Below, one piece after another: positions 1 through 64,000 of a stretch of 64,000 bases of DNA; the stretch's first letter is position 1; every line of letters starts with the position of its first letter. The translations under genes and the position numbers were made by a program. The notes under the pieces are model-generated. The model was not told the origin of the DNA and made no database searches. It saw only the letters and a program-made list of their open reading frames with translations. This DNA comes from Aeromicrobium sp. Leaf245. GTDB taxonomy: Bacteria > Actinomycetota > Actinomycetes > Propionibacteriales > Nocardioidaceae. The DNA is taken from assembly GCF_942548115.1 (NCBI RefSeq), contig NZ_OW824151.1, positions 3,162,001-3,226,000 on the forward strand, read 5' to 3'.

Positions 1-1236
1 CCCGGCGGGTCCGACCACCGTGGCGCCGACGACGACGTCGCGGGCGGTGTCGACGACGATCTTGACGACGCCCTCGGCGCCCGGGCCGTGGGTGAAACCG
101 CGCGAGCTCTGCGCGAGGTCGGTGGTGGAGACGGCCACGTCGAGACCACGGTCGCGCGCCTGCTTCTCGGTGAGGCCGACGCCGCCGACCTCCGGGTCCG
201 TGAACGTCACCCGCGGGAACGAGGTGTCGTAGTCGGGCAGGTCCTCCCCAAGGATCGCGCGGGCCGCGCGGTCCGCCTGGTACATCGAGACGTGGGTGAA
301 GGCGCCGCGCCCGGCCACGTCACCGACGACCCAGACGCCGTCGGTCGCGAGCATCGCGTCGTCGACCTCGATCGACCGGGCGTCAGGGTCGAGACCGACG
401 GTCTCCAGCCCGAGGTCGCCGATGGACGGCTTCCGTCCGGCCGCCACCAGCACCTGCTCGGCGTGGACGGTGCCCGAGGCAAGGTCGAGGGTGAACTGCG
501 TGCCGTCGTGGGAGACGGAGGTGATGCTGTCGCCCTCGCGCACGTCGATGCCGTCGCGCTCGAACGCACCCCGCAGCACGTCGGAGGCCTCGGGCTCCTC
601 GGGGCCCAGGATCCGGGGTCCGACCTCGACCACCGTGACCTCGCTGCCGAAGCGAGCGAACGCCTGCGCCAGCTCGAGCCCGATCGGCCCGCCACCGATG
701 ACCACGAGGGAGCTCGGCAGGACGGTCGCCTCGAGAGCCTCGTGGTTCGTCCAGAAGGGCGTGCCGGCGAGGCCGTCGATCGGCGGCACCGCGGCCCGGG
801 TCCCCGGGTTGAGCACGACGCCGCGCCGGGCCTCGATGCGCTGCGTCCCCCCACCGGCGACGTCGACCTCGACCACGCCGGGACCGGCCAGCCGACCGTG
901 ACCGCGGACCAGGCGCGCGCCCGACTTCTCGAGCCGCTCGGCGGCCACGGTGTCGTCCCAGTCGTCGGTGGCCTGCTCACGGATGCGCTTCGCGACCACG
1001 GAGAAGTCGGGCTCGACCGTCGCGGCGCCGGCCAGCTCCACCGCGCGCCGGGTCTCCGCGATCGCGCCGGCGGCGCGGATGAACATCTTCGACGGGATGC
1101 AGCCCCAGTAGGGGCACTCACCGCCCACGAGACCGGACTCCACGGCCACGACCTCGAGCCCCTCCCCCGCCAGTCGGGCCGCCAGCGCCTCGCCACCGGG
1201 TCCGAGACCGATCACCACCACGTCGCACGTCGTCAT
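1..1236 (-). CDS. Lipoamide dehydrogenase-like FAD/NAD(P) oxidoreductase (3' end beyond window)
   Basis: The gene is cut by the left edge; 412 codons are visible from an ATG at 1236. It is a class I pyridine nucleotide-disulfide oxidoreductase. The N-terminal FAD motif VVIGLGPGG lies at residues 7-15 and the redox disulfide GGECPYWGCIPSK gives Cys41 and Cys46 with the family CxxxxC spacing. A second Rossmann motif, VVIGGGPIGLELAQAF, sits near residue 170. The C-terminal dimerisation domain with the catalytic His-Glu pair is outside the window. CPYWGC instead of the usual CLNVGC points to the actinobacterial Lpd-like/mercuric reductase-like subgroup rather than the E3 subunit of pyruvate dehydrogenase. 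The position next to a purine nucleoside phosphorylase/sdh region recalls M. tuberculosis lpdA (Rv3303c). A CACGAT hexamer at 1243-1248 lies six bases before the start. The substrate is unknown. Confidence 0.85.
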   Translation of the reverse strand, partial: MTTCDVVVIGLGPGGEALAARLAGEGLEVVAVESGLVGGECPYWGCIPSKMFIRAAGAIAETRRAVELAGAATVEPDFSVVAKRIREQATDDWDDTVAAERLEKSGARLVRGHGRLAGPGVVEVDVAGGGTQRIEARRGVVLNPGTRAAVPPIDGLAGTPFWTNHEALEATVLPSSLVVIGGGPIGLELAQAFARFGSEVTVVEVGPRILGPEEPEASDVLRGAFERDGIDVREGDSITSVSHDGTQFTLDLASGTVHAEQVLVAAGRKPSIGDLGLETVGLDPDARSIEVDDAMLATDGVWVVGDVAGRGAFTHVSMYQADRAARAILGEDLPDYDTSFPRVTFTDPEVGGVGLTEKQARDRGLDVAVSTTDLAQSSRGFTHGPGAEGVVKIVVDTARDVVVGATVVGPAG

Positions 1237-1392
1237 GCCTCCATCGTGGCCCCGCCTTGGTCCTCGCGCAGGACCGGGGCGCGACTCCCGGGTGAACAGA
1301 GCCGCGAAAGGCGGGCGGAGTCGGCCGCCGTGACCTACGCTCACGGAGCCCGCACCCGCGGGACGACCCACATCGCACTCCCGCGGAGCCTC

Positions 1393-3039
1393 ATGTCCCT
1401 GCCTTCCGGCACCTCGTTCCTGCGCACCCCGATCGGCCGTCTGGCCGTCACGGGTGCCGCCACCCTCGTCACGCTCGTCGGCGTCGCGCCGACGGCCATG
1501 GCCGACGAGGACCTCGCTCCCGAGACGTCCTCGACGGACCGGACCACCACCGAGTCGTCCGGCGTCGAGCCGTCCCTCACCTCCGAGCAGGAGCAGGAAG
1601 CGCTCGCCGAGGAGCCCCCCGCAGGTGACGCCGTGGACGGACCTGCGTCCGAGGACGTCGCCGCACCGGCCGAGGAGCCGGTCGAGGTGGCCCCGACGGA
1701 GGACGAGGCCGAGCCCGCCGCCGAGGCCGCGCCGGGGCCCGAGGTGGCCGCCGCCGACACCGAGCTCGTGCTCGCCGACGACACGGGCGACGTCACCGCG
1801 GGCCGGACCGGGACGTTCTACGTCCTCCAGAACGACACCAGCACCGACGCGATCCGCTCGCTCACGATCGAGAGCCAGGGCGAGCACGGCACGGCCTACG
1901 TGGTGGGATCCCGCTTCGAGGAGCCCGGCCAGGACGTACCGGGCGAGGGCTCGCTGCGCGTCGAGTTCGACGCCGACGAGGACTACACCGGACCCGACTC
2001 GTTCACCTACCGCGTGACGACGGCCGACGGCACCACCGCCACGGCCACGGTGGACCTGCAGGTCGAGGCCTACGTCGCACCGCCGGTGAACGCGGACTTC
2101 GGCACCACGAAGTTCCGGGTGGGCGTACAGCTGGCCGACGGGTCCTACGCCCCCCAGGGGACGGCCGGCGGCGTGTTCCGCATCCAGGAGATCCGCGCCG
2201 ACGGTACGACCCCGGATCCCACGACCTGCACGACGTTCACCACCTTCGAGTTCGGCCCCGGTTCGTCGAGGTGCAGCGAGCGCGAGGGGAACCCCGGCTC
2301 GACCTACGTCATCACCCAGGAGTCGGCCGCGCCCGGCGCCATCGCCTCGCCGCGTCGGCGCGTGATCGACCCGTGCACGGAGGAGACACCCGAGTACTGC
2401 TTCTTCTTCAGTCCCGGTGAGTCCTCCGACAGCGCCGTCGCCCTGTTCACGAACGCGGGCGCGATCCTCCCCGATGCCGTCGACGACGAGGACGAGTCCT
2501 TCGACGGCGACCCGGTCGACGTCGACGTGCTCGCCAACGACGACAGCGAGGACCCGGGCACGACGCTGGACGTCGCGTCCCAGCCCGACGGCGGCACCGC
2601 CGAGCTGGTGGGCGAGGCCACGGTTCCGACGCCGGAGCCGGGCCCGGACGACCGCGTCGGCGTGCTGGCCGTGCCGAGCGCGGGCACCCAGCGGATCCGC
2701 TACACGCCGGAGCCGGGCTTCGAGGGCGTGGACACCTTCACCTACCGCCTCACCAACGGCAACGGGTCCGACACGGCCACGGTCAGCGTGCTGGTCAGCG
2801 ACAACGGTGCCGTCACGCCGGTCGACCCCACCGACCCGGACGACTCCGATGACGGCGAGAACGCCTCGGACGGCGAAGGTGCCGGTTCGGGAGGCGATCG
2901 CGTCCGACCCGCCGCAGCCGGTCTTCCCTCGACCGGTGGACCCGATGCGGGCCTGCTGGCCCTCGGCGGAGCACTGCTCGCGACCGGTGCGGTCGCTGTC
3001 GCGGGGAGCCGACGCCGCAGGGACGCCGCGGGTGCCTGA
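1393..3039 (+). CDS. LPXTG cell-wall-anchored protein with Ig-like repeats
   Basis: This 548-residue surface protein has an N-terminal signal peptide (hydrophobic stretch about residues 15-35, ending in APTAMA) followed by a low-complexity Glu/Ala/Pro-rich acidic region to about residue 125. Two tandem-95/Big_9-like beta-sandwich repeats follow (about 125-230 and 365-470), each ending in a DSFTYR/DTFTYR strand. Between them is a region with four or more Cys that resembles a prealbumin/SpaA-like fold. An acidic Asp/Ser linker leads to the sorting signal LPSTG at 511-515, a hydrophobic segment and a RRRR tail. Sortase would anchor it to peptidoglycan; no sortase is in the window. The ATG at 1393 follows CGGAG; the open frame continues upstream to 88, but that part is antisense to the flavoprotein gene. 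Its stop overlaps the next gene by eight bases. Adhesin or structural function is inference. Confidence 0.85.
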   Translation: MSLPSGTSFLRTPIGRLAVTGAATLVTLVGVAPTAMADEDLAPETSSTDRTTTESSGVEPSLTSEQEQEALAEEPPAGDAVDGPASEDVAAPAEEPVEVAPTEDEAEPAAEAAPGPEVAAADTELVLADDTGDVTAGRTGTFYVLQNDTSTDAIRSLTIESQGEHGTAYVVGSRFEEPGQDVPGEGSLRVEFDADEDYTGPDSFTYRVTTADGTTATATVDLQVEAYVAPPVNADFGTTKFRVGVQLADGSYAPQGTAGGVFRIQEIRADGTTPDPTTCTTFTTFEFGPGSSRCSEREGNPGSTYVITQESAAPGAIASPRRRVIDPCTEETPEYCFFFSPGESSDSAVALFTNAGAILPDAVDDEDESFDGDPVDVDVLANDDSEDPGTTLDVASQPDGGTAELVGEATVPTPEPGPDDRVGVLAVPSAGTQRIRYTPEPGFEGVDTFTYRLTNGNGSDTATVSVLVSDNGAVTPVDPTDPDDSDDGENASDGEGAGSGGDRVRPAAAGLPSTGGPDAGLLALGGALLATGAVAVAGSRRRRDAAGA

Positions 3040-3697
3040 CGACGCACCCGCGTTCCCGATCTGGCACGTGCGTGTCGTCGACCCCGACGGCGCGCTCGTG
3101 CGGGTCTCGCTCGTCCAGTCCGACCGGCACGCCGACGGGACCGCGCTGACGGTTCCCGAGTCGGGGGCCGGGCCGGAGGAAGCCGCGGGCGTCGTCGCCG
3201 TCGCACACCTGACCGACGGGCTCGTGTCCCGGCTCGAGGTGACGGCGGACGCGGCACCCAAGGCACCTCCTCTCTGGTTCGTGGAGGTCCCGGAGCCTGA
3301 GCCGGCGTCCGGTCCGCCCGCGACGTCGATCGTGGCGTTCACCGGTGGCGACGTCGAGGAGACGGCTCTCCTGACGGTGCGCCAGGCGCAGCACCATGGC
3401 ATCCAGTCGGCCGAGCAGGTCGGCGCGTTCCGCTGGATCCCGCACTCGGGCTTCGGCGACCAGCTCTACGTGGCCCCGTCGTGGCGGAGGCGGACCATCG
3501 GCACGGGTCTGCTCGCTGCGGGCGGTGTCCTGTCACTCGCGCGCGGGTGGCCCCGACCGTGGGGCGACGGCCAGCGCACGGCCGAGGGCGACCGCATGCG
3601 CCAGGTCGCCCGCTGGGCGCACCTCAGCCAGGAGCTCACCCACCTGATGCCGCCCATGACTCCCTTCGAGGAGCGCGGGGACGCGCCACCCCGATAG
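3032..3697 (+). CDS. GNAT-like acetyltransferase domain protein
   Basis: A 221-residue protein starting at a GTG inside the end of the LPXTG gene, which implies coupled translation. Most of it is unfamiliar. Near residues 150-175 it has VAPSWRRRTIGTGLLAAGG, which fits the acetyl-CoA-binding loop and helix of GNAT N-acetyltransferases (usual form V.P..RR.GIG..LL). The first 110 residues look like a mixed beta region with acidic and Pro-rich segments. The substrate cannot be read from sequence. The overlap with the surface protein suggests a shared transcript, not necessarily a shared function. Alternative: a GNAT-derived protein without activity. Confidence 0.65.
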   Translation: MPDDAPAFPIWHVRVVDPDGALVRVSLVQSDRHADGTALTVPESGAGPEEAAGVVAVAHLTDGLVSRLEVTADAAPKAPPLWFVEVPEPEPASGPPATSIVAFTGGDVEETALLTVRQAQHHGIQSAEQVGAFRWIPHSGFGDQLYVAPSWRRRTIGTGLLAAGGVLSLARGWPRPWGDGQRTAEGDRMRQVARWAHLSQELTHLMPPMTPFEERGDAPPR

Positions 3698-3704
3698 TGG
3701 TCGG

Positions 3705-4652
3705 CTACCGCGGGCCGTGCGTCTGCAGGAACAGCACGGGGCCGTCGAGGGCGCTCCCGCGGATCGCGGCGAGCGCCTTGGCCGTGTAGACAGGCTCGAG
3801 CTCCAGGCCCTGGTCTGCGGCCCAGGCGCGGGCCTCCTCGGCCTCGGGCGTCAGGGCACCGTAGGTCTCGCCGAGCCACGACGCGTCGGCGACGAGGTCG
3901 CGCGGACCGATGCGCTCCTCCACGAGAGCGCCCCGGGTGCGCAGGAGTGCGGCCGTCTGGTCGGCCAGGCGCGCGATGGTGACGGCGTCGAGGCGGAAGG
4001 CGTCGTTGACGACGATGCCCAGCACCCGCGAGCGCAGACCCGCCATGCGCAGCCCGAGCGTGAGGCCGGCGGCCGTTCCACCGGACCCGACCGCCGTCAC
4101 GACGGTGGCCGGCTCGGGCAGCAGACCGGCCCGGACCTGCTCCGCGATCTCGAGGGCGGTCTCGACGTACCCGAGGCTGCCGACCGCGGTCGATCCGCCG
4201 GCCGGGACGTAGTGCGGCAGACGCAGTCCGTCGGCGTAGCGCGCGAGCAGGAGGGGCGCGGTGCGCCTCAGGCTTCGCACCGACCGGAACCGGTGGATGT
4301 CGGCACCGGAGGCGTCGAGGCGTCGTGTCTGCTCGCGCACGTGGTCGTCGACCGGCTGGTCGACGAGGCCGAGCACCACGCGCAGCCCGTGCTCGCGTCC
4401 GTAGAGCGCGGCGGCGAGACCCCAGTGGGTCCCGATGCCACCCACGGTGAACATCACTCTGCGGCGCCGACGTTGGAGCTCGGGGATGATCCACTCGAGC
4501 TTGCGGACCTTGTTGCCACCCCACCCGCCGTCGCCGAAGCCCGCCTCGTCCTTGACCCAGAATCCGTCGAGCTCCCGCACCGGCGTGGGGCCGGTCCCGA
4601 GCCGGACCCACGGCAGGTCGGCGTCCGGGAAGCGGCGCGCGAGGAAGGTCAT
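3705..4652 (-). CDS. PLP-dependent ACC deaminase/D-cysteine desulfhydrase family protein
   Basis: This 315-residue fold-type II PLP enzyme belongs to the 1-aminocyclopropane-1-carboxylate deaminase/D-cysteine desulfhydrase family. WVKDEAGFGDGGWGGNKVRK (about residues 33-52) contains the Lys expected to bind PLP in GNKVRK. VGSGGTAAGLTLG (about 175-187) is the phosphate-binding glycine loop, and the C-terminus has the family-typical EPVYTAKAL. These enzymes split D-cysteine, ACC or related amino acids to ammonia and a keto acid; which one is undetermined. The ATG overlaps the TGA of the upstream subtilase gene (ATGA), so it is the last gene of a three-gene minus-strand operon. An in-frame extension to 5033 is only the shadow of the subtilase gene. 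Confidence 0.85.
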   Translation of the reverse strand: MTFLARRFPDADLPWVRLGTGPTPVRELDGFWVKDEAGFGDGGWGGNKVRKLEWIIPELQRRRRRVMFTVGGIGTHWGLAAALYGREHGLRVVLGLVDQPVDDHVREQTRRLDASGADIHRFRSVRSLRRTAPLLLARYADGLRLPHYVPAGGSTAVGSLGYVETALEIAEQVRAGLLPEPATVVTAVGSGGTAAGLTLGLRMAGLRSRVLGIVVNDAFRLDAVTIARLADQTAALLRTRGALVEERIGPRDLVADASWLGETYGALTPEAEEARAWAADQGLELEPVYTAKALAAIRGSALDGPVLFLQTHGPR

Positions 4653-5857
4653 CCCACCAGGGCCCTCACGTCGAGCAGGCCGGCGCCGTACGTCCGGTCC
4701 TTGCCGCGGGCGCCGAGGTCGCGGGCCGTGCTCTCGAGGCGCGCGGCCACCGTGCCGGCGCTCCAGCCACGCCGGCTCATGGCCATCGCCGCTGCGGCGG
4801 CCACGTGCGGCGCCGCCATCGACGTGCCGCTGAGCGAGCAGTAGTAGGTCCCGGAGCAGCCCACCCTGTTCTGCCTCGGCACGGTGGACCAGATGCCGCC
4901 CCCCGGAGCGGCGACGTCGACCCAGGATCCGCAGCTGCTGAAGCGCGAGGCGGCGAGCGAGGAGTCGAGCGACCCGACCCCGACGACTCCTGCGTAGGCG
5001 GCGGGGTACTGCGTGCGTACGAACAGGCCGCACCCGGTGTTCCCGGCCGCGGCGACCACGAGCACGCCCCTGCGCTGGGCGTAGGCCACGGCCTGCCGCA
5101 CGGCGGGGTCGTCGCCCGGGATGCTCAGCGAGAGGTTGATGACGTGAGGCCGACGGTCGGCCGCACGCACGATGCCGCGCGCGACCGCGTCGCTCGTGCC
5201 GCGGCCCGCGGAGTCGAGCACCCTGATCGGCAGGATGGCCGCGCGGGGCGCGAGTCCGGCCACCCCACGACTATTGCCCGCGACGGCGGCCACGATGCCG
5301 GCCACGTGCGTGCCGTGGCCGTTGGGGTCGGCCGCGCTGGTGCCGGGAGCCAGCACGTCGTAGCCCGCCCCGACGTTGCCCCTGAGGTCGCTGTGCGTGG
5401 CGTCGACCCCGGTGTCGAGGACGGCGACGACCGCACGCCTCGTGGTCCTGGTGGCGGCGCCGTTCGCCCGCGTCCAGACGGTCTCGGCCTGGAGCCGGGT
5501 CAGGCCCCACTGCCGGGGGCGGAGCGTGTCGTTCGACGCGGTCGTGCGCACGGGCAGCGCGACCGACACCGCGTCGACGTCGCGGTCGCGCAGCGCACGG
5601 GCCACGAGCAGCCTGGCTCGATCGCGACTGGACACGACGGTGGTGCTGATCTCAGGTCGACCCTGGGGTCCGAGGGTCGTGGTGACCACGCGCAACGGCT
5701 GGCCGTCCGCGGCGCGGGCCACGATCCGCTCCGCCGTCCGGTCCACCGGCGGCTCGTCCGACGCGGCGACCGGAGTGATCCCGGACGCCAGGAGACCGGC
5801 GACCGTCGCGGCGAGGACGGTCACAGCGACAGGGGGACGACGACGTCGGGGCGTCAC
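4649..5857 (-). CDS. Secreted subtilisin-like serine protease (S8)
   Basis: A 402-residue secreted protease with an Arg-rich start and signal peptide (about residues 1-32, ending PVAA), a short pro-region containing an inhibitor-like segment (about 45-105), and a peptidase S8 domain. The catalytic triad is visible: Asp148 in VAVLDTGVD, His181 in NGHGTHVAG and Ser346 in SGTSMAAPHVA; the oxyanion Asn is in AAAGNTGC. There is no C-terminal anchor. The GTG start at 5857 lies nine bases after the stop of the PGPGW gene. Mycosin-type proteases would have a C-terminal membrane helix, which is absent, and no ESX genes are nearby. A general extracellular protease is the best description. Confidence 0.92.
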   Translation of the reverse strand: MTPRRRRPPVAVTVLAATVAGLLASGITPVAASDEPPVDRTAERIVARAADGQPLRVVTTTLGPQGRPEISTTVVSSRDRARLLVARALRDRDVDAVSVALPVRTTASNDTLRPRQWGLTRLQAETVWTRANGAATRTTRRAVVAVLDTGVDATHSDLRGNVGAGYDVLAPGTSAADPNGHGTHVAGIVAAVAGNSRGVAGLAPRAAILPIRVLDSAGRGTSDAVARGIVRAADRRPHVINLSLSIPGDDPAVRQAVAYAQRRGVLVVAAAGNTGCGLFVRTQYPAAYAGVVGVGSLDSSLAASRFSSCGSWVDVAAPGGGIWSTVPRQNRVGCSGTYYCSLSGTSMAAPHVAAAAAMAMSRRGWSAGTVAARLESTARDLGARGKDRTYGAGLLDVRALVG

Positions 5858-5866
5858 GGGCGAAGA

Positions 5867-6316
5867 CTACCGCGTTCGCCAGCGCCGCACGCTGTAGACG
5901 AGCAGACCCCACGCCACCACCGCGGAGGCCATCAGCCCCAGGCCCGTGGCCCATCCAGCCGCGGGGAGCCGGGGTCCGAAGCCGACGCCGAGCACGCTGA
6001 ACTCCGGGATCGTCGGCGACATCCACCACACGACGCCGAGCGCGAACAGCCACACCCCGCCGAGGGCGCTGAGGGTGATGCGCGGCCAGGTGGCGACGCC
6101 GAAGCGCGCCGCCTCGATCGCCTTCTCGCGCACGGGCCCCAGTACCCGCCGCGCCCAGGCGTGCTGGCGCGAGAGCACCGTGATGCCCGCGAGGATGATC
6201 AGGAGGCCGGGTCCCGGGAGCGGCCACAGGATGATCCCCACCACGACCAGGACCCAGCCCAACGTCTCGGTGGCGACACGCTCGAGCACGCCGCGCTCAC
6301 GACGCTGCTGCTTCAT
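5867..6316 (-). CDS. PGPGW/TIGR02611 family membrane protein
   Basis: A 149-residue membrane protein. After a short basic N-terminus, residues 18-42 form a helix with WPLPGPGLLIILAGI, the signature of the PGPGW (TIGR02611) family. A basic cytoplasmic loop follows, then two more hydrophobic segments (about 75-100 and 117-140). The family occurs widely in actinobacteria without a proven role. It is the first gene of an operon with the secreted protease (nine-base gap) and the PLP enzyme. The ATG at 6316 was chosen because the family motif starts soon after it; the longer frame to 6436 adds no recognisable sequence. A CATCCT hexamer lies six bases upstream. Confidence 0.8.
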   Translation of the reverse strand: MKQQRRERGVLERVATETLGWVLVVVGIILWPLPGPGLLIILAGITVLSRQHAWARRVLGPVREKAIEAARFGVATWPRITLSALGGVWLFALGVVWWMSPTIPEFSVLGVGFGPRLPAAGWATGLGLMASAVVAWGLLVYSVRRWRTR

Positions 6317-6459
6317 GGCCACAGGATGCCCTAGTCCACCCACACCGGGGCACGGACCTGGTGCGGTCCTGGACACACCGATCCACGGTGGCCACGGCAT
6401 CGAATGGTTCTCGCGGACCCCGGATGGCGGGTCCACGCCGACCAGACCAGGATTGACCC

Positions 6460-7767
6460 ATGAACAAGGCCGCCGCCCTGCTGTCCCTCGCCGAGGAAGC
6501 CCTCGACATGTCCCTGCCCGTCCGGCTCCGGCTCTGGGACGGCAGCGAGGCCGGACCGGCCGACGCTCCCGTGCTGGTGCTGCGCGACAAGCGCGCCGTG
6601 CGGCACGTGCTGCACTCCCCCGGTGAGCTCGGCGTCGCCCGCGCCTACGTGCAGGGAGACCTCGACCTCGAGGGCGACCTGGCCGATGGCCTGCGCACCA
6701 TGTGGGAGGCGGTCCGCGTGGCCCGCGAGGCCGACGGCAAGGCCGGTCGGCCGAAGATCAGCCTGCGCCTCAAGCTGCGCGGCGCCTACCTCGCGGTGCG
6801 CCTGGGCGCCATCGGCCGACGCCCCGCCGCACCGGCCGCCGAGTCGAACCTGACCGGCGAGCTGCACAGCCGCGAGCGTGACCGGGCGGCCATCAGCCAC
6901 CACTACGACCTGTCGAACGACTTCTACGAGCTCATCCTCGACCCGCAGATGGCCTACTCCAGCGGGTTCCACGCCGATCCGTCGATGTCCCTCGAGGAGG
7001 CGCAGACGGCCAAGCTCGACCTCGTCTGCCGCAAGCTCGGGCTGCGACCGGGCATGCGGATGCTCGACATCGGCTCCGGCTGGGGCTCGCTCAGCCTGCA
7101 CGCCGCCGCGCACTACGGCGTGCACGTCACCGGCGTGACGCTGTCGTCGGAGCAGCGCGACTACGTCATGAAGCGCGCCGCCGAGCGTGGGCTGCAGGGC
7201 CGCGTCGACGTGAGCCTGCGCCACTTCCGCGACCTCGCCGGAGCGGGCGTGGCCGACGGGACGATCGACGCCATCGCCTCCATCGAGATGGGCGAGCACG
7301 TGGGCGACGAGGAGTACGTGGTGTTCACCGAGTCGATCCAGCGCTACCTGCGCCCCGGCGGACGCGTGCTCATCCAGCAGATGTCGCGCAGCAACGACGC
7401 GCCCGGCGACCGTCCCGGTGGCGGACCGTTCATCGAGACGTACATCGCCCCCGACATGCACATGAAGCCGATCGCGAAGACCATCGGCCTCATCGCCGGT
7501 GCCGGCCTGGAGATCCGCGACGTGCAGGCCATGCGCGAGCACTACCCGCAGACCGTCGCCGGGTGGGCCGCCAACCTGGAGGAGAACTGGACCACGGCCG
7601 TGGCCCTCGTCGGTGAGGAGACCGCCCGCGTGTGGCGCCTCTACCTGGCCGGCGGGTCGCTCGCCTTCGAGGAGAATCGCATGGGCGTCGACCAGATCCT
7701 GGCCGTGAAGCCCTCCCCCGCCGGCCGCAGCGACATGCCGGCCAGCCCCCTGGAGTGGTTGGCTTGA
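6460..7767 (+). CDS. Cyclopropane-fatty-acyl-phospholipid synthase family methyltransferase
   Basis: A 435-residue SAM-dependent lipid methyltransferase of the CFA synthase family (usual length 380-440). The N-terminal 130 residues are the lipid-binding domain. HYDLSNDFYELILDPQMAYS (about 149-168) is the family hallmark, MLDIGSGWGSLSLHAA (about 203-218) is the SAM-binding loop, and SIEMGEHVG contains the conserved Glu region. Such enzymes add a methyl or methylene from SAM across the double bond of membrane phospholipid acyl chains; related actinobacterial enzymes make 10-methyl or cyclopropane chains. The stop overlaps the TTG start of the DUF1295 gene, so the two are translationally coupled. 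The exact product is not determinable here. Confidence 0.92.
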   Translation: MNKAAALLSLAEEALDMSLPVRLRLWDGSEAGPADAPVLVLRDKRAVRHVLHSPGELGVARAYVQGDLDLEGDLADGLRTMWEAVRVAREADGKAGRPKISLRLKLRGAYLAVRLGAIGRRPAAPAAESNLTGELHSRERDRAAISHHYDLSNDFYELILDPQMAYSSGFHADPSMSLEEAQTAKLDLVCRKLGLRPGMRMLDIGSGWGSLSLHAAAHYGVHVTGVTLSSEQRDYVMKRAAERGLQGRVDVSLRHFRDLAGAGVADGTIDAIASIEMGEHVGDEEYVVFTESIQRYLRPGGRVLIQQMSRSNDAPGDRPGGGPFIETYIAPDMHMKPIAKTIGLIAGAGLEIRDVQAMREHYPQTVAGWAANLEENWTTAVALVGEETARVWRLYLAGGSLAFEENRMGVDQILAVKPSPAGRSDMPASPLEWLA

Positions 7768-8570
7768 TCGCCAACGACACCTCGCACGCGCTGGTCACGC
7801 TCGGCTTCGGCCTGCTCACGGTCGTCGTCCTCATGGCCGTCTGCATGGCCATCTCGGTGCGCATCCAGAAGCTCACCGTAGTCGACACCGCGTGGCCGCT
7901 GGGCTTCGTGGCGGTGGCCGTCGTCTCGGTCTTCGTGACCGGCTACGGCGACGGGATGCCGGGGACCCAGCTGCTGCTGCTCGTGCTCACCGCCGTGTGG
8001 GGCGTGCGGCTCGCGGTGTACCTGCACCACCGCAACAGCGGCAAGGACGAGGACCCCCGCTATGCCGAGCTGGCCGAGAAGGACGGACGCTCGTTCGGAC
8101 AGGTCGCGCTCACCCGGGTGTTCCTCCCCCAGGGCATCGCGATGTTCCTCGTGGCCACGCCGGTGATGGTGGGCATGAACAACGTCGGCACGATCGGCTG
8201 GCTCGGCTGGCTGGGCGCAGCCGTGTGGGCCGTCGGTCTGTTCTTCGAGGCCGTGGGCGACTGGCAGCTGGCCCGGTTCAAGAAGGACCCCGAGAACAAG
8301 GGCCAGGTCATGGACCAGGGCCTCTGGCGCTACACCCGGCACCCGAACTACTTCGGCGACGCCTGCGTGTGGACCGGCATCTGGATCGTGGCGGCGTCGT
8401 CGTGGGCCGGTGTGGCCACGGTGATCAGCCCGATCGCCATGACGATCTTCCTCACGAAGGTCACAGGAGCCTCGCTCAACGAGAAGGGCATGAAGCGCAC
8501 CAAGCCCGGCTACGACGACTACGTCCGTCGCACGAGCGGCTTCATCCCCCTGCCCCCGAAGAAGGCGTGA
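7764..8570 (+). CDS. DUF1295 / steroid 5-alpha-reductase-like membrane protein
   Basis: A 268-residue polytopic membrane protein (about seven helices) of the DUF1295 family, related to the C-terminal domain of steroid 5-alpha reductases and isoprenylcysteine methyltransferases. The hallmark LWRYTRHPNYFGDACVW (about residues 186-202) is the NADPH-binding segment of this fold. The TTG at 7764 overlaps the stop of the CFA-type gene and has GGAG eight bases before it; a GTG at 7755 is a less likely alternative. The coupling suggests it acts on the same lipid as the methyltransferase, for example by reducing a methylene or unsaturated intermediate; that role is inference. Confidence 0.85.
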   Translation: MIANDTSHALVTLGFGLLTVVVLMAVCMAISVRIQKLTVVDTAWPLGFVAVAVVSVFVTGYGDGMPGTQLLLLVLTAVWGVRLAVYLHHRNSGKDEDPRYAELAEKDGRSFGQVALTRVFLPQGIAMFLVATPVMVGMNNVGTIGWLGWLGAAVWAVGLFFEAVGDWQLARFKKDPENKGQVMDQGLWRYTRHPNYFGDACVWTGIWIVAASSWAGVATVISPIAMTIFLTKVTGASLNEKGMKRTKPGYDDYVRRTSGFIPLPPKKA

Positions 8571-8572
8571 CG

Positions 8573-9484
8573 ATGGCGCCGGTGCTGGTCACCGGGGTCA
8601 CGGGTTTCGTCGGGGCGCACCTGGCCGAGCGGCTCGTCGCACGCGGCGACGAGGTGCGTGTGCTCGTCCGCAACCCCGCTCGACTGCCCGACGCCGCATG
8701 GGTGTCGTCGGTCGAGGTGGTGCAGGGCGACGCGGGTGACCCGCAGGTCCTCGCCCGTGCGCTGGCAGGCGTCGGCGTGGCCCACTACCTGCTGCACGCG
8801 ATGTCCGACGGTGACGACTACGCCGCCGCCGACCGGGTGCTCGCCACCACCTTCGCCACGGCGGCTGCCGAGGCCGGCGTGCAGCGCATCGTCTACTTGG
8901 GTGGCCTGCTGCCGCCCGGGGACAGCGAGCTGACCGAGCACCTGGCCTCGCGCGACGAGGTCGCCCAGATCCTCCTCGGCGGCAGCGTCCCCGCGGTGGT
9001 GCTGCGCGCCGGCATGGTGATCGGTCGAGGCTCGGCGTCGTTCGACCTCATGGAGGTCGCCACCCGCCTCCTGCCCGTGGTCGTCGGGCCGACGTGGCTG
9101 AAGCACACGATGCAGCCCGTGGGGCTCGAGGACCTGCTGCACTACCTGGTCGGCGTCACCGACCTCGAGGGCGAGGTGCGGCGCAGCTTCGACGTGGGCG
9201 GGCCCGACGTCGTCACGTACCGCGAGCTGATCCAGGCCCACGCGCGGGCCGCGGGCCGACGGGTGCCGTCGACGCTGCTGTTCCCCGTGCTGCTGCCGCA
9301 CACGTTCAGCCTGCTCGTCGGTACCGTCGCGCCGGGTCCCAGCTCGCTCAACGCCGCCCTGGTCCACAGCCTGTCGCTCGACATGGTGTGCACCGAGCAC
9401 GACATCGACGACCTCGTGGGGCTCCCGCCCGGCGGGCGGACGTCGGTGGAGGCAGCGCTCCGCCAGGCCACGCAGCGCCCCTAG
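8573..9484 (+). CDS. Atypical SDR, NAD(P)-binding epimerase-like protein
   Basis: A 303-residue protein with an N-terminal Rossmann motif VLVTGVTGFVGAHLAERL (residues 4-21; TGxxGxxG). It resembles the NmrA/NDUFA9-like atypical short-chain dehydrogenases: the classical YxxxK pair is not obvious, and VYLGGLLP follows the beta-4 strand. The C-terminal part (ELIQAHARAAGRR) fits the substrate domain of this group. It starts two bases after the DUF1295 stop, making a three-gene operon with the lipid methyltransferase. Enzymatic or purely NAD(P)-sensing roles are both possible. Confidence 0.82.
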   Translation: MAPVLVTGVTGFVGAHLAERLVARGDEVRVLVRNPARLPDAAWVSSVEVVQGDAGDPQVLARALAGVGVAHYLLHAMSDGDDYAAADRVLATTFATAAAEAGVQRIVYLGGLLPPGDSELTEHLASRDEVAQILLGGSVPAVVLRAGMVIGRGSASFDLMEVATRLLPVVVGPTWLKHTMQPVGLEDLLHYLVGVTDLEGEVRRSFDVGGPDVVTYRELIQAHARAAGRRVPSTLLFPVLLPHTFSLLVGTVAPGPSSLNAALVHSLSLDMVCTEHDIDDLVGLPPGGRTSVEAALRQATQRP

Positions 9485-9508
9485 CGCTGCGGCAGCCCTG
9501 GGCGGGGT

Positions 9509-10198
9509 CTACTCCGAGACGAAGATGTGCGCGGCGGCGTCGGCGTCGATCTCGGCGGTCTCGCCCTGGCGGGCGACGACCACGCCGTCGTGACCGCGCG
9601 AGACGAGCACGTCGTTGCCGGGCAGCGCGCCGACGCGGCGCAGGACCGACATGACCTCGGTGTCCTTCTGCAGCTCCTCGGCGATGCGCCGGACGATGCG
9701 GCGGACGGGCTCGTCGGAACGGCCGGTGACCTTGGTGAGCGGCTCGACGCCGTGCAGGAACGTGGAGTCGTCGACGACCTCGCCGAGCTCCTCGAGCCCG
9801 GGGATGGGGTTGCCGTACGGCGACTCGGTGGGGTGCTCGAGCAGCTCGACGAGCCGACGCTCGACCTGCTCGGACATGACGTGCTCCCAGCGGCAGGCCT
9901 CTTCGTGCACGAACTCGATCTCGAGCCCGATGACGTCGGTGAGCAGGCGCTCGGCGAGACGGTGCTTGCGCATGACCCGCGTGGCGAGGGCACGACCCTT
10001 GTCGGACAGCTCGAGGTGGCGGTCGCCCTCGACGGTGAGCAGGCCGTCGCGCTCCATGCGCGCCACGGTCTGGCTGACCGTGGGCCCGCTCTGGTGGAGG
10101 CGCTCGGCGATGCGTGCGCGCAGGGGGACGATGCCCTCCTCCTCCAGCTCGAAGACGGTGCGCAGGTACATCTCGGTGGTGTCGATCAGCTCGCTCAC
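9509..10198 (-). CDS. ideR: IdeR/DtxR-type iron-dependent repressor
   Basis: A 229-residue metal-dependent repressor closely matching IdeR/DtxR. The GTG at 10198 gives DtxR numbering directly: Met10, Cys102, Glu105 and His106 form the primary metal site, and His79, Glu83 and His98 belong to the ancillary site. The winged helix is at about 25-60 (QSGPTVSQTVARMERDGLL), the dimerisation domain at about 65-140, and an SH3-like C-terminal domain ends in HIFVSE. With Fe(II) bound, such proteins repress siderophore and iron-uptake genes and activate storage. Conserved metal sites favour iron over manganese (MntR lacks this pattern). AACAAT at 10205-10210 ends six bases before the start, so the mRNA is probably leaderless. 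I found no convincing 19-bp iron box in the window, so its targets lie elsewhere. Confidence 0.92.
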   Translation of the reverse strand: MSELIDTTEMYLRTVFELEEEGIVPLRARIAERLHQSGPTVSQTVARMERDGLLTVEGDRHLELSDKGRALATRVMRKHRLAERLLTDVIGLEIEFVHEEACRWEHVMSEQVERRLVELLEHPTESPYGNPIPGLEELGEVVDDSTFLHGVEPLTKVTGRSDEPVRRIVRRIAEELQKDTEVMSVLRRVGALPGNDVLVSRGHDGVVVARQGETAEIDADAAAHIFVSE

Positions 10199-10204
10199 GC
10201 GGCC

Positions 10205-10210
10205 ATTGTT
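10205..10210 (-). promoter_or_regulatory. -10 hexamer of ideR (leaderless)
   Basis: AACAAT on the minus strand, exactly six bases upstream of the GTG at 10198. It supports that GTG over the longer frame to 10324, which would reach into the photolyase gene. Confidence 0.5.
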
Positions 10211-10253
10211 CCATGAGGTGCAGACACCGCGTGCACGCGTGAGGATGGTGCCC

Positions 10254-11600
10254 GTGCCGACCTCCGTGATGTGCTTCCGATCCGACTTCCGGCTGAACGA
10301 CAACCCGGCCCTGCGCGAGGCCATCGAGGCCGGTCCCGACGGCGTCGTGCCGATGTTCGTGCTCGACGACCACTACTGGGGGCCGAACGGTCGGACCCGT
10401 CTGGCGTACCTCATGGGACTGCTGCGCGACCTCGACGAACGCGTCGGTGGGCTCGTGGTGGTGCACGGCAAGCCCGAGGAGGTCGTGCCGCGGGTGGCGC
10501 GTGCCGTGGAGGCGTCGAGCGTGCACGTGGCCGCCGACTACGGCCCGTACGAGTCGGGCCGGGACGAGCGCATCGAGAAGGCGCTGGCCGACGACGACCT
10601 GGCGTTCGTGCGCACCGGCTCCTCGTACGCCGTCGCGCCCGGTCGGGTGACCAAGGACGACGGCACCCCGTACCGGGTCTTCACTCCCTTCTACCGGGCG
10701 TGGCAGGCCCACGGATGGCGCGCTCCGGCCCCGGGTGTCCGCTCGGTGCCGTGGATCCAGGCCGACGTGCGCACCACCCAGCTGCCCGACGTGGACCCGC
10801 CCGAGGGCGTCACCCTCCCCCCGCTCGGTGAGGAGGCGGCCCGACGTCGCTGGCGCGACTGGATCGACCAGGTCGACGAGTACGACGACCTGCGCGACGT
10901 GCCCGGCCGCGACGCGACGTCGCGCATGTCGGTGCACCTGAAGTGGGGCACCATCCACCCGCGCACCATGCTCGCCGACCTGGCCGAGCGGGGCGGCAAG
11001 GGCGCCGAGGCCTACGCGCGCGAGCTGGCGTTCCGCGAGTTCTACGCCGACGTCGTGCACCACCGGCCCGACACGCTCGAGGGCTACTACGACAAGCGGT
11101 TCGAGACGATGGAGTACGACCACCCCGGCGGCGACCTGCAGCTGTGGAAGGACGGCCGCACCGGCTTCCCGATCGTCGACGCCGGCATGCGCCAGCTGCA
11201 GGCGGAGGGCTGGATGCACAACCGCGTGCGGATGATCGTGGCCAGCTTCCTGGTGAAGGACCTGCACCTGGAGTGGACCGTGGGCGCCGACCACTTCCTC
11301 GACCTGCTCGTGGACGCCGACCCCTGCTCCAACCAGCACGGCTGGCAGTGGGTGGCCGGGTGCGGCACCGACGCCGCCCCGTACTTCCGCATCTTCAACC
11401 CGACGTCGCAGGGCAAGAAGTTCGATCCCGACGGCACGTACGTGCGCCGGTGGGTGCCGGAGCTGCGCGACGTCCCGGACCGGTTCGTCCACGAGCCGTG
11501 GCGCCTGGACGAGCCGCCGGCGGACTACCCCGGGCCGATGGTCGACCATGCCGAGGAGCGCAAGGAGTCGTTGCGCCGCTACGAGGCCATGCGTTCCTGA
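10254..11600 (+). CDS. phr: Deoxyribodipyrimidine photolyase
   Basis: A 448-residue class I photolyase/cryptochrome-family flavoprotein. The N-terminal antenna domain starts with SVMCFRSDFRLNDNPALREA, the family opening. The C-terminal FAD domain has MSVHLKWGTIHPRTML, ELAFREFYADVV and the long FAD/DNA segment around WMHNRVRMIVASFLVKDL and NQHGWQWVAGCGTDAAPYFR. The enzyme repairs UV-induced pyrimidine dimers with blue light. The GTG at 10254 was chosen because GAGG ends nine bases before it; an ATG at 10245 is also in frame and would add three residues. It is divergent from ideR with only 55 bases between. Nearness to the CFA/DUF1295 genes recalls light-induced lipid-photolyase clusters of other bacteria. 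Confidence 0.93.
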   Translation: MPTSVMCFRSDFRLNDNPALREAIEAGPDGVVPMFVLDDHYWGPNGRTRLAYLMGLLRDLDERVGGLVVVHGKPEEVVPRVARAVEASSVHVAADYGPYESGRDERIEKALADDDLAFVRTGSSYAVAPGRVTKDDGTPYRVFTPFYRAWQAHGWRAPAPGVRSVPWIQADVRTTQLPDVDPPEGVTLPPLGEEAARRRWRDWIDQVDEYDDLRDVPGRDATSRMSVHLKWGTIHPRTMLADLAERGGKGAEAYARELAFREFYADVVHHRPDTLEGYYDKRFETMEYDHPGGDLQLWKDGRTGFPIVDAGMRQLQAEGWMHNRVRMIVASFLVKDLHLEWTVGADHFLDLLVDADPCSNQHGWQWVAGCGTDAAPYFRIFNPTSQGKKFDPDGTYVRRWVPELRDVPDRFVHEPWRLDEPPADYPGPMVDHAEERKESLRRYEAMRS

Positions 11601-11688
11601 TCAGGGCCGCCGGCGACCGGACTCCTGACGCGAGAGCTTCGGGACCGGGGTCGTCGCCCGGACCGTGCGGCGTGGTTACGGTGGTCCC

Positions 11689-12405
11689 GTGACCACGATC
11701 CCCCGCAGGTTCAACGGCCCGGAGCACTCAGGCAACGGCGGCTGGGTGAGCGGCCTGCTCGCCGCGCAGCAGCAGGAGCGGCACGGCAGCACGGTGGTGA
11801 CGGCCACCCTTCGGCAGCCGCCCCCGCTGGAGGTCCCGCTCACCTGGGAGGACCACCCCGAGGAGGTGCGACTCGTGACGGCCGGTGGCGCGCTCATCGG
11901 CGAGGCGACGTCGGGGTCGTTCGAGCACGAGCCGCTCACCGCCCCGAGCATCGACGAGGCCGAGCAGGGCGTGGCGTCGTACCCCGGGTTCGCGTCGCAC
12001 CCCTTCGACCTGTGCTTCACCTGCGGCACGGCTCGCCAGCCCGGCGACGGCCTGCGGCTCTTCACCGGTCCGGTGGGCGACGGGCGCACGGCGGGCACCT
12101 GGACCCCCGACCCCGCCGTGGCCGGGAGCGACGGCCTGCTCGACGTCCCCACCACGTGGGCGGCGCTCGACTGCCCCGGTGGCTGGGCCGCCGACTTCAC
12201 CGCGCAGCCGATGGTGCTGGGCCGGATGACGGCCGAGGTGCTGCGTCGTCCCGCCGCGGGCGAGGCGCTGCTCGCGTCGGGCCTCCTGCGCGAGCGCGAC
12301 GGCCGCAAGTTCCGCACCGCCACCGCCCTGCACACCGTCGACGGCGAGCTGCTGGGTCGGGCCGAGCAGGTCTGGATCGAGATCGACCTCGCCCGCTTCT
12401 CCTGA
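11689..12405 (+). CDS. Hypothetical protein, hotdog-thioesterase-like
   Basis: A 238-residue soluble protein. HPFDLCFTCGTARQPGDGLRL (split at residues ~102-122) has a CxxC pair followed by a GDGLRL turn, and the C-terminal half (WAALDCPGGWA, ELLGRAEQVWIEID) reads like the second half of a double-hotdog thioesterase/dehydratase. No catalytic residue can be assigned. TACGGT at 11677-11682 stands six bases before the GTG at 11689, which supports that start over the in-frame ATG at 11665. It is convergent with the MFS gene across a palindromic repeat. Confidence 0.6.
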   Translation: MTTIPRRFNGPEHSGNGGWVSGLLAAQQQERHGSTVVTATLRQPPPLEVPLTWEDHPEEVRLVTAGGALIGEATSGSFEHEPLTAPSIDEAEQGVASYPGFASHPFDLCFTCGTARQPGDGLRLFTGPVGDGRTAGTWTPDPAVAGSDGLLDVPTTWAALDCPGGWAADFTAQPMVLGRMTAEVLRRPAAGEALLASGLLRERDGRKFRTATALHTVDGELLGRAEQVWIEIDLARFS

Positions 12406-12433
12406 CCCTTCCTCGTCACCTCCGTGCCCTGGT

Positions 12434-12545
12434 CAGAGGTAGGTAGCGCACCTGACACCGCCGCCTGAGGTAGGTGTCGCACCTCATCGACGGCGCATGA
12501 GGTGCGAGACCTACCTCAGACGCGCCCGTTCGGTGCGCTACCTCC
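12434..12545. repeat. Intergenic palindromic repeat, family A, copy 1
   Basis: Four copies of a GAGGTAGGTNNCGCACCT core lie between convergent genes: direct copies at 12436-12454 and 12466-12486 and inverted copies at 12498-12518 and 12532-12545. The two central copies form a hairpin of 20 matches out of 21 with an 11-base loop. The same arrangement occurs at 39.6 kb. It could serve as a bidirectional terminator or be a non-autonomous mobile repeat. Confidence 0.8.
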
Positions 12546-12575
12546 CAACGAGTCGAACGACGCGTCGAGCACCCG

Positions 12576-13844
12576 CTACGGCGTGGGTTCGCGCGCGTCG
12601 TAGGCGCGGAACCCACGCGACCGCAGGCCGAACCAGGCCGTGGCGGCCACGCACAGCGCCCCGCCGATCGTCATCGCCCAGGCCTCCCCCGCCAGACCGG
12701 CGAGCGAGCCCATCACGAAGTCGCCCAGGCGCGGGCCACCGGCGACGACGACGATGAACACGCCCTGCATGCGGCCGCGCAGCTCGTCGGGGGCCGCGGT
12801 CTGCAGGATCGTCGACCGGTAGGCGGCGCTGACCATGTCGGCCGCACCCGAGCAGGCGAGCATGAGCACGCACAACCACAGCAGGCTCGCGCCGGAGAAG
12901 ACCGACACCCCTGCCGCCGACACCGCGGCACCGTAGACGCACACGGCTGCGACGACGGCGACCCCGTGCCGGTGCACCCGGCTCACCCAGCCGGACACGA
13001 GGAACGCGATCACCGCACCGATGCCGGGAGCGGCCTGCAGGAGCCCGAGGGTCTCCGGGCCGGTCGCGAAGACCGTCACGGCGAGGGCAGGGAACAGGGC
13101 GCGTGGCTGGGCGAGCACCATCGCGAACAGGTCGATCACGAACGTCATGCGCACGTTGGGTGCCGTGCGCAGGAAGCGCAGCCCCTCGACCACCGACCGG
13201 AGGCCCGGGACGGGCTGGCGGGTGAGCGGCGGCAGCGCCGGCAGCCGGAACAGGGAGTAGAGGGCGGCCACGAAGAGCACGACGTCGACGAGGTAGGCGG
13301 CGTCGACACCCTTCCAGGCGATGAGAAGCCCGCCGAGCAGCGGCCCGGCGGTGAAGGAGAGGTTGGTCGCGGCCATCCCGAGGGCGTTGGCGGCCGGGAG
13401 CAGGTCGGCCGGCAGCAGGCGCGGCAGCATGGCCGACCGCGCGGGCTGGTTGACGGCGAACAGCGCCGACTGCACGGCGACCAGCCCGTAGAGGAAGCCG
13501 ACGGAGTCGACGCCGGCGAGGCTGTGGGCGACGAGGGCCATCGAGCACAGCCACAACCCGAGGGCGGACACGAGGGCGACCCGACGTCGGTCGAAGGCGT
13601 CGGCGAGCGCGCCGCCGTAGAGCCCGCCGAGCACGAGGGGCAGGAGTCCGGCCAGGCCGATGAGGCCGACGGAGAACGACGACGTGGTGAGCGAGTAGAC
13701 CTCGTACGCGATCGCGACGATCGTCATCTGCTGGCCGAACGCGGAGACGGTCTGGCCGAGCCACAACCGTCGATACGCCGGTGACGCGCGCAGCGGACGC
13801 ACGTCGGTCAGCACCGCACCGGCCACCCCTGACAGTCTCCCCAC
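12576..13844 (-). CDS. MFS exporter (EntS-like)
   Basis: A 422-residue major facilitator with about 12 hydrophobic helices. It begins with RPLRASPAYRRLWLGQTVSA, typical of the EntS/enterobactin-exporter group of MFS_3 permeases, and has the A-like loop GGALADAFDRRRVAL between helices 2 and 3. CAAGAT at 13851-13856 precedes the GTG at 13844 by six bases, so I start there rather than at the ATG at 13862. The EntS-like type could export a siderophore or drug, but no siderophore genes are present. It is divergent from a small membrane protein gene. Confidence 0.85.
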   Translation of the reverse strand: MGRLSGVAGAVLTDVRPLRASPAYRRLWLGQTVSAFGQQMTIVAIAYEVYSLTTSSFSVGLIGLAGLLPLVLGGLYGGALADAFDRRRVALVSALGLWLCSMALVAHSLAGVDSVGFLYGLVAVQSALFAVNQPARSAMLPRLLPADLLPAANALGMAATNLSFTAGPLLGGLLIAWKGVDAAYLVDVVLFVAALYSLFRLPALPPLTRQPVPGLRSVVEGLRFLRTAPNVRMTFVIDLFAMVLAQPRALFPALAVTVFATGPETLGLLQAAPGIGAVIAFLVSGWVSRVHRHGVAVVAAVCVYGAAVSAAGVSVFSGASLLWLCVLMLACSGAADMVSAAYRSTILQTAAPDELRGRMQGVFIVVVAGGPRLGDFVMGSLAGLAGEAWAMTIGGALCVAATAWFGLRSRGFRAYDAREPTP

Positions 13845-13850
13845 GCAACG

Positions 13851-13856
13851 ATCTTG
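13851..13856 (-). promoter_or_regulatory. -10 hexamer of MFS gene (leaderless)
   Basis: CAAGAT on the minus strand six bases before GTG 13844. It lies inside the N-terminal extension that an ATG 13862 start would require, and so argues for the shorter protein. Confidence 0.45.
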
Positions 13857-13894
13857 GCGCATGGGTGACCGACCCTCGCTGGCAGGATCACGTC

Positions 13895-14173
13895 ATGGCC
13901 CGACCACCGATGACGACGCAGCAGGTCCAGCAGTGGATCGTGAGCCTGCTCGTCGTCGCGGTGTCCTGCTTCCCCCTCGGAGCGCTGGCCGCCGCGGTCA
14001 CGATGCTCGCCGGCGAGCGGCACGACGCCGCGATCGTGCTGGTCGCGATCATGGGCGCGCTCGGCACCGCCGCGGTCTCGGCCGGACGGCTGGTGCACCG
14101 GCTCTCGCCGGTCTCACCGTGGACCCTGCTCGGCGTGCTGCCGGCGGCGGTGACCGCGGCCCTCGTGCTCTGA
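13895..14173 (+). CDS. Small membrane protein
   Basis: A 92-residue protein with about three hydrophobic segments (residues 14-34, 43-62 and 70-90) separated by short loops (GERHDA, HRLSPVS). I do not recognise a family. CAGGAT at 13883-13888 stands six bases before the ATG at 13895, which supports this start over the longer frame from 13781 that overlaps the MFS gene. It is divergent from the MFS gene and convergent with pdxH. Confidence 0.6.
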   Translation: MARPPMTTQQVQQWIVSLLVVAVSCFPLGALAAAVTMLAGERHDAAIVLVAIMGALGTAAVSAGRLVHRLSPVSPWTLLGVLPAAVTAALVL

Positions 14174-14185
14174 GTCGGGTCGGTC

Positions 14186-14842
14186 TCAGGGCTGGAGGCG
14201 AGTGCGCGTCCAGCCGGCGCCCTCATGGCGGAAGAGCAGGCGGTCGTGCACGCGGTTGCGCCGGCCGTGCCAGAACTCGATGGTGGTCGGCACCAGGAGG
14301 TAGCCACCCCACGTCGACGGCCGTCGGACCTCGGCGTCTCCCGCCCGCTCGGTGGCCTCGCGCACCTGCTCCTCGAGGGCCGCGCGGTCGGCCACCGGCC
14401 GCGACTGGTGCGAGGCGACTGCGCCGAGCTGGGCGCCCCGCGGCCGGCTCGCGAAGTAGGCGTCGCTCTCCTCCTCCGGCAGCCGCTCGACGTGTCCCTC
14501 CAGCCGCACCTGGCGCTGCACGGGGTGCCAGAGCAACGTGGCCGCGGCCCGCGGGTTCGCTGCCAGCTCCACTCCCTTGCGGGAGCTGTAGTGGGTGAAG
14601 AACGTGATGCCCCGGTCGTCGAGCCCCTTCATGAGCACCGTGCGGACCGACGGGAGACCATCGAGCGTGGCGGTGGCGAGCGCCATCGCGTTGGGCTCGG
14701 GCACCTGCGCGTCGACGACGTCGTCGAGCCACCGCCTCAGCAGGTCCATCGGGTCGTCACCGGCCGTGCCCTCGTCGAGTCCGGCGTTCTCGTACTCGCT
14801 GCGCATGGCCGCGAGTCGTGCTGCGTCGACGGAGCCGGTCAT
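14186..14842 (-). CDS. pdxH: Pyridoxamine 5'-phosphate oxidase
   Basis: A 218-residue FMN enzyme that oxidises pyridoxine- or pyridoxamine-5'-phosphate to pyridoxal phosphate. It has the family N-terminus (MRSEYENAGLDE), the FMN/PLP-binding PSVRTVLMKG and FFTHYSSRKG, the ASRPRGAQLGAVASHQS segment and the C-terminal RVHDRLLFR, close to the usual RLHDR motif. Length matches the family. TACCGT lies seven bases before the ATG at 14842. It is divergent from citrate synthase. The PLP made here serves enzymes such as the desulfhydrase-like protein at 3.7 kb. Confidence 0.95.
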   Translation of the reverse strand: MTGSVDAARLAAMRSEYENAGLDEGTAGDDPMDLLRRWLDDVVDAQVPEPNAMALATATLDGLPSVRTVLMKGLDDRGITFFTHYSSRKGVELAANPRAAATLLWHPVQRQVRLEGHVERLPEEESDAYFASRPRGAQLGAVASHQSRPVADRAALEEQVREATERAGDAEVRRPSTWGGYLLVPTTIEFWHGRRNRVHDRLLFRHEGAGWTRTRLQP

Positions 14843-14910
14843 GACCACCACGGTAGTGCGGCTCAGGACCACCGGCAGGACGCGCCGCACACAGGCCCTG
14901 CGGTCCAGGG

Positions 14911-14916
14911 CACAAT
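14911..14916 (+). promoter_or_regulatory. -10 hexamer of citrate synthase gene
   Basis: CACAAT six bases before ATG 14923; no Shine-Dalgarno sequence is present in the gap, consistent with a leaderless transcript. Confidence 0.5.
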
Positions 14917-14922
14917 GCAGCC

Positions 14923-16041
14923 ATGGCTGAAGACGTGAAGGTTCACCACGGGCTCGAGGGCGTCATCGCTTTCGAGAGCGACATCGCCGAGCCCGACAAG
15001 GAAGGGTCCGCGCTGCGCTACCGCGGCGTCGACATCGACGACCTCGTCGGCCGCGTGCCGTTCGAGAAGATCTGGGGCCTCCTGGTCGACGGCCACTACG
15101 AGCCCGGCCTGCCGCCCGCCGAGCCGTTCCCCATCCCCGTGCACTCCGGCGACATCCGCGCCGACGTGCAGAGCGCCATCGCCCTCACCGCTCCGGCGTG
15201 GGGCCTTCGCCAGCTCTACGACATCGAGACCCCCGAGCAGGTCCGCGAGGACCTCTCCCGCACCGCCGTGATGATCCTGTCGTACGTGGCACAGGCCGCC
15301 CGCGGCGTCGGCAAGCCGATGGTGCCCCAGGCCGTCATCGACGAGCAGGCCACCATCGTCGAGCGGATGCTGATGCGCTGGCGCGGCGAGGTGAACCCCG
15401 ACCACGCCAAGGCGATCGACGCCTACCTGGTCTCGGCCGCCGAGCACGGCATGAACGCCTCCACCTTCACCGCTCGCGTCATCGCCTCCACCGGTGCCGA
15501 CGTGGCCGCAGCGCTCTCCGGTGCCGTCGGCGCCATGTCGGGCCCGCTGCACGGCGGTGCCCCCTCGCGCGTGCTGCACATGATCGAGCAGGTCGAGAAG
15601 TCCGGCGACGCCGAGGCCTACGTGAAGAACCTCCTCGACTCCGGCGAGCGCCTCATGGGCTTCGGCCACCGCGTCTACCGCGCCGAGGACCCCCGTGCCC
15701 GCACGCTGCGCCGCACCGCCAAGGAGCTCAACGCCCCCCGCGCCGAGGTGGCCGAGGCGCTCGAGCAGGCTGCACTCGCCGAGCTGCGTGCGCGCCGCCC
15801 CGACCGCGTCCTCGAGACCAACGTGGAGTTCTGGGCCGCGATCGTGCTCGACTTCGCCGAGGTGCCGCCGAACATGTTCACCGCGATGTTCACGTCGGCG
15901 CGCACCGCCGGCTGGAGCGCCCACATCCTGGAGCAGTACAACAAGGGCCGCCTGATCCGGCCCTCGTCGGTCTACACCGGCCCCGACCCCCGCAGCGCCG
16001 ACGAGGTCGAGGGCTGGAACGAGGAGTGGGCGAAGGGCTGA
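14923..16041 (+). CDS. citA: Citrate synthase 2
   Basis: A 372-residue type II-like citrate synthase of the short actinobacterial form. It condenses oxaloacetate with acetyl-CoA at entry to the TCA cycle. SAAEHGMNASTFTARV (about 167-182) carries a substrate-binding His, MSGPLHGGAPSRVL (about 205-218) the next, and GFGHRVYRAEDPRA (about 246-259) a third His with the CoA loop; FAEVPPNMFTAMF lies near the C-terminus. The protein lacks the N-terminal beta domain of E. coli GltA. The TCA link to sdhCAB at the other end of the window is functional, not operonic. Confidence 0.95.
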   Translation: MAEDVKVHHGLEGVIAFESDIAEPDKEGSALRYRGVDIDDLVGRVPFEKIWGLLVDGHYEPGLPPAEPFPIPVHSGDIRADVQSAIALTAPAWGLRQLYDIETPEQVREDLSRTAVMILSYVAQAARGVGKPMVPQAVIDEQATIVERMLMRWRGEVNPDHAKAIDAYLVSAAEHGMNASTFTARVIASTGADVAAALSGAVGAMSGPLHGGAPSRVLHMIEQVEKSGDAEAYVKNLLDSGERLMGFGHRVYRAEDPRARTLRRTAKELNAPRAEVAEALEQAALAELRARRPDRVLETNVEFWAAIVLDFAEVPPNMFTAMFTSARTAGWSAHILEQYNKGRLIRPSSVYTGPDPRSADEVEGWNEEWAKG

Positions 16042-16042
16042 G

Positions 16043-16074
16043 CCGCCCCCACCTGCGTCATTCGGCGGGGGTGG
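16043..16074. terminator. Possible bidirectional terminator between convergent genes
   Basis: An eight-base-pair G+C stem (16043-16050 with 16067-16074, one G-T pair) with a 16-base loop at the junction of citrate synthase and the convergent glycosyltransferase gene. It overlaps the stop codon of the latter. There is no T-tract, so support is weak. Confidence 0.3.
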
Positions 16075-19000
16075 GCCACTCCAGGTAGCGCACCTGAGGA
16101 AAGTGCGGCGCGATCGAGCTGTCGAAGATCGCTCTGGCCTTGGGATAGCTCCCGCCGAGCAGCTCCACGTCCAGGCCCAGCATCGCTCCGGCGATGGCGA
16201 CGTGGAGTCGATCGGTTCGCACCTGCCTGGACCCTGCGACGATCTGGAAGAACGGCTCCACCGGGTCGCCGGCCGTGCGCAGACGACTGATGTCGAACGA
16301 TCCCGCGTCCGCAAGACCACGGTGCTGCTGCGGCGACGCCTCCTTGTCCTCCCGCAGGTAGCTCCGCCGGGTCTGTGCCGGGAGAGGGAGGTCGAGGTCC
16401 AGGTCGAGGTAGAACGCCATGTCGTGGCAGAACGTGGCGTCCGGGTTGGCGGCGCGGCTGAGCGAGGTGTCGCGCGCGAAGTAGGTGATCTCGTGGCCGT
16501 CCGGGACGTTCGCCGGCCCCAGCTCGTAGGTCGAGGGCAGCACGATCGTTCGTGCCACTGACGGCGCGAGCTCCTCGACGGCGTCACGTCCGTGGGACCA
16601 GTTCTCGCACCAGGCACCGCCTGCCGACATCAGCATCAGCGACTTCGACGTGTCGACCTCCGGATGGCGCTTGCCGAGCGTCGACCAGTACTTCCGCCAG
16701 CTGATCACATAGTCGATCTCCTCGCGCTCCAGGAAGCGCAGAACTCCCTGGTGGATCAGGGCGTCCCCCCAGTTCCCGACGTTGGGCACGTAGATCACGG
16801 GTCGGCCGTCGGCTCCCTTCCGCACGACGTCCGCCAACGTCGCGAACTCCGGAGCGTCCTGCAGATGATGCAGCGCTGTCTGGTGGAACCCGCGCGAGAA
16901 CTCGCTCGCCGCTGCGGTGGTCTTCTCGTCGCGCTTGCGAAGCATCGCGTCGACGACACGCTCCGCCGCCCTGCCGTCGTCCCACGGCGCGAATCGCTCG
17001 ACGAAGCTCGCGTAGGCAGCCGCATGGTCCTCGACCGTCCGGTCGAGGTCCGCGAGTGCGTCACGGAGCGCGCTCTGGTCGCGCACCACCGGGCCGGGCG
17101 CGATCTCGAGCAGGTCGACATACGTCGGTCGCTGCGCGAGGTATGACTCGAGGTCGGGCGTGTAGAAGATGATCGGTCGCCCCGTGACGCAGAAGTCGAA
17201 CATCACCGACGAGTAGTCGGTCACGAGCGCATCGGCCACGAGGTAGAGGTCGTTGATGCGGGGATGCTGCGTGACGTCGATGACCTGACCGGAGGACCGC
17301 GAGGGGTCTCCTGCCCGGGCGTTGAAGCCGTGGCCGCGCAGGAGAACAGTCCAGTTCTCCCCGAGGTCCTTCGCCAGTCGCTCCAGGTCGAGCGCCTCGA
17401 AGAACTTCGCCGACCAGCCGGACTTGAGGTTGTCCCGCCAGGTGGGCGCGTAGAGGACGACCTTGTCGCCCTCGGGGATCCCCAGCATCGACCGCAGCGC
17501 TGCGATCCTCCCGGCATCGGCCCGAACGACCTCGTCATTCCTCGGGTACCCGGACTCGATCACCTCTGCCCGCGTACAGAACTCCCGGGCGACGACGTCG
17601 CTGTAGTAGGGACTCTGCGACACGAGCAGGTCCCATTGGGCACCCTCTCGAATCAGCTCGGAGTCGTCCTTGCCCTGCTGGTTCAGTAACGAGTGGCCGA
17701 CGATCTTCAGCGGGGTTCCGTGCCAGGTCTGGACGTCGACCTGGTCGGGACGGCGCTTGTAGCCCTGCATGATCGAGCCCACGTTGTTCACGAGGAACCG
17801 CGAGGTGGCGATCGCCTCGTGCCACTCCTGGCTCATCATGACGACCGGCGTGCCACCCTCGGGCACCACGACTGAGCGGTCGACCACGCCCCAGTACACG
17901 GGCAGCTCGGGGAAGCGCCGCCGGATCTCGTGATGGATCGCCTCAGGTGAGTCCGACGCCTCGAACCCGAAGTAGGTGGTGCAGAAGACGGCCTCCTGGA
18001 TCGGCAGCCGACGCGACGCCGCCGCCCGCTCCACCTGGCAGTGCTTCGAGCGCTCGTCGGGCTCCAGGGGTGGCTCGGACCAGAAGTGCAGCTCACGCGA
18101 TCCGGTCAGGTTGACCTGGATGGCGTGATCGTCGAACACCCTCCGGAAGGGCGCGTGAGCCGCTCCCTCCACCGACGATCGCAACAGCCAGTCGTACCGG
18201 TGCGATGCCCGCGCATCGGTGGCTCGCACGACGAACTTGTAGGTGCCCGACTTCAGCGGTGCTTCATCGTCCCCCGACGACATCGGCACCTCGACCTCGA
18301 AGGTCCTTCCGTCGCGCCGGGCGGTCACCCACACCTCCGTGGTGTGGCGCAGCTGCTTTCGTCCGACGTCGATGGAGACGCCCGGAGCCGCCGTCCCACG
18401 AAGGATCACCGCTCCTGGGACGAGCTCCACCTCGTCGACCTCGACCACCCTTGGTCGGTCCGTCACGGTCAGCAGACCCCATCCCGTGCGTCCGAGCCAC
18501 AGCGCCGTGTCCGGCGACTCGGTCGAGGTCGTCGCTCCCATCGGCAGCTCGACCCGGTGGACCGAGCCGGTCATGGTCTTGACCTTCAGGTACCGCGTGA
18601 CCCAGCCGCGGTCGCCGACGTCGCGCAGTTCGGCCGAGACCGTGACGCGCCCGTCCGAGGAGTCCATCTCGACGTCCGTGCGCGCGCCGCTCGTGTCGTG
18701 CTCCAACCAAGCCTCGACCACCTGCGCGGCAGACGTCTCCGAGAGCTCCACCGTGAGCTGCCGGTCGACCAGGGACGCGGTCGAAGCCGTGATCCCCGCG
18801 CGTCCGACGGCGACGACGAGCGGATCGCCTGCGCGCCCGACCACGTGCACCCGCAGGTCGTTGCTGGTGTGGCGTGCGACCAGGCTGTGGATCGAACCGC
18901 CACGCCACACCTTGGCGACGGGACCCTTTCGGACGAGTCCTGCCCGCTCCACCTCGACCTGCAGCGGCAGTCGCGTCGTCCGTTCGAGATCGTCCGTCCA

Positions 19001-20416
19001 GGCAGGCAGGTGCTCGACGTCCAACGACGCCGTGAAGCCCGTGCATGCGTGCGACCGCAGCTCCGACGCCGCGTACCTGCTGGCGTACGGGGTGTCGTGT
19101 CGTTCGACCTCGAAGGCGAACGACCGATCGCCGCGCCCGGCCACGACCCTGACGACTTGCTGCTCGAGGTGCTCGTCGTTGGGGATGTAGGCCCAGCCCG
19201 TGATGACGAGCCGCGTTCCCGTCCACCTGACGTCGGTGACGGTGCAGTTCAGCTGCGACTCCGCCTCGATCACCCAGATGGACTCCGGGAGCACCGGGGC
19301 CTCGGGGTCGAGACGTTCGAGATCCACCGTCAGTCGGCCGTCCCGGATGACGGTCGGCAGCCGGAACCGGTTCTCGCGGACCCACTGCCAAGCACGCAGC
19401 GCCTCGTCGAGACCGTGCTCGACGATCGAGGCGTAGAACACACGGCGCTCCAGCCACATCGAGTCGAGGACGTGCATCTCGCCGTCCCGCGGCCAGTGCC
19501 TGCGGACCGCCGAGACGAAGGCCTCGTCGAACGCGAGATCCTGGCCGAGCCACTGTCTGTAGGCGAAGAGATCCCCGTCGAAGAGCTTCTGCACGAAGAG
19601 CTCGCGAAGCGCTGCGTCACCGGACTCCTCGACGAGGACGGCCCCGCGGTCGACCATCTCGATCTTGTCCACGAGGTTGCGCAGGTCGCGACGGCGCTGC
19701 GTGATCGAGTCGAACTCGTCGCGGCTGCGCCAGCGGTAGATCACGTCGTGGACCACGTCGACCGCTTCGGCGGCGAAGTAGGCGCGTTGCACCGGGAACA
19801 TGTCCTCGTAGAGACGTCCCTCGACCCACTGGACCTCGATGCGGTCGTAGAAGTCCTTGCGGAAGACCTTGTTCCAGGCCTGGGTGTCGTAGAGCAGCTC
19901 GGGAGTCTTGTGGATCGTCGTGCGGCGCGCCTCGCGGCGGTGCGAGATCGCCTGGTTCCACGCAGGCCAGGTCCTGCTCCCGGTGAACCGCTCGGCGTTT
20001 CCCGTCACGAAGTCCGAACCGGTCTTGCGCACGACTCCGAGCATCGTCTTGTAGGCGCCGGGCGGGACGATGTCGTCGCTGTCGACGAAGGCGATGTACT
20101 CACCCCGCGCTGCTCGCGCCCCGGTGTTGCGCGCGTGGCCGAGTCCGCCGTTCTCCTGGTGGATCACCTGGACGTTCGCGTGATCGTCGGCGAGCCGGTC
20201 GGCGATGACGCCGCTGTCGTCCGTCGACCCGTCGTCCACGACGATGATCTCGATGTTCGGGTACGTCTGATCGACCAGGCTGTTCACGGCCTCGGCGAGG
20301 TAGGCCTCGACGTTGTAGGTCGGGACGATCACGGAGAGAAGTGGGGGCGGGCCCGCCGTGGCATTCTCTTTTGTTCGACGACGCAGGGCACGAGGTATGC
20401 GTGTCCGAAAGCTCAT
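16058..20416 (-). CDS. Trifunctional GT2 / CDP-glycerol glycerophosphotransferase / polysaccharide pyruvyl transferase
   Basis: A 1452-residue cell-envelope enzyme with three catalytic modules. Residues 26-~250 are a family 2 glycosyltransferase (SVIVPTYNVEAYL; VVDDGSTDDSG; DSDD at 112-115). Residues ~350-760 are beta-rich segments without a recognised catalytic motif. Residues ~760-1190 are a TagF-like CDP-glycerol:glycerophosphate glycerophosphotransferase with QTWHGTPLK near 895 and ADALVTDYSSVMFDF. Residues ~1205-1452 form a polysaccharide pyruvyl transferase domain: VPNVGNWGDALIHQG, CHDMAF and VRTDRLHVAIAGAMLG. The first two modules are known together in teichoic-acid polymerases; the third would add pyruvate ketals to the glycan. 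The ATG at 20416 gives the usual short basic N-terminus; the longer frame reaches into the neighbouring gene. No transmembrane helix is evident, so it probably works at the inner face of the membrane. Confidence 0.88.
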   Translation of the reverse strand: MSFRTRIPRALRRRTKENATAGPPPLLSVIVPTYNVEAYLAEAVNSLVDQTYPNIEIIVVDDGSTDDSGVIADRLADDHANVQVIHQENGGLGHARNTGARAARGEYIAFVDSDDIVPPGAYKTMLGVVRKTGSDFVTGNAERFTGSRTWPAWNQAISHRREARRTTIHKTPELLYDTQAWNKVFRKDFYDRIEVQWVEGRLYEDMFPVQRAYFAAEAVDVVHDVIYRWRSRDEFDSITQRRRDLRNLVDKIEMVDRGAVLVEESGDAALRELFVQKLFDGDLFAYRQWLGQDLAFDEAFVSAVRRHWPRDGEMHVLDSMWLERRVFYASIVEHGLDEALRAWQWVRENRFRLPTVIRDGRLTVDLERLDPEAPVLPESIWVIEAESQLNCTVTDVRWTGTRLVITGWAYIPNDEHLEQQVVRVVAGRGDRSFAFEVERHDTPYASRYAASELRSHACTGFTASLDVEHLPAWTDDLERTTRLPLQVEVERAGLVRKGPVAKVWRGGSIHSLVARHTSNDLRVHVVGRAGDPLVVAVGRAGITASTASLVDRQLTVELSETSAAQVVEAWLEHDTSGARTDVEMDSSDGRVTVSAELRDVGDRGWVTRYLKVKTMTGSVHRVELPMGATTSTESPDTALWLGRTGWGLLTVTDRPRVVEVDEVELVPGAVILRGTAAPGVSIDVGRKQLRHTTEVWVTARRDGRTFEVEVPMSSGDDEAPLKSGTYKFVVRATDARASHRYDWLLRSSVEGAAHAPFRRVFDDHAIQVNLTGSRELHFWSEPPLEPDERSKHCQVERAAASRRLPIQEAVFCTTYFGFEASDSPEAIHHEIRRRFPELPVYWGVVDRSVVVPEGGTPVVMMSQEWHEAIATSRFLVNNVGSIMQGYKRRPDQVDVQTWHGTPLKIVGHSLLNQQGKDDSELIREGAQWDLLVSQSPYYSDVVAREFCTRAEVIESGYPRNDEVVRADAGRIAALRSMLGIPEGDKVVLYAPTWRDNLKSGWSAKFFEALDLERLAKDLGENWTVLLRGHGFNARAGDPSRSSGQVIDVTQHPRINDLYLVADALVTDYSSVMFDFCVTGRPIIFYTPDLESYLAQRPTYVDLLEIAPGPVVRDQSALRDALADLDRTVEDHAAAYASFVERFAPWDDGRAAERVVDAMLRKRDEKTTAAASEFSRGFHQTALHHLQDAPEFATLADVVRKGADGRPVIYVPNVGNWGDALIHQGVLRFLEREEIDYVISWRKYWSTLGKRHPEVDTSKSLMLMSAGGAWCENWSHGRDAVEELAPSVARTIVLPSTYELGPANVPDGHEITYFARDTSLSRAANPDATFCHDMAFYLDLDLDLPLPAQTRRSYLREDKEASPQQHRGLADAGSFDISRLRTAGDPVEPFFQIVAGSRQVRTDRLHVAIAGAMLGLDVELLGGSYPKARAIFDSSIAPHFPQVRYLEWPTPAE

Positions 20417-20498
20417 GCCAGCTTGGTCCCTTCGTTCACGGAAGCAGTTCCGCCCCCGCGCTTCCTGGTCTCGCGATGGTCCCGTTTGCCAACGACGC

Positions 20499-21548
20499 TC
20501 ACGGCATCTCAAGCACGCCTGTCGGCGTTCCGAGATCGAACAACAGCGCGTTGAGCGCCATGGTCTGAATGTGGAGCGTCTCGGTGAGCACCGATCCGTG
20601 GTCCACGATGCGATTCGTCGTCGCGTCCAGAAAGGTCAGGTCGGAGCGCAGCTCGTTGACGAGCAGAGGCTCGATGTAGGGAAACTGCGGGGACCTTGAC
20701 GAGGTGAGAACGACGCGGCTCACCTCATCCAACGCCTTCCCCGAGACCTTGAACTCCTTGACGAGCCGAGACGTCAGCTCCTGCTTCGAGCACGGGTAGA
20801 TGTCGCTACCGGTGTAGTGCGCGTCGGCCATCGTGGATTCGTAGAAGTCGTCCGAGACGATCGGATCGACAGACAAGAACGGGAAACCCCCGTGAAGACC
20901 GTGGTACAGCGCCCCTGTCGCGCCCTTGCTTCCCCCCAGCAGGACAACCTGTCGACGATCAAGACCGAGCTCGTTCGCGGTGGCGTCGATGAGCCCGGCG
21001 ATCCGCTCGAAGTTGCGCGGCTGGAAGGTCGTGTCGCGATAGAACGCCCCTTTCACACCGCCGAGATCCGCGATGCGTAGGACGGCGATGTCCTTCGCAA
21101 TGAACTTCTGCAGCTTCTTGAAGTAATGCACGAAGTAGCGGTTGATGCTCGTGTCGGCCATGCCCGTGCCCATGGCGGAGAACACGACCACGAGCTTGCG
21201 GGCCGGGGCGTCCATGGCGGGCTGCAGCAGGTGGACGACGTTGTCCGGCGTGATCGCGTACGAACCATCCTTGACCTGCGACCAGAGGTACCTGATCGAT
21301 TCCTCATGAACGAGCCGCGTCACGGAGTCCTCGACCCGGAAGCTGTAGAAGCCGCGGTTCGTCACTTCGTCGAGCAGAGCACGTGCACGCAAGTCCCGCC
21401 GAGCCGCGAGCATCAGGTTCGCGTCCGAGGCGCCGATTCCCTCGTGTGAGACGTGCAACCAGTTGGGTCGCCCTTCGTTCCGCTCGAACGCCTCGCGGAG
21501 CGCGTCGACACCACCGTCTACCGAGACAGCGAGAACCGCTTCCTTCAT
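20499..21548 (-). CDS. XcbB/CpsF-like capsule/teichoic biosynthesis protein (alpha/beta-hydrolase fold)
   Basis: A 349-residue protein with lower G+C than its neighbours. The centre has KLVVVFSAMGTG (about 118-129) and VVLLGGSKGATGALYHGL (about 201-218), where GGSKG resembles a nucleophile elbow of alpha/beta hydrolases. This pattern fits the XcbB/CpsF family of capsular polysaccharide proteins and the Asp2-like group; the family call is from memory of the motif. It lies 82 bases upstream of the giant teichoic enzyme on the same strand and divergent from a second one, so a role in modifying the polymer, such as O-acetylation or deacylation, is plausible but inferred. Confidence 0.55.
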   Translation of the reverse strand: MKEAVLAVSVDGGVDALREAFERNEGRPNWLHVSHEGIGASDANLMLAARRDLRARALLDEVTNRGFYSFRVEDSVTRLVHEESIRYLWSQVKDGSYAITPDNVVHLLQPAMDAPARKLVVVFSAMGTGMADTSINRYFVHYFKKLQKFIAKDIAVLRIADLGGVKGAFYRDTTFQPRNFERIAGLIDATANELGLDRRQVVLLGGSKGATGALYHGLHGGFPFLSVDPIVSDDFYESTMADAHYTGSDIYPCSKQELTSRLVKEFKVSGKALDEVSRVVLTSSRSPQFPYIEPLLVNELRSDLTFLDATTNRIVDHGSVLTETLHIQTMALNALLFDLGTPTGVLEMP

Positions 21549-21721
21549 GCCTCTCCGTCGCCCTCGACTCGAACGTCGATCGCTCGTCCCCTCGCATGAA
21601 GCACTAGACAACTTTAACCGCACCACGCGCCAGATCGGACCGACTCTGGTCGTTCACCAGAATGAAATCAACCGATCGTCTAGATTAGAGCCGCACCACG
21701 TTCATCGGAAGATCGGGCACC
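21549..21721. promoter_or_regulatory. A+T-rich divergent promoter region of the teichoic locus
   Basis: A 173-base gap between divergent genes, strikingly A+T-rich for this window (for example AACTTTAACCG near 21610 and the TCTAGATTAGAG stretch near 21679). It should hold promoters for both directions. I cannot assign individual -35/-10 elements with confidence. Confidence 0.5.
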
Positions 21722-24700
21722 ATGCGTAGGAAGCACCTCCGCTGGAGACCTTCACCATCTCGGGGATCCCAGCAGCGACGTGTCGAGACCTCGACACGAC
21801 TGATCGAGCAGCACTCGGCCTTGCCGCTCGTCTCTGTCGTCGTGCCCGTCCACAACGTCGAGCGGTACCTACGCGACGCGGTGCGCAGCGTGCAGCGCCA
21901 GACGTACCGAGACCTGCAGATCATCCTGGTCGACGACGGCTCGACCGACCGCTCCGGCTCGATCTGCGACGAGATCTCCGCTGAGGACGAGCGGGTCATG
22001 GTCATCCACCAGCCGAACGGTGGGCTCTCGCACGCGCGCAACGTCGGCATGGCCGCGGCGACCGGCGAGTTCGTCGCCTTCGCCGACAGCGACGACCTGG
22101 TGCACCCCACGGCGTATGAGCGCATGCTCTCGACCTTGATGGTCAGCGAGTCGGAGTTCGCGACCGGCAACGTACGCCGGTTCAACTCCACCCGTAACTG
22201 GCAGGCCTGGAACCAGCGCGAGTCCCACCGTCGGCGGCGCCTCCGCACCAACCTGGCTCAGCATCCCGAGCTCGTCTACGACACCGTCGTCTGGAACAAG
22301 CTGTTCCGGCGCACGTTCATCGACCGCATCGACCTCGCGTTCCCCGTCGGGCGGCTGTACGAGGACATGGCGCCCATGTCGCGCGCCTACGTGCTCGCCG
22401 AGTCCGTGGACGTGCTCCCCCAGCCGGTGTACTCCTGGCGCGAGCGGGACGAGGGCGGTTCGATCACCCAGCGTCGCAACGAGCTGCCCAACATGCAGGC
22501 CAAGCTCGAGGCGATCGCCGAGATGCACCAGATCCTGCGGGCCGACCGCGAGACCTCGATCAGCGACCACCTCTTCCTCAAGCTGTTCCACGGAGACCTG
22601 TGGGTCTTCGCCCGCCACGTCGGTGACGCGGACGAGGCGTACTGCGACCTGTTCACCGAGGTGGTCCGCACCTACTGGGCCCGCACCTCCGAGCAGCTGC
22701 GCAACAGGATCCACGACGGGCACCGACTGTTCTTCTCCTCGACGGTGGCCTTCGGAGCAGCCACCGCCGCCGACATCTACGCCTGGTTCCTCGCCAGTGG
22801 CACCGAGCGGCTGACCGACGTGCGCAGCGGCGAGCTGGTGCTCAGCAGCGCCAACTACCCGTCCCGCCTGCCTCCGCTGTCCCGCCCCAGCCGCACGCTC
22901 ATCAGCGGGTCGCAGGTCAAGCACAAGCTCACCGCCATGCGCTGGCGCGGCAACGTGCTCGAGATCGAGGGTTGGGCCTACGTTCCCTACACCGTCGACG
23001 CCGGTCAGCAGACCCTCGAGATCAGCGCCCTGAACGTCGCCGACGGCACCCGGGTCGAGCTGCCGCACAGCCGACGCACCGACCACTCCGTCGACGTGCT
23101 GGCCAAGGACGCCATGCGCACCTACGCCGACTCCGCCTTCACCGCCGTCCTCGACCTGGACGATCCCCACGTGGCCGAGGCCATGAGCTCGGGACGTTGG
23201 GTCCTGGTGGCCACCGTGGTCGCCGGCGAGGTGAAGCGGTCGACCGAGCTGGTCGAGCAGGACCGGAACGGCACCCTGCGCACCGTCGCCGCCCACGAGG
23301 TCGGCGCCGGCCTCGTGGTCGACCCGCTCGTGGAGCCGCGCCAACCCGTCACGCTCGTGCTGCGCCGCCCCAAGGTGCGCGCCACGCGCGTGCAGCTGTC
23401 GCACCGCCGACTCACGGTCGACCTGAGCTCCACCCTCACGTCGCCGCTGGTGGCGGCGTGGCTCGACCACCCGCACCCGGTGGAGCGCAGCGAGGCCACG
23501 CTCACCCAGCGCATCACCCGTGGCTACCGCCTCCGCGTCGACGTCCCCCCGCCCACCACCCGCGGCAACCTGGTGCGCGGCCTCAAGGTCCGCACCGCCG
23601 CGGGGCGGGTCCTGCCCGTGGACCTGCCCGAGCACCTGGTCACCGCGCAGGACGACGTGACCACGAGCGTCATGCGCACCCGCCGCGGCATGATCGCGGT
23701 GAGCGACGAGCGCAGCTCGGCCACCATCGAGGCGCTCGACGTCGTCAGCGCCACGAGGGTGCGCCTGTCGGGCACGACCCCTGGGTCGCGACTCCAGCTG
23801 GCGGTGCACCGGGCCGAGAACCAGCCGAGCGCCTGGAAGGACCTCGAGGTGGACGGTTCGCGTTTCTCGACCACGGTCGACCTCGGCTTCACCGACTGGT
23901 ACGGACGCCGCAGGCCGCTGCCCGCGGGCCGCTACTCCCTCACGCTGCGCGATGCCGAGACGAAGGAGCCGTGGACCCTGCGCACGGCGCTGCCCATCGT
24001 CGAGACCTACCCGATCCAGCGCGATGACTTCGACGCGCACCTCACGGTCAAGGCCACCACCACCGGTCGGCTCAGCCTGATCCTCGACGCTCCCGTGCCG
24101 GAGCCGGACCGCAGCGTCTACAGCCGGCGCCAGTCGCGCATCGCCTTCGGCGAGGACGCCCAGGTCGAGCCGGAGGAGGCGGTGTTCTTCTACGTCGACC
24201 TGGGGTCGAACGCCTGCGACAGCGCCCTGGCCATCCACCGCGAGCTCCTGCGCCGCGACACGCACCTCACGCTCTACTGGGGCGTCGACGACCACTCCGT
24301 CCAGGTCCCGCCCGGCGGCGTCCCCATCGTCAAGCACAGCACCCAGTGGTACGAGAAGCTGGCCGCGGCCCGGTTCCTGGTCAACAACTACGGCGGCATC
24401 GACGGCTACGCCCCCCGCGAGCACCAGCGCTACCTGCAGACCTGGCACGGCACGCCCTACAAGTACGTGGGCCGGTCCCAGGTCGAGCACCAGCGGATGA
24501 GCGCCGAGGAAGCAACCGTGCGCCGCGCCGAGGGCGGACACTGGCACGCGATGATCTCGCCCAGCCCCTACTTCACCGACCTGGTCCCCCGGGAGTTCTC
24601 CTACGACGGGACGGTTCTCGAGACCGGCTACCCCCGCAACGACGCCCTGGTCGACACCACCCTCGACGAGCGCCTGCGACTGCGCGAGGAGCTGGGCATC

Positions 24701-25246
24701 CCGCAGGACAAGAAGGTGCTGCTGTACGCGCCCACCTTCCGTGACCTGAACCGCGAGGGTTGGACCGCTTCCCTGTTCACCGGGCTCGACCTGTCGGCGC
24801 TCACCCGTCACCTCGGCGACGACTGGGTGGTGCTGCTGCGCGGCCACAGCTTCAACGCCCGGCACGACCTGAGCGACCGGTCCACCGCCCAGGTCATCGA
24901 TGTCACCCACCACCACGACATCAACCACCTGTACCTCAGCGCCGACGCCCTGCTCACCGACTACTCCTCGGCCATGTTCGACTTCTGCCTGACCGGTCGG
25001 CCGATCCTCTACTTCGTGCCCGACTTCGCCCAGTACGTGCGGGCCCGGGGTGTCTACTTCGACCTCGAGCCGATCGCGCCCGGGCCGTGGTGCAGCACCC
25101 AGCCGCAGCTGTTCGCCGCGCTCGACGCCCTCGAGTCCTACGACGCGGAGTACGGCGCGCGCTACGCCTCGTTCAAGGAGCGCTTCGCTCCGTGGGACGA
25201 CGGCAAGGCGGCGCGACGGGTCGTCGACGAGTTCTTCGTCGACTGA
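21722..25246 (+). CDS. Bifunctional GT2 / CDP-glycerol glycerophosphotransferase
   Basis: A 1174-residue paralogue of the 16-kb gene without its pyruvyl transferase part. The GT2 domain begins at about residue 35 (SVVVPVHNVERYLRD) with VDDGSTDRSG and FADSDD. Central beta-rich regions span ~380-780. The C-terminal TagF-like domain has NYGGIDGY, QTWHGTPYKYVG near residue 905, VLLRGHSFNAR and ADALLTDYSSAMFDF. It should polymerise or prime a glycerol-phosphate-containing wall polymer with added sugar. Gene order (divergent, sharing one promoter region with the XcbB-like gene) implies joint control. The start ATG at 21722 has no clear Shine-Dalgarno sequence; GAAGAT ends eight bases before it. Confidence 0.9.
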   Translation: MRRKHLRWRPSPSRGSQQRRVETSTRLIEQHSALPLVSVVVPVHNVERYLRDAVRSVQRQTYRDLQIILVDDGSTDRSGSICDEISAEDERVMVIHQPNGGLSHARNVGMAAATGEFVAFADSDDLVHPTAYERMLSTLMVSESEFATGNVRRFNSTRNWQAWNQRESHRRRRLRTNLAQHPELVYDTVVWNKLFRRTFIDRIDLAFPVGRLYEDMAPMSRAYVLAESVDVLPQPVYSWRERDEGGSITQRRNELPNMQAKLEAIAEMHQILRADRETSISDHLFLKLFHGDLWVFARHVGDADEAYCDLFTEVVRTYWARTSEQLRNRIHDGHRLFFSSTVAFGAATAADIYAWFLASGTERLTDVRSGELVLSSANYPSRLPPLSRPSRTLISGSQVKHKLTAMRWRGNVLEIEGWAYVPYTVDAGQQTLEISALNVADGTRVELPHSRRTDHSVDVLAKDAMRTYADSAFTAVLDLDDPHVAEAMSSGRWVLVATVVAGEVKRSTELVEQDRNGTLRTVAAHEVGAGLVVDPLVEPRQPVTLVLRRPKVRATRVQLSHRRLTVDLSSTLTSPLVAAWLDHPHPVERSEATLTQRITRGYRLRVDVPPPTTRGNLVRGLKVRTAAGRVLPVDLPEHLVTAQDDVTTSVMRTRRGMIAVSDERSSATIEALDVVSATRVRLSGTTPGSRLQLAVHRAENQPSAWKDLEVDGSRFSTTVDLGFTDWYGRRRPLPAGRYSLTLRDAETKEPWTLRTALPIVETYPIQRDDFDAHLTVKATTTGRLSLILDAPVPEPDRSVYSRRQSRIAFGEDAQVEPEEAVFFYVDLGSNACDSALAIHRELLRRDTHLTLYWGVDDHSVQVPPGGVPIVKHSTQWYEKLAAARFLVNNYGGIDGYAPREHQRYLQTWHGTPYKYVGRSQVEHQRMSAEEATVRRAEGGHWHAMISPSPYFTDLVPREFSYDGTVLETGYPRNDALVDTTLDERLRLREELGIPQDKKVLLYAPTFRDLNREGWTASLFTGLDLSALTRHLGDDWVVLLRGHSFNARHDLSDRSTAQVIDVTHHHDINHLYLSADALLTDYSSAMFDFCLTGRPILYFVPDFAQYVRARGVYFDLEPIAPGPWCSTQPQLFAALDALESYDAEYGARYASFKERFAPWDDGKAARRVVDEFFVD

Positions 25247-25262
25247 CCGACCTCGCCGGCCC

Positions 25263-26564
25263 TCAGCGCAGCAGGCCCTGCAGCTCGCTGGGCAGAGCGT
25301 CGAAGGACAGCCTCCACTGCGTGTCGGCGAGGCCGTAGGTCTCGTCCTTGCCGCGTGTGCGGGTGTAGCCGGACGACTGCGTACCGTTGAACGCCCACCA
25401 GGCGAAGCCGATGTCGGTCGTCTCGAGGTTCGACGCCATGCGGGTCAGGAACTTGGCGCGCGAGGGGTCGCAGTCGGTCTCGGAGGCGTCGTGGCGGATG
25501 CACGCACCCCACTCCGTGAGCAGCACCGGAGCGGCGAAGTCGTTGCGGGCGTCGTTCATCCCGCCCCACCGGGTCTGGATGCGTCGGTTGAAGAGCGACT
25601 GGCTGCTGAGCGCCTCGTCGGAGTGGCGCCAGGCGTAGTCGTGCACCGCGTACACCAGCTTGTCCTGGCGCGGAATCTTCAACGGGTCGCGGAACTGCTC
25701 GATCAGCTTGGAGTTGTGCTCCAGGCCGCCGACCACCACGAGCAGGCGGGGAGCCACCGAGTGCACGGCCTCGACGCCCAGCGTGGCAGCACGCTTCCAG
25801 TCCGTCTCCTCGTCACCGCTCCCCCAGGTGGGCATGCGGTCGGTCTTCACGTCGAACCGGATCTCGTTGCGCAGCTCCGCCGCGATCACGGCCGGCTGGT
25901 CCTCGTACCGCTTCGCCATGAGCGTCCAGTGCTCGAGCCACTCGCTCTCGGGGTGCTCGGCGGTGTACCAGAGGCCGTTCCCGTCGCGGATGTTGCAGCA
26001 CCAGTCGGCGGTGGAGTGGTGGTTGTCGAGGATGATCCTGAGGTCGGCGTCGGCCAGTGCCTCCACGACCGCGTCGTACACCTCGAGCGCGGTCTTGCCC
26101 TGGAGCTGAGGGTTGGCAGCGACCCGCGACGGGTCCGGCACCTCGTCGTCACGCACCATCTCGTTCGACCACGGGAGCCGCACCGTGTTGAAGCCGGCTC
26201 CCGCCAGCTCCTCGGCCATGTCGGCCAGCGGCCGACGGTCCAGGCCACCGGGCACCAGGTCGGGCGTCTCCGCGCCGTACCAGTTGGCGGCCGACACCTT
26301 GAACCGCTCGCCGGTCTCGTCGACGATGCGCATGCGACCGTCGATCTCCTCGGCCCGCATGCCGCCCACGGCGGGCAGCGTCGGCGTGGGTGAAGCGCTC
26401 GCGGCCGGCGTCGCCGACGTGCTCGCGCCCGTGTCACGGTAGGGACCGACGTCGAGCAGGCGGGCCCCCACCACGCCCGCCAGCGCCACGACTAGGAGCG
26501 CCACCACGGCCACGAGGCCCTTCCACGTGGTGGAAGGGCCTCGCTGCCGGTGCGAAGAGGTCAT
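25263..26564 (-). CDS. Glycoside hydrolase family 5 (cellulase-like), membrane-anchored or secreted
   Basis: A 433-residue GH5-type enzyme. A basic start is followed by a hydrophobic segment (about 16-38), a Ser/Thr/Ala/Pro linker to about 62, and then a (beta/alpha)8 domain. AAELRNEIRF carries the Asn-Glu pair with the acid/base Glu, VYAVHDYAW has the conserved His-x-Tyr, and LLTEWGAC carries the nucleophile Glu. GH5 enzymes cut beta-1,4-glucans or mannans; this substrate is unknown. The ATG overlaps the TGA of the PLD-like gene (ATGA), so they are co-translated. A role in processing a wall or capsule glycan of this locus is an inference. Confidence 0.88.
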   Translation of the reverse strand: MTSSHRQRGPSTTWKGLVAVVALLVVALAGVVGARLLDVGPYRDTGASTSATPAASASPTPTLPAVGGMRAEEIDGRMRIVDETGERFKVSAANWYGAETPDLVPGGLDRRPLADMAEELAGAGFNTVRLPWSNEMVRDDEVPDPSRVAANPQLQGKTALEVYDAVVEALADADLRIILDNHHSTADWCCNIRDGNGLWYTAEHPESEWLEHWTLMAKRYEDQPAVIAAELRNEIRFDVKTDRMPTWGSGDEETDWKRAATLGVEAVHSVAPRLLVVVGGLEHNSKLIEQFRDPLKIPRQDKLVYAVHDYAWRHSDEALSSQSLFNRRIQTRWGGMNDARNDFAAPVLLTEWGACIRHDASETDCDPSRAKFLTRMASNLETTDIGFAWWAFNGTQSSGYTRTRGKDETYGLADTQWRLSFDALPSELQGLLR

Positions 26565-28597
26565 CGCAGCTTCATGAACGCTGCGTGGGTCGAGCCGCAG
26601 CTCGTGGACTTCTTCCAGATGTTGATCCAGTCGGTCTTGTACCTGTTGTAGAGCGTCGGGTCGTTCCAGACCCGGAGGGTCGTCTCGTCGCTCAGCCTGA
26701 AGCCGGAGTAGTCCAGGTTGCGCGGCCCCGTCCACACCGACGACTTCTCGTCGCTCAGGATGTTCTTGGTGTGGATGTACTGGCCACAGCGCAGGTACGT
26801 CGTGGATCCGCCGAGCTGCTTCTTCAGCCCGTCGAACGTCGCCTTGTCGGTACCGAAGACGTGCGAGCCGGACGGGATCGGCCGGCTCATGACCACGTAG
26901 ACCTTGCAGCCCTTCGCCTTGAGCTCCTTGATCGTGTCGACCCACTTGGTGCCGATGTCGCCGGTCCCGAGCAGCACCGCGAACCGCACAGCCTCACCCT
27001 TGTCGCACGTGTAGCTCGAACCCTTCAGCCGATCGAGGATCGGGTCGTAGCCTCCGGACGGCGAGAACGAGACAGCCGTGCGAGCCGCGCCGGAGCCCGA
27101 GCCCTTCCGCTCCTTGGCGCTCACCATGCCGTCGCCCGAGCTGACGTCGGCCGGGGCCCACGTGTTGTCGTCGGCGCTCTTGACCAAGCCGTCGGCGCCC
27201 GAGGTCGCCCAGCCACCGTTGCCGGCCGAGGTCCGCTCGGCGGCCTGGATCATCTGCGACAACCGTGCCGAGGAGCGCGCGTAGATGTTCGCGTCGTTCC
27301 ACAGCACCGAGCTGGAGTTCCAGTAGTCGCGCAGCTGCCAGTACGACCAGTTGGAGGTCGAGATGACCGTGACGGGTGCGCCCTTGGCCTTGCTGATGGT
27401 CAGGAGCTTCTGGTGGTTGTCACCCGCGTTGTTCTGCCCGCTCAGCCCGCGGTCGCTCATGCAGGCTTCCTTGCACTCGTAGTAGCCACCGCCATTGCGG
27501 GCGGCGATCTGCTTGAGCCACTCCGTCGTGTAGGCCTGCTTGCCGGTGGTGTCGTTGACCACCATGCTGACCTTCACCTTGCGGGTCGCGCTCACGTAGT
27601 CGAGCGCGCGCAGGATCGGGTTCACCATCTCGGGAGGGTTCTTGTAGAGCCCATCGTCGTCGATGTGCCACATGGCCAGCTTCAGCTCGGCGCCGGTGTC
27701 GGCGGCGCAGATGGTCTTGACCAGCTGGTCGCGCAGCGCCTTGGACCGCTTGGTCCTGTCGGCCGTGGAGTACGCGCCGGGGTTGGAGAACGCGGGCTGG
27801 ATGCCCGCAGGGCGCGAGGGGTAGGTGGTGCAGCTGACCACGTGCACGGCGGGAGTGGTGGAGTACCCGATGGCGTAGAGGCCCACCAGCTTGGTGGACA
27901 CGCGGTACTGCCACCGGCCGGGGGGCGTGGAGACGGACCCGAAGCTGACGGTCCGGTTGGCGCCGGTGGAACCGGTCGTGGCGGTCTTGACCGTGGCCCA
28001 CTGGGTGCCGGTGATCTTGCCCGACGAGCTGCGGGTGGGCACCCGTCGCTGCAGGTAGGCCGGGTTGCCCTTGACTCCGTACGACAGGACGGCCGAGAAC
28101 GTGATGCCGCTGCGGCTGTAGATCTCCTCGTTCGTCGCCACGGCGGTCTTCTTGCCGCTGATCGTCTTGCTCAGCGAGACCGACACGGGCCGGTAGGAGT
28201 TGACCTGCCGGGCGGCCGACTGGGTCGAGCCGACGCGGACGCGATAGTTGCGGAAGCCGTCGACGTACTTCTTCCCGTCGGCTGCGCGCTCGGCCGAGAC
28301 GATCGTGATCTTCCAGGTTCCGCTCGAGGTGGCCTTGGTGGTGGCCGCGGGCAGTGGGACCTTGGTGCTGGCCGTGGTGCTGGGCGTCGGGATCTTGTGT
28401 GCCCCCTGGTAGAGCTGCACCGTGGAGCCGGCGGGCGCCTTGCCGGAGAACTCCACCGGCGAGCCCTCCCGGACCTTGGTGAGGTTCGACGTGATGGTCA
28501 CCGTGACGGCCGAGGCCGGGGCGGCGACCAGCAGTCCGCCGAGCAGCGCGAGCAGCGGTGCGAGCACGGCTGCGCGCATGAGTGAGCGGACAGACAC
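26561..28597 (-). CDS. Secreted phospholipase D-like protein
   Basis: A 678-residue secreted protein: signal peptide (about 1-30, ending PASA), Ig-like or beta N-terminal region (about 31-255; PVEFSGKAPAGSTVQLYQG), then two PLD-superfamily half-domains. The first half-motif is NHQKLLTISKAKGAPVT, with HxK but Ser where the HKD Asp usually stands; the second is YIHTKNILSDEK with a complete HxKxxxxD. GPRNLDYSG follows it. The enzyme could hydrolyse phosphodiesters of lipids or teichoic polymers. The GTG at 28597 has GGAAGG ten bases upstream; an ATG at 28579 lacks such a site. Translation is coupled to the GH5 gene. Confidence 0.85.
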   Translation of the reverse strand: MSVRSLMRAAVLAPLLALLGGLLVAAPASAVTVTITSNLTKVREGSPVEFSGKAPAGSTVQLYQGAHKIPTPSTTASTKVPLPAATTKATSSGTWKITIVSAERAADGKKYVDGFRNYRVRVGSTQSAARQVNSYRPVSVSLSKTISGKKTAVATNEEIYSRSGITFSAVLSYGVKGNPAYLQRRVPTRSSSGKITGTQWATVKTATTGSTGANRTVSFGSVSTPPGRWQYRVSTKLVGLYAIGYSTTPAVHVVSCTTYPSRPAGIQPAFSNPGAYSTADRTKRSKALRDQLVKTICAADTGAELKLAMWHIDDDGLYKNPPEMVNPILRALDYVSATRKVKVSMVVNDTTGKQAYTTEWLKQIAARNGGGYYECKEACMSDRGLSGQNNAGDNHQKLLTISKAKGAPVTVISTSNWSYWQLRDYWNSSSVLWNDANIYARSSARLSQMIQAAERTSAGNGGWATSGADGLVKSADDNTWAPADVSSGDGMVSAKERKGSGSGAARTAVSFSPSGGYDPILDRLKGSSYTCDKGEAVRFAVLLGTGDIGTKWVDTIKELKAKGCKVYVVMSRPIPSGSHVFGTDKATFDGLKKQLGGSTTYLRCGQYIHTKNILSDEKSSVWTGPRNLDYSGFRLSDETTLRVWNDPTLYNRYKTDWINIWKKSTSCGSTHAAFMKLR

Positions 28598-28821
28598 AGG
28601 GGTACGACCTTCCAAGCCCGAGACGAAGTCTGGATGATCGTACCAAGATGACCGCCGCGCACCGACCGGTTCGCGCACATCTCCCCTGCCCTTCAGGGCG
28701 GTCGACCGTCGGACTTGCCGGTCCCCACCTGGTTGCCATGCTGGGGGTTGCGGCTGCGGAGCGCCGACCATCGCGCAGCTCCCGCCCCGACCGACCCTCC
28801 CCCACGAACAGGAGCACCACC
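28598..28821. promoter_or_regulatory. Divergent intergenic region
   Basis: 224 bases without a gene. TACGAT on the minus strand (28637-28642) is a good -10 candidate for the PLD-like/GH5 operon, about 40 bases before its start. AGGAG at 28810-28814 is the ribosome-binding site of the aldo/keto reductase. Confidence 0.45.
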
Positions 28822-29640
28822 ATGACCGTGCGTGACATCGCCCTGAACGACGGAACCACCATCCCCCAGCTGGGGTTCGGCGTGTTCCAGATCGATCCCG
28901 CCGAGACCCAGGCGGCCGTCGAGAAGGCCCTCGAGGTCGGCTACCGCCACATCGACACCGCCAAGATCTACGGCAACGAGGAGGGCGTCGGCGCGGCGCT
29001 CAAGGCCACGGGTCTGGCCGACGAGGTCTTCGTGACCACCAAGCTGTGGAACGACGACCAGGGACACGAGTCCACGCTGCGGGCCTTCGACGCCAGCATG
29101 GGCCGGCTCGGTCTCGACGTGCTCGACCTCTACCTCATCCACTGGCCCACGCCGGAGAAGGACCGCTTCGTCGACACCTGGAAGGCGTTCGAGCAGCTGA
29201 AGGCCGACGGCCGTGTGCGATCCATCGGCGTCTCGAACTTCCGCGTCCAGGACCTGCAGCGCCTGGCCGACGAGGGCCTGACCACCCCGTCGGTCAACCA
29301 GGTCGAGCTGCACCCCGCCCTCACGCAGGACGTGCTGCGGGCGTTCCACTCCGAGCACGGCATCGTGACCGAGGCCTGGAGCCCGCTGGCCCAGGGCGCC
29401 GTGCTCAGCGAGCCCGCCGTCGTCGAGATCGCCGAGCCGCACGACGCCACGCCCGGTCAGGTCGTCCTGGCCTGGCAGCTGGCGCTCGAGAACGTCGTGT
29501 TCCCCAAGTCGGTCACGCCCGAGCGCATCGCCGAGAACTTCGGCGCCACCGAGGTGCAGCTGAGCGACGACGAGCTCCAGCGCATCAGCGCCATCAACCG
29601 CGACGAGCGCACCGGACCCGATCCGTCCGAGTTCAACTGA
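28822..29640 (+). CDS. Aldo/keto reductase
   Basis: A 272-residue NADPH-dependent aldo/keto reductase of the 2,5-diketo-D-gluconate reductase-like AKR5 type. The catalytic tetrad is visible: Asp and Tyr in YRHIDTAKIYGNEEGVG, Lys in VTTKLWND and His in YLIHWPTP. The cofactor-binding end has VFPKSVTPERIAENF. It reduces aldehydes or ketones to alcohols; the physiological substrate is unknown. A strong AGGAG site ends eight bases before the ATG. It stands alone between the divergent PLD-like gene and the convergent SGNH gene. Confidence 0.93.
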   Translation: MTVRDIALNDGTTIPQLGFGVFQIDPAETQAAVEKALEVGYRHIDTAKIYGNEEGVGAALKATGLADEVFVTTKLWNDDQGHESTLRAFDASMGRLGLDVLDLYLIHWPTPEKDRFVDTWKAFEQLKADGRVRSIGVSNFRVQDLQRLADEGLTTPSVNQVELHPALTQDVLRAFHSEHGIVTEAWSPLAQGAVLSEPAVVEIAEPHDATPGQVVLAWQLALENVVFPKSVTPERIAENFGATEVQLSDDELQRISAINRDERTGPDPSEFN

Positions 29641-29683
29641 CGATGTCGGTCGTCGGGCCGGTCCAGGCCCGGCGGCCGGTCCG

Positions 29684-30571
29684 TCAGCCGGCGATCTTCG
29701 AGACCCGCAGGAAGTCCTCGGCCAGCTTGGTGTTGCCGAGCGCGTTCGGGTGGGTCTTGTCCAGCGTGAACAGGTCGTCGAGGAAGCGGACCGTCACGTA
29801 GGTGAAGCCACGCTTCTCGGCCTCGCGCTTCTGCGCCTTCCACATCCAGGAGTGGACGCTGCGTCCGTCGGTGCCCCACGGCGTGGTCACGTAGACCTCG
29901 TTCGCCGGGATCCCCTCGGCCTTGCGCGCCTTGTCCAGCTTGGTCATGTAGTTGCTGATCGCCAGCTCCACCTGGGCGCGGGGACTCGTGACGTAGCCCT
30001 GCCCCTGACCCCCGCGGCAACGGTGGTAGTCGTTGCGGCCGGTGGCCACGATGATCTTGGCCGGCTTGATGCGCGCGATCTCCGAGAGCCGCTGGTCGAA
30101 GCGGGTGCCACCGCACTTGTTGCCGCGGGCCCACATGCCCGAGCCCGACTCGGCCGAGAGCACGGCCCGCATGTCGGCCTTGGCCGCGACCTTGGACCAC
30201 CAGCCCTGCGACGGCGACCCGGGCTGGTCGGAGAACCAGGCGCTGGTGGAGTCACCGAACACCAGGAGCGGCTCGCCCGGCGCCGGCGCCGAGGCGGCCC
30301 TGGCAGCCTTGCTGGCGGTGGCGGTGGGGGTCGGGCTCGGCTTCGGCGCACTCGTGGTGGGCGCGGGGGTCGGCGTCGGCTCCGCAGTGGGCTCCGGCTC
30401 CGCGGACGGCTCGACCTCGGTCGTCGGCGCGGGCGTCGAGACGGCCGCCGACGGCGTGGGGTCGGCCGTCGGCTCGTCGGAGATGGCGGGCACCGTCATG
30501 ACGGTGAACAGACCTGCGGTGACTGCGCCGACGGCAATCAGGTTCTTCGTGAGCGCGCGCGCGTCGAGCAT
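29684..30571 (-). CDS. Secreted SGNH/GDSL-family hydrolase
   Basis: A 295-residue protein with an N-terminal hydrophobic segment (about 10-32), a Pro/Thr/Ala/Glu linker (about 33-97) and an SGNH hydrolase domain. The blocks are present: LLVFGDSTSAWF with the nucleophile Ser, SGSGMWARGN with the Gly, VATGRNDYH with the Asn, and LDKTHPNALG with the Asp-x-x-His. Such enzymes act as esterases, often on acetylated surface glycans. The PT-rich linker indicates display at or beyond the cell wall. GGGAAAG precedes the ATG. The substrate is unknown. Confidence 0.88.
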   Translation of the reverse strand: MLDARALTKNLIAVGAVTAGLFTVMTVPAISDEPTADPTPSAAVSTPAPTTEVEPSAEPEPTAEPTPTPAPTTSAPKPSPTPTATASKAARAASAPAPGEPLLVFGDSTSAWFSDQPGSPSQGWWSKVAAKADMRAVLSAESGSGMWARGNKCGGTRFDQRLSEIARIKPAKIIVATGRNDYHRCRGGQGQGYVTSPRAQVELAISNYMTKLDKARKAEGIPANEVYVTTPWGTDGRSVHSWMWKAQKREAEKRGFTYVTVRFLDDLFTLDKTHPNALGNTKLAEDFLRVSKIAG

Positions 30572-30697
30572 GTGTCTTTCCCAACCCCGAGATGATCGTG
30601 ACGGTCAAGGGTCACACATGCTCGCTCGTGCGCGTCGGGGAGCACACGAAGATGGTTCGATCGGACTAGTAGGCGTCGGGGCGCAGGTGCCCAGACG

Positions 30698-30741
30698 CGA
30701 CGAGACCCTGGCCATCCCCCCGAACGGCCAGGGTCTCGTCG
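30698..30741. terminator. Strong 16-bp hairpin downstream of the repeat-peptide gene
   Basis: CGACGAGACCCTGGCC (30698-30713) and its exact reverse complement (30726-30741) enclose a 12-base C-rich loop. It stands 74 bases after the stop of the small secreted peptide gene (minus strand) and upstream of the SGNH gene, so a terminator or processing hairpin is likely. There is no T-tract. The loop sequence CCATCCCCCCGA recurs at 30752-30763. Confidence 0.6.
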
Positions 30742-30814
30742 TGTGTGATGGACCATCCCCCCGAGATGCTCCACCGTCCGGCCCGTCCCCCGACAGGCCG
30801 GAAGTCTCAGTGCG

Positions 30815-31054
30815 TCATGCGGCCGCCACCGTGGTGAGGGGCTGGATGCCGTCGGTGTCGAGCGGCTGGATGCCGTCGGTGTCGAGCGGCTGGATGCCGT
30901 CGGTGTCGAGCGGCTGGATGGCCTGGGTGACGAGCGGCTGGATGCCGGCCTGGGACGCTGCCTGCGCGGTGGCCGGCACGAGCACCAGCGACGCGGTGGC
31001 CGCGAGCACGGCGACGCTCGAGGCGATCACCCTGCGCGTGCGGATCGTCGTCAC
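30815..31054 (-). CDS. Small secreted peptide with five GIQPL-type octapeptide repeats
   Basis: A 79-residue protein. Residues 1-32 are a clear signal peptide (basic start, hydrophobic core, ATAQA cleavage site). The mature part of about 47 residues is almost entirely five eight-residue repeats: GIQPLVTQ, AIQPLDTD, GIQPLDTD, GIQPLDTD and GIQPLTTV. It has no Cys and no membrane segment. The GTG at 31054 follows AAAGGA at ten bases. I do not recognise a family. Exported repetitive precursor, signalling peptide or wall-associated peptide are all possible. It stands alone with its own upstream CTAG-rich region and a strong hairpin after it. Confidence 0.75.
   Translation of the reverse strand: MTTIRTRRVIASSVAVLAATASLVLVPATAQAASQAGIQPLVTQAIQPLDTDGIQPLDTDGIQPLDTDGIQPLTTVAAA
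30840..30959. repeat. 24-bp tandem repeat within the secreted peptide gene
   Basis: Five tandem 24-bp units encode the octapeptide repeats. The three at 30840-30911 are identical at every base including third positions; the two at 30912-30959 have diverged. Perfect identity implies recent expansion or gene conversion. Confidence 0.95.
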
Positions 31055-31100
31055 TCCGGAGTCCTTTCGTCCATCCCCTTGGTCACAGGAGACTACACGG

Positions 31101-31132
31101 AACTAGTTCTTTAGGACTAGACCTGACTAGTC
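31101..31132. promoter_or_regulatory. CTAG-rich region upstream of the secreted peptide gene
   Basis: Three CTAG tetramers lie within 28 bases, two inside perfect palindromes (AACTAGTT at 31101-31108 and GACTAGTC at 31125-31132). They are centred 47-77 bases upstream of the GTG at 31054. CTAG is rare in bacterial genomes, so an operator or promoter element is plausible; no factor can be named. Confidence 0.35.
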
Positions 31133-31236
31133 ACTCTTTTGTCCGGTCCCGTGTCGGGACCTTCGGCGCCCGGAACCGGGCACGGCGGTGACTCGCCCGG
31201 ACCGGTGGCGTCCGTCACGTCTCGTAGGGTGGACCG

Positions 31237-32028
31237 GTGACCACCGCCGAACTCGCCCGCGCAGCCGCGGAAGCCCTCGCCGACCGCACCGACGGAGCGA
31301 CCCACGACGTCGCCCTCGTGATGGGATCGGGCTGGCTGCCCGCCGCCGACGCCCTCGGGACCCCTGACCACGAGATCGCCCTGGCCGACCTGCCCGGATT
31401 CAGTGCACCGGCGGTCGCCGGCCACGGCGGCACGGTGCGCTCGGTCAAGATCGGAGAACGCCGCGCCCTCGTGTTCCTCGGGCGCACGCACTTCTACGAG
31501 GGCAAGGGCGTGGCGGCCGTCGTCCACGGCGTCCGGACCGCGGCAGCAGCCGGCGTCCGCACCGTCGTGCTCACCAACGGCTGCGGCGGGCTCGACCCCA
31601 GCTGGACGCCCGGCACCCCCGTGCTCATCAGCGACCACATCAACCTCACCGCCACCTCACCGATCGAGGGCGCGAACTTCGTCGACCTCACCGACCTCTA
31701 CTCCGCGCGCCTGCGGGCCCTGTGCCGCGAGGTCGACCCCTCGCTCGACGAGGGCGTGTACGTGCAGTTCCCCGGCCCGCACTACGAGACGCCCGCCGAG
31801 ATCGCCATGGTGCGTGCCATCGGCGGCACCCTCGTCGGCATGTCGACCACGCTCGAGGCGATCGCGGCACGCGAGGCCGGCATGGAGGTGCTCGGACTCT
31901 CGCTCGTGACCAACCTCGCCGCCGGCATCTCCGGCGAGCCCCTCAACCACGAGGAGGTCCTCGAGGCCGGCAAGGCGGCCGCGAGCCGCATGGGCGCCCT
32001 GCTCGCCGACATCATCCCCCGGATCTAG
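31237..32028 (+). CDS. punA: Purine nucleoside phosphorylase (trimeric type)
   Basis: A 263-residue purine nucleoside phosphorylase of the trimeric PNP/MTAP family. It splits inosine, guanosine and their deoxy forms with phosphate to base and (deoxy)ribose-1-phosphate. [12 protein letters not shown] holds the phosphate-binding Ser, [10 protein letters not shown] the conserved His, [13 protein letters not shown] (about 178-190) a substrate Tyr-Glu region, [14 protein letters not shown] the ribose Met, and [10 protein letters not shown] the base-binding Asn. TAGGGT at 31225-31230 is six bases before the GTG, indicating a leaderless start. It precedes the sugar phosphomutase by 56 bases on the same strand. 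Confidence 0.95.
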
Positions 32029-32084
32029 TGGGCGCCCCACCCGACCTGCACCGCTCCCACCAGCACCGCCCGCCAGGAGGAACC

Positions 32085-33704
32085 ATGCCCGTCGTCGACC
32101 TCGCCCTCGACTGGATCGACCAGGATCCTGACCCGGCTACCCGTGCCGAGCTGCAGGCTCTCGTCGACGCCGACGACCTGGACGCGCTGCACGACCGCTT
32201 CGACGAGCGGCTGCAGTTCGGTACTGCGGGGCTGCGCGGTGCACTCGGTGGAGGGCCGAACCGGATGAACCGGGTCATCGTGGCCAAGGCGGCGGCAGGT
32301 CTCGCGGCCTACCTGCTGCGCGAGACGCCCGACGACCCGTCGGTCGTCGTCGGCTACGACGCCCGTCACAACTCCGACGTGTTCGCCCGCGACACCGCCG
32401 AGATCATGCACGCGGCGGGTGTGCGGGCCTACCTGCTGCCCACCCACTTGCCGACCCCCGTGCTGGCCCACGCGATCCTGCACCTCGGCTGCTCGGCGGG
32501 CGTCATGGTCACGGCCTCGCACAACCCGCCCCAGGACAACGGCTACAAGGTCTACCTCGGCGACTCCAGCCAGATCGTCCCTCCGGCCGACACCGACATC
32601 TCCGCCCTCATCGACGCCGTCGGGCGGGTCGACGAGCTCCCGCGCAGCGACGACTACACGACGGTGGGCCCCGAGGTGGCCGAGGCGTACGTGCAGGCCG
32701 TCGTCGACCTCGCGCACGACGGGCCGCGCGACGTGGTGGCCGTCTACACCCCCATGCACGGCGTCGGCCGGGACACGCTGGTCGAGGTCGTGCGCCGTGC
32801 CGGCTTCGCGCCGCTCCACGTGGTCCGCGAGCAGGGCGACCCCGACCCCGACTTCCCCACCGTCGCGTTCCCGAACCCCGAGGAGCCCGGCGCCATGGAC
32901 CTGGCGCTCAAGCTGGCCTCGGAGGTGCAGGCCGACGTGATCGTGGCCAACGACCCCGACGCCGACCGCTGCGCCGTCGGCGTCCGCGACGACGAGGGGT
33001 TCCGCATGCTCACCGGCGACCAGACGGGCGTGCTGCTCGCCGAGCTGCTGCTGCGGCGTGGCGCGATGGGCACGTACGGGTCCTCGATCGTGTCGTCGGA
33101 CATGCTCGGCCGCCAGGCTGCCGCGCACGACCGCCGCTGGCAGCAGACGCTCACGGGCTTCAAGTGGCTGGGCAAGATCGACGACCTCGTGTTCGGCTAC
33201 GAGGAGGCGCTGGGCTACAGCGTCGCCCCGCACGTGGCCCGCGACAAGGACGGCGTCTCGGCGATCCTCGCGGTGCTCGAGCTCGCCGCCGAGCTGAAGG
33301 CCGAGGGCCGGACGCTGCTCGACCTGCTCGACGACCTGTACCGCGAGCACGGTCTGCACGCCACGGGCCAGCTCTCGGTCCGCGTGGAGGACCTGTCGAT
33401 CATCGCGACGGCCATGAGCACGCTGCGCAGCACCCCGCCCCGCCTGCTCGCTGGGCTCGAGGTGACGTCCGTCGACGACCTGGCCGACGGGTACGCCGGC
33501 CTGCCCCCCACCGACGGCATCCGCCTGGGCCTCGGCGACGCCGCGCGCATCATCTGCCGTCCCTCGGGCACCGAGCCGAAGCTCAAGTGCTACGTCGAGG
33601 TGGTCGTGCCGGTCACCGACTCGGTCGAGGTCGCCCGCGAGGAGGCGTCGGCCACGCTCGAGGCCGTCAAGACGGACCTCGCCGTCGCTCTCGGCCTCGC
33701 CTGA
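32085..33704 (+). CDS. Phospho-sugar mutase (PMM/PGM2-like; possible phosphopentomutase)
   Basis: A 539-residue alpha-D-phosphohexomutase superfamily enzyme. LQFGTAGLRGALGGGPNRMN (about 45-64) is the substrate-entry opening of the PGM2-like subgroup; VTASHNPPQDNGYK (about 142-155) carries the phospho-Ser; NDPDADRCAV is the metal loop; GYEEALGYSV the sugar loop; and CRPSGTEPKLK the phosphate loop. A good AGGAGG site precedes the ATG. Annotated as phosphomannomutase in related genomes, it sits directly after purine nucleoside phosphorylase, and the PGM2 subgroup includes phosphopentomutases. It could therefore convert (deoxy)ribose-1-phosphate to the 5-phosphate for DeoC; this is inference. Confidence 0.9.
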   Translation: MPVVDLALDWIDQDPDPATRAELQALVDADDLDALHDRFDERLQFGTAGLRGALGGGPNRMNRVIVAKAAAGLAAYLLRETPDDPSVVVGYDARHNSDVFARDTAEIMHAAGVRAYLLPTHLPTPVLAHAILHLGCSAGVMVTASHNPPQDNGYKVYLGDSSQIVPPADTDISALIDAVGRVDELPRSDDYTTVGPEVAEAYVQAVVDLAHDGPRDVVAVYTPMHGVGRDTLVEVVRRAGFAPLHVVREQGDPDPDFPTVAFPNPEEPGAMDLALKLASEVQADVIVANDPDADRCAVGVRDDEGFRMLTGDQTGVLLAELLLRRGAMGTYGSSIVSSDMLGRQAAAHDRRWQQTLTGFKWLGKIDDLVFGYEEALGYSVAPHVARDKDGVSAILAVLELAAELKAEGRTLLDLLDDLYREHGLHATGQLSVRVEDLSIIATAMSTLRSTPPRLLAGLEVTSVDDLADGYAGLPPTDGIRLGLGDAARIICRPSGTEPKLKCYVEVVVPVTDSVEVAREEASATLEAVKTDLAVALGLA

Positions 33705-33724
33705 TCCACCCGCCCGACCCCACC

Positions 33725-33778
33725 CATCGGTGGATCCTCAACCGCAGGGGCACTGCTGCGGTTGACGATCCACCGATG
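33725..33778. repeat. Intergenic hairpin repeat, family B, copy 1
   Basis: Two 23-base arms beginning CATCGGTGGATC (33725-33747) and ending GATCCACCGATG (33756-33778) pair at 22 of 23 positions around an eight-base loop. It lies between the convergent mutase and nuclease genes. Three further copies with the same loop length are at 57.3-57.5 kb. Confidence 0.9.
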
Positions 33779-33795
33779 CGGGGCTCCGGACCTGG

Positions 33796-36561
33796 TCAGC
33801 GGGTGCGGTAGAGGGTGACCCCGGGCTTCACGCGGCGGTCGCCGGAGTAGACGAGGGTCAGGGTCCGCTTGCCCTTGCCGACCCCGGAGAGCCGCACCGA
33901 GGCCGTGCCGTCCACGACCTTCGCGACACCCACCGGGCGCCAGCCGTCGAGCACGAGCAGCACGCCGCCGTCGGCCTTCACGTCACCTCCGGCCACCGTG
34001 GCCGTGAGCGTGACCTTGGGCGGTGCGGTGTAGCCGGTCACGGCGATGCGCGTGGGGCCGACCTGCGGCTCCTTCTGCTTCGCCGTGAAGCCGACGATCG
34101 CCGGGTCGTGGTCGCTGGCGCGGTAGGGGCTCGTGTCGTACAGGCGCGTGACGTTGTTGTCGTAGCGGCTGTACTCACGCCCCAGCGACTCGTCGGCGTT
34201 GATGTCCCACACGTCGGCACCGGTGACCTTGTCCACCGCGGCCGGCGAGGCGAACACGTGGTCGAGCGAGCCGAGCAGGCCACCGAACTGGTACGTGGTC
34301 TTGTCGGTGTACTTCGCGGGGACGTTCACGTAGCCGGCGTCCTCGAGGACCGCGATCGGGTCCTCCTTGCTGTAGCTGTTGAAGTCGCCGGTCAGGAACA
34401 CCGTCTCGGTGCCGGCCGCGGCCTTCTGCTCGTCGGCGAACGCGACCAGCGCGGTGGCCTGGCGGACGCGCGACGCGTTCGACGCACCCTGGCCGTCGCC
34501 GGTGTCGGCGTCCTCTCCGGAGCCCGAGCCCTTGGACTTGAAGTGGTTCACGACCACCAGGAAGTCGTCGCGCTCCGTGCCGCCGACGGGCCGGAACTCC
34601 TGCGACAGCGGGTCACGGGCGTTGTCGAACGCGGGGTCGTCGTCGATGACGGACTCCCCCACCGGCTCGACGACACCGACGCGGTGGATGAACGCCGTGC
34701 GGATCACGTCCTCGCGCTCGGGAACCCGGGTGGGTGACGCGACGGCCGCCCACTCCTCGCGGCCGGCCTTCTCGTTGAGCGCCGCCACGAGGGCACGCAG
34801 CGCGGTGTCGCGGTCCATGCCGAAGGCGGCGGAGTTCTCGATCTCCTCCAACGAGACGACGTCGGCACCGAGGGCGTCGATGGCGTTGACGATCTTGGCC
34901 TGCTGACGCTGCAGGTTCGCGTCGTCGGCAGCGCCGCGGGGGCCGTCGTTGGTGCAGGAGTTGACGGTGACCCGGTTGCCGTTGCGGTCCGAGTAGTAGG
35001 TGCACGTGCCGGCACCGGACTTCTCGTACGCCTCCCCGGTGAGGGTGAAGTAGTTGAGCACGTTGAACGACGCAATCTTGACGTCGCCGCCCACGTCCTT
35101 CGGAGCGGCGACCCGCGTGCTGCCGATGCTGATCGGCTCGTCGCCGTCGGCGGTCAGCTGCTGGGTGGGCTGGAGCCGCCACAGGCTGAACCGGTAGTCG
35201 AGCACCAGGTCGTCGCCGGTGAACGTGACCGGGGCACCGGCGCGCACCTCGTTGTCGGGACGCAGCCACGGCACCGGCGTGTTCTTGCCGCCGCTCGTGA
35301 AGTTGATGCCTGCGCCGTCGTCGACGGTGATGAGGCGCTGCGCGTTCTCGGCCACGACGGCGTCGTACTCCGCCGATCCCGGGCGGGCGACGTCGGTGGG
35401 CTGCGGCAAGCCGGTGTCGCCGGCGGCGAGACCGATCTCGCCGAACGTGTTGGTGCCGAAGTTGTTGGTGATCGTGTAGCGACCCTCGGGCGCCACGAGC
35501 ATGCCCTCCAGGCTCTCGCGCTGCGCCTCGCCCAGCGGCAGGGTGAGCGGCGTGGGCTTCACGGCCTGGGCCGGGTCGGCGAGCTGCTTCCAGTCACCGG
35601 CCCCGGGCGACACCTGGGTGAGCCCGAAGCTCTCGGCCACCGTGCCGGTGACCTCGACGTGGTCGCCGATCTCGACGTCGGCCGCCATGGCGGCCGACGC
35701 GACGAAGACCCCGTCCGAAGCCGTCCGGTCCGCGGGAGCGGTGCCGCCCGTGCCCTCGGTCTGGAGGTAGAGCCCGTCGAAGCCGCCCGACGGGTACGCG
35801 GCGGTGACCACGCCGCTGGTGGTGACGGTCCGACCGACCAGCGGGCTGGCGGAGCCGGTGCCCTGGATCTCGGCGATCGTGACGTCGACCGGAGGCTCGG
35901 GCGGCGTGCCGCTCCCGTCGCAGTCGGTGCCACAGGCCTGCGGCGTCGGCGCACCGCCGCGCAGGTCGGCCGCGTTGTCGTCGGTGTCCTGCGCGTCCGT
36001 GCGCTGCAACGACGAGGTGACCGAGTACCCCGAGGGGGCCGGACCGCTCCCCTCGTAGGTGGCGGACGCGCCGTAGCCGACGAGGTCGACGAGCTGGTCG
36101 GAGCCGAGCACGCTCGCTCGGTCGCCGCTCAGCGCCGACGTGGAGCGGACGAGCGCCAGGGTGCCGCCGTTGGCGTTGCCCGAGAACGCGATCGACGACG
36201 TGACGTCGGGCGTGGGCAGCGCCTGGCCGTTCGAGGCGTTGGCGTTGCCCGAGACCAGCAGCGTGCCGCCGGGCTCCACGTGGTGGTCGCCGAGGGCGAT
36301 GACGCCGGTGAACGCGCCGGTCGAGGAGTACGAGCGGTACTGCAACGACCAGCCGGACACGTCGATCGGCTCGTCGGTGGGGTTCTCGATCTCGACGAAC
36401 TTGTTGAGGTAGGTGGCCCCGCTGCTGCCACCGTTCAGGTAGGCCTCGCCGATCACCAGACCGTCGCCGTCGGGTGCGGCCTGGACCGGCGAGGCGGCCA
36501 TCAGGCCGGCGACCAGTGCGGCGCCCGCCGTCAGGACGGCGCCGGCGCGCACGCCGCGCAT
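33796..36561 (-). CDS. Secreted ExeM/NucH-like endonuclease with lamin-tail domain
   Basis: A 921-residue secreted nuclease: signal peptide (1-28, ending VQA), lamin-tail domain (about 33-190; EAYLNGG, GWSLQYRS), an OB-fold region (about 225-330), an endonuclease/exonuclease/phosphatase domain (about 495-830) and a C-terminal Ig-like module ending in TLVYSGDRRVKPG. Catalytic blocks are IASFNVLNYF, VSLEEIENS with the metal-binding Glu, GDFNSYSKEDP and the final SDHDPAIVGF. This is the ExeM/NucH layout of extracellular DNases. The ATG overlaps the stop of the 5'-nucleotidase gene by one base, so the two secreted enzymes are made together, releasing nucleotides and then nucleosides from DNA outside the cell. 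Confidence 0.9.
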   Translation of the reverse strand: MRGVRAGAVLTAGAALVAGLMAASPVQAAPDGDGLVIGEAYLNGGSSGATYLNKFVEIENPTDEPIDVSGWSLQYRSYSSTGAFTGVIALGDHHVEPGGTLLVSGNANASNGQALPTPDVTSSIAFSGNANGGTLALVRSTSALSGDRASVLGSDQLVDLVGYGASATYEGSGPAPSGYSVTSSLQRTDAQDTDDNAADLRGGAPTPQACGTDCDGSGTPPEPPVDVTIAEIQGTGSASPLVGRTVTTSGVVTAAYPSGGFDGLYLQTEGTGGTAPADRTASDGVFVASAAMAADVEIGDHVEVTGTVAESFGLTQVSPGAGDWKQLADPAQAVKPTPLTLPLGEAQRESLEGMLVAPEGRYTITNNFGTNTFGEIGLAAGDTGLPQPTDVARPGSAEYDAVVAENAQRLITVDDGAGINFTSGGKNTPVPWLRPDNEVRAGAPVTFTGDDLVLDYRFSLWRLQPTQQLTADGDEPISIGSTRVAAPKDVGGDVKIASFNVLNYFTLTGEAYEKSGAGTCTYYSDRNGNRVTVNSCTNDGPRGAADDANLQRQQAKIVNAIDALGADVVSLEEIENSAAFGMDRDTALRALVAALNEKAGREEWAAVASPTRVPEREDVIRTAFIHRVGVVEPVGESVIDDDPAFDNARDPLSQEFRPVGGTERDDFLVVVNHFKSKGSGSGEDADTGDGQGASNASRVRQATALVAFADEQKAAAGTETVFLTGDFNSYSKEDPIAVLEDAGYVNVPAKYTDKTTYQFGGLLGSLDHVFASPAAVDKVTGADVWDINADESLGREYSRYDNNVTRLYDTSPYRASDHDPAIVGFTAKQKEPQVGPTRIAVTGYTAPPKVTLTATVAGGDVKADGGVLLVLDGWRPVGVAKVVDGTASVRLSGVGKGKRTLTLVYSGDRRVKPGVTLYRTR

Positions 36562-38831
36562 CAGCGCTTCTTCTTCGCGACGACGGTGACCTTCAGGTCA
36601 CGCTCGACCGGGGCGTAGGTGTCGTCGCCGCTGTAGGCAGCCGTGAGCACCTGTGCGCCCGCCGGGAGCCGGCGGGTGTCGAGCAGCAGGACGGCGACGC
36701 CACTGCGGGTCAGCCTGGCCGACCCGAGCTTCGTGCCTGCGGCGTCGGTGACCGTCAGGCTTCCGGTCGGGCGTCCCTCGCCGCCCTTGACGCGGGCCAC
36801 CAGCAGCGACGGCGAACCCTGCCTGACGAAGGGCAGGGTGACGACGTCGAGCCTGGCGTCGGCGCCGGACTCCTCGATCGAGAACGGCGGCAGGACCGCC
36901 GTGGTCCCCGTCGGGGTCGCCTCGACCTCGATGCGCACGTCGCCCGTGACGCCGTCCGGCAGGGTGCGCTCGACGGTGACGGCGCCGTCGCTGACCGGGA
37001 ACTCGCCCAGGTCGTACGGGGTGTCGCCGGAGTAGAGCGTGGCGGTGACGCTGCGGGTCTGCGGGCTGCCGAGCGACGTCAGGTCGAGCTTCGGCAGCGT
37101 GAACGAGACCGTGCCGCCCTCCTCGTAGGAGGACTGAAGTCCCTCCACCTGCACGGCGTGCCGGGCGAAGCTGGGGGCGACGGGGCTGTTCTCGCCCAGG
37201 TAGTCGATCCAGACCTCGTAGTCGAGCAGTCCGGTGTCGACCGCCGTGCCCTCGGCGAAGGTCCGGAAGTTGTCACCGCCGGAGGCCAGGAACGACGGCA
37301 CCGCGACCTTGTACGTCGTGTCGGCACCGACCTGCTCGCCGTCGACGCGCAGCGACGTGATGCGCTCGCCCTCGGGCCGGGTCGGGTCGAAGGTGTAGGC
37401 GACGTTGCTCGAGGTGCCGAGCTGCAGGTAGGGGCGCGAGGGCACGTTGCCCGCGGCGTCGCGCTGCCACTGCTCCTCGAAGACCTGCGTCAGCTGGGCC
37501 CCCGTGAGGCTGACCGAGCTGAGGTTGTTGGTGAAGGGCAGCACCGCGTTGGCCTCGGCGAACGTGACCACGCCGTCGGCGTTGGAACCGCCGGTGCCCT
37601 TGAACAGCAGGTCGCTGCGCAGGCCGCCGGGGTTGACGACGGACAGGTCGGCGCCGGCCGGGGTGTCCTTCACGCCGGCGAGCTGGGCGTCGGCGACCAG
37701 GTTGCCGAGGGTGGACTCGCTGGAGCGGTCGTCCCGGTTGCCGCCGGCGTAGGCCGTGGTGACGTCGGCCGTCACCTCGGCGACGGGCTTGCTGCCGACC
37801 TCCTGGGCGTTGGCGAGCGCGGCGTCGACGATGGTCTTGACCTCGGCCACGCGCGGGAACCGGCTCACCAGGGTGGCGTCGTCGGTGGTGGTGCGTGCTG
37901 CGTTGGTGGCGGTGCTGGTGACGTCGCCGGTGTCGCCGTCGACGGTCAGGTCGATGCTGCCGATGAACTCGCCGTAGCTGCCGGTCTGCAGCACCGGGCG
38001 GGTCTTGCCGGCCTCGCCGGGCACCGGGGCCTGCCAGGCGTACTGCTTGTGGGTGTGGCCGGTGAAGATCGCGTCGACCTCGGCGTCGGTCTTCTGCACG
38101 ATGTCGGCGAAGGCGCCGCCTGCGGCCACCTCCTGCTCCAGGGTCGCGCCGTCGGGGGTCCCGGCCCCGGCTCCCTCGTGGTACGCGGCGACCACGACGT
38201 CGGGCGGGGTAGCCGACGCCTCGAGCTCGGCGACGGTGTCGTTGACCGCCTCGACCGGGTCGGTGAACTCGATGTCGGAGATGCCCGACGGCGAGACGAG
38301 CGAGGGCGTCTCCTCGGTGACCGCTCCGACGACGGCGACGTCGAGCCCGCCGACCTCGAAGGTCTCGTACGCGGGGAGCGCCGGCTCGCCGGTGGCCTTG
38401 GAGACGACGTTGGCGCCCAGGTAGGAGAAGTCCGCCCGGTCGGCGACCCGGCCGGTGAGGTCGGCGAACCCGCGGTCGAACTCGTGGTTGCCGACGGTCG
38501 AGACCTTCAGGTCGAGAGCGTTCAGCACGTCGATGGTGGGCGCGTCCTGCTGCGTGGCGGACGCGAACAGCGAGGCGCCGATGTTGTCGCCGGCCGACAT
38601 GAAGAGCGTGTTCGCCTCGCCCGCCTCGGCTCGCAGCTGCTCGACGGTGCCGGCGAACTTCACCGTGTTGGCGTCGATACGACCGTGGTAGTCGTTGATG
38701 TCGAGCAGCCGGATGGTGACGTCGTCGGCGGCCTGGGCCGGGGCCGCGGCGATGACGCCTGCTCCGAGCGCGAGGGTGGTGCCGAGGGCGAGAGCGGGTG
38801 CGGCCGCAGCGCGGCGCAGACGTGTCTTCAC
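36561..38831 (-). CDS. Secreted bifunctional metallophosphatase/5'-nucleotidase
   Basis: A 756-residue secreted UshA/YfkN-type enzyme. Signal peptide 1-34 (PAQAA) is followed by a calcineurin-like metallophosphatase domain: LDINDYHGRID, SAGDNIGASLF, STVGNHEFDRGF and FTGHTHKQYAW. The 5'-nucleotidase C-terminal domain spans about 330-540 with NPGGLRSDL and the ribose/base region. Two beta modules complete the protein, the last with TAAYSGDDTY, similar to the one on the nuclease. It dephosphorylates nucleotides to nucleosides outside the cell. The GTG at 38831 has AAGGA about ten bases upstream. Its stop and the nuclease ATG overlap. Confidence 0.92.
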   Translation of the reverse strand: MKTRLRRAAAAPALALGTTLALGAGVIAAAPAQAADDVTIRLLDINDYHGRIDANTVKFAGTVEQLRAEAGEANTLFMSAGDNIGASLFASATQQDAPTIDVLNALDLKVSTVGNHEFDRGFADLTGRVADRADFSYLGANVVSKATGEPALPAYETFEVGGLDVAVVGAVTEETPSLVSPSGISDIEFTDPVEAVNDTVAELEASATPPDVVVAAYHEGAGAGTPDGATLEQEVAAGGAFADIVQKTDAEVDAIFTGHTHKQYAWQAPVPGEAGKTRPVLQTGSYGEFIGSIDLTVDGDTGDVTSTATNAARTTTDDATLVSRFPRVAEVKTIVDAALANAQEVGSKPVAEVTADVTTAYAGGNRDDRSSESTLGNLVADAQLAGVKDTPAGADLSVVNPGGLRSDLLFKGTGGSNADGVVTFAEANAVLPFTNNLSSVSLTGAQLTQVFEEQWQRDAAGNVPSRPYLQLGTSSNVAYTFDPTRPEGERITSLRVDGEQVGADTTYKVAVPSFLASGGDNFRTFAEGTAVDTGLLDYEVWIDYLGENSPVAPSFARHAVQVEGLQSSYEEGGTVSFTLPKLDLTSLGSPQTRSVTATLYSGDTPYDLGEFPVSDGAVTVERTLPDGVTGDVRIEVEATPTGTTAVLPPFSIEESGADARLDVVTLPFVRQGSPSLLVARVKGGEGRPTGSLTVTDAAGTKLGSARLTRSGVAVLLLDTRRLPAGAQVLTAAYSGDDTYAPVERDLKVTVVAKKKR

Positions 38832-39012
38832 GTGAGAGCGGTCCTTCGGGTCGTCGAGTCGGCCCCCCGATGGCACGACTGCGCCCGGACCAGCTCTGGA
38901 ACGTGCCTCGATTTCACCCGACGACCACCTGTGGCGTCAACGCCCCTCACGTGACGAATGGGTGAAGTCGCGGTGTGGGCGCCTGCGTCGGCGTCTCGTA
39001 GGCTCACCCCTC
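38832..39012. promoter_or_regulatory. Divergent intergenic region
   Basis: 181 bases between the 5'-nucleotidase and uridine-kinase-like genes. TAGGCT at 38999-39004 is an extended -10 candidate eight bases before GTG 39013. I see no clear operator. Confidence 0.4.
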
Positions 39013-39582
39013 GTGGGCGTCGTGATCGTGGCCGGGCCGTCGGGTGTCGGGAAGTCCCACCTCGGACAGGTGCTGGGGTGGTCGGTGCTGCGCCTCGACG
39101 ACTTCTACCGCGAGGGCCACGACCCCGACCTGCCGCGGTCCAGCCTGGGCATCCCGGACTGGGACCACCCCGGCTCGTGGGACCCCGTCGCCGCCGTCGG
39201 CGCCATCGCCGAGCTGTGTGCGAGCGGCGGGACGGACGTGCCCGTCTACGACCTCGCCTCGAGCGCCCGTACCGGCACGCAGCACCTGGTGGTGGGCGAC
39301 CAGTTCATCGCCGAGGGCCTGTTCGCGCCTCAGGTCGTGTCCGCCTGTCGCGAGGCGGGCCTGCTCGACGCAGCCATCTGCCTACGTCGGCACCGGCTGG
39401 TCACCTTCGCGCTGCGCCTGGCACGGGACCTGCGCGAGGGCCGCAAGAGCCCGTGGGTGCTCGTGCGCCGTGGTTGGCGCCTGAAGAACGACGACGACCG
39501 CGTCGTCGCGCAGGCCGTGGCCGCCGGCTGCGAGCCGATGACTCCCCGCCAGGCCCGGCGGATGCTCCGCTCTCCCACCTGA
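39013..39582 (+). CDS. Uridine kinase-like P-loop protein
   Basis: A 189-residue P-loop kinase-like protein. VIVAGPSGVGKSHLGQVL (residues 4-21) is the Walker A motif, LRLDDFYREGHDPDLPRSS (about 27-45) fits the uridine/phosphoribulokinase substrate region, and DWDHPGSWD is typical of actinobacterial uridine-kinase-like proteins. It would phosphorylate uridine/cytidine or a related small molecule; the length is short for a true Udk (about 210). TAGGCT upstream supports the GTG at 39013 over an earlier GTG at 38962. Convergent with add across a family A repeat; the nucleoside context supports a salvage role. Confidence 0.82.
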   Translation: MGVVIVAGPSGVGKSHLGQVLGWSVLRLDDFYREGHDPDLPRSSLGIPDWDHPGSWDPVAAVGAIAELCASGGTDVPVYDLASSARTGTQHLVVGDQFIAEGLFAPQVVSACREAGLLDAAICLRRHRLVTFALRLARDLREGRKSPWVLVRRGWRLKNDDDRVVAQAVAAGCEPMTPRQARRMLRSPT

Positions 39583-39615
39583 AAACCCGGCGAGACCGTC
39601 CGACCTCGTCAGGTC

Positions 39616-39701
39616 GGAGGTAGGTGACGCACCTCATCGCGTCCGGATGAGGTGCGAGACCTACCTCCGACGGCGTGGTTCGGTGCGAGACCTACCTCTG
39701 A
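39616..39701. repeat. Intergenic palindromic repeat, family A, copy 2
   Basis: A direct copy (39616-39636), an inverted copy (39648-39668) and a further inverted copy (39682-39701) of the GAGGTAGGTNNCGCACCT core. The 11-base hairpin loop and the 13-base spacer GACG-N5-GTTC before the last copy match the element at 12.4 kb. Again it lies between convergent genes. Confidence 0.85.
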
Positions 39702-39733
39702 CGGTCCCGGGCCGCCGGTGGGGCGGGGGTGGG

Positions 39734-40813
39734 TCAGAGCGCGGCGTAGCGCGGCTTGATGACGTCGTCGATGAGGGCGAGGCGCTCGTCGAAGGGGAGG
39801 AAGGCGCTCTTCATGGCGTTGACGGTGAACCAGCGCAGGTCGTCGGCGTCGTAGCCGAACGCGTCGACGAGCAGCTGCATCTCGCGGCTCATCGACGTGC
39901 CGCTCATGAGCCGGTTGTCGCAGTTGACCGTCACCCGGAAGCCGAGCTCCTTGAGCAGGCCGATCGGGTGGTCGGCGATGGAGCGCATGCCGGGCACCGC
40001 CGACGTCTGAAGGTTCGACGACGGGCACATCTCGAGCGGGATGCGCTTGTCGCGGATGTAGGCCGCCAGCCGACCCAGCCGCGGGCCGCCCTCGGCCGCG
40101 AGGTCGATGTCGTCGATGATCCGGACGCCGTGGCCGAGCCGGTCGGCGCCACAGCGCTGGATGGCCTGCCAGATGGACGGCAGGCCGAACGCCTCGCCCG
40201 CGTGGATGGTGAAGTGCGCGTTCTCGCGGCGCAGGTACTCGAACGCCTCGAGGTGCAGAATCGGCGGGAAGCCGTCCTCCGCACCGGCGATGTCGAACCC
40301 GCAGACGCCACGGTCGCGGTACTCGACGACCAGCTCGGCGATCTCGAGCCCGTGCTGGGCGTGCCGCATGGCGGTGAGCAGCTGGCCGACGACGATCGGC
40401 GTGCCCTCGGCCGCGGCCTCGGCCCGGCCCTCGTCGATGCCGGCCTGGACGGCCTCGACCGTCTCGGACAGGCTCATCCCGCCGCGCAGGTGCTGCTCGG
40501 GCGCCCAGCGCAGCTCGGCGTACACGACGCCGTCGGCCGCGAGGTCGAGGACGGACTCACGGGCCACGCGGGCCAGGTCCTGCGGCCGCTGCATGACCGC
40601 CACGGTGTGCTCGAACGTCTCGAGGTAGCGCGGCAGCGAGCCCGAGCTGGCGGCGTCGGCGAACCACAGCCCCAGCTGGTCCGCGGGCGCGGGCAGCGCG
40701 TGGCCGACCTCCTCGGCGATGGCGGCGACGGTGGCGGGTCGGACGCCCCCGTCGAGGTGCTCGTGCAGCGCCACCTTGGGCGCGCGTCGGATCTGGTCGG
40801 CGGTGAGGGTCAC
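39734..40813 (-). CDS. add: Adenosine deaminase
   Basis: A 359-residue zinc enzyme deaminating adenosine and deoxyadenosine to (deoxy)inosine. [16 protein letters not shown] (about 9-24) gives the metal-binding Hx[14 protein letters not shown] lies mid-domain, [10 protein letters not shown] holds the catalytic His-Ala-Gly-Glu, RLGHGVRI a further ligand, and [11 protein letters not shown] the conserved SSN. Length matches the family. CACGAT at 40820-40825 is six bases before the GTG at 40813, so the longer frame to 40912 is rejected. Divergent from deoC; the products feed the purine nucleoside phosphorylase at 31 kb. Confidence 0.95.
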
Positions 40814-40819
40814 GAACCC

Positions 40820-40825
40820 ATCGTG
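40820..40825 (-). promoter_or_regulatory. -10 hexamer of add (leaderless)
   Basis: CACGAT on the minus strand, six bases before GTG 40813, fixes the start of add. Confidence 0.5.
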
Positions 40826-40996
40826 GCACGGGACCGGCGGCTCCGGCGTGCACGCGCCGTGCCCTCTGCGGTGGAGGCATGACCACGCGCGGCTCGAGGT
40901 GGCAGACTTCACGGGGTTCGACGGCTACCCCGCCGAACCGTCGCACCGGGCGGTTCCACCCGTCACCCGCCCGACCCCCGATCCGGAGAACCGTCC

Positions 40997-41980
40997 ATGA
41001 GCCCCACCCCCGACACCACCGTCGACGTGTCCATCGACGACCTGCGCTCGAACGTAGGCCTCGGCGGCACCGACACCGCGGCACTGCGCACGTTCCTGGA
41101 CGGCCTGCCCGCCGTCGACCCCGTCGGCGTCGAGGCGCGGGCCGCCCAGCTGGCCACGCGCTCCATCAAGAAGGACACCAAGCGGGCCCTGATCGACCTC
41201 GCCATCTCGATGGTCGACCTGACCACGCTCGAGGGCGCGGACACCCCGGGCAAGGTCCGGGCCCTGTGCCGCAAGGCCGTGAACCCCGACCGCGAGGTCG
41301 AGGGCACGCCGTCGACCGCGGCCGTGTGCGTGTACCCCGACATGGTCGCCGTCGCGGCCGAGGCGGTCGCCGGCACCGGCGTCAAGGTCGCGTCGGTGGC
41401 CACGGCGTTCCCGGCGGGGCGTTCGTCGATCGAGGTCAAGCTCGCCGACACCCGCCTGGCCTTCGAGGCCGGCGCCGACGAGATCGACATGGTCATCGAC
41501 CGTGGTGCGTTCCTCGCCGGCGACTACGGCCTGGTGTTCGACCAGATCGCCCGGGTGAAGGAGGCCGCCGGCTCGGCGCGGCTCAAGGTGATCCTCGAGA
41601 CCGGCGAGCTCGCCACCTACGACAACGTGCGTCGTGCGTCGTGGCTGGCCCTGATGGCCGGCGGCGACTTCATCAAGACCTCGACGGGCAAGATCTCCCC
41701 CGCCGCCACCCTGCCCGTCACCCACGTGATGCTGCAGGCCGTGCGCGACCTGCACGACCTCACCGGCGCCCAGCGCGCCGTCAAGCCCGCGGGCGGCATC
41801 CGCACCACCAAGGACGCGATCGCCTACCTCGTCGCCGTCCACGAGGTCGCCGGCCCGCAGTGGCTCGACCCGCACTGGTTCCGCTTCGGCGCCTCCGGCG
41901 TCGTCAACGACCTGCTGATGCAGCGCCGCACCCAGACCAACGGCCACTACAGCGGCCCCCGCTACGTGAGCGTCGACTGA
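40997..41980 (+). CDS. deoC: Deoxyribose-phosphate aldolase
   Basis: A 327-residue class I aldolase, longer than the 220-260 residue form, as in other actinobacteria. It splits 2-deoxyribose-5-phosphate to acetaldehyde and glyceraldehyde-3-phosphate. ASVATAFPAG (about 132-141), DEIDMVIDRGAFLAG, LKVILETGEL, GGDFIKTSTGK with the Schiff-base Lys (about 223-233) and VKPAGGIRTTKDA are all present. CCGGAG lies eight bases before the ATG. It heads a three-gene operon with two aldehyde dehydrogenase-family genes (37-base gap), which fits removal of the acetaldehyde formed. Confidence 0.95.
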   Translation: MSPTPDTTVDVSIDDLRSNVGLGGTDTAALRTFLDGLPAVDPVGVEARAAQLATRSIKKDTKRALIDLAISMVDLTTLEGADTPGKVRALCRKAVNPDREVEGTPSTAAVCVYPDMVAVAAEAVAGTGVKVASVATAFPAGRSSIEVKLADTRLAFEAGADEIDMVIDRGAFLAGDYGLVFDQIARVKEAAGSARLKVILETGELATYDNVRRASWLALMAGGDFIKTSTGKISPAATLPVTHVMLQAVRDLHDLTGAQRAVKPAGGIRTTKDAIAYLVAVHEVAGPQWLDPHWFRFGASGVVNDLLMQRRTQTNGHYSGPRYVSVD

Positions 41981-42017
41981 CCATGCGTCCGTCCGCCGCC
42001 CAGCACCACCCGAAGAG

Positions 42018-43484
42018 ATGAGCAGCCCCATGGATCTCGACCTGACCTACGCCCCGGCCCCGGAGTCGGCGGCGATCGCCGCGATCAAGCCGCGGTACCA
42101 GATGTTCGTCGCCGGCGAGTTCGTCGACGGCGGCGGCGACGACCTGACGTCGCTCAACCCCGCCACCCGCGAGCCGCTGACCACCGTCAGCACGGCGACG
42201 GCGGCCGACGTCGACCGCGCGGTGGCCGCAGCCCGCAAGGCCTACGACGGCCCCTGGTCGCGCATGGGCGGGGCCGAGCGCGGCAAGTACCTGTTCCGCA
42301 TCGCCCGCGCCATCGCCGAGCGTGCGCGCGAGCTGGCCGTGGCCGAGTCGCTCGACAACGGCAAGCCGATCCGCGAGACCCGCGACTTCGACGTCCCGAC
42401 CGCCGCCCAGCACTTCTTCCACCACGCCGGCTGGGCCGACAAGCTCGGTCACCTCGGGCTCGGCCCCGCCCCGCGCCCGCTCGGCGTGGCCGGCCAGGTC
42501 ATCCCGTGGAACTTCCCGCTGCTCATGGCCGCGTGGAAGATCGCCCCTGCGCTGGCCGCCGGCAACACCGTCGTGCTCAAGCCGGCCGAGACGACGCCCG
42601 TCACGGCGCTGATCCTCGCCGAGATCCTCGCGGACGCCGAGCTGCCGCCCGGCGTCGTCAACATCGTCCCCGGTGCCGGCGACGTCGGCAGCGCCATCGT
42701 CAACCACCCGGGCGTCGACAAGGTCGCGTTCACGGGCTCCACGCCCGTCGGCAAGCGCATCCAGTCCGAGCTGGCCGGCACCGGCAAGAAGCTCACCCTC
42801 GAGCTCGGCGGCAAGGGCGCGAACATCGTGTTCGCCGACGCCGCCGTGGACCAGGCCGTCGACGGCATCGTGTCGGGCATCTTCTTCAACCAGGGCCAGG
42901 TGTGCTGCGCCGGATCCCGCCTGCTCGTGCAGGAGTCCGTGGCCGACGAGGTCGTCGAGAAGCTCAAGAAGCGCATCGAGACGCTGCGCGTCGGTGACCC
43001 GCTCGACAAGAACACCGACGTGGGCGCCGTGAACTCCCAGATGCAGTACGACAAGATCACGAACCTCACCCAGGTCGGCGCCGACGAGGGCGCCACGGTG
43101 TGGACGAGCAGCTGCGCGCTCCCGGAGAAGGGCTGGTTCGTGGCCCCCACGGTGTTCACCGACGCCACCGCGTCGATGCGTGTGGCCCGTGAGGAGATCT
43201 TCGGCCCGGTGCTCACGACGCTGACCTTCCGCACGCCCGAGGAGGCGCTCGCGAAGGCCAACAACACGCCGTACGGCCTGTCGGCCGGCGTCTGGACCGA
43301 GAAGGGCTCGCGCGCCATGGGCATGGCGGCAGGCCTGAAGGCCGGCGTCGTCTGGGACAACACGTTCAACAAGTTCGACCCCACCGCCTCGTTCGGCGGC
43401 TACGGCGAGTCCGGCTTCGGACGCGAGGGCGGCACCGCCGGCATGGCGGCCTACCTCGACACCGACGACGAGGGAGCACTCTGA
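42018..43484 (+). CDS. Aldehyde dehydrogenase
   Basis: A 488-residue NAD(P)-dependent aldehyde dehydrogenase. VIPWNFPLLMAAWKIAPAL is the cofactor-binding segment, LELGGKGANIVFADA (about 260-274) holds the general-base Glu, FFNQGQVCCAGSRLLVQ (about 292-308) the catalytic Cys, and EEIFGPVLTTLTF the C-terminal cofactor contact. Placed after deoC, it most likely oxidises acetaldehyde to acetate. AGAGATG begins its reading frame at 42018. It overlaps the following ALDH-like gene by one base (TGATG), suggesting fixed stoichiometry of the pair. Confidence 0.94.
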   Translation: MSSPMDLDLTYAPAPESAAIAAIKPRYQMFVAGEFVDGGGDDLTSLNPATREPLTTVSTATAADVDRAVAAARKAYDGPWSRMGGAERGKYLFRIARAIAERARELAVAESLDNGKPIRETRDFDVPTAAQHFFHHAGWADKLGHLGLGPAPRPLGVAGQVIPWNFPLLMAAWKIAPALAAGNTVVLKPAETTPVTALILAEILADAELPPGVVNIVPGAGDVGSAIVNHPGVDKVAFTGSTPVGKRIQSELAGTGKKLTLELGGKGANIVFADAAVDQAVDGIVSGIFFNQGQVCCAGSRLLVQESVADEVVEKLKKRIETLRVGDPLDKNTDVGAVNSQMQYDKITNLTQVGADEGATVWTSSCALPEKGWFVAPTVFTDATASMRVAREEIFGPVLTTLTFRTPEEALAKANNTPYGLSAGVWTEKGSRAMGMAAGLKAGVVWDNTFNKFDPTASFGGYGESGFGREGGTAGMAAYLDTDDEGAL

Positions 43485-44371
43485 TGGCACGACTGTCCGT
43501 CGCCAAGACCTACAAGCTGTACATCGGTGGCGCGTTCCCGCGCTCGGAGTCCGGCCGTACCTACCAGGTGCACGACCAGAAGGGGTCGCTCATGGCCAAC
43601 GCCGCCCTCGCCTCCCGCAAGGACGCCCGCAACGCCGTCGTCGCCGCCCGGTCCGGGTTCTCGAAGTGGGCCGGCGCCACGCCCTACAACCGCGGTCAGG
43701 TGCTGTACCGCGTGGCCGAGATGCTCGAGGCCCGCCGGACCGAGCTCGTCGACCTCATCGTGCAGAGCCGTGGCGCGACCGCCGCCCAGGCGCGCGCCGA
43801 GGTCGATGCGTCGATCGACCGCGTCGTGCACTTCGCCGGCTGGACCGACAAGCTGCCCGCCGTCTTCGGTGGCGCCAACGCGGTGTCGGGCCCGTACTTC
43901 AGCTACTCCGCACCCGAGCCCACCGGCGTCGTGGCCATCGCGGCGTCGCCGACGTCGGCCCTGCTGCCCCTCGTGGCCGCCGTGCTGCCCGTGCTCGCCG
44001 GCGGCAACAGCGTGGTCGTCGTGGCCTCCGAGGCCGACCCGACGGTCGCCGTGACCTTCGCCGAGGTCCTCGCCACGAGCGACGTGCCCGCGGGCGTCGT
44101 GAACGTGCTCACCGGCCGGGCCGCCGAGATGATGCCCTGGCTCGCGAGCCACGCCGACGTCAACGGTCTCGACCTCACCGGCATGGCGGCCGACGACCGT
44201 GTGGAGCTGGAGCGGTCGGCGTCGGGCACCGTGAAGCGGGTCTACTCCCCCCGCCGCGAGCCCGACTTCACCGCCGCCCCCGGCACCGCCCGCCTGCGCG
44301 CGTTCCTGGAGATCAAGACCGTCTGGCACCCCGTGGGCGCCGTGTCGCTGGCGGGTGGGTCGGCGTACTGA
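43484..44371 (+). CDS. Truncated aldehyde dehydrogenase-family protein without the catalytic half
   Basis: A 295-residue protein that aligns with only the N-terminal part of aldehyde dehydrogenases: YKLYIGGAFPRSESGRTYQV opening, RGQVLYRVAEMLEARRTEL and VVAIAASPTSALLPLVAAV in place of the usual PWNFP cofactor loop. It ends after a short divergent tail (WHPVGAVSLAGGSAY) and has no E-LGGK or catalytic Cys segment. It is not an obvious fragment of a recent break: the frame is intact, codon use is normal and it is coupled to the full-length enzyme by a TGATG overlap. A non-catalytic partner of that enzyme is the best reading; decay is the alternative. Confidence 0.8.
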   Translation: MARLSVAKTYKLYIGGAFPRSESGRTYQVHDQKGSLMANAALASRKDARNAVVAARSGFSKWAGATPYNRGQVLYRVAEMLEARRTELVDLIVQSRGATAAQARAEVDASIDRVVHFAGWTDKLPAVFGGANAVSGPYFSYSAPEPTGVVAIAASPTSALLPLVAAVLPVLAGGNSVVVVASEADPTVAVTFAEVLATSDVPAGVVNVLTGRAAEMMPWLASHADVNGLDLTGMAADDRVELERSASGTVKRVYSPRREPDFTAAPGTARLRAFLEIKTVWHPVGAVSLAGGSAY

Positions 44372-44547
44372 GGTTCGTCGCGTCCTCCGGTTGCGCCTCC
44401 TCGGCCCAGCCTGACCTGCGGCTGCACACGTCCGGCTGAGTCCCGGCCCGCGGCTGCGCGGTCTCGGGCGGGCCTTTGCCTGCTGCTGCGCCGTCCGGCT
44501 GGGTCCTCTCCTGCGGCTGCGTCGCTGTGAGCCCGAGTGGGGTTGGT

Positions 44548-44814
44548 CTCCGAGAGGGCCTCGACCGGAGCGGTGGGTCTCGGCCCGGCTGGGTCTGCTG
44601 GGCGCGGCCACGATTCTCCTTCTGTGCGTGATCTACGCAAGATTCTGCCTTCGCGTGCAGAAACCCCAACGATGCTGCGTTCAAGACGGAATCCCGTATC
44701 AATCGCAGCATCCTTCGACCCCTCACGCACCAACGCAGAATCTTGCGTCCCCGAGCCACCCCCCGAGAGCCCACCCGAGTCCGGACCCCGTCGCCGGTCG
44801 AGGCCCTTTCGGAG
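44548..44814. repeat. Boundary inverted repeats with hairpin centre
   Basis: The motif GGTCGAGGCCCTTTCGGAG ends at 44814, and its reverse complement with one mismatch begins at 44548. The enclosed centre carries a 14-bp perfect stem (44635-44648 with 44735-44748, ACGCAAGATTCTGC), two 22-base unpaired sides and a 9-bp inner stem (44671-44679 with 44704-44712). The full 21-base motif at 44794 is identical to 57742-57762. Confidence 0.8.
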
Positions 44815-44842
44815 AGCAGGTCCAGTCGCAGCCACAGCGACG

Positions 44843-44970
44843 CAGCACCGAGCGAAGGCCCAGCCGAGCCAGCGCAGCACCGATCGAACGCCCAGACGAG
44901 TCAGCACAACACGCAGCGAAGCTCAGACCGAGTCAGCGCAGCACCGAGCGAACGCCCAACCGAAGCGACG
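44843..44970. repeat. Four tandem 32-bp units
   Basis: Contiguous 32-bp units start at 44843, 44875, 44907 and 44939, with consensus opening CAGCACCGAGCGAACGCCCA. Divergence is 20-35%. No unique spacers separate them. Confidence 0.8.
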
Positions 44971-45006
44971 CAGCAGCAGCCCCACGGCCCCCGTGCGGAC
45001 GACCGC

Positions 45007-45471
45007 TCAGGCGCCGTTGGCCTCGATGAGGACGGTGACGGTCTCGGCGACGCACGCCGGCTTGTCCTTGCCCTTGATCTCGATCTGGTGACGCAGGGTC
45101 ACCTGCTGGCCGCGCTCGACGTCCTGGACGTCCAGCACCGTCACGCGGTTGCGCAGCTTCGAGCCGACGACCACCGGCGTCATGAACCGCACCTTGTTGA
45201 GGCCGTAGTTCACCCGCGCGACGTCGCCGGCGAAGGCGTAGACCTGGGCGCCCAGGAAGGGCAGCAGCGACAACGTCAGGTAGCCGTGGGCGATCGTGGC
45301 GCCGAACGGTCCCTCGGCCGCCCGCTCGGGATCGACGTGGATCCACTGACGGTCGCCGGTCGCGTCGGCGAAGAGGTCGATCCGCTCCTGGGAGATCTGG
45401 ACCCACTCGCTCACGCCCAGCTCGTCACCGACGGACCCGGCGACCTCGTGACGGTCGTTGAGCACACGCAT
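45007..45471 (-). CDS. MaoC-like (R)-hydratase / hotdog protein
   Basis: A 154-residue hotdog-fold protein of the MaoC/NodN group. LFADATGDRQWIHVDPERAA (about 36-55) contains the catalytic-type Asp and His of (R)-specific enoyl-CoA hydratases, followed by GPFGATIAHGYLTLSLLP. It would hydrate 2-enoyl-CoA or a related thioester. Ten bases separate it from the deoA stop, but TAGGGT at 45479-45484, seven bases before the ATG, may give it a separate transcript. Its link to nucleoside use is unclear. Confidence 0.88.
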   Translation of the reverse strand: MRVLNDRHEVAGSVGDELGVSEWVQISQERIDLFADATGDRQWIHVDPERAAEGPFGATIAHGYLTLSLLPFLGAQVYAFAGDVARVNYGLNKVRFMTPVVVGSKLRNRVTVLDVQDVERGQQVTLRHQIEIKGKDKPACVAETVTVLIEANGA

Positions 45472-45478
45472 GCAGTCG

Positions 45479-45484
45479 ACCCTA
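45479..45484 (-). promoter_or_regulatory. -10 hexamer of the MaoC gene overlapping the deoA stop codon
   Basis: TAGGGT on the minus strand. Its first three bases are the TAG stop of deoA (45484-45482), and it ends seven bases before the MaoC ATG. It suggests that the last gene can be transcribed alone. Confidence 0.4.
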
Positions 45485-46801
45485 ACCAATCCGGTCGATG
45501 ACCACATCCGCGGACGCGCCGCCGACGCCCGACGCGGTGGCCTCGACCCGCACCGCGCCCTCGAGCGCCTCGAGCGCGCGCTCGAAGCGTTCGGGCGTGT
45601 CGGTGTGCAGAGTCATCAGGGGCGCACCGGCACGAACCTCGTCGCCCGGCTTGGCGTGCAGCTCGATGCCCGCACCGGCCTGCACGTCCTCCCCCGGACG
45701 GGACCGACCCGCGCCGAGACGCCACGCCGAGACGCCGACGCCGAACGCGTCCAGGGTCGTGAGGACGCCGTCGGACTCGGCTGTCACCACGTGCGTCTCG
45801 CGGGCCGTGGGCAGCGGAGCGTCGGGGTCGCCACCCTGGGCGGAGATCATGCGCCGCCAGGCGTCCATCGCGCGACCGTCGGCCAGGGCGTCGGCCGGGT
45901 CGACGTCGGTGCGTCCGGCCGCCGCCAGCATCTCGCGGGCCAGGGCGAGCGTGAGGTCCACGACGTCGGAAGGCCCGCCCCCGGCGAGGACCTCGACCGA
46001 CTCGCGGACCTCGAGCGCGTTGCCCGCGGTGAGGCCGAGCGGGGTGGACATGTCGGTCAGCAGCGCCACGGTGGTCACGCCTGCGTCGGTGCCCAGCGCC
46101 ACCATCGTCTCGGCCAGCTCGCGCGCGTTCTCCTCGGTCTTCATGAACGCGCCAGACCCGACCTTCACGTCGAGCACGAGCGCGCCGGTGCCCTCGGCGA
46201 TCTTCTTGCTCATGATCGAGCTGGCGATGAGCGGGATCGCCTCGACGGTGCCGGTCACGTCGCGCAGGGCGTAGAGCTTCTTGTCCGCGGGCGCCAGGCC
46301 CGTGCCGGCCGCGCAGATGACGGCGCCGACGTCCTCCAGCTGCGCGAGCATCTCCTCGTTGCTGAGCGCGGCGCGCCATCCGGGGATCGACTCGAGCTTG
46401 TCGAGCGTGCCGCCGGTGTGCCCGAGCCCGCGGCCCGAGAGCTGCGGCACGGCCACGCCGCACGCCGCGACGAGCGGGGCGAGCGGGAGGGTGATCTTGT
46501 CCCCCACACCGCCCGTGGAGTGCTTGTCCGCGGTCGGACGGCTGAGGGACGAGAAGTCCATCCGCTCGCCGCTGGCGATCATGGCGTTCGTCCATCGGGC
46601 GATCTCGCGCCGGTCCATGCCGTTCAGCAGGATCGCCATGGCCAGGGCCGACATCTGCTCCGGTGCCACCACCCCGCGGGTGTAGGCGTCGACCACCCAG
46701 TCGATCTGCTCGTCGGTGAGGGCGTGCCGGTCGCGCTTGGCCGCGATGACCGCAGGGGCGTCGAAGCGCTCGGTGCCGGAGGGGGGCGGGGTCTGGCTCA
46801 T
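45482..46801 (-). CDS. deoA: Thymidine phosphorylase
   Basis: A 439-residue pyrimidine nucleoside phosphorylase. It splits thymidine/deoxyuridine to the base and deoxyribose-1-phosphate. DKHSTGGVGDKITLPLAPL (about 91-109) and SGRGLGHTGGTLDKLES (about 121-137, the family signature) form the phosphate and base sites; LVLDVKVGSGAFMKT contains the conserved Lys. The C-terminal beta-rich domain is complete. ATGA overlap with the P450 gene upstream makes it part of the nucleoside uptake operon. Deoxyribose-1-phosphate then needs a phosphopentomutase before DeoC. Confidence 0.95.
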   Translation of the reverse strand: MSQTPPPSGTERFDAPAVIAAKRDRHALTDEQIDWVVDAYTRGVVAPEQMSALAMAILLNGMDRREIARWTNAMIASGERMDFSSLSRPTADKHSTGGVGDKITLPLAPLVAACGVAVPQLSGRGLGHTGGTLDKLESIPGWRAALSNEEMLAQLEDVGAVICAAGTGLAPADKKLYALRDVTGTVEAIPLIASSIMSKKIAEGTGALVLDVKVGSGAFMKTEENARELAETMVALGTDAGVTTVALLTDMSTPLGLTAGNALEVRESVEVLAGGGPSDVVDLTLALAREMLAAAGRTDVDPADALADGRAMDAWRRMISAQGGDPDAPLPTARETHVVTAESDGVLTTLDAFGVGVSAWRLGAGRSRPGEDVQAGAGIELHAKPGDEVRAGAPLMTLHTDTPERFERALEALEGAVRVEATASGVGGASADVVIDRIG

Positions 46802-47991
46802 GTCAGGGTCACCTCGAGGGACTCGTAGCCGCGCAGCACCCAGGTGGGCCGGCGCGGGGCGACGCCGGTGAGCGCGATCGTGGGGAAGCGCTCGAGGAGC
46901 CGTCGGACGGTGATCTCGAGCTCGACGCGCGCGAGCGGCGCGCCCAGGCAGAAGTGCAGGCCCATGCCGAAGCCGACGTGGGGGTTGGGGTCGCGCGCGA
47001 CGTCGAAGTCGTCGGCCCGCTCGAACACGTCGGCGTCGCGGTTGGCCGAGCCCATGAGGCAGGCCACCGTCTCACCCGCACGGACGGTCACGCCCGCGAC
47101 CTCGACGTCGGTGGTGGCCGTCCGCTCGAACATCTGCAGAGGGGCGTCGTAGCGGATGAGCTCCTCGAGCGCGGTGGCCACGCTGACCTCACCCCCGGTG
47201 ACCCGGGCCAGCTGGTCGCGGTGCGACAGCAGCGCGTGCATGCCGTTGCCGAACACGTTGACCGACGCCTCGTGGCCGGCGTTGAGCAGGAGGACCACGG
47301 TCGCCACGAGCTCGTCGTCGCTGAAGCCCTTCCCGTCCTGCCGCTCCCTGACCAGGTCACTGACGAGGTCGTCGCCCGGCTCCCGGCGGCGCAGCTCGAC
47401 GACCTCACGCACGTAGGCGGCGAACTCGCTGCTGGCCGTCACGGCCGCGGCGCGGACGTCGTCGCCGACACCCTGCTCGTACATGTGCACGATGGCCTGG
47501 GACCAGTCGCGCAGCCGCTCGTGGTCCTCACGCGGCACACCGAGCAGGTCGGCGATGACGAACACCGGCATGGGCTCGGCGTAGCGCGCCAGCAGGTCGA
47601 CGGGCCGACCCGCACGGAGGTCGTCGGCGAGGTCGTCGAGCATCTCGTCGGCGAGCACCTCGATGCGCGGGCCCATCCGCTCCACGTGGCCGCGGGAGAA
47701 CGCACCGGCCAGCAGCCGACGCATGCGGGTGTGCTCCGGGGGCTCGTTCTCCATGAGCTGGTTGCGGTGCAGCGTGTTGAACGGCTCCATCTGCTCGGAG
47801 GGCTCCCAGTCCGTCCAGAGCCGACCGAGGCTGCGGTTGCGCAGCACGGCGCTCACCGCCGCGTGGGTGGTGGCCACCCATCGACCCTCCCGCTCCGACC
47901 GCAGCATCGGCCCGGCGGCGCGCCACCGGGCCAGCAACGGGTACGGGTCGTCGAGCAGGTCGGGGCTGGTGAGGTCGGGGACGACCGTCAC
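46798..47991 (-). CDS. Cytochrome P450
   Basis: A 397-residue soluble bacterial P450. VVLLLNAGHEASVN is the I-helix motif, with Ala where the oxygen-activating Thr normally stands; EELIRYDAPLQMFERT holds the ExxR pair; FGMGLHFCLGAPLARVE has the haem-ligating Cys348. Residues H-x-R in PPEHTRMRRLL are the helix C contact. It overlaps cdd at its GTG (GTGA) and deoA at its stop (ATGA), so it is locked inside the nucleoside operon. No ferredoxin or reductase gene is close. The substrate is unknown; oxidation of a modified nucleoside or base is a guess from context alone. Confidence 0.93.
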   Translation of the reverse strand: MTVVPDLTSPDLLDDPYPLLARWRAAGPMLRSEREGRWVATTHAAVSAVLRNRSLGRLWTDWEPSEQMEPFNTLHRNQLMENEPPEHTRMRRLLAGAFSRGHVERMGPRIEVLADEMLDDLADDLRAGRPVDLLARYAEPMPVFVIADLLGVPREDHERLRDWSQAIVHMYEQGVGDDVRAAAVTASSEFAAYVREVVELRRREPGDDLVSDLVRERQDGKGFSDDELVATVVLLLNAGHEASVNVFGNGMHALLSHRDQLARVTGGEVSVATALEELIRYDAPLQMFERTATTDVEVAGVTVRAGETVACLMGSANRDADVFERADDFDVARDPNPHVGFGMGLHFCLGAPLARVELEITVRRLLERFPTIALTGVAPRRPTWVLRGYESLEVTLT

Positions 47992-48461
47992 TCCTCGCCC
48001 CCCTGACCGGGAGCGCGGTCGTCGGCCCCCTCGCCGGAGGCGAGATCATCAGCACCGAACGCATCGGGCAGGACCTCGTCCATGGTCCGCACGCCCGAGG
48101 CGGTGAGCAGCTGCATGGCCGGACCTCCGTTCTCCCACAGGAGCTGACGGCACCGGCCGCACGGCATGAGCGGACGGCCCTCGCCGTCCACGCACGCGAC
48201 CGCGACCAGACGGCCACCGCCCGTGGCGTGCAGCGCGGAGACCATGCCGCACTCGGCGCACAGGGCCACGCCGTAGGCCGCGTTCTCAACGTTGCAGCCG
48301 AGCACCACCCGGCCGTCGTCGACCAGGCCGGCCACACCGACCTTGTAGTGCGAGTACGGGGCGTAGGCGCGCTGCATGACCTCGGTCGCGTACCTCGTGA
48401 GGGCGCCCCAGTCGACGGGGTCGTCGGCGGTGCTGATGCCGAGACCGAACGATTCGGCCAC
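47988..48461 (-). CDS. cdd: Cytidine deaminase
   Basis: A 157-residue homotetrameric-type cytidine deaminase. AYAPYSHYKVGVAG is the substrate region, NVENAAYGVALCAECGMVSA contains the CAE zinc/proton-shuttle motif, and LMPCGRCRQLLWE the PCxxC zinc ligands. It converts (deoxy)cytidine to (deoxy)uridine for DeoA. An acidic tail of about 25 residues (FGADDLASGEGADDRAPG) exceeds the usual length. The GTG overlaps the TAG of the permease gene by one base; the long frame upstream is permease antiphase sequence. Confidence 0.94.
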   Translation of the reverse strand: MAESFGLGISTADDPVDWGALTRYATEVMQRAYAPYSHYKVGVAGLVDDGRVVLGCNVENAAYGVALCAECGMVSALHATGGGRLVAVACVDGEGRPLMPCGRCRQLLWENGGPAMQLLTASGVRTMDEVLPDAFGADDLASGEGADDRAPGQGGEE

Positions 48462-49723
48462 TAGCCCGCACTCCCCTTGCGGTACGGCTTGCCGTCCGCG
48501 GCCGGCATGCGCAGGCGTTGGGAGAACAGCGCCAGCACGAGCAGCGTGGTGAGGTACGGCGTCATGCCGGTGAGGTCCTCCGGGACCGAGCTGGTCAGGA
48601 AGTACCAGCCGGCCACGACGACGCCCAGGAGCGCCGCCACGAGGGACGACCGACGTCCGTGCTGGCGCCACTGCCAGATGGCCAGCGCCACGAGGCCGAC
48701 GGCGACGAGCAGCAGCAGCCCGTGGATCGTGTCGCCACCGCCGCGCAGGCGCAGCGTGTCGGTGTAGCCGAACAGGCCGGCGCCGGCCAGCAGGCCGCCT
48801 GGACGCCAGTTGCCGAAGATCATGGCGGCCAGGCCGATGTAGCCGCGACCGCCGGTCTGTCCGTCGCGGAAGCCGTTGGCCGCCACGAGCGCCAGGAACC
48901 CGCCGGCCAGACCCGCGAACGCACCGGAGGTGACCACGGCGACGAACTTGTAGCGGATGACGTTCACGCCGAGCGACTCCGCCGCCGCCGGGCTCTCGCC
49001 CACCGAGCGCAGCCGCAGGCCGAACCGGGTCCGCCACAGCAGGTACCAGGTGAGCACGAACAGGGCGAGCGCGATGAGCGTGAGCACGTTGAGGTTCGAC
49101 ACGAGGGCACGCAGGAGCGCGGCCAGGTCGGACAGGAAGAACCAGTTCTTGGCCTCGAGGTCGCCGAGCGGGTCGGCGAGCGCACTGATGGTGATGCTCG
49201 GCAGGTCGTCGATGCGCGGCGACTGCGTCTGACCACCGCCGGGCACGCCCGTGAACGCGAGCACCGCGAGGTACTGCACGGCGCCGAGCGCGATGATGTT
49301 GATCGCGACGCCGGAGACGATGTGGTCGACGCCGAAGATGACGGTGGCCACGGCGTGCAGCAGCCCGCCCAGGGCGCCGAAGCCGATGGCACCCAGCACG
49401 CCCCACCATGGACCCACGAAGTAGCCGTAGTAGCCGGCGCCGAAGGTGCCGAGGATCATCATGCCCTCGAGGCCGATGTTCACCACGCCCGCGCGCTCGG
49501 CCCACAGGCCGCCCAGGCCGGCCAGACCGATCGGCACCGCTGCCACGAGGGTCGCGCGCAGCGTGCCCGAGGAGTTGAGGTCGTCGGCTCCGGTGATCAC
49601 CCGCAGCGCGGAGAACAGCAGCAGCAGACCCGCGATGCCGAGCAGCACCACCGGGAACGTGATCCGCGACCTCGTCGCGGGAGCCGTCGGCGCGCCGCCG
49701 ACCGGTGGAGTCGCGATGCTCAT
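48461..49723 (-). CDS. ABC transporter permease (BMP/nucleoside family)
   Basis: A 420-residue polytopic permease of the BPD_transp_2 family, NupQ/YufQ-like. About ten hydrophobic helices are visible after a short Pro/Ala N-terminus. WAERAGVVNIGLEGMMILGTFGA (split at residues ~65-87) is the hallmark NIGLEG motif, and SVGESPAAAESLGVNV is the EAA-like loop that contacts the ATPase. Ends in a charged KGSAG tail. ATGA overlap with the paired permease gene upstream. Together with that permease it forms the nucleoside channel. Confidence 0.93.
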   Translation of the reverse strand: MSIATPPVGGAPTAPATRSRITFPVVLLGIAGLLLLFSALRVITGADDLNSSGTLRATLVAAVPIGLAGLGGLWAERAGVVNIGLEGMMILGTFGAGYYGYFVGPWWGVLGAIGFGALGGLLHAVATVIFGVDHIVSGVAINIIALGAVQYLAVLAFTGVPGGGQTQSPRIDDLPSITISALADPLGDLEAKNWFFLSDLAALLRALVSNLNVLTLIALALFVLTWYLLWRTRFGLRLRSVGESPAAAESLGVNVIRYKFVAVVTSGAFAGLAGGFLALVAANGFRDGQTGGRGYIGLAAMIFGNWRPGGLLAGAGLFGYTDTLRLRGGGDTIHGLLLLVAVGLVALAIWQWRQHGRRSSLVAALLGVVVAGWYFLTSSVPEDLTGMTPYLTTLLVLALFSQRLRMPAADGKPYRKGSAG

Positions 49724-50838
49724 CGACTCACTCCTTCCGTCGTGGGGCCGGTCGGTCTGTCGTCGTCGAGGGTCGCGGCCACCTGGCGCTGCTCGAGCCG
49801 CACACCGTAGCGACGCACCACCTCGTAGGCGATGACGACGGTCAGCACGATCGTCCCCTGCGTGATCTTGACGATGTCGGGCGAGACGTCGAGCAGGATC
49901 TGCAGCGGGTTGGACTGCTCGTCCAGGAAGGCGAACAGCAGTGCGCCGAGCGCGATGCCGATCGGGTGGTTGCGACCCAGCAGCGCGATCGCGATGCCCG
50001 CGAAGCCGAGGCCCGACTGGAAGGTCGAGCCGTACGCGAAGGCCTCGCCGAACAGGATCGGCAGACCCACGAGGCCCGCCGCCGCACCGGACAGCAGCAT
50101 CGAGACGAGGACCATCTTCTTGACGTCGATGCCGGAGGCCACCGCGGCGCTCTCGGAGAGGCCGGTGGCCCGCAGGTCGAAGCCGAACCGGGTCTTGTTG
50201 ATGACGAGCCAGTACGCGACTCCCACGAGGATCGCGAGGAACACGAACCCGTAGACCTGGTTCGGCGCCCCGGGGAAGAGCGTGAAGCCGGGGATCCGGC
50301 TGCCCTCCGGGATCTCCTTGGTGGCCACGATGTTGGAGCCCGGGTCGCTCACGGCCGCCTTGCGCAGCATGAAGGCCACGAGGGCGGTCGCGATCGCGTT
50401 GAGCATGATCGTGGAGATCACCTCCGAGACGCCGCGCGTGACGCGCAGGAGCCCGGCGATGCCGGCCCAGGCCGCACCCACCAGCATCGCGGCGAGGATC
50501 GCGGCGGCCGTGTTGAGCCAGCCGGGCAGCCACGCCTCGCCGGCCACGACCGCGGCGGCGAACGACGCCACGCGGTACTGGCCGTCGACGCCGATGTTGA
50601 ACAGGTTCATCCGGAAGCCGATGGCCACCGCCACGCCCGACAGGTAGTAGACCGTGGCCGCGTTGACGATGTTGGTGAGCCCGCGCGCCTCGGGAACGCT
50701 GAGGATCTGGCCCCACACACCACCGACGGAGTCGCCGGCCACGACGAGCACCAGGCTCGTGATGAGGAACGCCGCCACGAGGGCGAGGACGGGCGCGGCC
50801 GCCGCGAGGGCGATGCGCTTGAGTCGCTGGTCGGTCAT
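49720..50838 (-). CDS. ABC transporter permease (BMP/nucleoside family)
   Basis: A 372-residue permease, NupP/YufP-like, of the same family as its neighbour, with about nine or ten helices. FRMNLFNIGVDGQYRVA contains the NIG-type motif, and RATGLSESAAVASGIDV is the ATPase-contact loop. VSEVISTIMLNAIA is typical of the BMP-linked transporters. A hydrophilic tail (ATLDDDRPTGPTTEG) ends the protein. Starts with ATGA overlap at the ATPase stop and ends with ATGA overlap at the second permease. Confidence 0.93.
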   Translation of the reverse strand: MTDQRLKRIALAAAAPVLALVAAFLITSLVLVVAGDSVGGVWGQILSVPEARGLTNIVNAATVYYLSGVAVAIGFRMNLFNIGVDGQYRVASFAAAVVAGEAWLPGWLNTAAAILAAMLVGAAWAGIAGLLRVTRGVSEVISTIMLNAIATALVAFMLRKAAVSDPGSNIVATKEIPEGSRIPGFTLFPGAPNQVYGFVFLAILVGVAYWLVINKTRFGFDLRATGLSESAAVASGIDVKKMVLVSMLLSGAAAGLVGLPILFGEAFAYGSTFQSGLGFAGIAIALLGRNHPIGIALGALLFAFLDEQSNPLQILLDVSPDIVKITQGTIVLTVVIAYEVVRRYGVRLEQRQVAATLDDDRPTGPTTEGVSR

Positions 50839-52400
50839 GCCGGACCTCCTTCGTCGGCACCGGTCATGGCCGAGCCCAGCTGCTGGGGGGTGACGGTGGC
50901 GGGGTCGAACGTGCCGACCAGGCGACCGCGCAGGATCACCCGGATGGTGTCCGAGAGGCCGATCAGCTCGTCGAGGTCGGCCGAGATCAGCAGCACCGCC
51001 AGACCGTCGCGCCGTGCCTGCTTGATGTGGTCCCAGATCGCCGCCTGGGCGCCGACGTCGACGCCGCGGGTGGGGTGCGAGGCGACGAGCAGGCTCGGCT
51101 CGCCCGTCATCTCGCGACCGATGATGAGCTTCTGCTGGTTGCCGCCGGACAGGGCGCGGGCCAGCGTGTCGATGCCAGGGGTGCGGACGTCGTAGGCGTC
51201 GACGATGCGCTGGGTGTCCTGACGGGCACCGGCGCGGTCGATGAACGGACCCTTGACGTTGGGCTCGCGCGTCTGGTGGCCGAGCACCCGGTTCTCCCAC
51301 AGCGGGGCGTCGAGCAGGAGCCCGTGCCGGTGCCGGTCCTCGGGGATGTAGCCGATGCCGGCCTCGCGGCGCAGCCGCGTGGACCGGCCGGCCAGGTCGT
51401 CACCGTTGAGCGCGATGCTGCCGGTGGCACCCGGACGCATGCCCATGACGGCCTCGACCAGCTCGGCCTGGCCGTTGCCCTCCACGCCTGCGATGCCGAG
51501 GATCTCGCCGCGGTGGATCGTCAGGTCGATGTCGGCCAGGAGCGGCCTACCCGACCCCGCCGGCGCGGGAAGTCCGAGGTCGCGGACCTCCAGGACCGGC
51601 TGGTCGGTCACGGTGGACGTCTCGGTGCTGGGGCTCGGCAGCTCCGAGCCGACCATGAGCTCGGCCAGCTGACGCGACGTGACGCCGGCGGCCGGACGCG
51701 TCTCGACGGTGGTGCCCCGACGGACGACGGTGACCGTGTCGGCGACCGACAGCACCTCGTCGAGCTTGTGGGAGATGAAGATGACCGCGAGGCCCTCCGC
51801 CTTGAGCTCGCGCAGGTTCTCGAACAGCTCGTCGACCTCCTGCGGCACGAGGACGGCGGTCGGCTCGTCGAGGATGATCACGGAGGCGCCGCGGTACAGC
51901 ACCTTGAGGATCTCGATGCGCTGGCGTGCACCGACGCCGAGGTCCTCCACGAGGGCGTCGGGGTCGACGTCGAGCCCGTAGGCCTCGGAGATGCGCCGGA
52001 TCTCCGCGCGCGCGGCGTCGCCGATGCCGTGCAGCTTCTCCGCCCCCAGCACGACGTTCTCGAGCACGGTGAAGTTGTCGGCGAGCATGAAGTGCTGGAA
52101 CACCATGCCCACGCCGGCGGCGATCGCGTCGGACGGGGACGAGAGCTCGACCGGCTTGCCGTGCACCTCGATCGTCCCGGAGTCCGGCTTCTGGACGCCG
52201 TAGAGGATCTTCATGAGCGTCGACTTGCCGGCACCGTTCTCGCCGACGATCGCGTGCACGGTCCCCCGTCGCACGTCGATGTCGATGTCGTGGTTGGCGA
52301 TGACACCGGGGAACGTCTTGCCGATGCCGCGCAGCCGGACGACGACGTCGCCCGCCCCGGGATCGAGGTCGGTGGTCTCGTCGGGGACGGACGTGGTCAC
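50835..52400 (-). CDS. ABC transporter ATP-binding protein, tandem (NupO-like)
   Basis: A 521-residue double ATPase of the sugar/nucleoside (RbsA, NupO) type. The first half has GENGAGKST, a signature written DLGVGARQRIEIL instead of LSVGxxQ, and ILDEPTAVL. The second half has the degenerate Walker A GVEGNGQAE typical of this class, LSGGNQQKL and a Walker B without Glu (LLVASHPTRGVDV). It powers import of nucleosides delivered by the BMP lipoprotein. The GTG at 52400 has GGAG six bases upstream; the frame to 52478 is not supported. A small hairpin lies 22 bases upstream. Confidence 0.94.
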   Translation of the reverse strand: MTTSVPDETTDLDPGAGDVVVRLRGIGKTFPGVIANHDIDIDVRRGTVHAIVGENGAGKSTLMKILYGVQKPDSGTIEVHGKPVELSSPSDAIAAGVGMVFQHFMLADNFTVLENVVLGAEKLHGIGDAARAEIRRISEAYGLDVDPDALVEDLGVGARQRIEILKVLYRGASVIILDEPTAVLVPQEVDELFENLRELKAEGLAVIFISHKLDEVLSVADTVTVVRRGTTVETRPAAGVTSRQLAELMVGSELPSPSTETSTVTDQPVLEVRDLGLPAPAGSGRPLLADIDLTIHRGEILGIAGVEGNGQAELVEAVMGMRPGATGSIALNGDDLAGRSTRLRREAGIGYIPEDRHRHGLLLDAPLWENRVLGHQTREPNVKGPFIDRAGARQDTQRIVDAYDVRTPGIDTLARALSGGNQQKLIIGREMTGEPSLLVASHPTRGVDVGAQAAIWDHIKQARRDGLAVLLISADLDELIGLSDTIRVILRGRLVGTFDPATVTPQQLGSAMTGADEGGPA

Positions 52401-52421
52401 GCAGCACTCCTCAGAGGCGGG

Positions 52422-52439
52422 TCCGGCCGCGGGGCCGGA
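52422..52439. promoter_or_regulatory. Intercistronic hairpin between BMP lipoprotein and ATPase genes
   Basis: TCCGGCC and GGCCGGA enclose a four-base loop (52422-52439), within a 131-base gap in an otherwise gapless operon. It may be a partial terminator or 3' stabiliser that keeps binding protein in excess over transporter. Confidence 0.4.
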
Positions 52440-52531
52440 GGGATGGAGCAGGTCACACAGGCAACGGCCCGGCCCCACGCTCGCGCGCAGGGCCGGACCG
52501 CGTCAAGGATGCGAGGTCCCTGGACGTCCGT

Positions 52532-53584
52532 TCACTCGCTCGGGACGGTGATCTCGCCGTCCACGATCTGCTGCTTGTACTCGTCGAGCTTGTCGGCGAT
52601 GTCGTCGACCTGACCGCCGGTGGTGGAGTAGCCCACACCGTCGACCTTGAGGTCGTAGACCGTCGGGCCCGTGGGAGCGGCGCCGTCGGCGACACCCTTC
52701 AGGTACGCGAACACGGCGACGTCGATGTTCTTCAGCATCGACGTCAGGATCACGTCGCGGACGGACTCGTCGGCCGTCAGCGCCTGGTCGGAGTCGACGC
52801 CGATGGCCTTGGCGTCGGCGGCCGAGGCGGCCTCGAACACACCGCCACCGGAACCGCCGGCAGCGTGGTAGACCACGTCGGCGCCCTTGTCGTACATGCC
52901 CTCGGCGGCCGTCTTGCCCTTGGCCGGGTCACCGAAGCCGCTGAAGTCCGGCGGCTGCGTGAGGTAGCGGGCCTGGATCTCGATGTCGGGGTTCACGGCC
53001 TTCGCGCCGGCCTCGTAGCCGACCTCGAACTTCTTGATCAGCGGCGTCTCGACACCACCGACGAAGCCGATGTTGCCGGACTCGGACTTGAGCGCGGCAG
53101 CGGCGCCCACGAGGAAGGAGCCCTGCTCCTCGGCGAAGAGGAGGTTGGCGACGTTCTCGCCCTCGACACCGTCGTCGATGATCGCGAAGTCGACGTCGGG
53201 GTTGGCCTTGGCGACCTTGCCGACGGCCTGCGAGTAGGCGAAGCCCACGGCGATGACCGGGTTGTAGTCGGCGTCGACGAGCTGCTGGAGGCGACCCTCA
53301 CGGGCGGACTCGGGCTCGCCGTCCTGCGCCTCGGCGGTCTGGACCTCGAAGCCCAGCTCGCACTCGGCCTTGTCGAGGCCCTTGGCGGCGGAGTCGTTGA
53401 ACGACTGGTCGCCACGTCCACCGACGTCGAAGGCCATGCCGACCTTCGTGTCGACCTTCTCGACGCAGTCGTCACCGGAAGCGGTGTCGTCGTCGTTGCT
53501 CGAGCTGTTGTTCGCGCAGCCCGCACCGGCGAGCACGAGTGCGGCCACGCCGGCGACGGCGGTGACCTTGGTGAGTCGACGCAA
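52532..53584 (-). CDS. BMP-family nucleoside-binding lipoprotein
   Basis: A 350-residue solute-binding lipoprotein. The signal peptide ends LVLAGAGC (Cys about 23). The mature part is a PnrA/BmpA-like type I binding protein: VGMAFDVGGRGDQSFNDSAA, AVGFAYSQAVGKVA, FVGGVETPLIKKFEVGYEAG and YHAAGGSGGGVFEAA, matching the purine-nucleoside receptor family. The TTG at 53584 was chosen because AAGGAGGAACT lies directly before it and gives the ideal lipoprotein start; the ATG at 53602 lacks a ribosome site and would place that sequence inside the protein. First gene of the uptake and catabolism operon. Confidence 0.93.
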   Translation of the reverse strand: MRRLTKVTAVAGVAALVLAGAGCANNSSSNDDDTASGDDCVEKVDTKVGMAFDVGGRGDQSFNDSAAKGLDKAECELGFEVQTAEAQDGEPESAREGRLQQLVDADYNPVIAVGFAYSQAVGKVAKANPDVDFAIIDDGVEGENVANLLFAEEQGSFLVGAAAALKSESGNIGFVGGVETPLIKKFEVGYEAGAKAVNPDIEIQARYLTQPPDFSGFGDPAKGKTAAEGMYDKGADVVYHAAGGSGGGVFEAASAADAKAIGVDSDQALTADESVRDVILTSMLKNIDVAVFAYLKGVADGAAPTGPTVYDLKVDGVGYSTTGGQVDDIADKLDEYKQQIVDGEITVPSE

Positions 53585-53712
53585 AGTTCCTCCTTGAGAC
53601 ATCGCCGGAGAGCCCGGCACGCCTGCACCCTAGCCGCGCCCGGGGGTCCTTCGGGAGGTCCTGCGCCCGATTGCGACGGGCCGTAACCGATTCGTCACCT
53701 TCGGGGGCGCCG

Positions 53713-54876
53713 CTAGAGCAGGGCGGAGCAGGCGAGCACCTTGGCGCCCACGGCGATGGCGCGCTCGTCGGGCCGAAAGTTCCCCTGGTGCAGGTCGTAG
53801 GTGGGCCCGTCGGGCGTGCGTGTGCCGAGTCGACCCATCGCTCCGGGGACCGCCTCGACGTACCACGCGAAGTCCTCGCCGCCGAGGCTCTGCGTGGTGG
53901 TGGCCACCGCGGCGGGCCCGATGGCGTCGGAGACCGCGCGGCGGAGCAGCTCGGTGACCCCGAAGTCGTTGACCACGGGCGGGACGCCGCGCACGTAGGT
54001 GACGTCGGCGCTGACGCCGAACGGCTCGATGATGTCGGCGATGAGCCCACGCACCAGGTGCTCGGCCTGGTGCCAGGCCGCGGAGTCGAGCATGCGCAGC
54101 GTGCCGCTGAGCTCGCCGGTGGAGGGGATTACGTTGGCGGCGTTGCCGGCTCGCACCGACCCCCACACCAGGCTGGCGCCCGAGCGAGGGTCGAAGCGGC
54201 GCGACAGCACGGCCGGCAGCTGCGTCACGAGGCTCGCGAGCGCGTAGGTGAGGTCCTCGGTGAGGTGCGGTCGCGACGTGTGCCCGCCGCGACCGGAGAG
54301 CGTGACCTGGATGCGGTCCGACGCTCCCGTGATCGGTCCCTCGCGCAGGCCCACCTGGCCGACGTCGAGCGACGGGTCGCAGTGCAGTGCCACGATGCGC
54401 GAGACCCCGCGCAGGACACCGGCCGAGAGCAGGCGCAGCGCACCGCCGGGCATGACCTCCTCCGCGGGCTGGAAGACCAGGCGGACCCGGCGCGGCAGGC
54501 CGCCGGCCACGTGCAGCTCCTGCAGCGCCACGGCGGCCCCCACGAGCGCCGACACGTGGACGTCGTGGCCGCAGGCGTGGGCGACGCCGGGCGACGTCGA
54601 GCGCCACGGGTCGGAGGTGGTGTCGTCGATCGGGAGGGCGTCGAGGTCGGCCCGCAGGGCCACGATCGGCCCCTCCTCGGGTCCGATCTCGGCCACGAGC
54701 CCGGTGCCCTCGAAGCGCTCGTAGGAGACGCCCAGCTTGTCCATCCACGCGGCGACCACGTCGGTGGTGCGCTCCTCGTGCCAGGACAGCTCGGGGCTCG
54801 CGTGCAGGTCACGCCGCAGCTCGATGAGATCGGGCGTCACGACCTCGATCGAGCGGGAGACGGCGTCGATGGACAT
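53713..54876 (-). CDS. M20-family amidohydrolase
   Basis: A 387-residue metallopeptidase M20D/amidohydrolase (AmiA/HipO-like). RRDLHASPELSWHE (about 21-34) is the opening; ALRADLDALPI and HACGHDVHVSALVGAAV (about 101-117) carry the di-metal ligands; FQPAEEVMPGGA has the catalytic Glu-Glu; QSLGGEDFAWY the last ligand. Such enzymes cleave N-acyl amino acids or indole conjugates. Related genes (amiA1/amiB1) flank the purine phosphorylase in M. tuberculosis. TACCCT lies six bases before the ATG, with GGAGGA between. It stands 128 bases upstream of the BMP operon on the same strand. Confidence 0.93.
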   Translation of the reverse strand: MSIDAVSRSIEVVTPDLIELRRDLHASPELSWHEERTTDVVAAWMDKLGVSYERFEGTGLVAEIGPEEGPIVALRADLDALPIDDTTSDPWRSTSPGVAHACGHDVHVSALVGAAVALQELHVAGGLPRRVRLVFQPAEEVMPGGALRLLSAGVLRGVSRIVALHCDPSLDVGQVGLREGPITGASDRIQVTLSGRGGHTSRPHLTEDLTYALASLVTQLPAVLSRRFDPRSGASLVWGSVRAGNAANVIPSTGELSGTLRMLDSAAWHQAEHLVRGLIADIIEPFGVSADVTYVRGVPPVVNDFGVTELLRRAVSDAIGPAAVATTTQSLGGEDFAWYVEAVPGAMGRLGTRTPDGPTYDLHQGNFRPDERAIAVGAKVLACSALL

Positions 54877-54944
54877 TCCTCCAGGGTATCCCCGGCCGGC
54901 GATCGGCGCGGACGCCGTCCAGGACCGCCGACGCCGTCATCGTC

Positions 54945-55388
54945 CTACGGTCGGCCGAGGGCGCGCTGGATCTGCTCGATCGTCTCGTCGGCGAGCCTCT
55001 CGATCGGCCGCTTGAGCACGAGGGGCGCGAGGGCGTGCAGCAGGAACGGGAACTCGAACTGGGCCCGGTAGTGGACCTGCGTGCCCCCGCCCTCCACGCT
55101 GTCGTCGGGCGTGAACGTCATGACGTCGGTGGCCGTCGTGCGCCCGTTGACCCCACGGCAGGCGAAGAACGTGGGCGGGTCGTAGCCGACGGTCTCGTAC
55201 TCGAGCGCCACCGTGCGCCCCATGAAGCGGGAGCGGTTCGCGTACCGGGTGCCCATGCCGCCGTCACCCGACAGGCGCGTCGTCTCGATCGTGCCGGGGT
55301 CCCAGTGCTCGGTGTTCTCGAAGTCGCTGAGGTAGGCGAAGACCTCCTCGACCGGCCGCGACAGGTGGAAGGTGCGCTCGACGTCCAT
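54945..55388 (-). CDS. SRPBCC-fold protein
   Basis: A 147-residue START-like (SRPBCC) protein, probably binding a small hydrophobic ligand. MDVERTFHLSRPVEEVFAYL opens with the first strand and helix; SDFENTEHWDPGT and the final amphipathic helix (RPIERLADETIEQIQRAL) are family-typical. The start lies 125 bases inside the reading frame of the upstream MFS gene, in another frame. TACGCT at 55395-55400, six bases before the ATG, gives it an own promoter and supports this start. Function unknown. Confidence 0.82.
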   Translation of the reverse strand: MDVERTFHLSRPVEEVFAYLSDFENTEHWDPGTIETTRLSGDGGMGTRYANRSRFMGRTVALEYETVGYDPPTFFACRGVNGRTTATDVMTFTPDDSVEGGGTQVHYRAQFEFPFLLHALAPLVLKRPIERLADETIEQIQRALGRP

Positions 55389-56646
55389 GCTGCGAGCGTA
55401 GGCGAGTCGCGATGGCGTGGAGCTCCTGCCGGTCGATCTGGCGACGGTGCGCGTACCAGAGCAGCGCCAGGGCGACCCCGACCAGCGAGAGCGCGCCGCC
55501 GCCGACGAGCGTCCACCGGGCCCCGAAGGTCTCACCGACCCAGCCGATGAACGGCGACCCGAGCGGCGTGCCACCCATGAAGATCATCAGGTAGAGCGCC
55601 GCCACCCGGCCACGCATGACCGGCTCGGTGGTGATCTGGATGGTGGCGTTGGCCGCGGTGATCATCGTGAGGGCGCAGAGCCCGAGCACCGGCAGCACCA
55701 GCGCGTACGAGAGGTAGCCGGGCATGAGACCGGCGACGATCTCGACGACGCCGAAGGCGATGGCGGCGCCCACCACGAAGCGCAGGCGTGGGCGCTCACG
55801 TCGGGCGGCGAGCAGGGCCCCGGCCAGGGAGCCGATCGCCATGATCGAGCCGAGGATCCCGTACTCCCCCGCCCCCTTCTCGAAGACGTCGGTGGCCATC
55901 AGGGCACTGGTCATCTGGAAGTTCAGGCCGAAGGTGCCGACGGCGAACACGATCGTCAGCACGAGGACGAGGTCGGGTCGGGACCGGACGTAACGCACCC
56001 CGTCGCGGACCGCCCCCTTGCGCGAGCCCATGACGGGCGCCGGGGCGAGGCGTGCCGGGTCGAGCTTCTGCAGCGACGCGATGACGGCGAGGTAGCTGAC
56101 GGCGTTGGCGAGGATGACCCAGCCGGTCGCCTCGACCCCGGAACCGCCGGCCGCGATGAGCAGGCCGGCGAGCGCCGGGCCGACCATGCGGGCGGAGTTG
56201 AACGAGGCGGAGTTGAGGCCCACCGCGTTCGACAGGTCCTCCGGTCCGACCATCTCGACCACGAACGACTGGCGTGCGGGGGCGTCGAACGCGGTGCCGA
56301 CGCCGAAGACGAACGCCAGCAGGTAGACGTGCCAGACCTCGACGGCACCCGTGATCGCCAGCACGCCCAGGACGGCGGCGGGGATCGCCATGGCCACCTG
56401 GGTGCAGCGCAGCACCGTCCGCTTGGGGAACCGGTCGGCCACCACCCCGGCCACGGGCGACAGCAGCAGCGCCGGGAGGAACTGCAGCCCGGTGGTGATG
56501 CCGAGCGCGGTGCCGCTCGACGTCAGCTGGAGGACCAGCCAGTCCTGGGCGACGCGCTGCATCCACGTGCCGATGTTCGAGACGATGGCACCGGCGGCGT
56601 AGACGCGGAAGTTGCGGACGTGCAGGGCGCGGAAGGTGGGACTCAC
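55264..56646 (-). CDS. MFS exporter
   Basis: A 460-residue MFS_3-type transporter with about 11-12 helices. It begins FRALHVRNFRVYAAGAIVSN and has the loop VVADRFPKRTVL. GGAGG seven bases before the GTG at 56646 decides the start. The last 41 codons (LRSQHGRRAHLPPV...) overlap the SRPBCC gene in a different frame and look like a random hydrophilic tail; the helices end near residue 405. The MarR gene ends 16 bases upstream, so MarR probably controls it, as for many drug exporters. Confidence 0.87.
   Translation of the reverse strand: MSPTFRALHVRNFRVYAAGAIVSNIGTWMQRVAQDWLVLQLTSSGTALGITTGLQFLPALLLSPVAGVVADRFPKRTVLRCTQVAMAIPAAVLGVLAITGAVEVWHVYLLAFVFGVGTAFDAPARQSFVVEMVGPEDLSNAVGLNSASFNSARMVGPALAGLLIAAGGSGVEATGWVILANAVSYLAVIASLQKLDPARLAPAPVMGSRKGAVRDGVRYVRSRPDLVLVLTIVFAVGTFGLNFQMTSALMATDVFEKGAGEYGILGSIMAIGSLAGALLAARRERPRLRFVVGAAIAFGVVEIVAGLMPGYLSYALVLPVLGLCALTMITAANATIQITTEPVMRGRVAALYLMIFMGGTPLGSPFIGWVGETFGARWTLVGGGALSLVGVALALLWYAHRRQIDRQELHAIATRLRSQHGRRAHLPPVAAGRGGLRLPQRLREHRALGPRHDRDDAPVG
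55395..55400 (-). promoter_or_regulatory. -10 hexamer of SRPBCC gene inside the MFS gene
   Basis: TACGCT on the minus strand, six bases before ATG 55388. It lies within the MFS coding region. Confidence 0.4.
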
Positions 56647-56662
56647 GAGTCCACCTCCGCCC

Positions 56663-57073
56663 TCATGAGTCGGTGATCCGCGTGAGGATCGCCGCCGCCT
56701 CGCGCAGGACGGCGCGCTCGCGGGCATCGAGGCTCGTGAGCCGCTGGTGCAGCCACGCGTCGCGTCGCTTCCGCTCCTCCGCCAGGGTCTTCTCGCCGAG
56801 GTCGGAGAGGCTGACGACGACCTGTCGACCGTCCTGGGGGTGGGGTGCGCGCTCGACGAGTCCGTCCTCGGCGAGGCAGTTCAGGGTGCGGGTCACGCTG
56901 GGGGCGCTCACGCGCTCACGGGCGGCGATCGACGACGGCGACGTCGGGCCCATCTGGCGCAGCGTGCCCAGCACGGACATCTGCGTCGGGGTCAGGTCGG
57001 AGTGCCGCTCCTGCCGGAGCCTGCGGTTGAGTCGGGCCACCGCCAGCGCGAGGTTCTGGGAGTCGGTAGGCAT
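56663..57073 (-). CDS. MarR-family regulator
   Basis: A 136-residue winged-helix regulator. LTPTQMSVLGTLRQMGPTSP (about 27-46) starts the DNA-binding domain, PSVTRTLNCLAEDGLVER is the recognition helix region and PHPQDGRQVVVSLSDLGEK the wing. It is the first gene of an operon with the MFS exporter (16-base gap), the classic layout of a ligand-induced efflux pair. TAGGCT at 57080-57085 is six bases before the ATG and lies inside a 26-bp dyad that fits autoregulation. Confidence 0.92.
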   Translation of the reverse strand: MPTDSQNLALAVARLNRRLRQERHSDLTPTQMSVLGTLRQMGPTSPSSIAARERVSAPSVTRTLNCLAEDGLVERAPHPQDGRQVVVSLSDLGEKTLAEERKRRDAWLHQRLTSLDARERAVLREAAAILTRITDS

Positions 57074-57077
57074 GTCC

Positions 57078-57103
57078 TTAGCCTAGGTCATTAACTATGC
57101 TAA
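57078..57103. promoter_or_regulatory. Probable MarR operator overlapping its promoter
   Basis: A 26-bp imperfect dyad bounded by TTAGC and GCTAA; 10 of 13 positions match between half-sites. It covers the -10 hexamer TAGGCT (57080-57085, minus strand) of the MarR gene, the expected site for autorepression. It is A+T-rich in an otherwise G+C-rich area. Confidence 0.55.
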
Positions 57104-57294
57104 TTCAAATCTGCAACGATCTCGGCGTCCTGCGGCTGCGGCTGCAGCGGGTCGGCCTCGACCTGCGGCTGCGCTGCTGCAGTCGGGCTCGACCTGCGGC
57201 TGCGCTGCTGCGGGTCGTCGTGGGTGCGGCCCCCGAAAGGCCTCGACGGAACAGAGGCTCTCCGCGCGGTCGAGCTCGCCGTCCTTCGCCCCCC

Positions 57295-57490
57295 CATCGG
57301 TGGATCCTCAACCTCAGGGACGGTCCTGCGGTTGAAGATCCACCCATGACCGGCGGGTCACCCCCATCGGTGGATCCTCAACCGCAGAAAGCGTCCTGCG
57401 GTTGACGATCCACCGATGACGAGTCCGGACCGGCTCGGGTGGTGGATCCTCAACATCAGGAAGCGTGCTGCGGTTGAGAATCCACCGATG
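57295..57490. repeat. Three tandem family B hairpins
   Basis: Copies at 57295-57348, 57365-57418 and 57441-57490. Each has arms with GGTGGATCCTCAAC and GGTTGANNATCCACC around an eight-base loop; loops differ in sequence (GGACGGTC, AAAGCGTC, GAAGCGTG). The middle copy has nearly the same arms as the one at 33725-33778. Confidence 0.9.
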
Positions 57491-57499
57491 ACGGCCCGC

Positions 57500-57692
57500 G
57501 CGGTGCGTTCTCCACCGATTCCCCGCCCGAGCGGTGCGTTCTCCACCGGTTCCCCGCCCGAGCGGTGAGTTCTCCCCCGATTCCCCGTCCGGGCGGTGAG
57601 TTCTCCACCGTCTCGGCGCCGAGACGGTGGAATCTGCACCGCGCAGCCCTGCCGGTTGGTCCATTCGGTGGAGAAGTCACCGCTCGAGGGGG
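57500..57692. repeat. 31-bp tandem repeat with palindromic centre
   Basis: Units start at 57500, 57531, 57562 and 57593 (exact 31-base period; core GCGGTGNGTTCTCCACCG). The last unit runs into a perfect 28-bp palindrome (TCCACCGTCTCGGC and its complement, 57604-57631). An inverted unit follows at 57664-57692. Confidence 0.85.
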
Positions 57693-57962
57693 AACAGCGC
57701 AGAAGACGGCCCGCAGGATCGGCCGAGGCGCTGGGAGTCGCCCGGTCGAGGCCCTTTCGGAGCCCGACCCCGAGACCGGCCGAGCGGACGCAGCCCCTAC
57801 CCGAGCACCCCCGCCACCGACGCTGGCCGGACGCGAGATCCATCGCACGCGGCGACGCTGCCCCACCCCACGACGACCACCCCGCAGCCCGCCCCCACGA
57901 CGCACGACCGCCCGCCACCGGAGCGGTGACGGGCGGTCAGGGTGGTGCTGGAGCGTGCGTGC

Positions 57963-58709
57963 TCAGGCGTTGCCGGCGGCGAGGGCGCCGAGCAGGTCGC
58001 GGTTGAGCCGCGAGATGACGTCGAGCGGGATGCCCTTGGGGCAGGCTGCCGTGCACTCACCGATGTTGGTGCAGGAGCCGAAGCCCTCGGCGTCGTGCTG
58101 GGCGACCATGTCGAGCACGCGGGACTCGCGCTCGGGCTGGCCCTGCGGGAGCAGGCCCAGGTGGGTCACCTTCGCCGCGGTGAACAGCATGGCCGAACCG
58201 TTCGGGCAGGCCGCCACGCAGGCGCCGCAGCCGATGCAGGTGGCCGCCGCGAACGCGTGGTCGGCGTCCTCCTTCGGCACGGGCAGGTTGTTGGCCTCCG
58301 GCGCCGAGCCGGTGTTGACGCTGATGTAGCCGCCGGCCTGGATGATCCGGTCGAAGGCGCCGCGGTCGACGACGAGGTCCTTGACGATCGGGAACGCGCC
58401 CGCCCGCCACGGCTCGATGTCGATGACGTCGCCGTCCTTGAACGAGCGCATGTGCAGCTGGCACGTGGTCGTGACCTCGGGGCCGTGCGCGATGCCGTTG
58501 ATGACCACGCCGCACGATCCACAGATGCCCTCGCGGCAGTCGTGGTCGAAGGCGACCGGCTCCTCGCCGGCGAGCGTCAGCTGCTCGTTGAGCACGTCGA
58601 GCATCTCGAGGAACGACATGTCCTCGGAGACGTCGTCGAGCCCGTAGCCGACCATCTGGCCCTTCGTCTCGGCATTCTTCTGGCGCCAGACGTTGACGGT
58701 GATCTTCAC
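57963..58709 (-). CDS. sdhB: Succinate dehydrogenase iron-sulfur subunit
   Basis: A 248-residue SdhB/FrdB. The [2Fe-2S] cluster is bound by [10 protein letters not shown] (about 57-66) plus a Cys in [23 protein letters not shown] (about 157-170) and [15 protein letters not shown] (about 211-225) bind the [4Fe-4S] and [3Fe-4S] clusters. It passes electrons from FAD in SdhA to quinone in the membrane. GTG start with GGGAG seven bases upstream, 13 bases after sdhA. Last gene of sdhCAB; repeat island 2 lies immediately downstream. Confidence 0.96.
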
Positions 58710-58722
58710 TTGCAGCTCCCGT

Positions 58723-60698
<1,976 letters not shown>

Positions 60699-60699
<1 letters not shown>

Positions 60700-61415
60700 C
60701 AGGAACCAGCTCCGAAGAAGAAGATCGCGAACGGGACGACGAGGAAGCCGCCGGCGATGACCACCGACAGCACCCAGGACGCGATGGTGATCGTCGAGTC
60801 CTTGCGGGTGCTGCTGCGGTTCTGGCCGAGCGTGGTGAGGGCGCTCCAGAAGCCGTGCCACAGGTGGAAGCCGACCGCGACCAGGCCGATCGTGTACAGC
60901 AGCACGACCCACCAGATCTCGAAGCCGTTGACCACGCGCTCGTACTTGCTGTCGGACGCGCCGCCCGGGGACAGCCAGTTCGGCAGCATCTGCGCGAGGT
61001 GGCCGATGATGAACAGCAGCAGGATCACGCCGCCCCAGCGCATCGTGAACGAGGCGTAGGAGCGCTGGATGCCCGTGCGGTTCTGCTTGGAGTGGTAGCG
61101 CGTGGTGCCGGTGTAGCCGGCCGCGACCTTGTTGCGCCGCCACAGCGTGATCGCGCAGTACACGTGCGCGACGAGCGCGACGAGCAGCACGACCCGCAGG
61201 ATCCACAGCGCCCCGCCGTGCGGCAGGTAGGGATAGAAGATGTTCTCCAGGCCCTCGAGGTAGGAGTCGAAGTACTCCTTGCCCTGGAAGAACTTGAGGT
61301 TGCCGTACATGTGGACGAGCAGGTAGCCGAGCATGATCAGCCCGGACACGGCCATCGTGTACTTGAGCACGACGGTCGACCTGCGCGCCGACGCGCGAGT
61401 CAGAGTAGTGGCCAC
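60699..61415 (-). CDS. sdhC: Succinate dehydrogenase cytochrome b subunit
   Basis: A 238-residue integral membrane subunit with five helices, the cytochrome b558 type of Bacillus and Sdh1 of mycobacteria. [20 protein letters not shown] (about 17-36), [20 protein letters not shown] and [11 protein letters not shown] hold His residues suited to bind haem. It anchors SdhAB and reduces menaquinone. TACGGT at 61422-61427 is six bases before the GTG at 61415, which supports that start over ATG 61439. First gene of sdhCAB, divergent from a LysR gene. Confidence 0.94.
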
Positions 61416-61421
61416 GCACGC

Positions 61422-61427
61422 ACCGTA
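61422..61427 (-). promoter_or_regulatory. -10 hexamer of sdhCAB (leaderless)
   Basis: TACGGT on the minus strand, six bases before GTG 61415. No good -35 box is seen, which fits activator dependence. Confidence 0.5.
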
Positions 61428-61474
61428 ACCCTGAAGCACACCTGAGCGCTAAGTCATGATGAGGGCAACCTTCA

Positions 61475-61487
61475 TAGCCTCCGGCTA
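61475..61487. promoter_or_regulatory. LysR-type box between sdhC and lysR-family gene
   Basis: TAGCC-TCC-GGCTA, a perfect T-N11-A dyad (extended to ATAGCC/GGCTAT at 61474-61488). It lies just before the -10 hexamer of the LysR gene (61496-61501) and about 48 bases before that of sdhC. This is the classic place for a LysR regulator that represses itself and acts on a divergent operon. Confidence 0.65.
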
Positions 61488-61495
61488 TCACGTTG

Positions 61496-61501
61496 TAGGC
61501 T
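61496..61501 (+). promoter_or_regulatory. -10 hexamer of the LysR-family gene
   Basis: TAGGCT six bases before GTG 61508; the LysR box covers its -35 region. Confidence 0.5.
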
Positions 61502-61507
61502 CGGCCC

Positions 61508-62401
61508 GTGCAGTTCCAGCAGCTCTCCTACTTCGTGGCGGTGGCGCGCACGCGCAACTTCACGCGCGCTGCCGAGCTGGTCGGGGTGGCACAGCCCAGC
61601 CTCTCCAAGCAGGTCCGCGTCCTGGAGAACTCCCTGGGCACGCCGCTGTTCGTCCGCCAGCCCGGCGGCATCGAGCTCACGAGCGCCGGCGAGGCGCTCC
61701 TGCCCCATGCCGAGCGCATCCTCATCGACGTCGAGTCGGCGCAGCGTGCGGTGCACGAGGTCGCCGGTCTGCGGCGCGGACGGGTGCGGCTCGGCGCCAC
61801 CCCGTCGATCTGCGACGGGCTCCTGCCGGAGGTGCTCACACGGTTCCACGAGACCCACCCCCTCATCGAGCTCGAGGTCCACGAAGGGGGTTCACGGGTC
61901 CTGACGCACGAGCTGGCGCAGGGGCGGCTCGACCTTGCCCTGCTCATCACGCCGCTGTCCGAGACCCGCCCCGACATCGAGACGGTGCCCCTGCGGCGCG
62001 ACCGGCTGGTGCTCGCCGCACCCTCCGACGAAACCGCCGACGACGCGCTCCCGTCCGCGGTCGACGTCGCGGCCCTGCGGGACCTGCCCCTCGTCATGTT
62101 CCGGACCGGCTACGACCTGCGCGAGACGACGCTGACGGCGTGCGCGCAGGCGGGCTTCTCCCCGCACATCTCCGTCGAGGGTGGCGAGATGCTGTCGGTC
62201 CTGCGGTTCGTGGAGTCCGGTCTCGGCTACGCGGTCGTCCCCGAGATGGTGCTGGCCAACCGACCGGGCCTGCGGCCCGTGGCGCTGCGCAACCCGTCCC
62301 TGTCGCGCCAGATCGCCCTGGCCCACCGCCGCGACACCCTCCAGCTTGCCGCGCTGGCCTTCCACGACGAGCTGCTGCTGTCGCTGCAGCAACCCGGCTG
62401 A
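61508..62401 (+). CDS. LysR-family regulator divergent from sdhCAB
   Basis: A 297-residue LysR regulator. [23 protein letters not shown] and [20 protein letters not shown] (split; residues 1-43) form the winged helix; the co-inducer-binding domain begins near residue 90 ([20 protein letters not shown]). LysR proteins bind T-N11-A dyads, and one lies between this gene and sdhC. It probably controls succinate dehydrogenase in response to a metabolite; this is inferred from position. Confidence 0.92.
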
Positions 62402-62425
62402 CGCTCGCCCGCCCACGGGCGGCGG

Positions 62426-62974
62426 TCAGTCCTGCGAACCGGTGAGCGGGAAGGACAGGTACGTCGACCAGCCCGCGTCCGGCTCGTGGAGGTACAGCGC
62501 GATCTCGCCCACCGTGAAGGTGCACGCGAAGTGCTCGAGCGTGGCGTAGGCGCGGTCGAGCGCCGCGTCGTCGAGGTGGTGGGCGACGGTGACGTGCGGG
62601 TGGTACGGGAACTCCGGCTCCGGCGCCGCGAGGGCCTCGCGCAGCTCCGCGACCAGCAGCTCCGCCTCGGAGATGCCTCGGCTCACCGCCACGAAGACCA
62701 CGGGCGAGACCGGCCGGAAGGTGCCCGTGCCCTTGAGGTCGACCTCGAACGGAGCCGTCCGGGCGGCCACCGCGGAGAGCCGACCGGCGAGTCGGTCCAG
62801 CTCGTCACCGGCCACGACGTCGGGCGGCAGCAGCGTGATGTGGCTCGGGATCTGCTCCGCGAGCGGATCGCCGAACGCGGCCCGGTGCGCGCGCAGCTCC
62901 TCGCCGTGCGGCTCCGGGACCGAGATCGCGACCCCGAACGTGCGCGACGCGCCCGCCCCGCCCCGCTCAGGCAC
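62426..62974 (-). CDS. 2'-5' RNA ligase/cyclic phosphodiesterase-family protein
   Basis: A 182-residue 2H phosphoesterase. The two HxT motifs are visible: PSHITLLPP (about 42-50) and HPHVTVAHH (about 123-131). Members hydrolyse or form 2'-5' or cyclic phosphodiester bonds in RNA or nucleotides; the substrate is unknown. The GTG at 62974 overlaps the trpS stop by eight bases, so it is translated after trpS. Confidence 0.88.
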
Positions 62975-63980
62975 CGCGGACGAGCCCGACCTTGTCGTAC
63001 ACGTCGGCCACCACGGGCGCCGCCACCTCACGCGCCCGCGCCGCGCCCCGGGCCAGCACCCGGTCCAGCTCGGCCGGGTCGTCCAGGTACGCCCGCGTGC
63101 GCTCGCCGAAGCCGGCCACGAAGTCGGCCACCACGTCCGCGAGGGCCACCTTGAGGTGTCCGTACTGGCGACCCTCGAACTCGGCGACGACGTCGTCGAC
63201 CGACGTGCCGGTCACGGCCGAGTACAGGGTGAGCAGGTTGGACACGCCGGGCTTGCCCTCGGGGTCGAACCGGATCTCGTCGCCGGAGTCGGTGACGGCC
63301 GAGCGGATCTTCTTCGCCGCCTTCTTCGGGTCGTCGAGCAGGTCGACGATCCCGTTGGGCGAGGAGCCGGACTTGCTCATCTTCGCGGTCGGGTCCTGCA
63401 GGTCGCCGATCTTGGCGGCGTCCTTGAGGATGTACGGCTCGGGCTGGCGGAACGTCTCGCCGTAGTGATGGTTGAACCGCTGCGCGAGGTTGCGGGAGAG
63501 CTCGAGGTGCTGGCGCTGGTCCTCACCCACGGGCACGTGGTGGGGGTTGTAGAGCAGGATGTCGGCCGCCTGCAGGATGGGGTACGTGAACAGCCCGACG
63601 CTGGACTTGTCGGTGCCACCCTTGGCGCTCTTGTCCTTGAACTGCGTCATGCGACCCGCCTCGCCGAAGCCGGTGAGGCAGTTGAAGATCCACGCCAGCT
63701 GCGTGTGCTCGGGCACGTGGCTCTGGCAGAACAGCGCCGACCGCTCGGGGTCGACGCCGGCTGCGAGGAGCTGCGCCGCCGACGCGTGGGTCCGCGCCCT
63801 CAGGGCTGCCGGGTCCGGCTGCACCGTGAGCGCGTGCAGGTCGGCGATGAAGTAGAACGCGTCGTGGTCGTCCTGCAGGCCCACCCACTGGCGGATCGCC
63901 CCGAGGTAGTTCCCGAAGTGGAACGACTCGGCCGTCGGCTGGATGCCGGACAGCGAGCGGGGACGGGTGCTGCTGGACAT
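62967..63980 (-). CDS. trpS: Tryptophanyl-tRNA synthetase
   Basis: A 337-residue class I synthetase that charges tRNA-Trp. [20 protein letters not shown] (about 9-28) contains the HIGH-type HFGN, and [13 protein letters not shown] (about 200-212) the KMSKS loop; [17 protein letters not shown] and the C-terminal helical domain are typical. The ATG at 63980 is preferred over 63989 because CAGAAT (63988-63993, minus strand) is seven bases before it. The 2H phosphoesterase gene overlaps its end. Confidence 0.96.
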
Positions 63981-63987
63981 GCTGTGC

Positions 63988-63993
63988 ATTCTG
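63988..63993 (-). promoter_or_regulatory. -10 hexamer of trpS
   Basis: CAGAAT on the minus strand seven bases before ATG 63980. It overlaps the alternative ATG at 63989, which it therefore argues against. Confidence 0.45.
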
Positions 63994-64000
63994 CCAGTGA

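Follow-up and report, generated by a model that had tools for sequence, protein, structure and literature searches.

One transcript on the minus strand of this DNA may carry two products: a short open reading frame (ORF) for an exported peptide built of GIQPL repeats, and a run of conserved 3' hairpins with G-rich loops. We tentatively propose that a structured RNA gene has here come to hold a clade-specific, secreted, multi-copy peptide ORF between its promoter and its hairpins, which would make it a possible dual-function RNA. The window, by which we mean the whole stretch of 64,000 nucleotides that was analysed, belongs to the genome designated G000; the other genomes bearing the ORF are G005, G028 and G127. 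The features of the locus are listed below.

30815..31054, minus strand: peptide ORF of 79 aa with a GTG start, probably an exported GIQPL-repeat peptide
30959..31054, minus strand: signal peptide, residues 1-32, recognised by eye
30836..30946, minus strand: five xIQPL repeats (GIQPLVTQ, AIQPLDTD, GIQPLDTD, GIQPLDTD, GIQPL)
31062..31068, minus strand: ribosome binding site GAAAGGA, for which G005, G028 and G127 have GGAAGGA
31090..31095, minus strand: candidate -10 hexamer TAGTCT, on our own reading; TGTAGTCTCCTG is identical in all four genomes
31100..31133, minus strand: three CTAG-centred palindromes or near-palindromes, TGACTAGTCA, GGTCTAGTCC and GAACTAGTTC, a putative operator overlapping the promoter
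30695..30806, minus strand: conserved 3' element (H3, H2, H1), 96-97% identical in G005, G028 and G127
30778..30801, minus strand: hairpin H3, from folding, with a GGGG loop flanked by UC and GA
30749..30773, minus strand: hairpin H2, apical CAUCUCGGGGGGAUG, the same apical letters as in the genus-wide hairpin
30698..30741, minus strand: hairpin H1, a 16-bp stem (20 pairs with wobble), apical GUUCGGGGGGAU

The GIQPL-repeat peptide and its homologues

The original prediction described a tiny secreted repeat protein, and the ORF was found to be real: it is read from the minus strand as MTTIRTRRVIASSVAVLAATASLVLVPATAQA followed by ASQAGIQPLVTQAIQPLDTDGIQPLDTDGIQPLDTDGIQPLTTVAAA, a product of 79 residues with five xIQPL repeats. 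The signal peptide, which had been judged a good one, shows by eye a basic start, a hydrophobic core and an AQA-A site, and an AxA-like site was also seen on inspection of the homologues. Tandem Repeats Finder places the array at 30836-30947 with a period of 24, 4.7 copies and 92% matches, and its score of 189 ranks second among 33 rows. Within the ORF the longest exact direct repeat measures 57 nt and recurs at a spacing of 24, whereas 300 dinucleotide shuffles reach no more than 13 (mean 8.6); therefore 81 nt (3.4 units) are perfectly periodic, in line with the claim that three 24-bp units are identical at the DNA level. Elsewhere in the window, dense tandem and inverted repeats with units of 31, 62 and 70 bp were noticed at 57129-57629, among them GTGGATCCTCAAC and its inverse GGTTGAnGATCCACC, and two neighbouring arrays of degenerate 32-bp tandem repeats are located at 44415-44521 and 44836-44975.

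The mature part contains no Cys, Trp, Tyr, Phe, Lys, Arg or His, and in four of the sequences its pI is 4.05 with zero basic residues. Cysteine, a membrane segment and any known domain had been noted as absent, and this agrees with our searches. Pfam gave no match to the ORF at E<=1, NCBIfam gave nothing near its cut-off, and no sorting signal, lipobox or second hydrophobic segment was seen by eye in the product. The AlphaFold model is of low confidence (mean pLDDT 56, pTM 0.14) and mostly coil, with a single helix at residues 4-19.

Searches of ~5.8 billion proteins with the single sequence, an alignment and the mature part as queries returned four homologues only (P0001-P0004), the alignment-based search scoring the best 7988 candidates by shared words. 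These are P0001 (68 aa), P0002 (75 aa), P0003 (68 aa, AERYTH_12590 of Aeromicrobium erythreum) and P0004 (58 aa, still in frame and retaining two GIQPL), and all named homologues are from Aeromicrobium. All four retain the frame, the signal peptide and 2-4 invariant GIQPL units set among variable spacers. Our five-sequence alignment (A1) shows four invariant GIQPL blocks, whereas the numbers of residues between IQPL units are 4/4/4/4 in the window, 4/4/4 in P0001, 5/4/5 in P0002 and 3/3/5 in P0003. The prediction was to be given up if no relative had a homologue with a signal peptide and repeats, or if strains differed by broken frames. Such homologues exist, repeat number varies from 2 to 5 across the family and the differences in length are in frame with no frame breaks, so the prediction has held as far as genomes allow it to be tried. 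The ORF is almost certainly real and homologous to those of the relatives, and its product is very probably exported.

The same prediction left a choice between a pheromone or multi-copy peptide precursor and a wall-associated spacer, and the alignment favours the first of these. A wall or surface spacer would be a disordered acidic tract coating the envelope with its repeat number free to vary, and the low-confidence, mostly coil model, the varying repeat number and the lack of cysteine are all consistent with it. However, a structural repeat would keep its period, and here GIQPL is kept while the spacing is not, which is the reverse of what a spacer needs; a spacer or structural repeat is therefore disfavoured. 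The missing Pfam domain, sorting signal, lipobox and second hydrophobic segment also stand against it, as does a mature part of merely 30-47 residues (by eye), and we consider it quite improbable. A multi-copy peptide precursor or a multivalent ligand fits better. A signal peptide (by inspection) is followed by a repeated identical unit, and GIQPL is somewhat likely to serve as the functional unit. Among the nearest genes we saw none for a receptor, a protease or a maturation enzyme. These genes encode PNP, a GDSL hydrolase, a phosphomutase (PGM), an aldo/keto reductase (AKR), a PLD-domain protein and a secreted nuclease-type protein; a neighbouring protein nicknamed 'MceA-like' has no Pfam match.

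A DNA pattern together with tblastn on G000-G036 covered 44 of the 49 genus genomes (all except G404-G408), and the ORF was present in four of the 44, all in one clade. Among 391 genomes of the order, a DNA pattern of two repeats occurs in four (G000, G005, G028 and G127), which belong to one of 40 genera. With tblastn, weak matches to the ORF at E<=1 were obtained in 48 of 58 relatives, and among the 20 loci inspected from these the GIQPL array was found only in L001-L003. Across genome contigs the two-repeat pattern gave at least 117 stretches, among which L079 (Aeromicrobium sp. CnD17-E) and L164 are genes of the GIQPL kind; on in-frame inspection the remaining stretches were judged to be chance IQPL runs. 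As the contig pattern was written with fixed codons and its count of 117 stretches is a lower bound, the GIQPL gene is probably, though not certainly, lacking in other genomes. Among the matches listed there was no publication on a GIQPL peptide or on a comparable RNA from Aeromicrobium.

A PNP tree built from 30 of the 47 PNP loci groups the four ORF-bearing genomes together with support of 98/96. A single gain of the ORF would be the simplest history; since the tree is unrooted, the ORF could also have been lost elsewhere. Pairwise comparison of G005, G028 and G127 gave 0 nonsynonymous and 0-1 synonymous differences in the mature part (over ~33 synonymous sites), and 3-5 nonsynonymous and 1-2 synonymous differences in the signal peptide. 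The PNP dS is 0.14-0.29 among these three genomes, and therefore the repeat part is conserved down to its silent sites; between G000 and the other ORF-bearing genomes it is 0.44-0.51. Such silent-site conservation may reflect a constraint at the RNA level or a recent exchange. The conservation of the frame, the signal peptide, the GIQPL units and the ribosome site (the last from the four genomes whose DNA was read) points, indirectly, to selection on a translatable ORF, as would be expected of a dual-function RNA.

Upstream region and downstream hairpins in the window clade

The ribosome site and the CTAG-rich upstream region that had been predicted are both present, the former as GAAAGGA at 31062-31068 and the latter as CTAG at 31103, 31117 and 31127, three of the 14 CTAG in 64 kb. 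The promoter block and the 3' element were sought in all 49 genus genomes. A 23-nt pattern, GTCTAGTCCYAAAGRACTAGTTC, written from the ORF-bearing genomes themselves, has exact matches only in G000, G005, G028 and G127, while TAGTCT also occurs in several ORF-free versions of the element. A sigma-70 consensus scan of 30550-31260 found no promoter. We suggest that the CTAG palindromes may act as the operator for the promoter of the ORF.

The sole terminator-like site in 30550-31260 by the T-run consensus falls within the CTAG block on the plus strand, where a terminator-like hairpin with a T-rich tail at 31115-31132 points towards PNP. In G000 a pattern derived from its two best CTAG sites finds only those two with up to 3 mismatches. 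A second CTAG block is located at G000:C1:2368866-2368888 (L285), ahead of a secreted CAP-domain protein (PF00188), and the counterpart CAP-domain genes in G005, G028 and G127 (L284, L286 and L288) carry a CTAG box by eye. If the dual-function proposal is true, there would be a small CTAG-marked set of secreted proteins.

Downstream, one strong 16-bp hairpin had been predicted. It is present at 30698-30741 as H1 but is one of three, as H2 and H3 adjoin it; the prediction missed these two as well as the conservation of the element across the genus. The ~111 bp that follow the ORF match at 96-97% identity in G005, G028 and G127, and 82 nt (30695-30776) are identical in all four ORF-bearing genomes. 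At E<=10 the 3' element has matches in every one of the 49 genus genomes, the best in the other 45 being short (E 0.003). The sense strand folds into three hairpins with G-rich loops at -89.7 kcal/mol, versus -56.7 +/- 3.8 for shuffles (z -8.6), and the antisense strand also folds well (-69.8 kcal/mol, z -6.8). One pair of H3 is G-C in G000, A-U in G005 and G.U in G028 and G127. Conserved structure beyond the ORF was observed both in the window clade and in ORF-free relatives. No T-run following a GC-rich hairpin, as in an intrinsic terminator, was found at H1-H3 by the consensus scan, and in the window every Rfam family stays below its gathering score. We established no partner RNA for the G loops; UCGGGGGGA is the stretch that we name for RNA target prediction.

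A probably related element without the reading frame

The H2 loop pattern, CRTCTCGGGGGGAYG, has a no-mismatch match in 30 of the 49 genus genomes, with one exact match per genome in 28 of them, and the match was judged to be a hairpin in 29 of the 30. Dropped as non-hairpins were the match in G386 and a second match in G029. As the pattern fixes 13 of the 15 apical letters, the loop invariance in the collected set follows from how the set was chosen. In the 25 ORF-free genomes of this set no ORF was seen by eye between the CTAG site and the hairpin, and CTAG occurs within 190 nt upstream of the hairpin in 24 of the 25, where the local density would lead one to expect 0.06. We noticed a second upstream type in L241, L246, L258, L268 and similar loci, with GTCAAGACTGCAC lying a few tens of bases after the CTAG site.

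The neighbourhood of the hairpin is largely shared. Citrate synthase lies convergent downstream within 6 kb in 26 of the 29 genomes and MeaB upstream in 22, and AKR is found downstream in nine, which include all four ORF-bearing genomes. The three genomes with no citrate synthase within 6 kb are G000, where it lies at 14938-16032 of the window, ~13 kb from AKR, and two in which the contigs are short. PNP and PGM take the place of MeaB as left neighbours in the four ORF-bearing genomes. In G000 the hairpins are parted from AKR by a GDSL hydrolase gene (29684-30571, minus strand), and in G005, G028 and G127 the hairpins face AKR directly, followed by citrate synthase.

At the same locus in 17 genomes with no usable pattern match, a hairpin with a variant G-rich loop was found in seven (G025, G011, G379, G404, G089, G006 and G021) and none in ten. 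CTAG occurs within 190 nt upstream in six of these seven, and G011 has three variant-loop hairpins in a row. The element was thus seen in 36 of the 46 genomes examined at the locus, 32 without and four with the ORF; G406, G015 and G017, which have no citrate synthase match, fall outside this count and hence it covers 46 of the 49.

Twenty-six ORF-free hairpins were aligned, with three window-clade hairpins left out and G127 never in the set. In this alignment 98.1% of the cells pair and seven of the twelve pairs vary at both positions, a signal that is lost when the partner is shifted by 1-3 columns; one of five covariation measures, that of further pair types, was reached by 49 of 500 shuffles. 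Read on the promoter-to-hairpin strand, the hairpins hold 12 G.U versus 0 A.C cells and six other mismatches. Eight of the 12 G.U cells belong to one pair, at which the dropped non-hairpin match in G386 has A-C. The compensatory changes support the predicted helix, and the G.U versus A.C counts support the predicted strand, mainly through that one pair.

The strand counts bear on the 6C RNA, which is widespread in Actinobacteria and has C-rich loops (PMC9569102). On that explanation the hairpins would be its Aeromicrobium version on the plus strand and the peptide gene merely convergent. The Rfam 6C model does score 30.2 bits on the plus strand at 30701-30786, a match that is one of two at E<=1, and this strand has three loops with C5-C6. 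The score is nevertheless below the gathering score of 47. A genus scan found no 6C above the cut-off, which is a weak negative, as it also missed the 30-bit site of the window, and none of the 14 control genomes, among them C. glutamicum, gave a score at the cut-off. As indirect evidence against a plus-strand RNA, the G.U cells of the ORF-free relatives and the H3 G.U of G028 and G127 fall on the minus strand, which also folds better than the plus strand. At locus L002 the AKR stop is close to H1 (by eye) and so leaves little room for a plus-strand promoter. We regard a plus-strand 6C RNA as very unlikely. It was set aside. Other loci hold the best 6C-like matches in the genus, and at least one of them (L180) has a terminator-like T-run. 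Two-hairpin 6C-like candidates were observed below the cut-off in L182, L183 and L185 (G018, G102 and G006; 40.7, 37.5 and 33.2 bits), each adjoined by a similar GTACTTTTGC stretch.

Whether the hairpins of the window belong to the genus-wide element was examined with R1, a covariance model of the 26 ORF-free hairpins built without those of the window clade. Among 149 sampled genomes of the family, 21 genus members score 51-63 bits; G000 scores 27.7 bits (E 0.0097), G005, G028 and G127 fail at E 0.01, and matches of up to 36.8 bits come from 11 genomes outside the genus. With filters off, the top two places in every one of the four ORF-bearing loci are H1 (27.7 bits) and H2 (25.0 bits), both on the sense strand, and the next best place has 15.9 bits. 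As 25-28 bits lies under the 36.8 bits seen outside the genus, R1 alone does not separate these hairpins from background. Descent from the genus-wide element is instead argued from the identical apical letters, the upstream CTAG site and the citrate synthase/AKR neighbourhood, and on these shared features a single origin seems probable.

The strongest rival to a structured RNA gene with an inserted ORF is an ordinary small secreted-protein gene whose 3' hairpins form a well-kept, possibly bidirectional terminator or an mRNA stabiliser with no role in trans. Terminators are expected close behind the stop codons of convergent genes, and in the relatives the hairpins do sit between such genes; the H1 stem is a perfect 16 bp, and the weak R1 scores would allow the hairpins of the window a separate origin. 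Yet no T-run terminator-like site accompanies H1-H3, and the clade keeps three hairpins where one suffices, with 82 nt unchanged in four genomes. In the ORF-free genomes, moreover, the stems vary with compensatory changes, the exact loop match is held at one per genome in 28 of 30, and by eye there is nothing to terminate between the CTAG site and the hairpin. A plain secreted-protein gene with such hairpins is conceivable, if doubtful.

A proposed transcript with two products

In the mechanism that we prefer, with a structured RNA gene holding the peptide ORF, a promoter under the CTAG palindromes would drive a minus-strand transcript. Its 5' part would encode a small protein exported by the Sec route, and cleavage after AQA would leave a disordered, acidic peptide of 47 residues with five xIQPL motifs. 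GIQPL would act as the functional unit, most likely of a multi-copy or multivalent extracellular ligand and not as a structural repeat. In the 3' part, three hairpins with G-rich loops would form a structured RNA related to the genus-wide element that has CTAG sites and hairpins but no ORF, and one clade would have acquired the peptide ORF between its promoter and its hairpins. Counting against this proposal are the weak R1 scores, the lack of a consensus promoter, the ten of 17 further genomes that show no such hairpin, left neighbours (PNP, PGM) unlike those of the ORF-free genomes, the absence of receptor, protease or maturation genes next to the ORF, and the fact that in the relatives the hairpins closely follow the stops of convergent genes. 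Action of the RNA part in trans is rather unlikely. A bolder version, to which we give little credence, is that a genus RNA whose G-rich loops are of the kissing type and mirror the C-rich ones of 6C and RNAIII became the messenger of a GIQPL signal, so that one CTAG-controlled transcript might signal inside the cell as RNA and outside as peptide.

Should the proposal be correct, the 32 ORF-free genomes and the clade of four would offer a natural before-and-after series of a peptide gene arising inside a regulatory RNA, and the element would be a new Aeromicrobium RNA, lying below every Rfam 15 gathering score. Even if the hairpins only terminate, the invariant GIQPL in a changing exported peptide is a clear candidate for a new extracellular signal or ligand.

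Among known systems, the alpha-factor of yeast is a multi-copy peptide precursor. The protein described here resembles a precursor of that type in having a signal peptide followed by invariant short units with variable spacers, and differs in that no conserved protease site was seen between the units and no receptor or processing enzyme was found beside the gene. The 6C RNA (RF01066) is similar as a set of actinobacterial stem-loops whose loops carry runs of one base, whereas the favoured strand here has runs of G and the score is below the cut-off. In S. aureus Newman, srn_9343 is described as a small RNA locus that encodes a secreted peptide, with a strain-specific organisation and a proposed role as a toxin-antitoxin system (PMC5496865). 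The encoding of a secreted peptide at a small RNA locus is shared with our proposal; the one-strain organisation and the proposed toxin-antitoxin function are not, and the abstract on srn_9343 mentions no repeat peptide. RNAIII of Staphylococcus aureus is described as a dual-function regulatory RNA (PMC11237564). The transcript proposed here would resemble it in combining a structured regulatory part with an ORF for a small extracellular peptide. RNAIII also encodes delta-hemolysin and its loops are C-rich, whereas the loops here are G-rich, the phylum is another one and the dual function is a proposal; no sequence relation is claimed.
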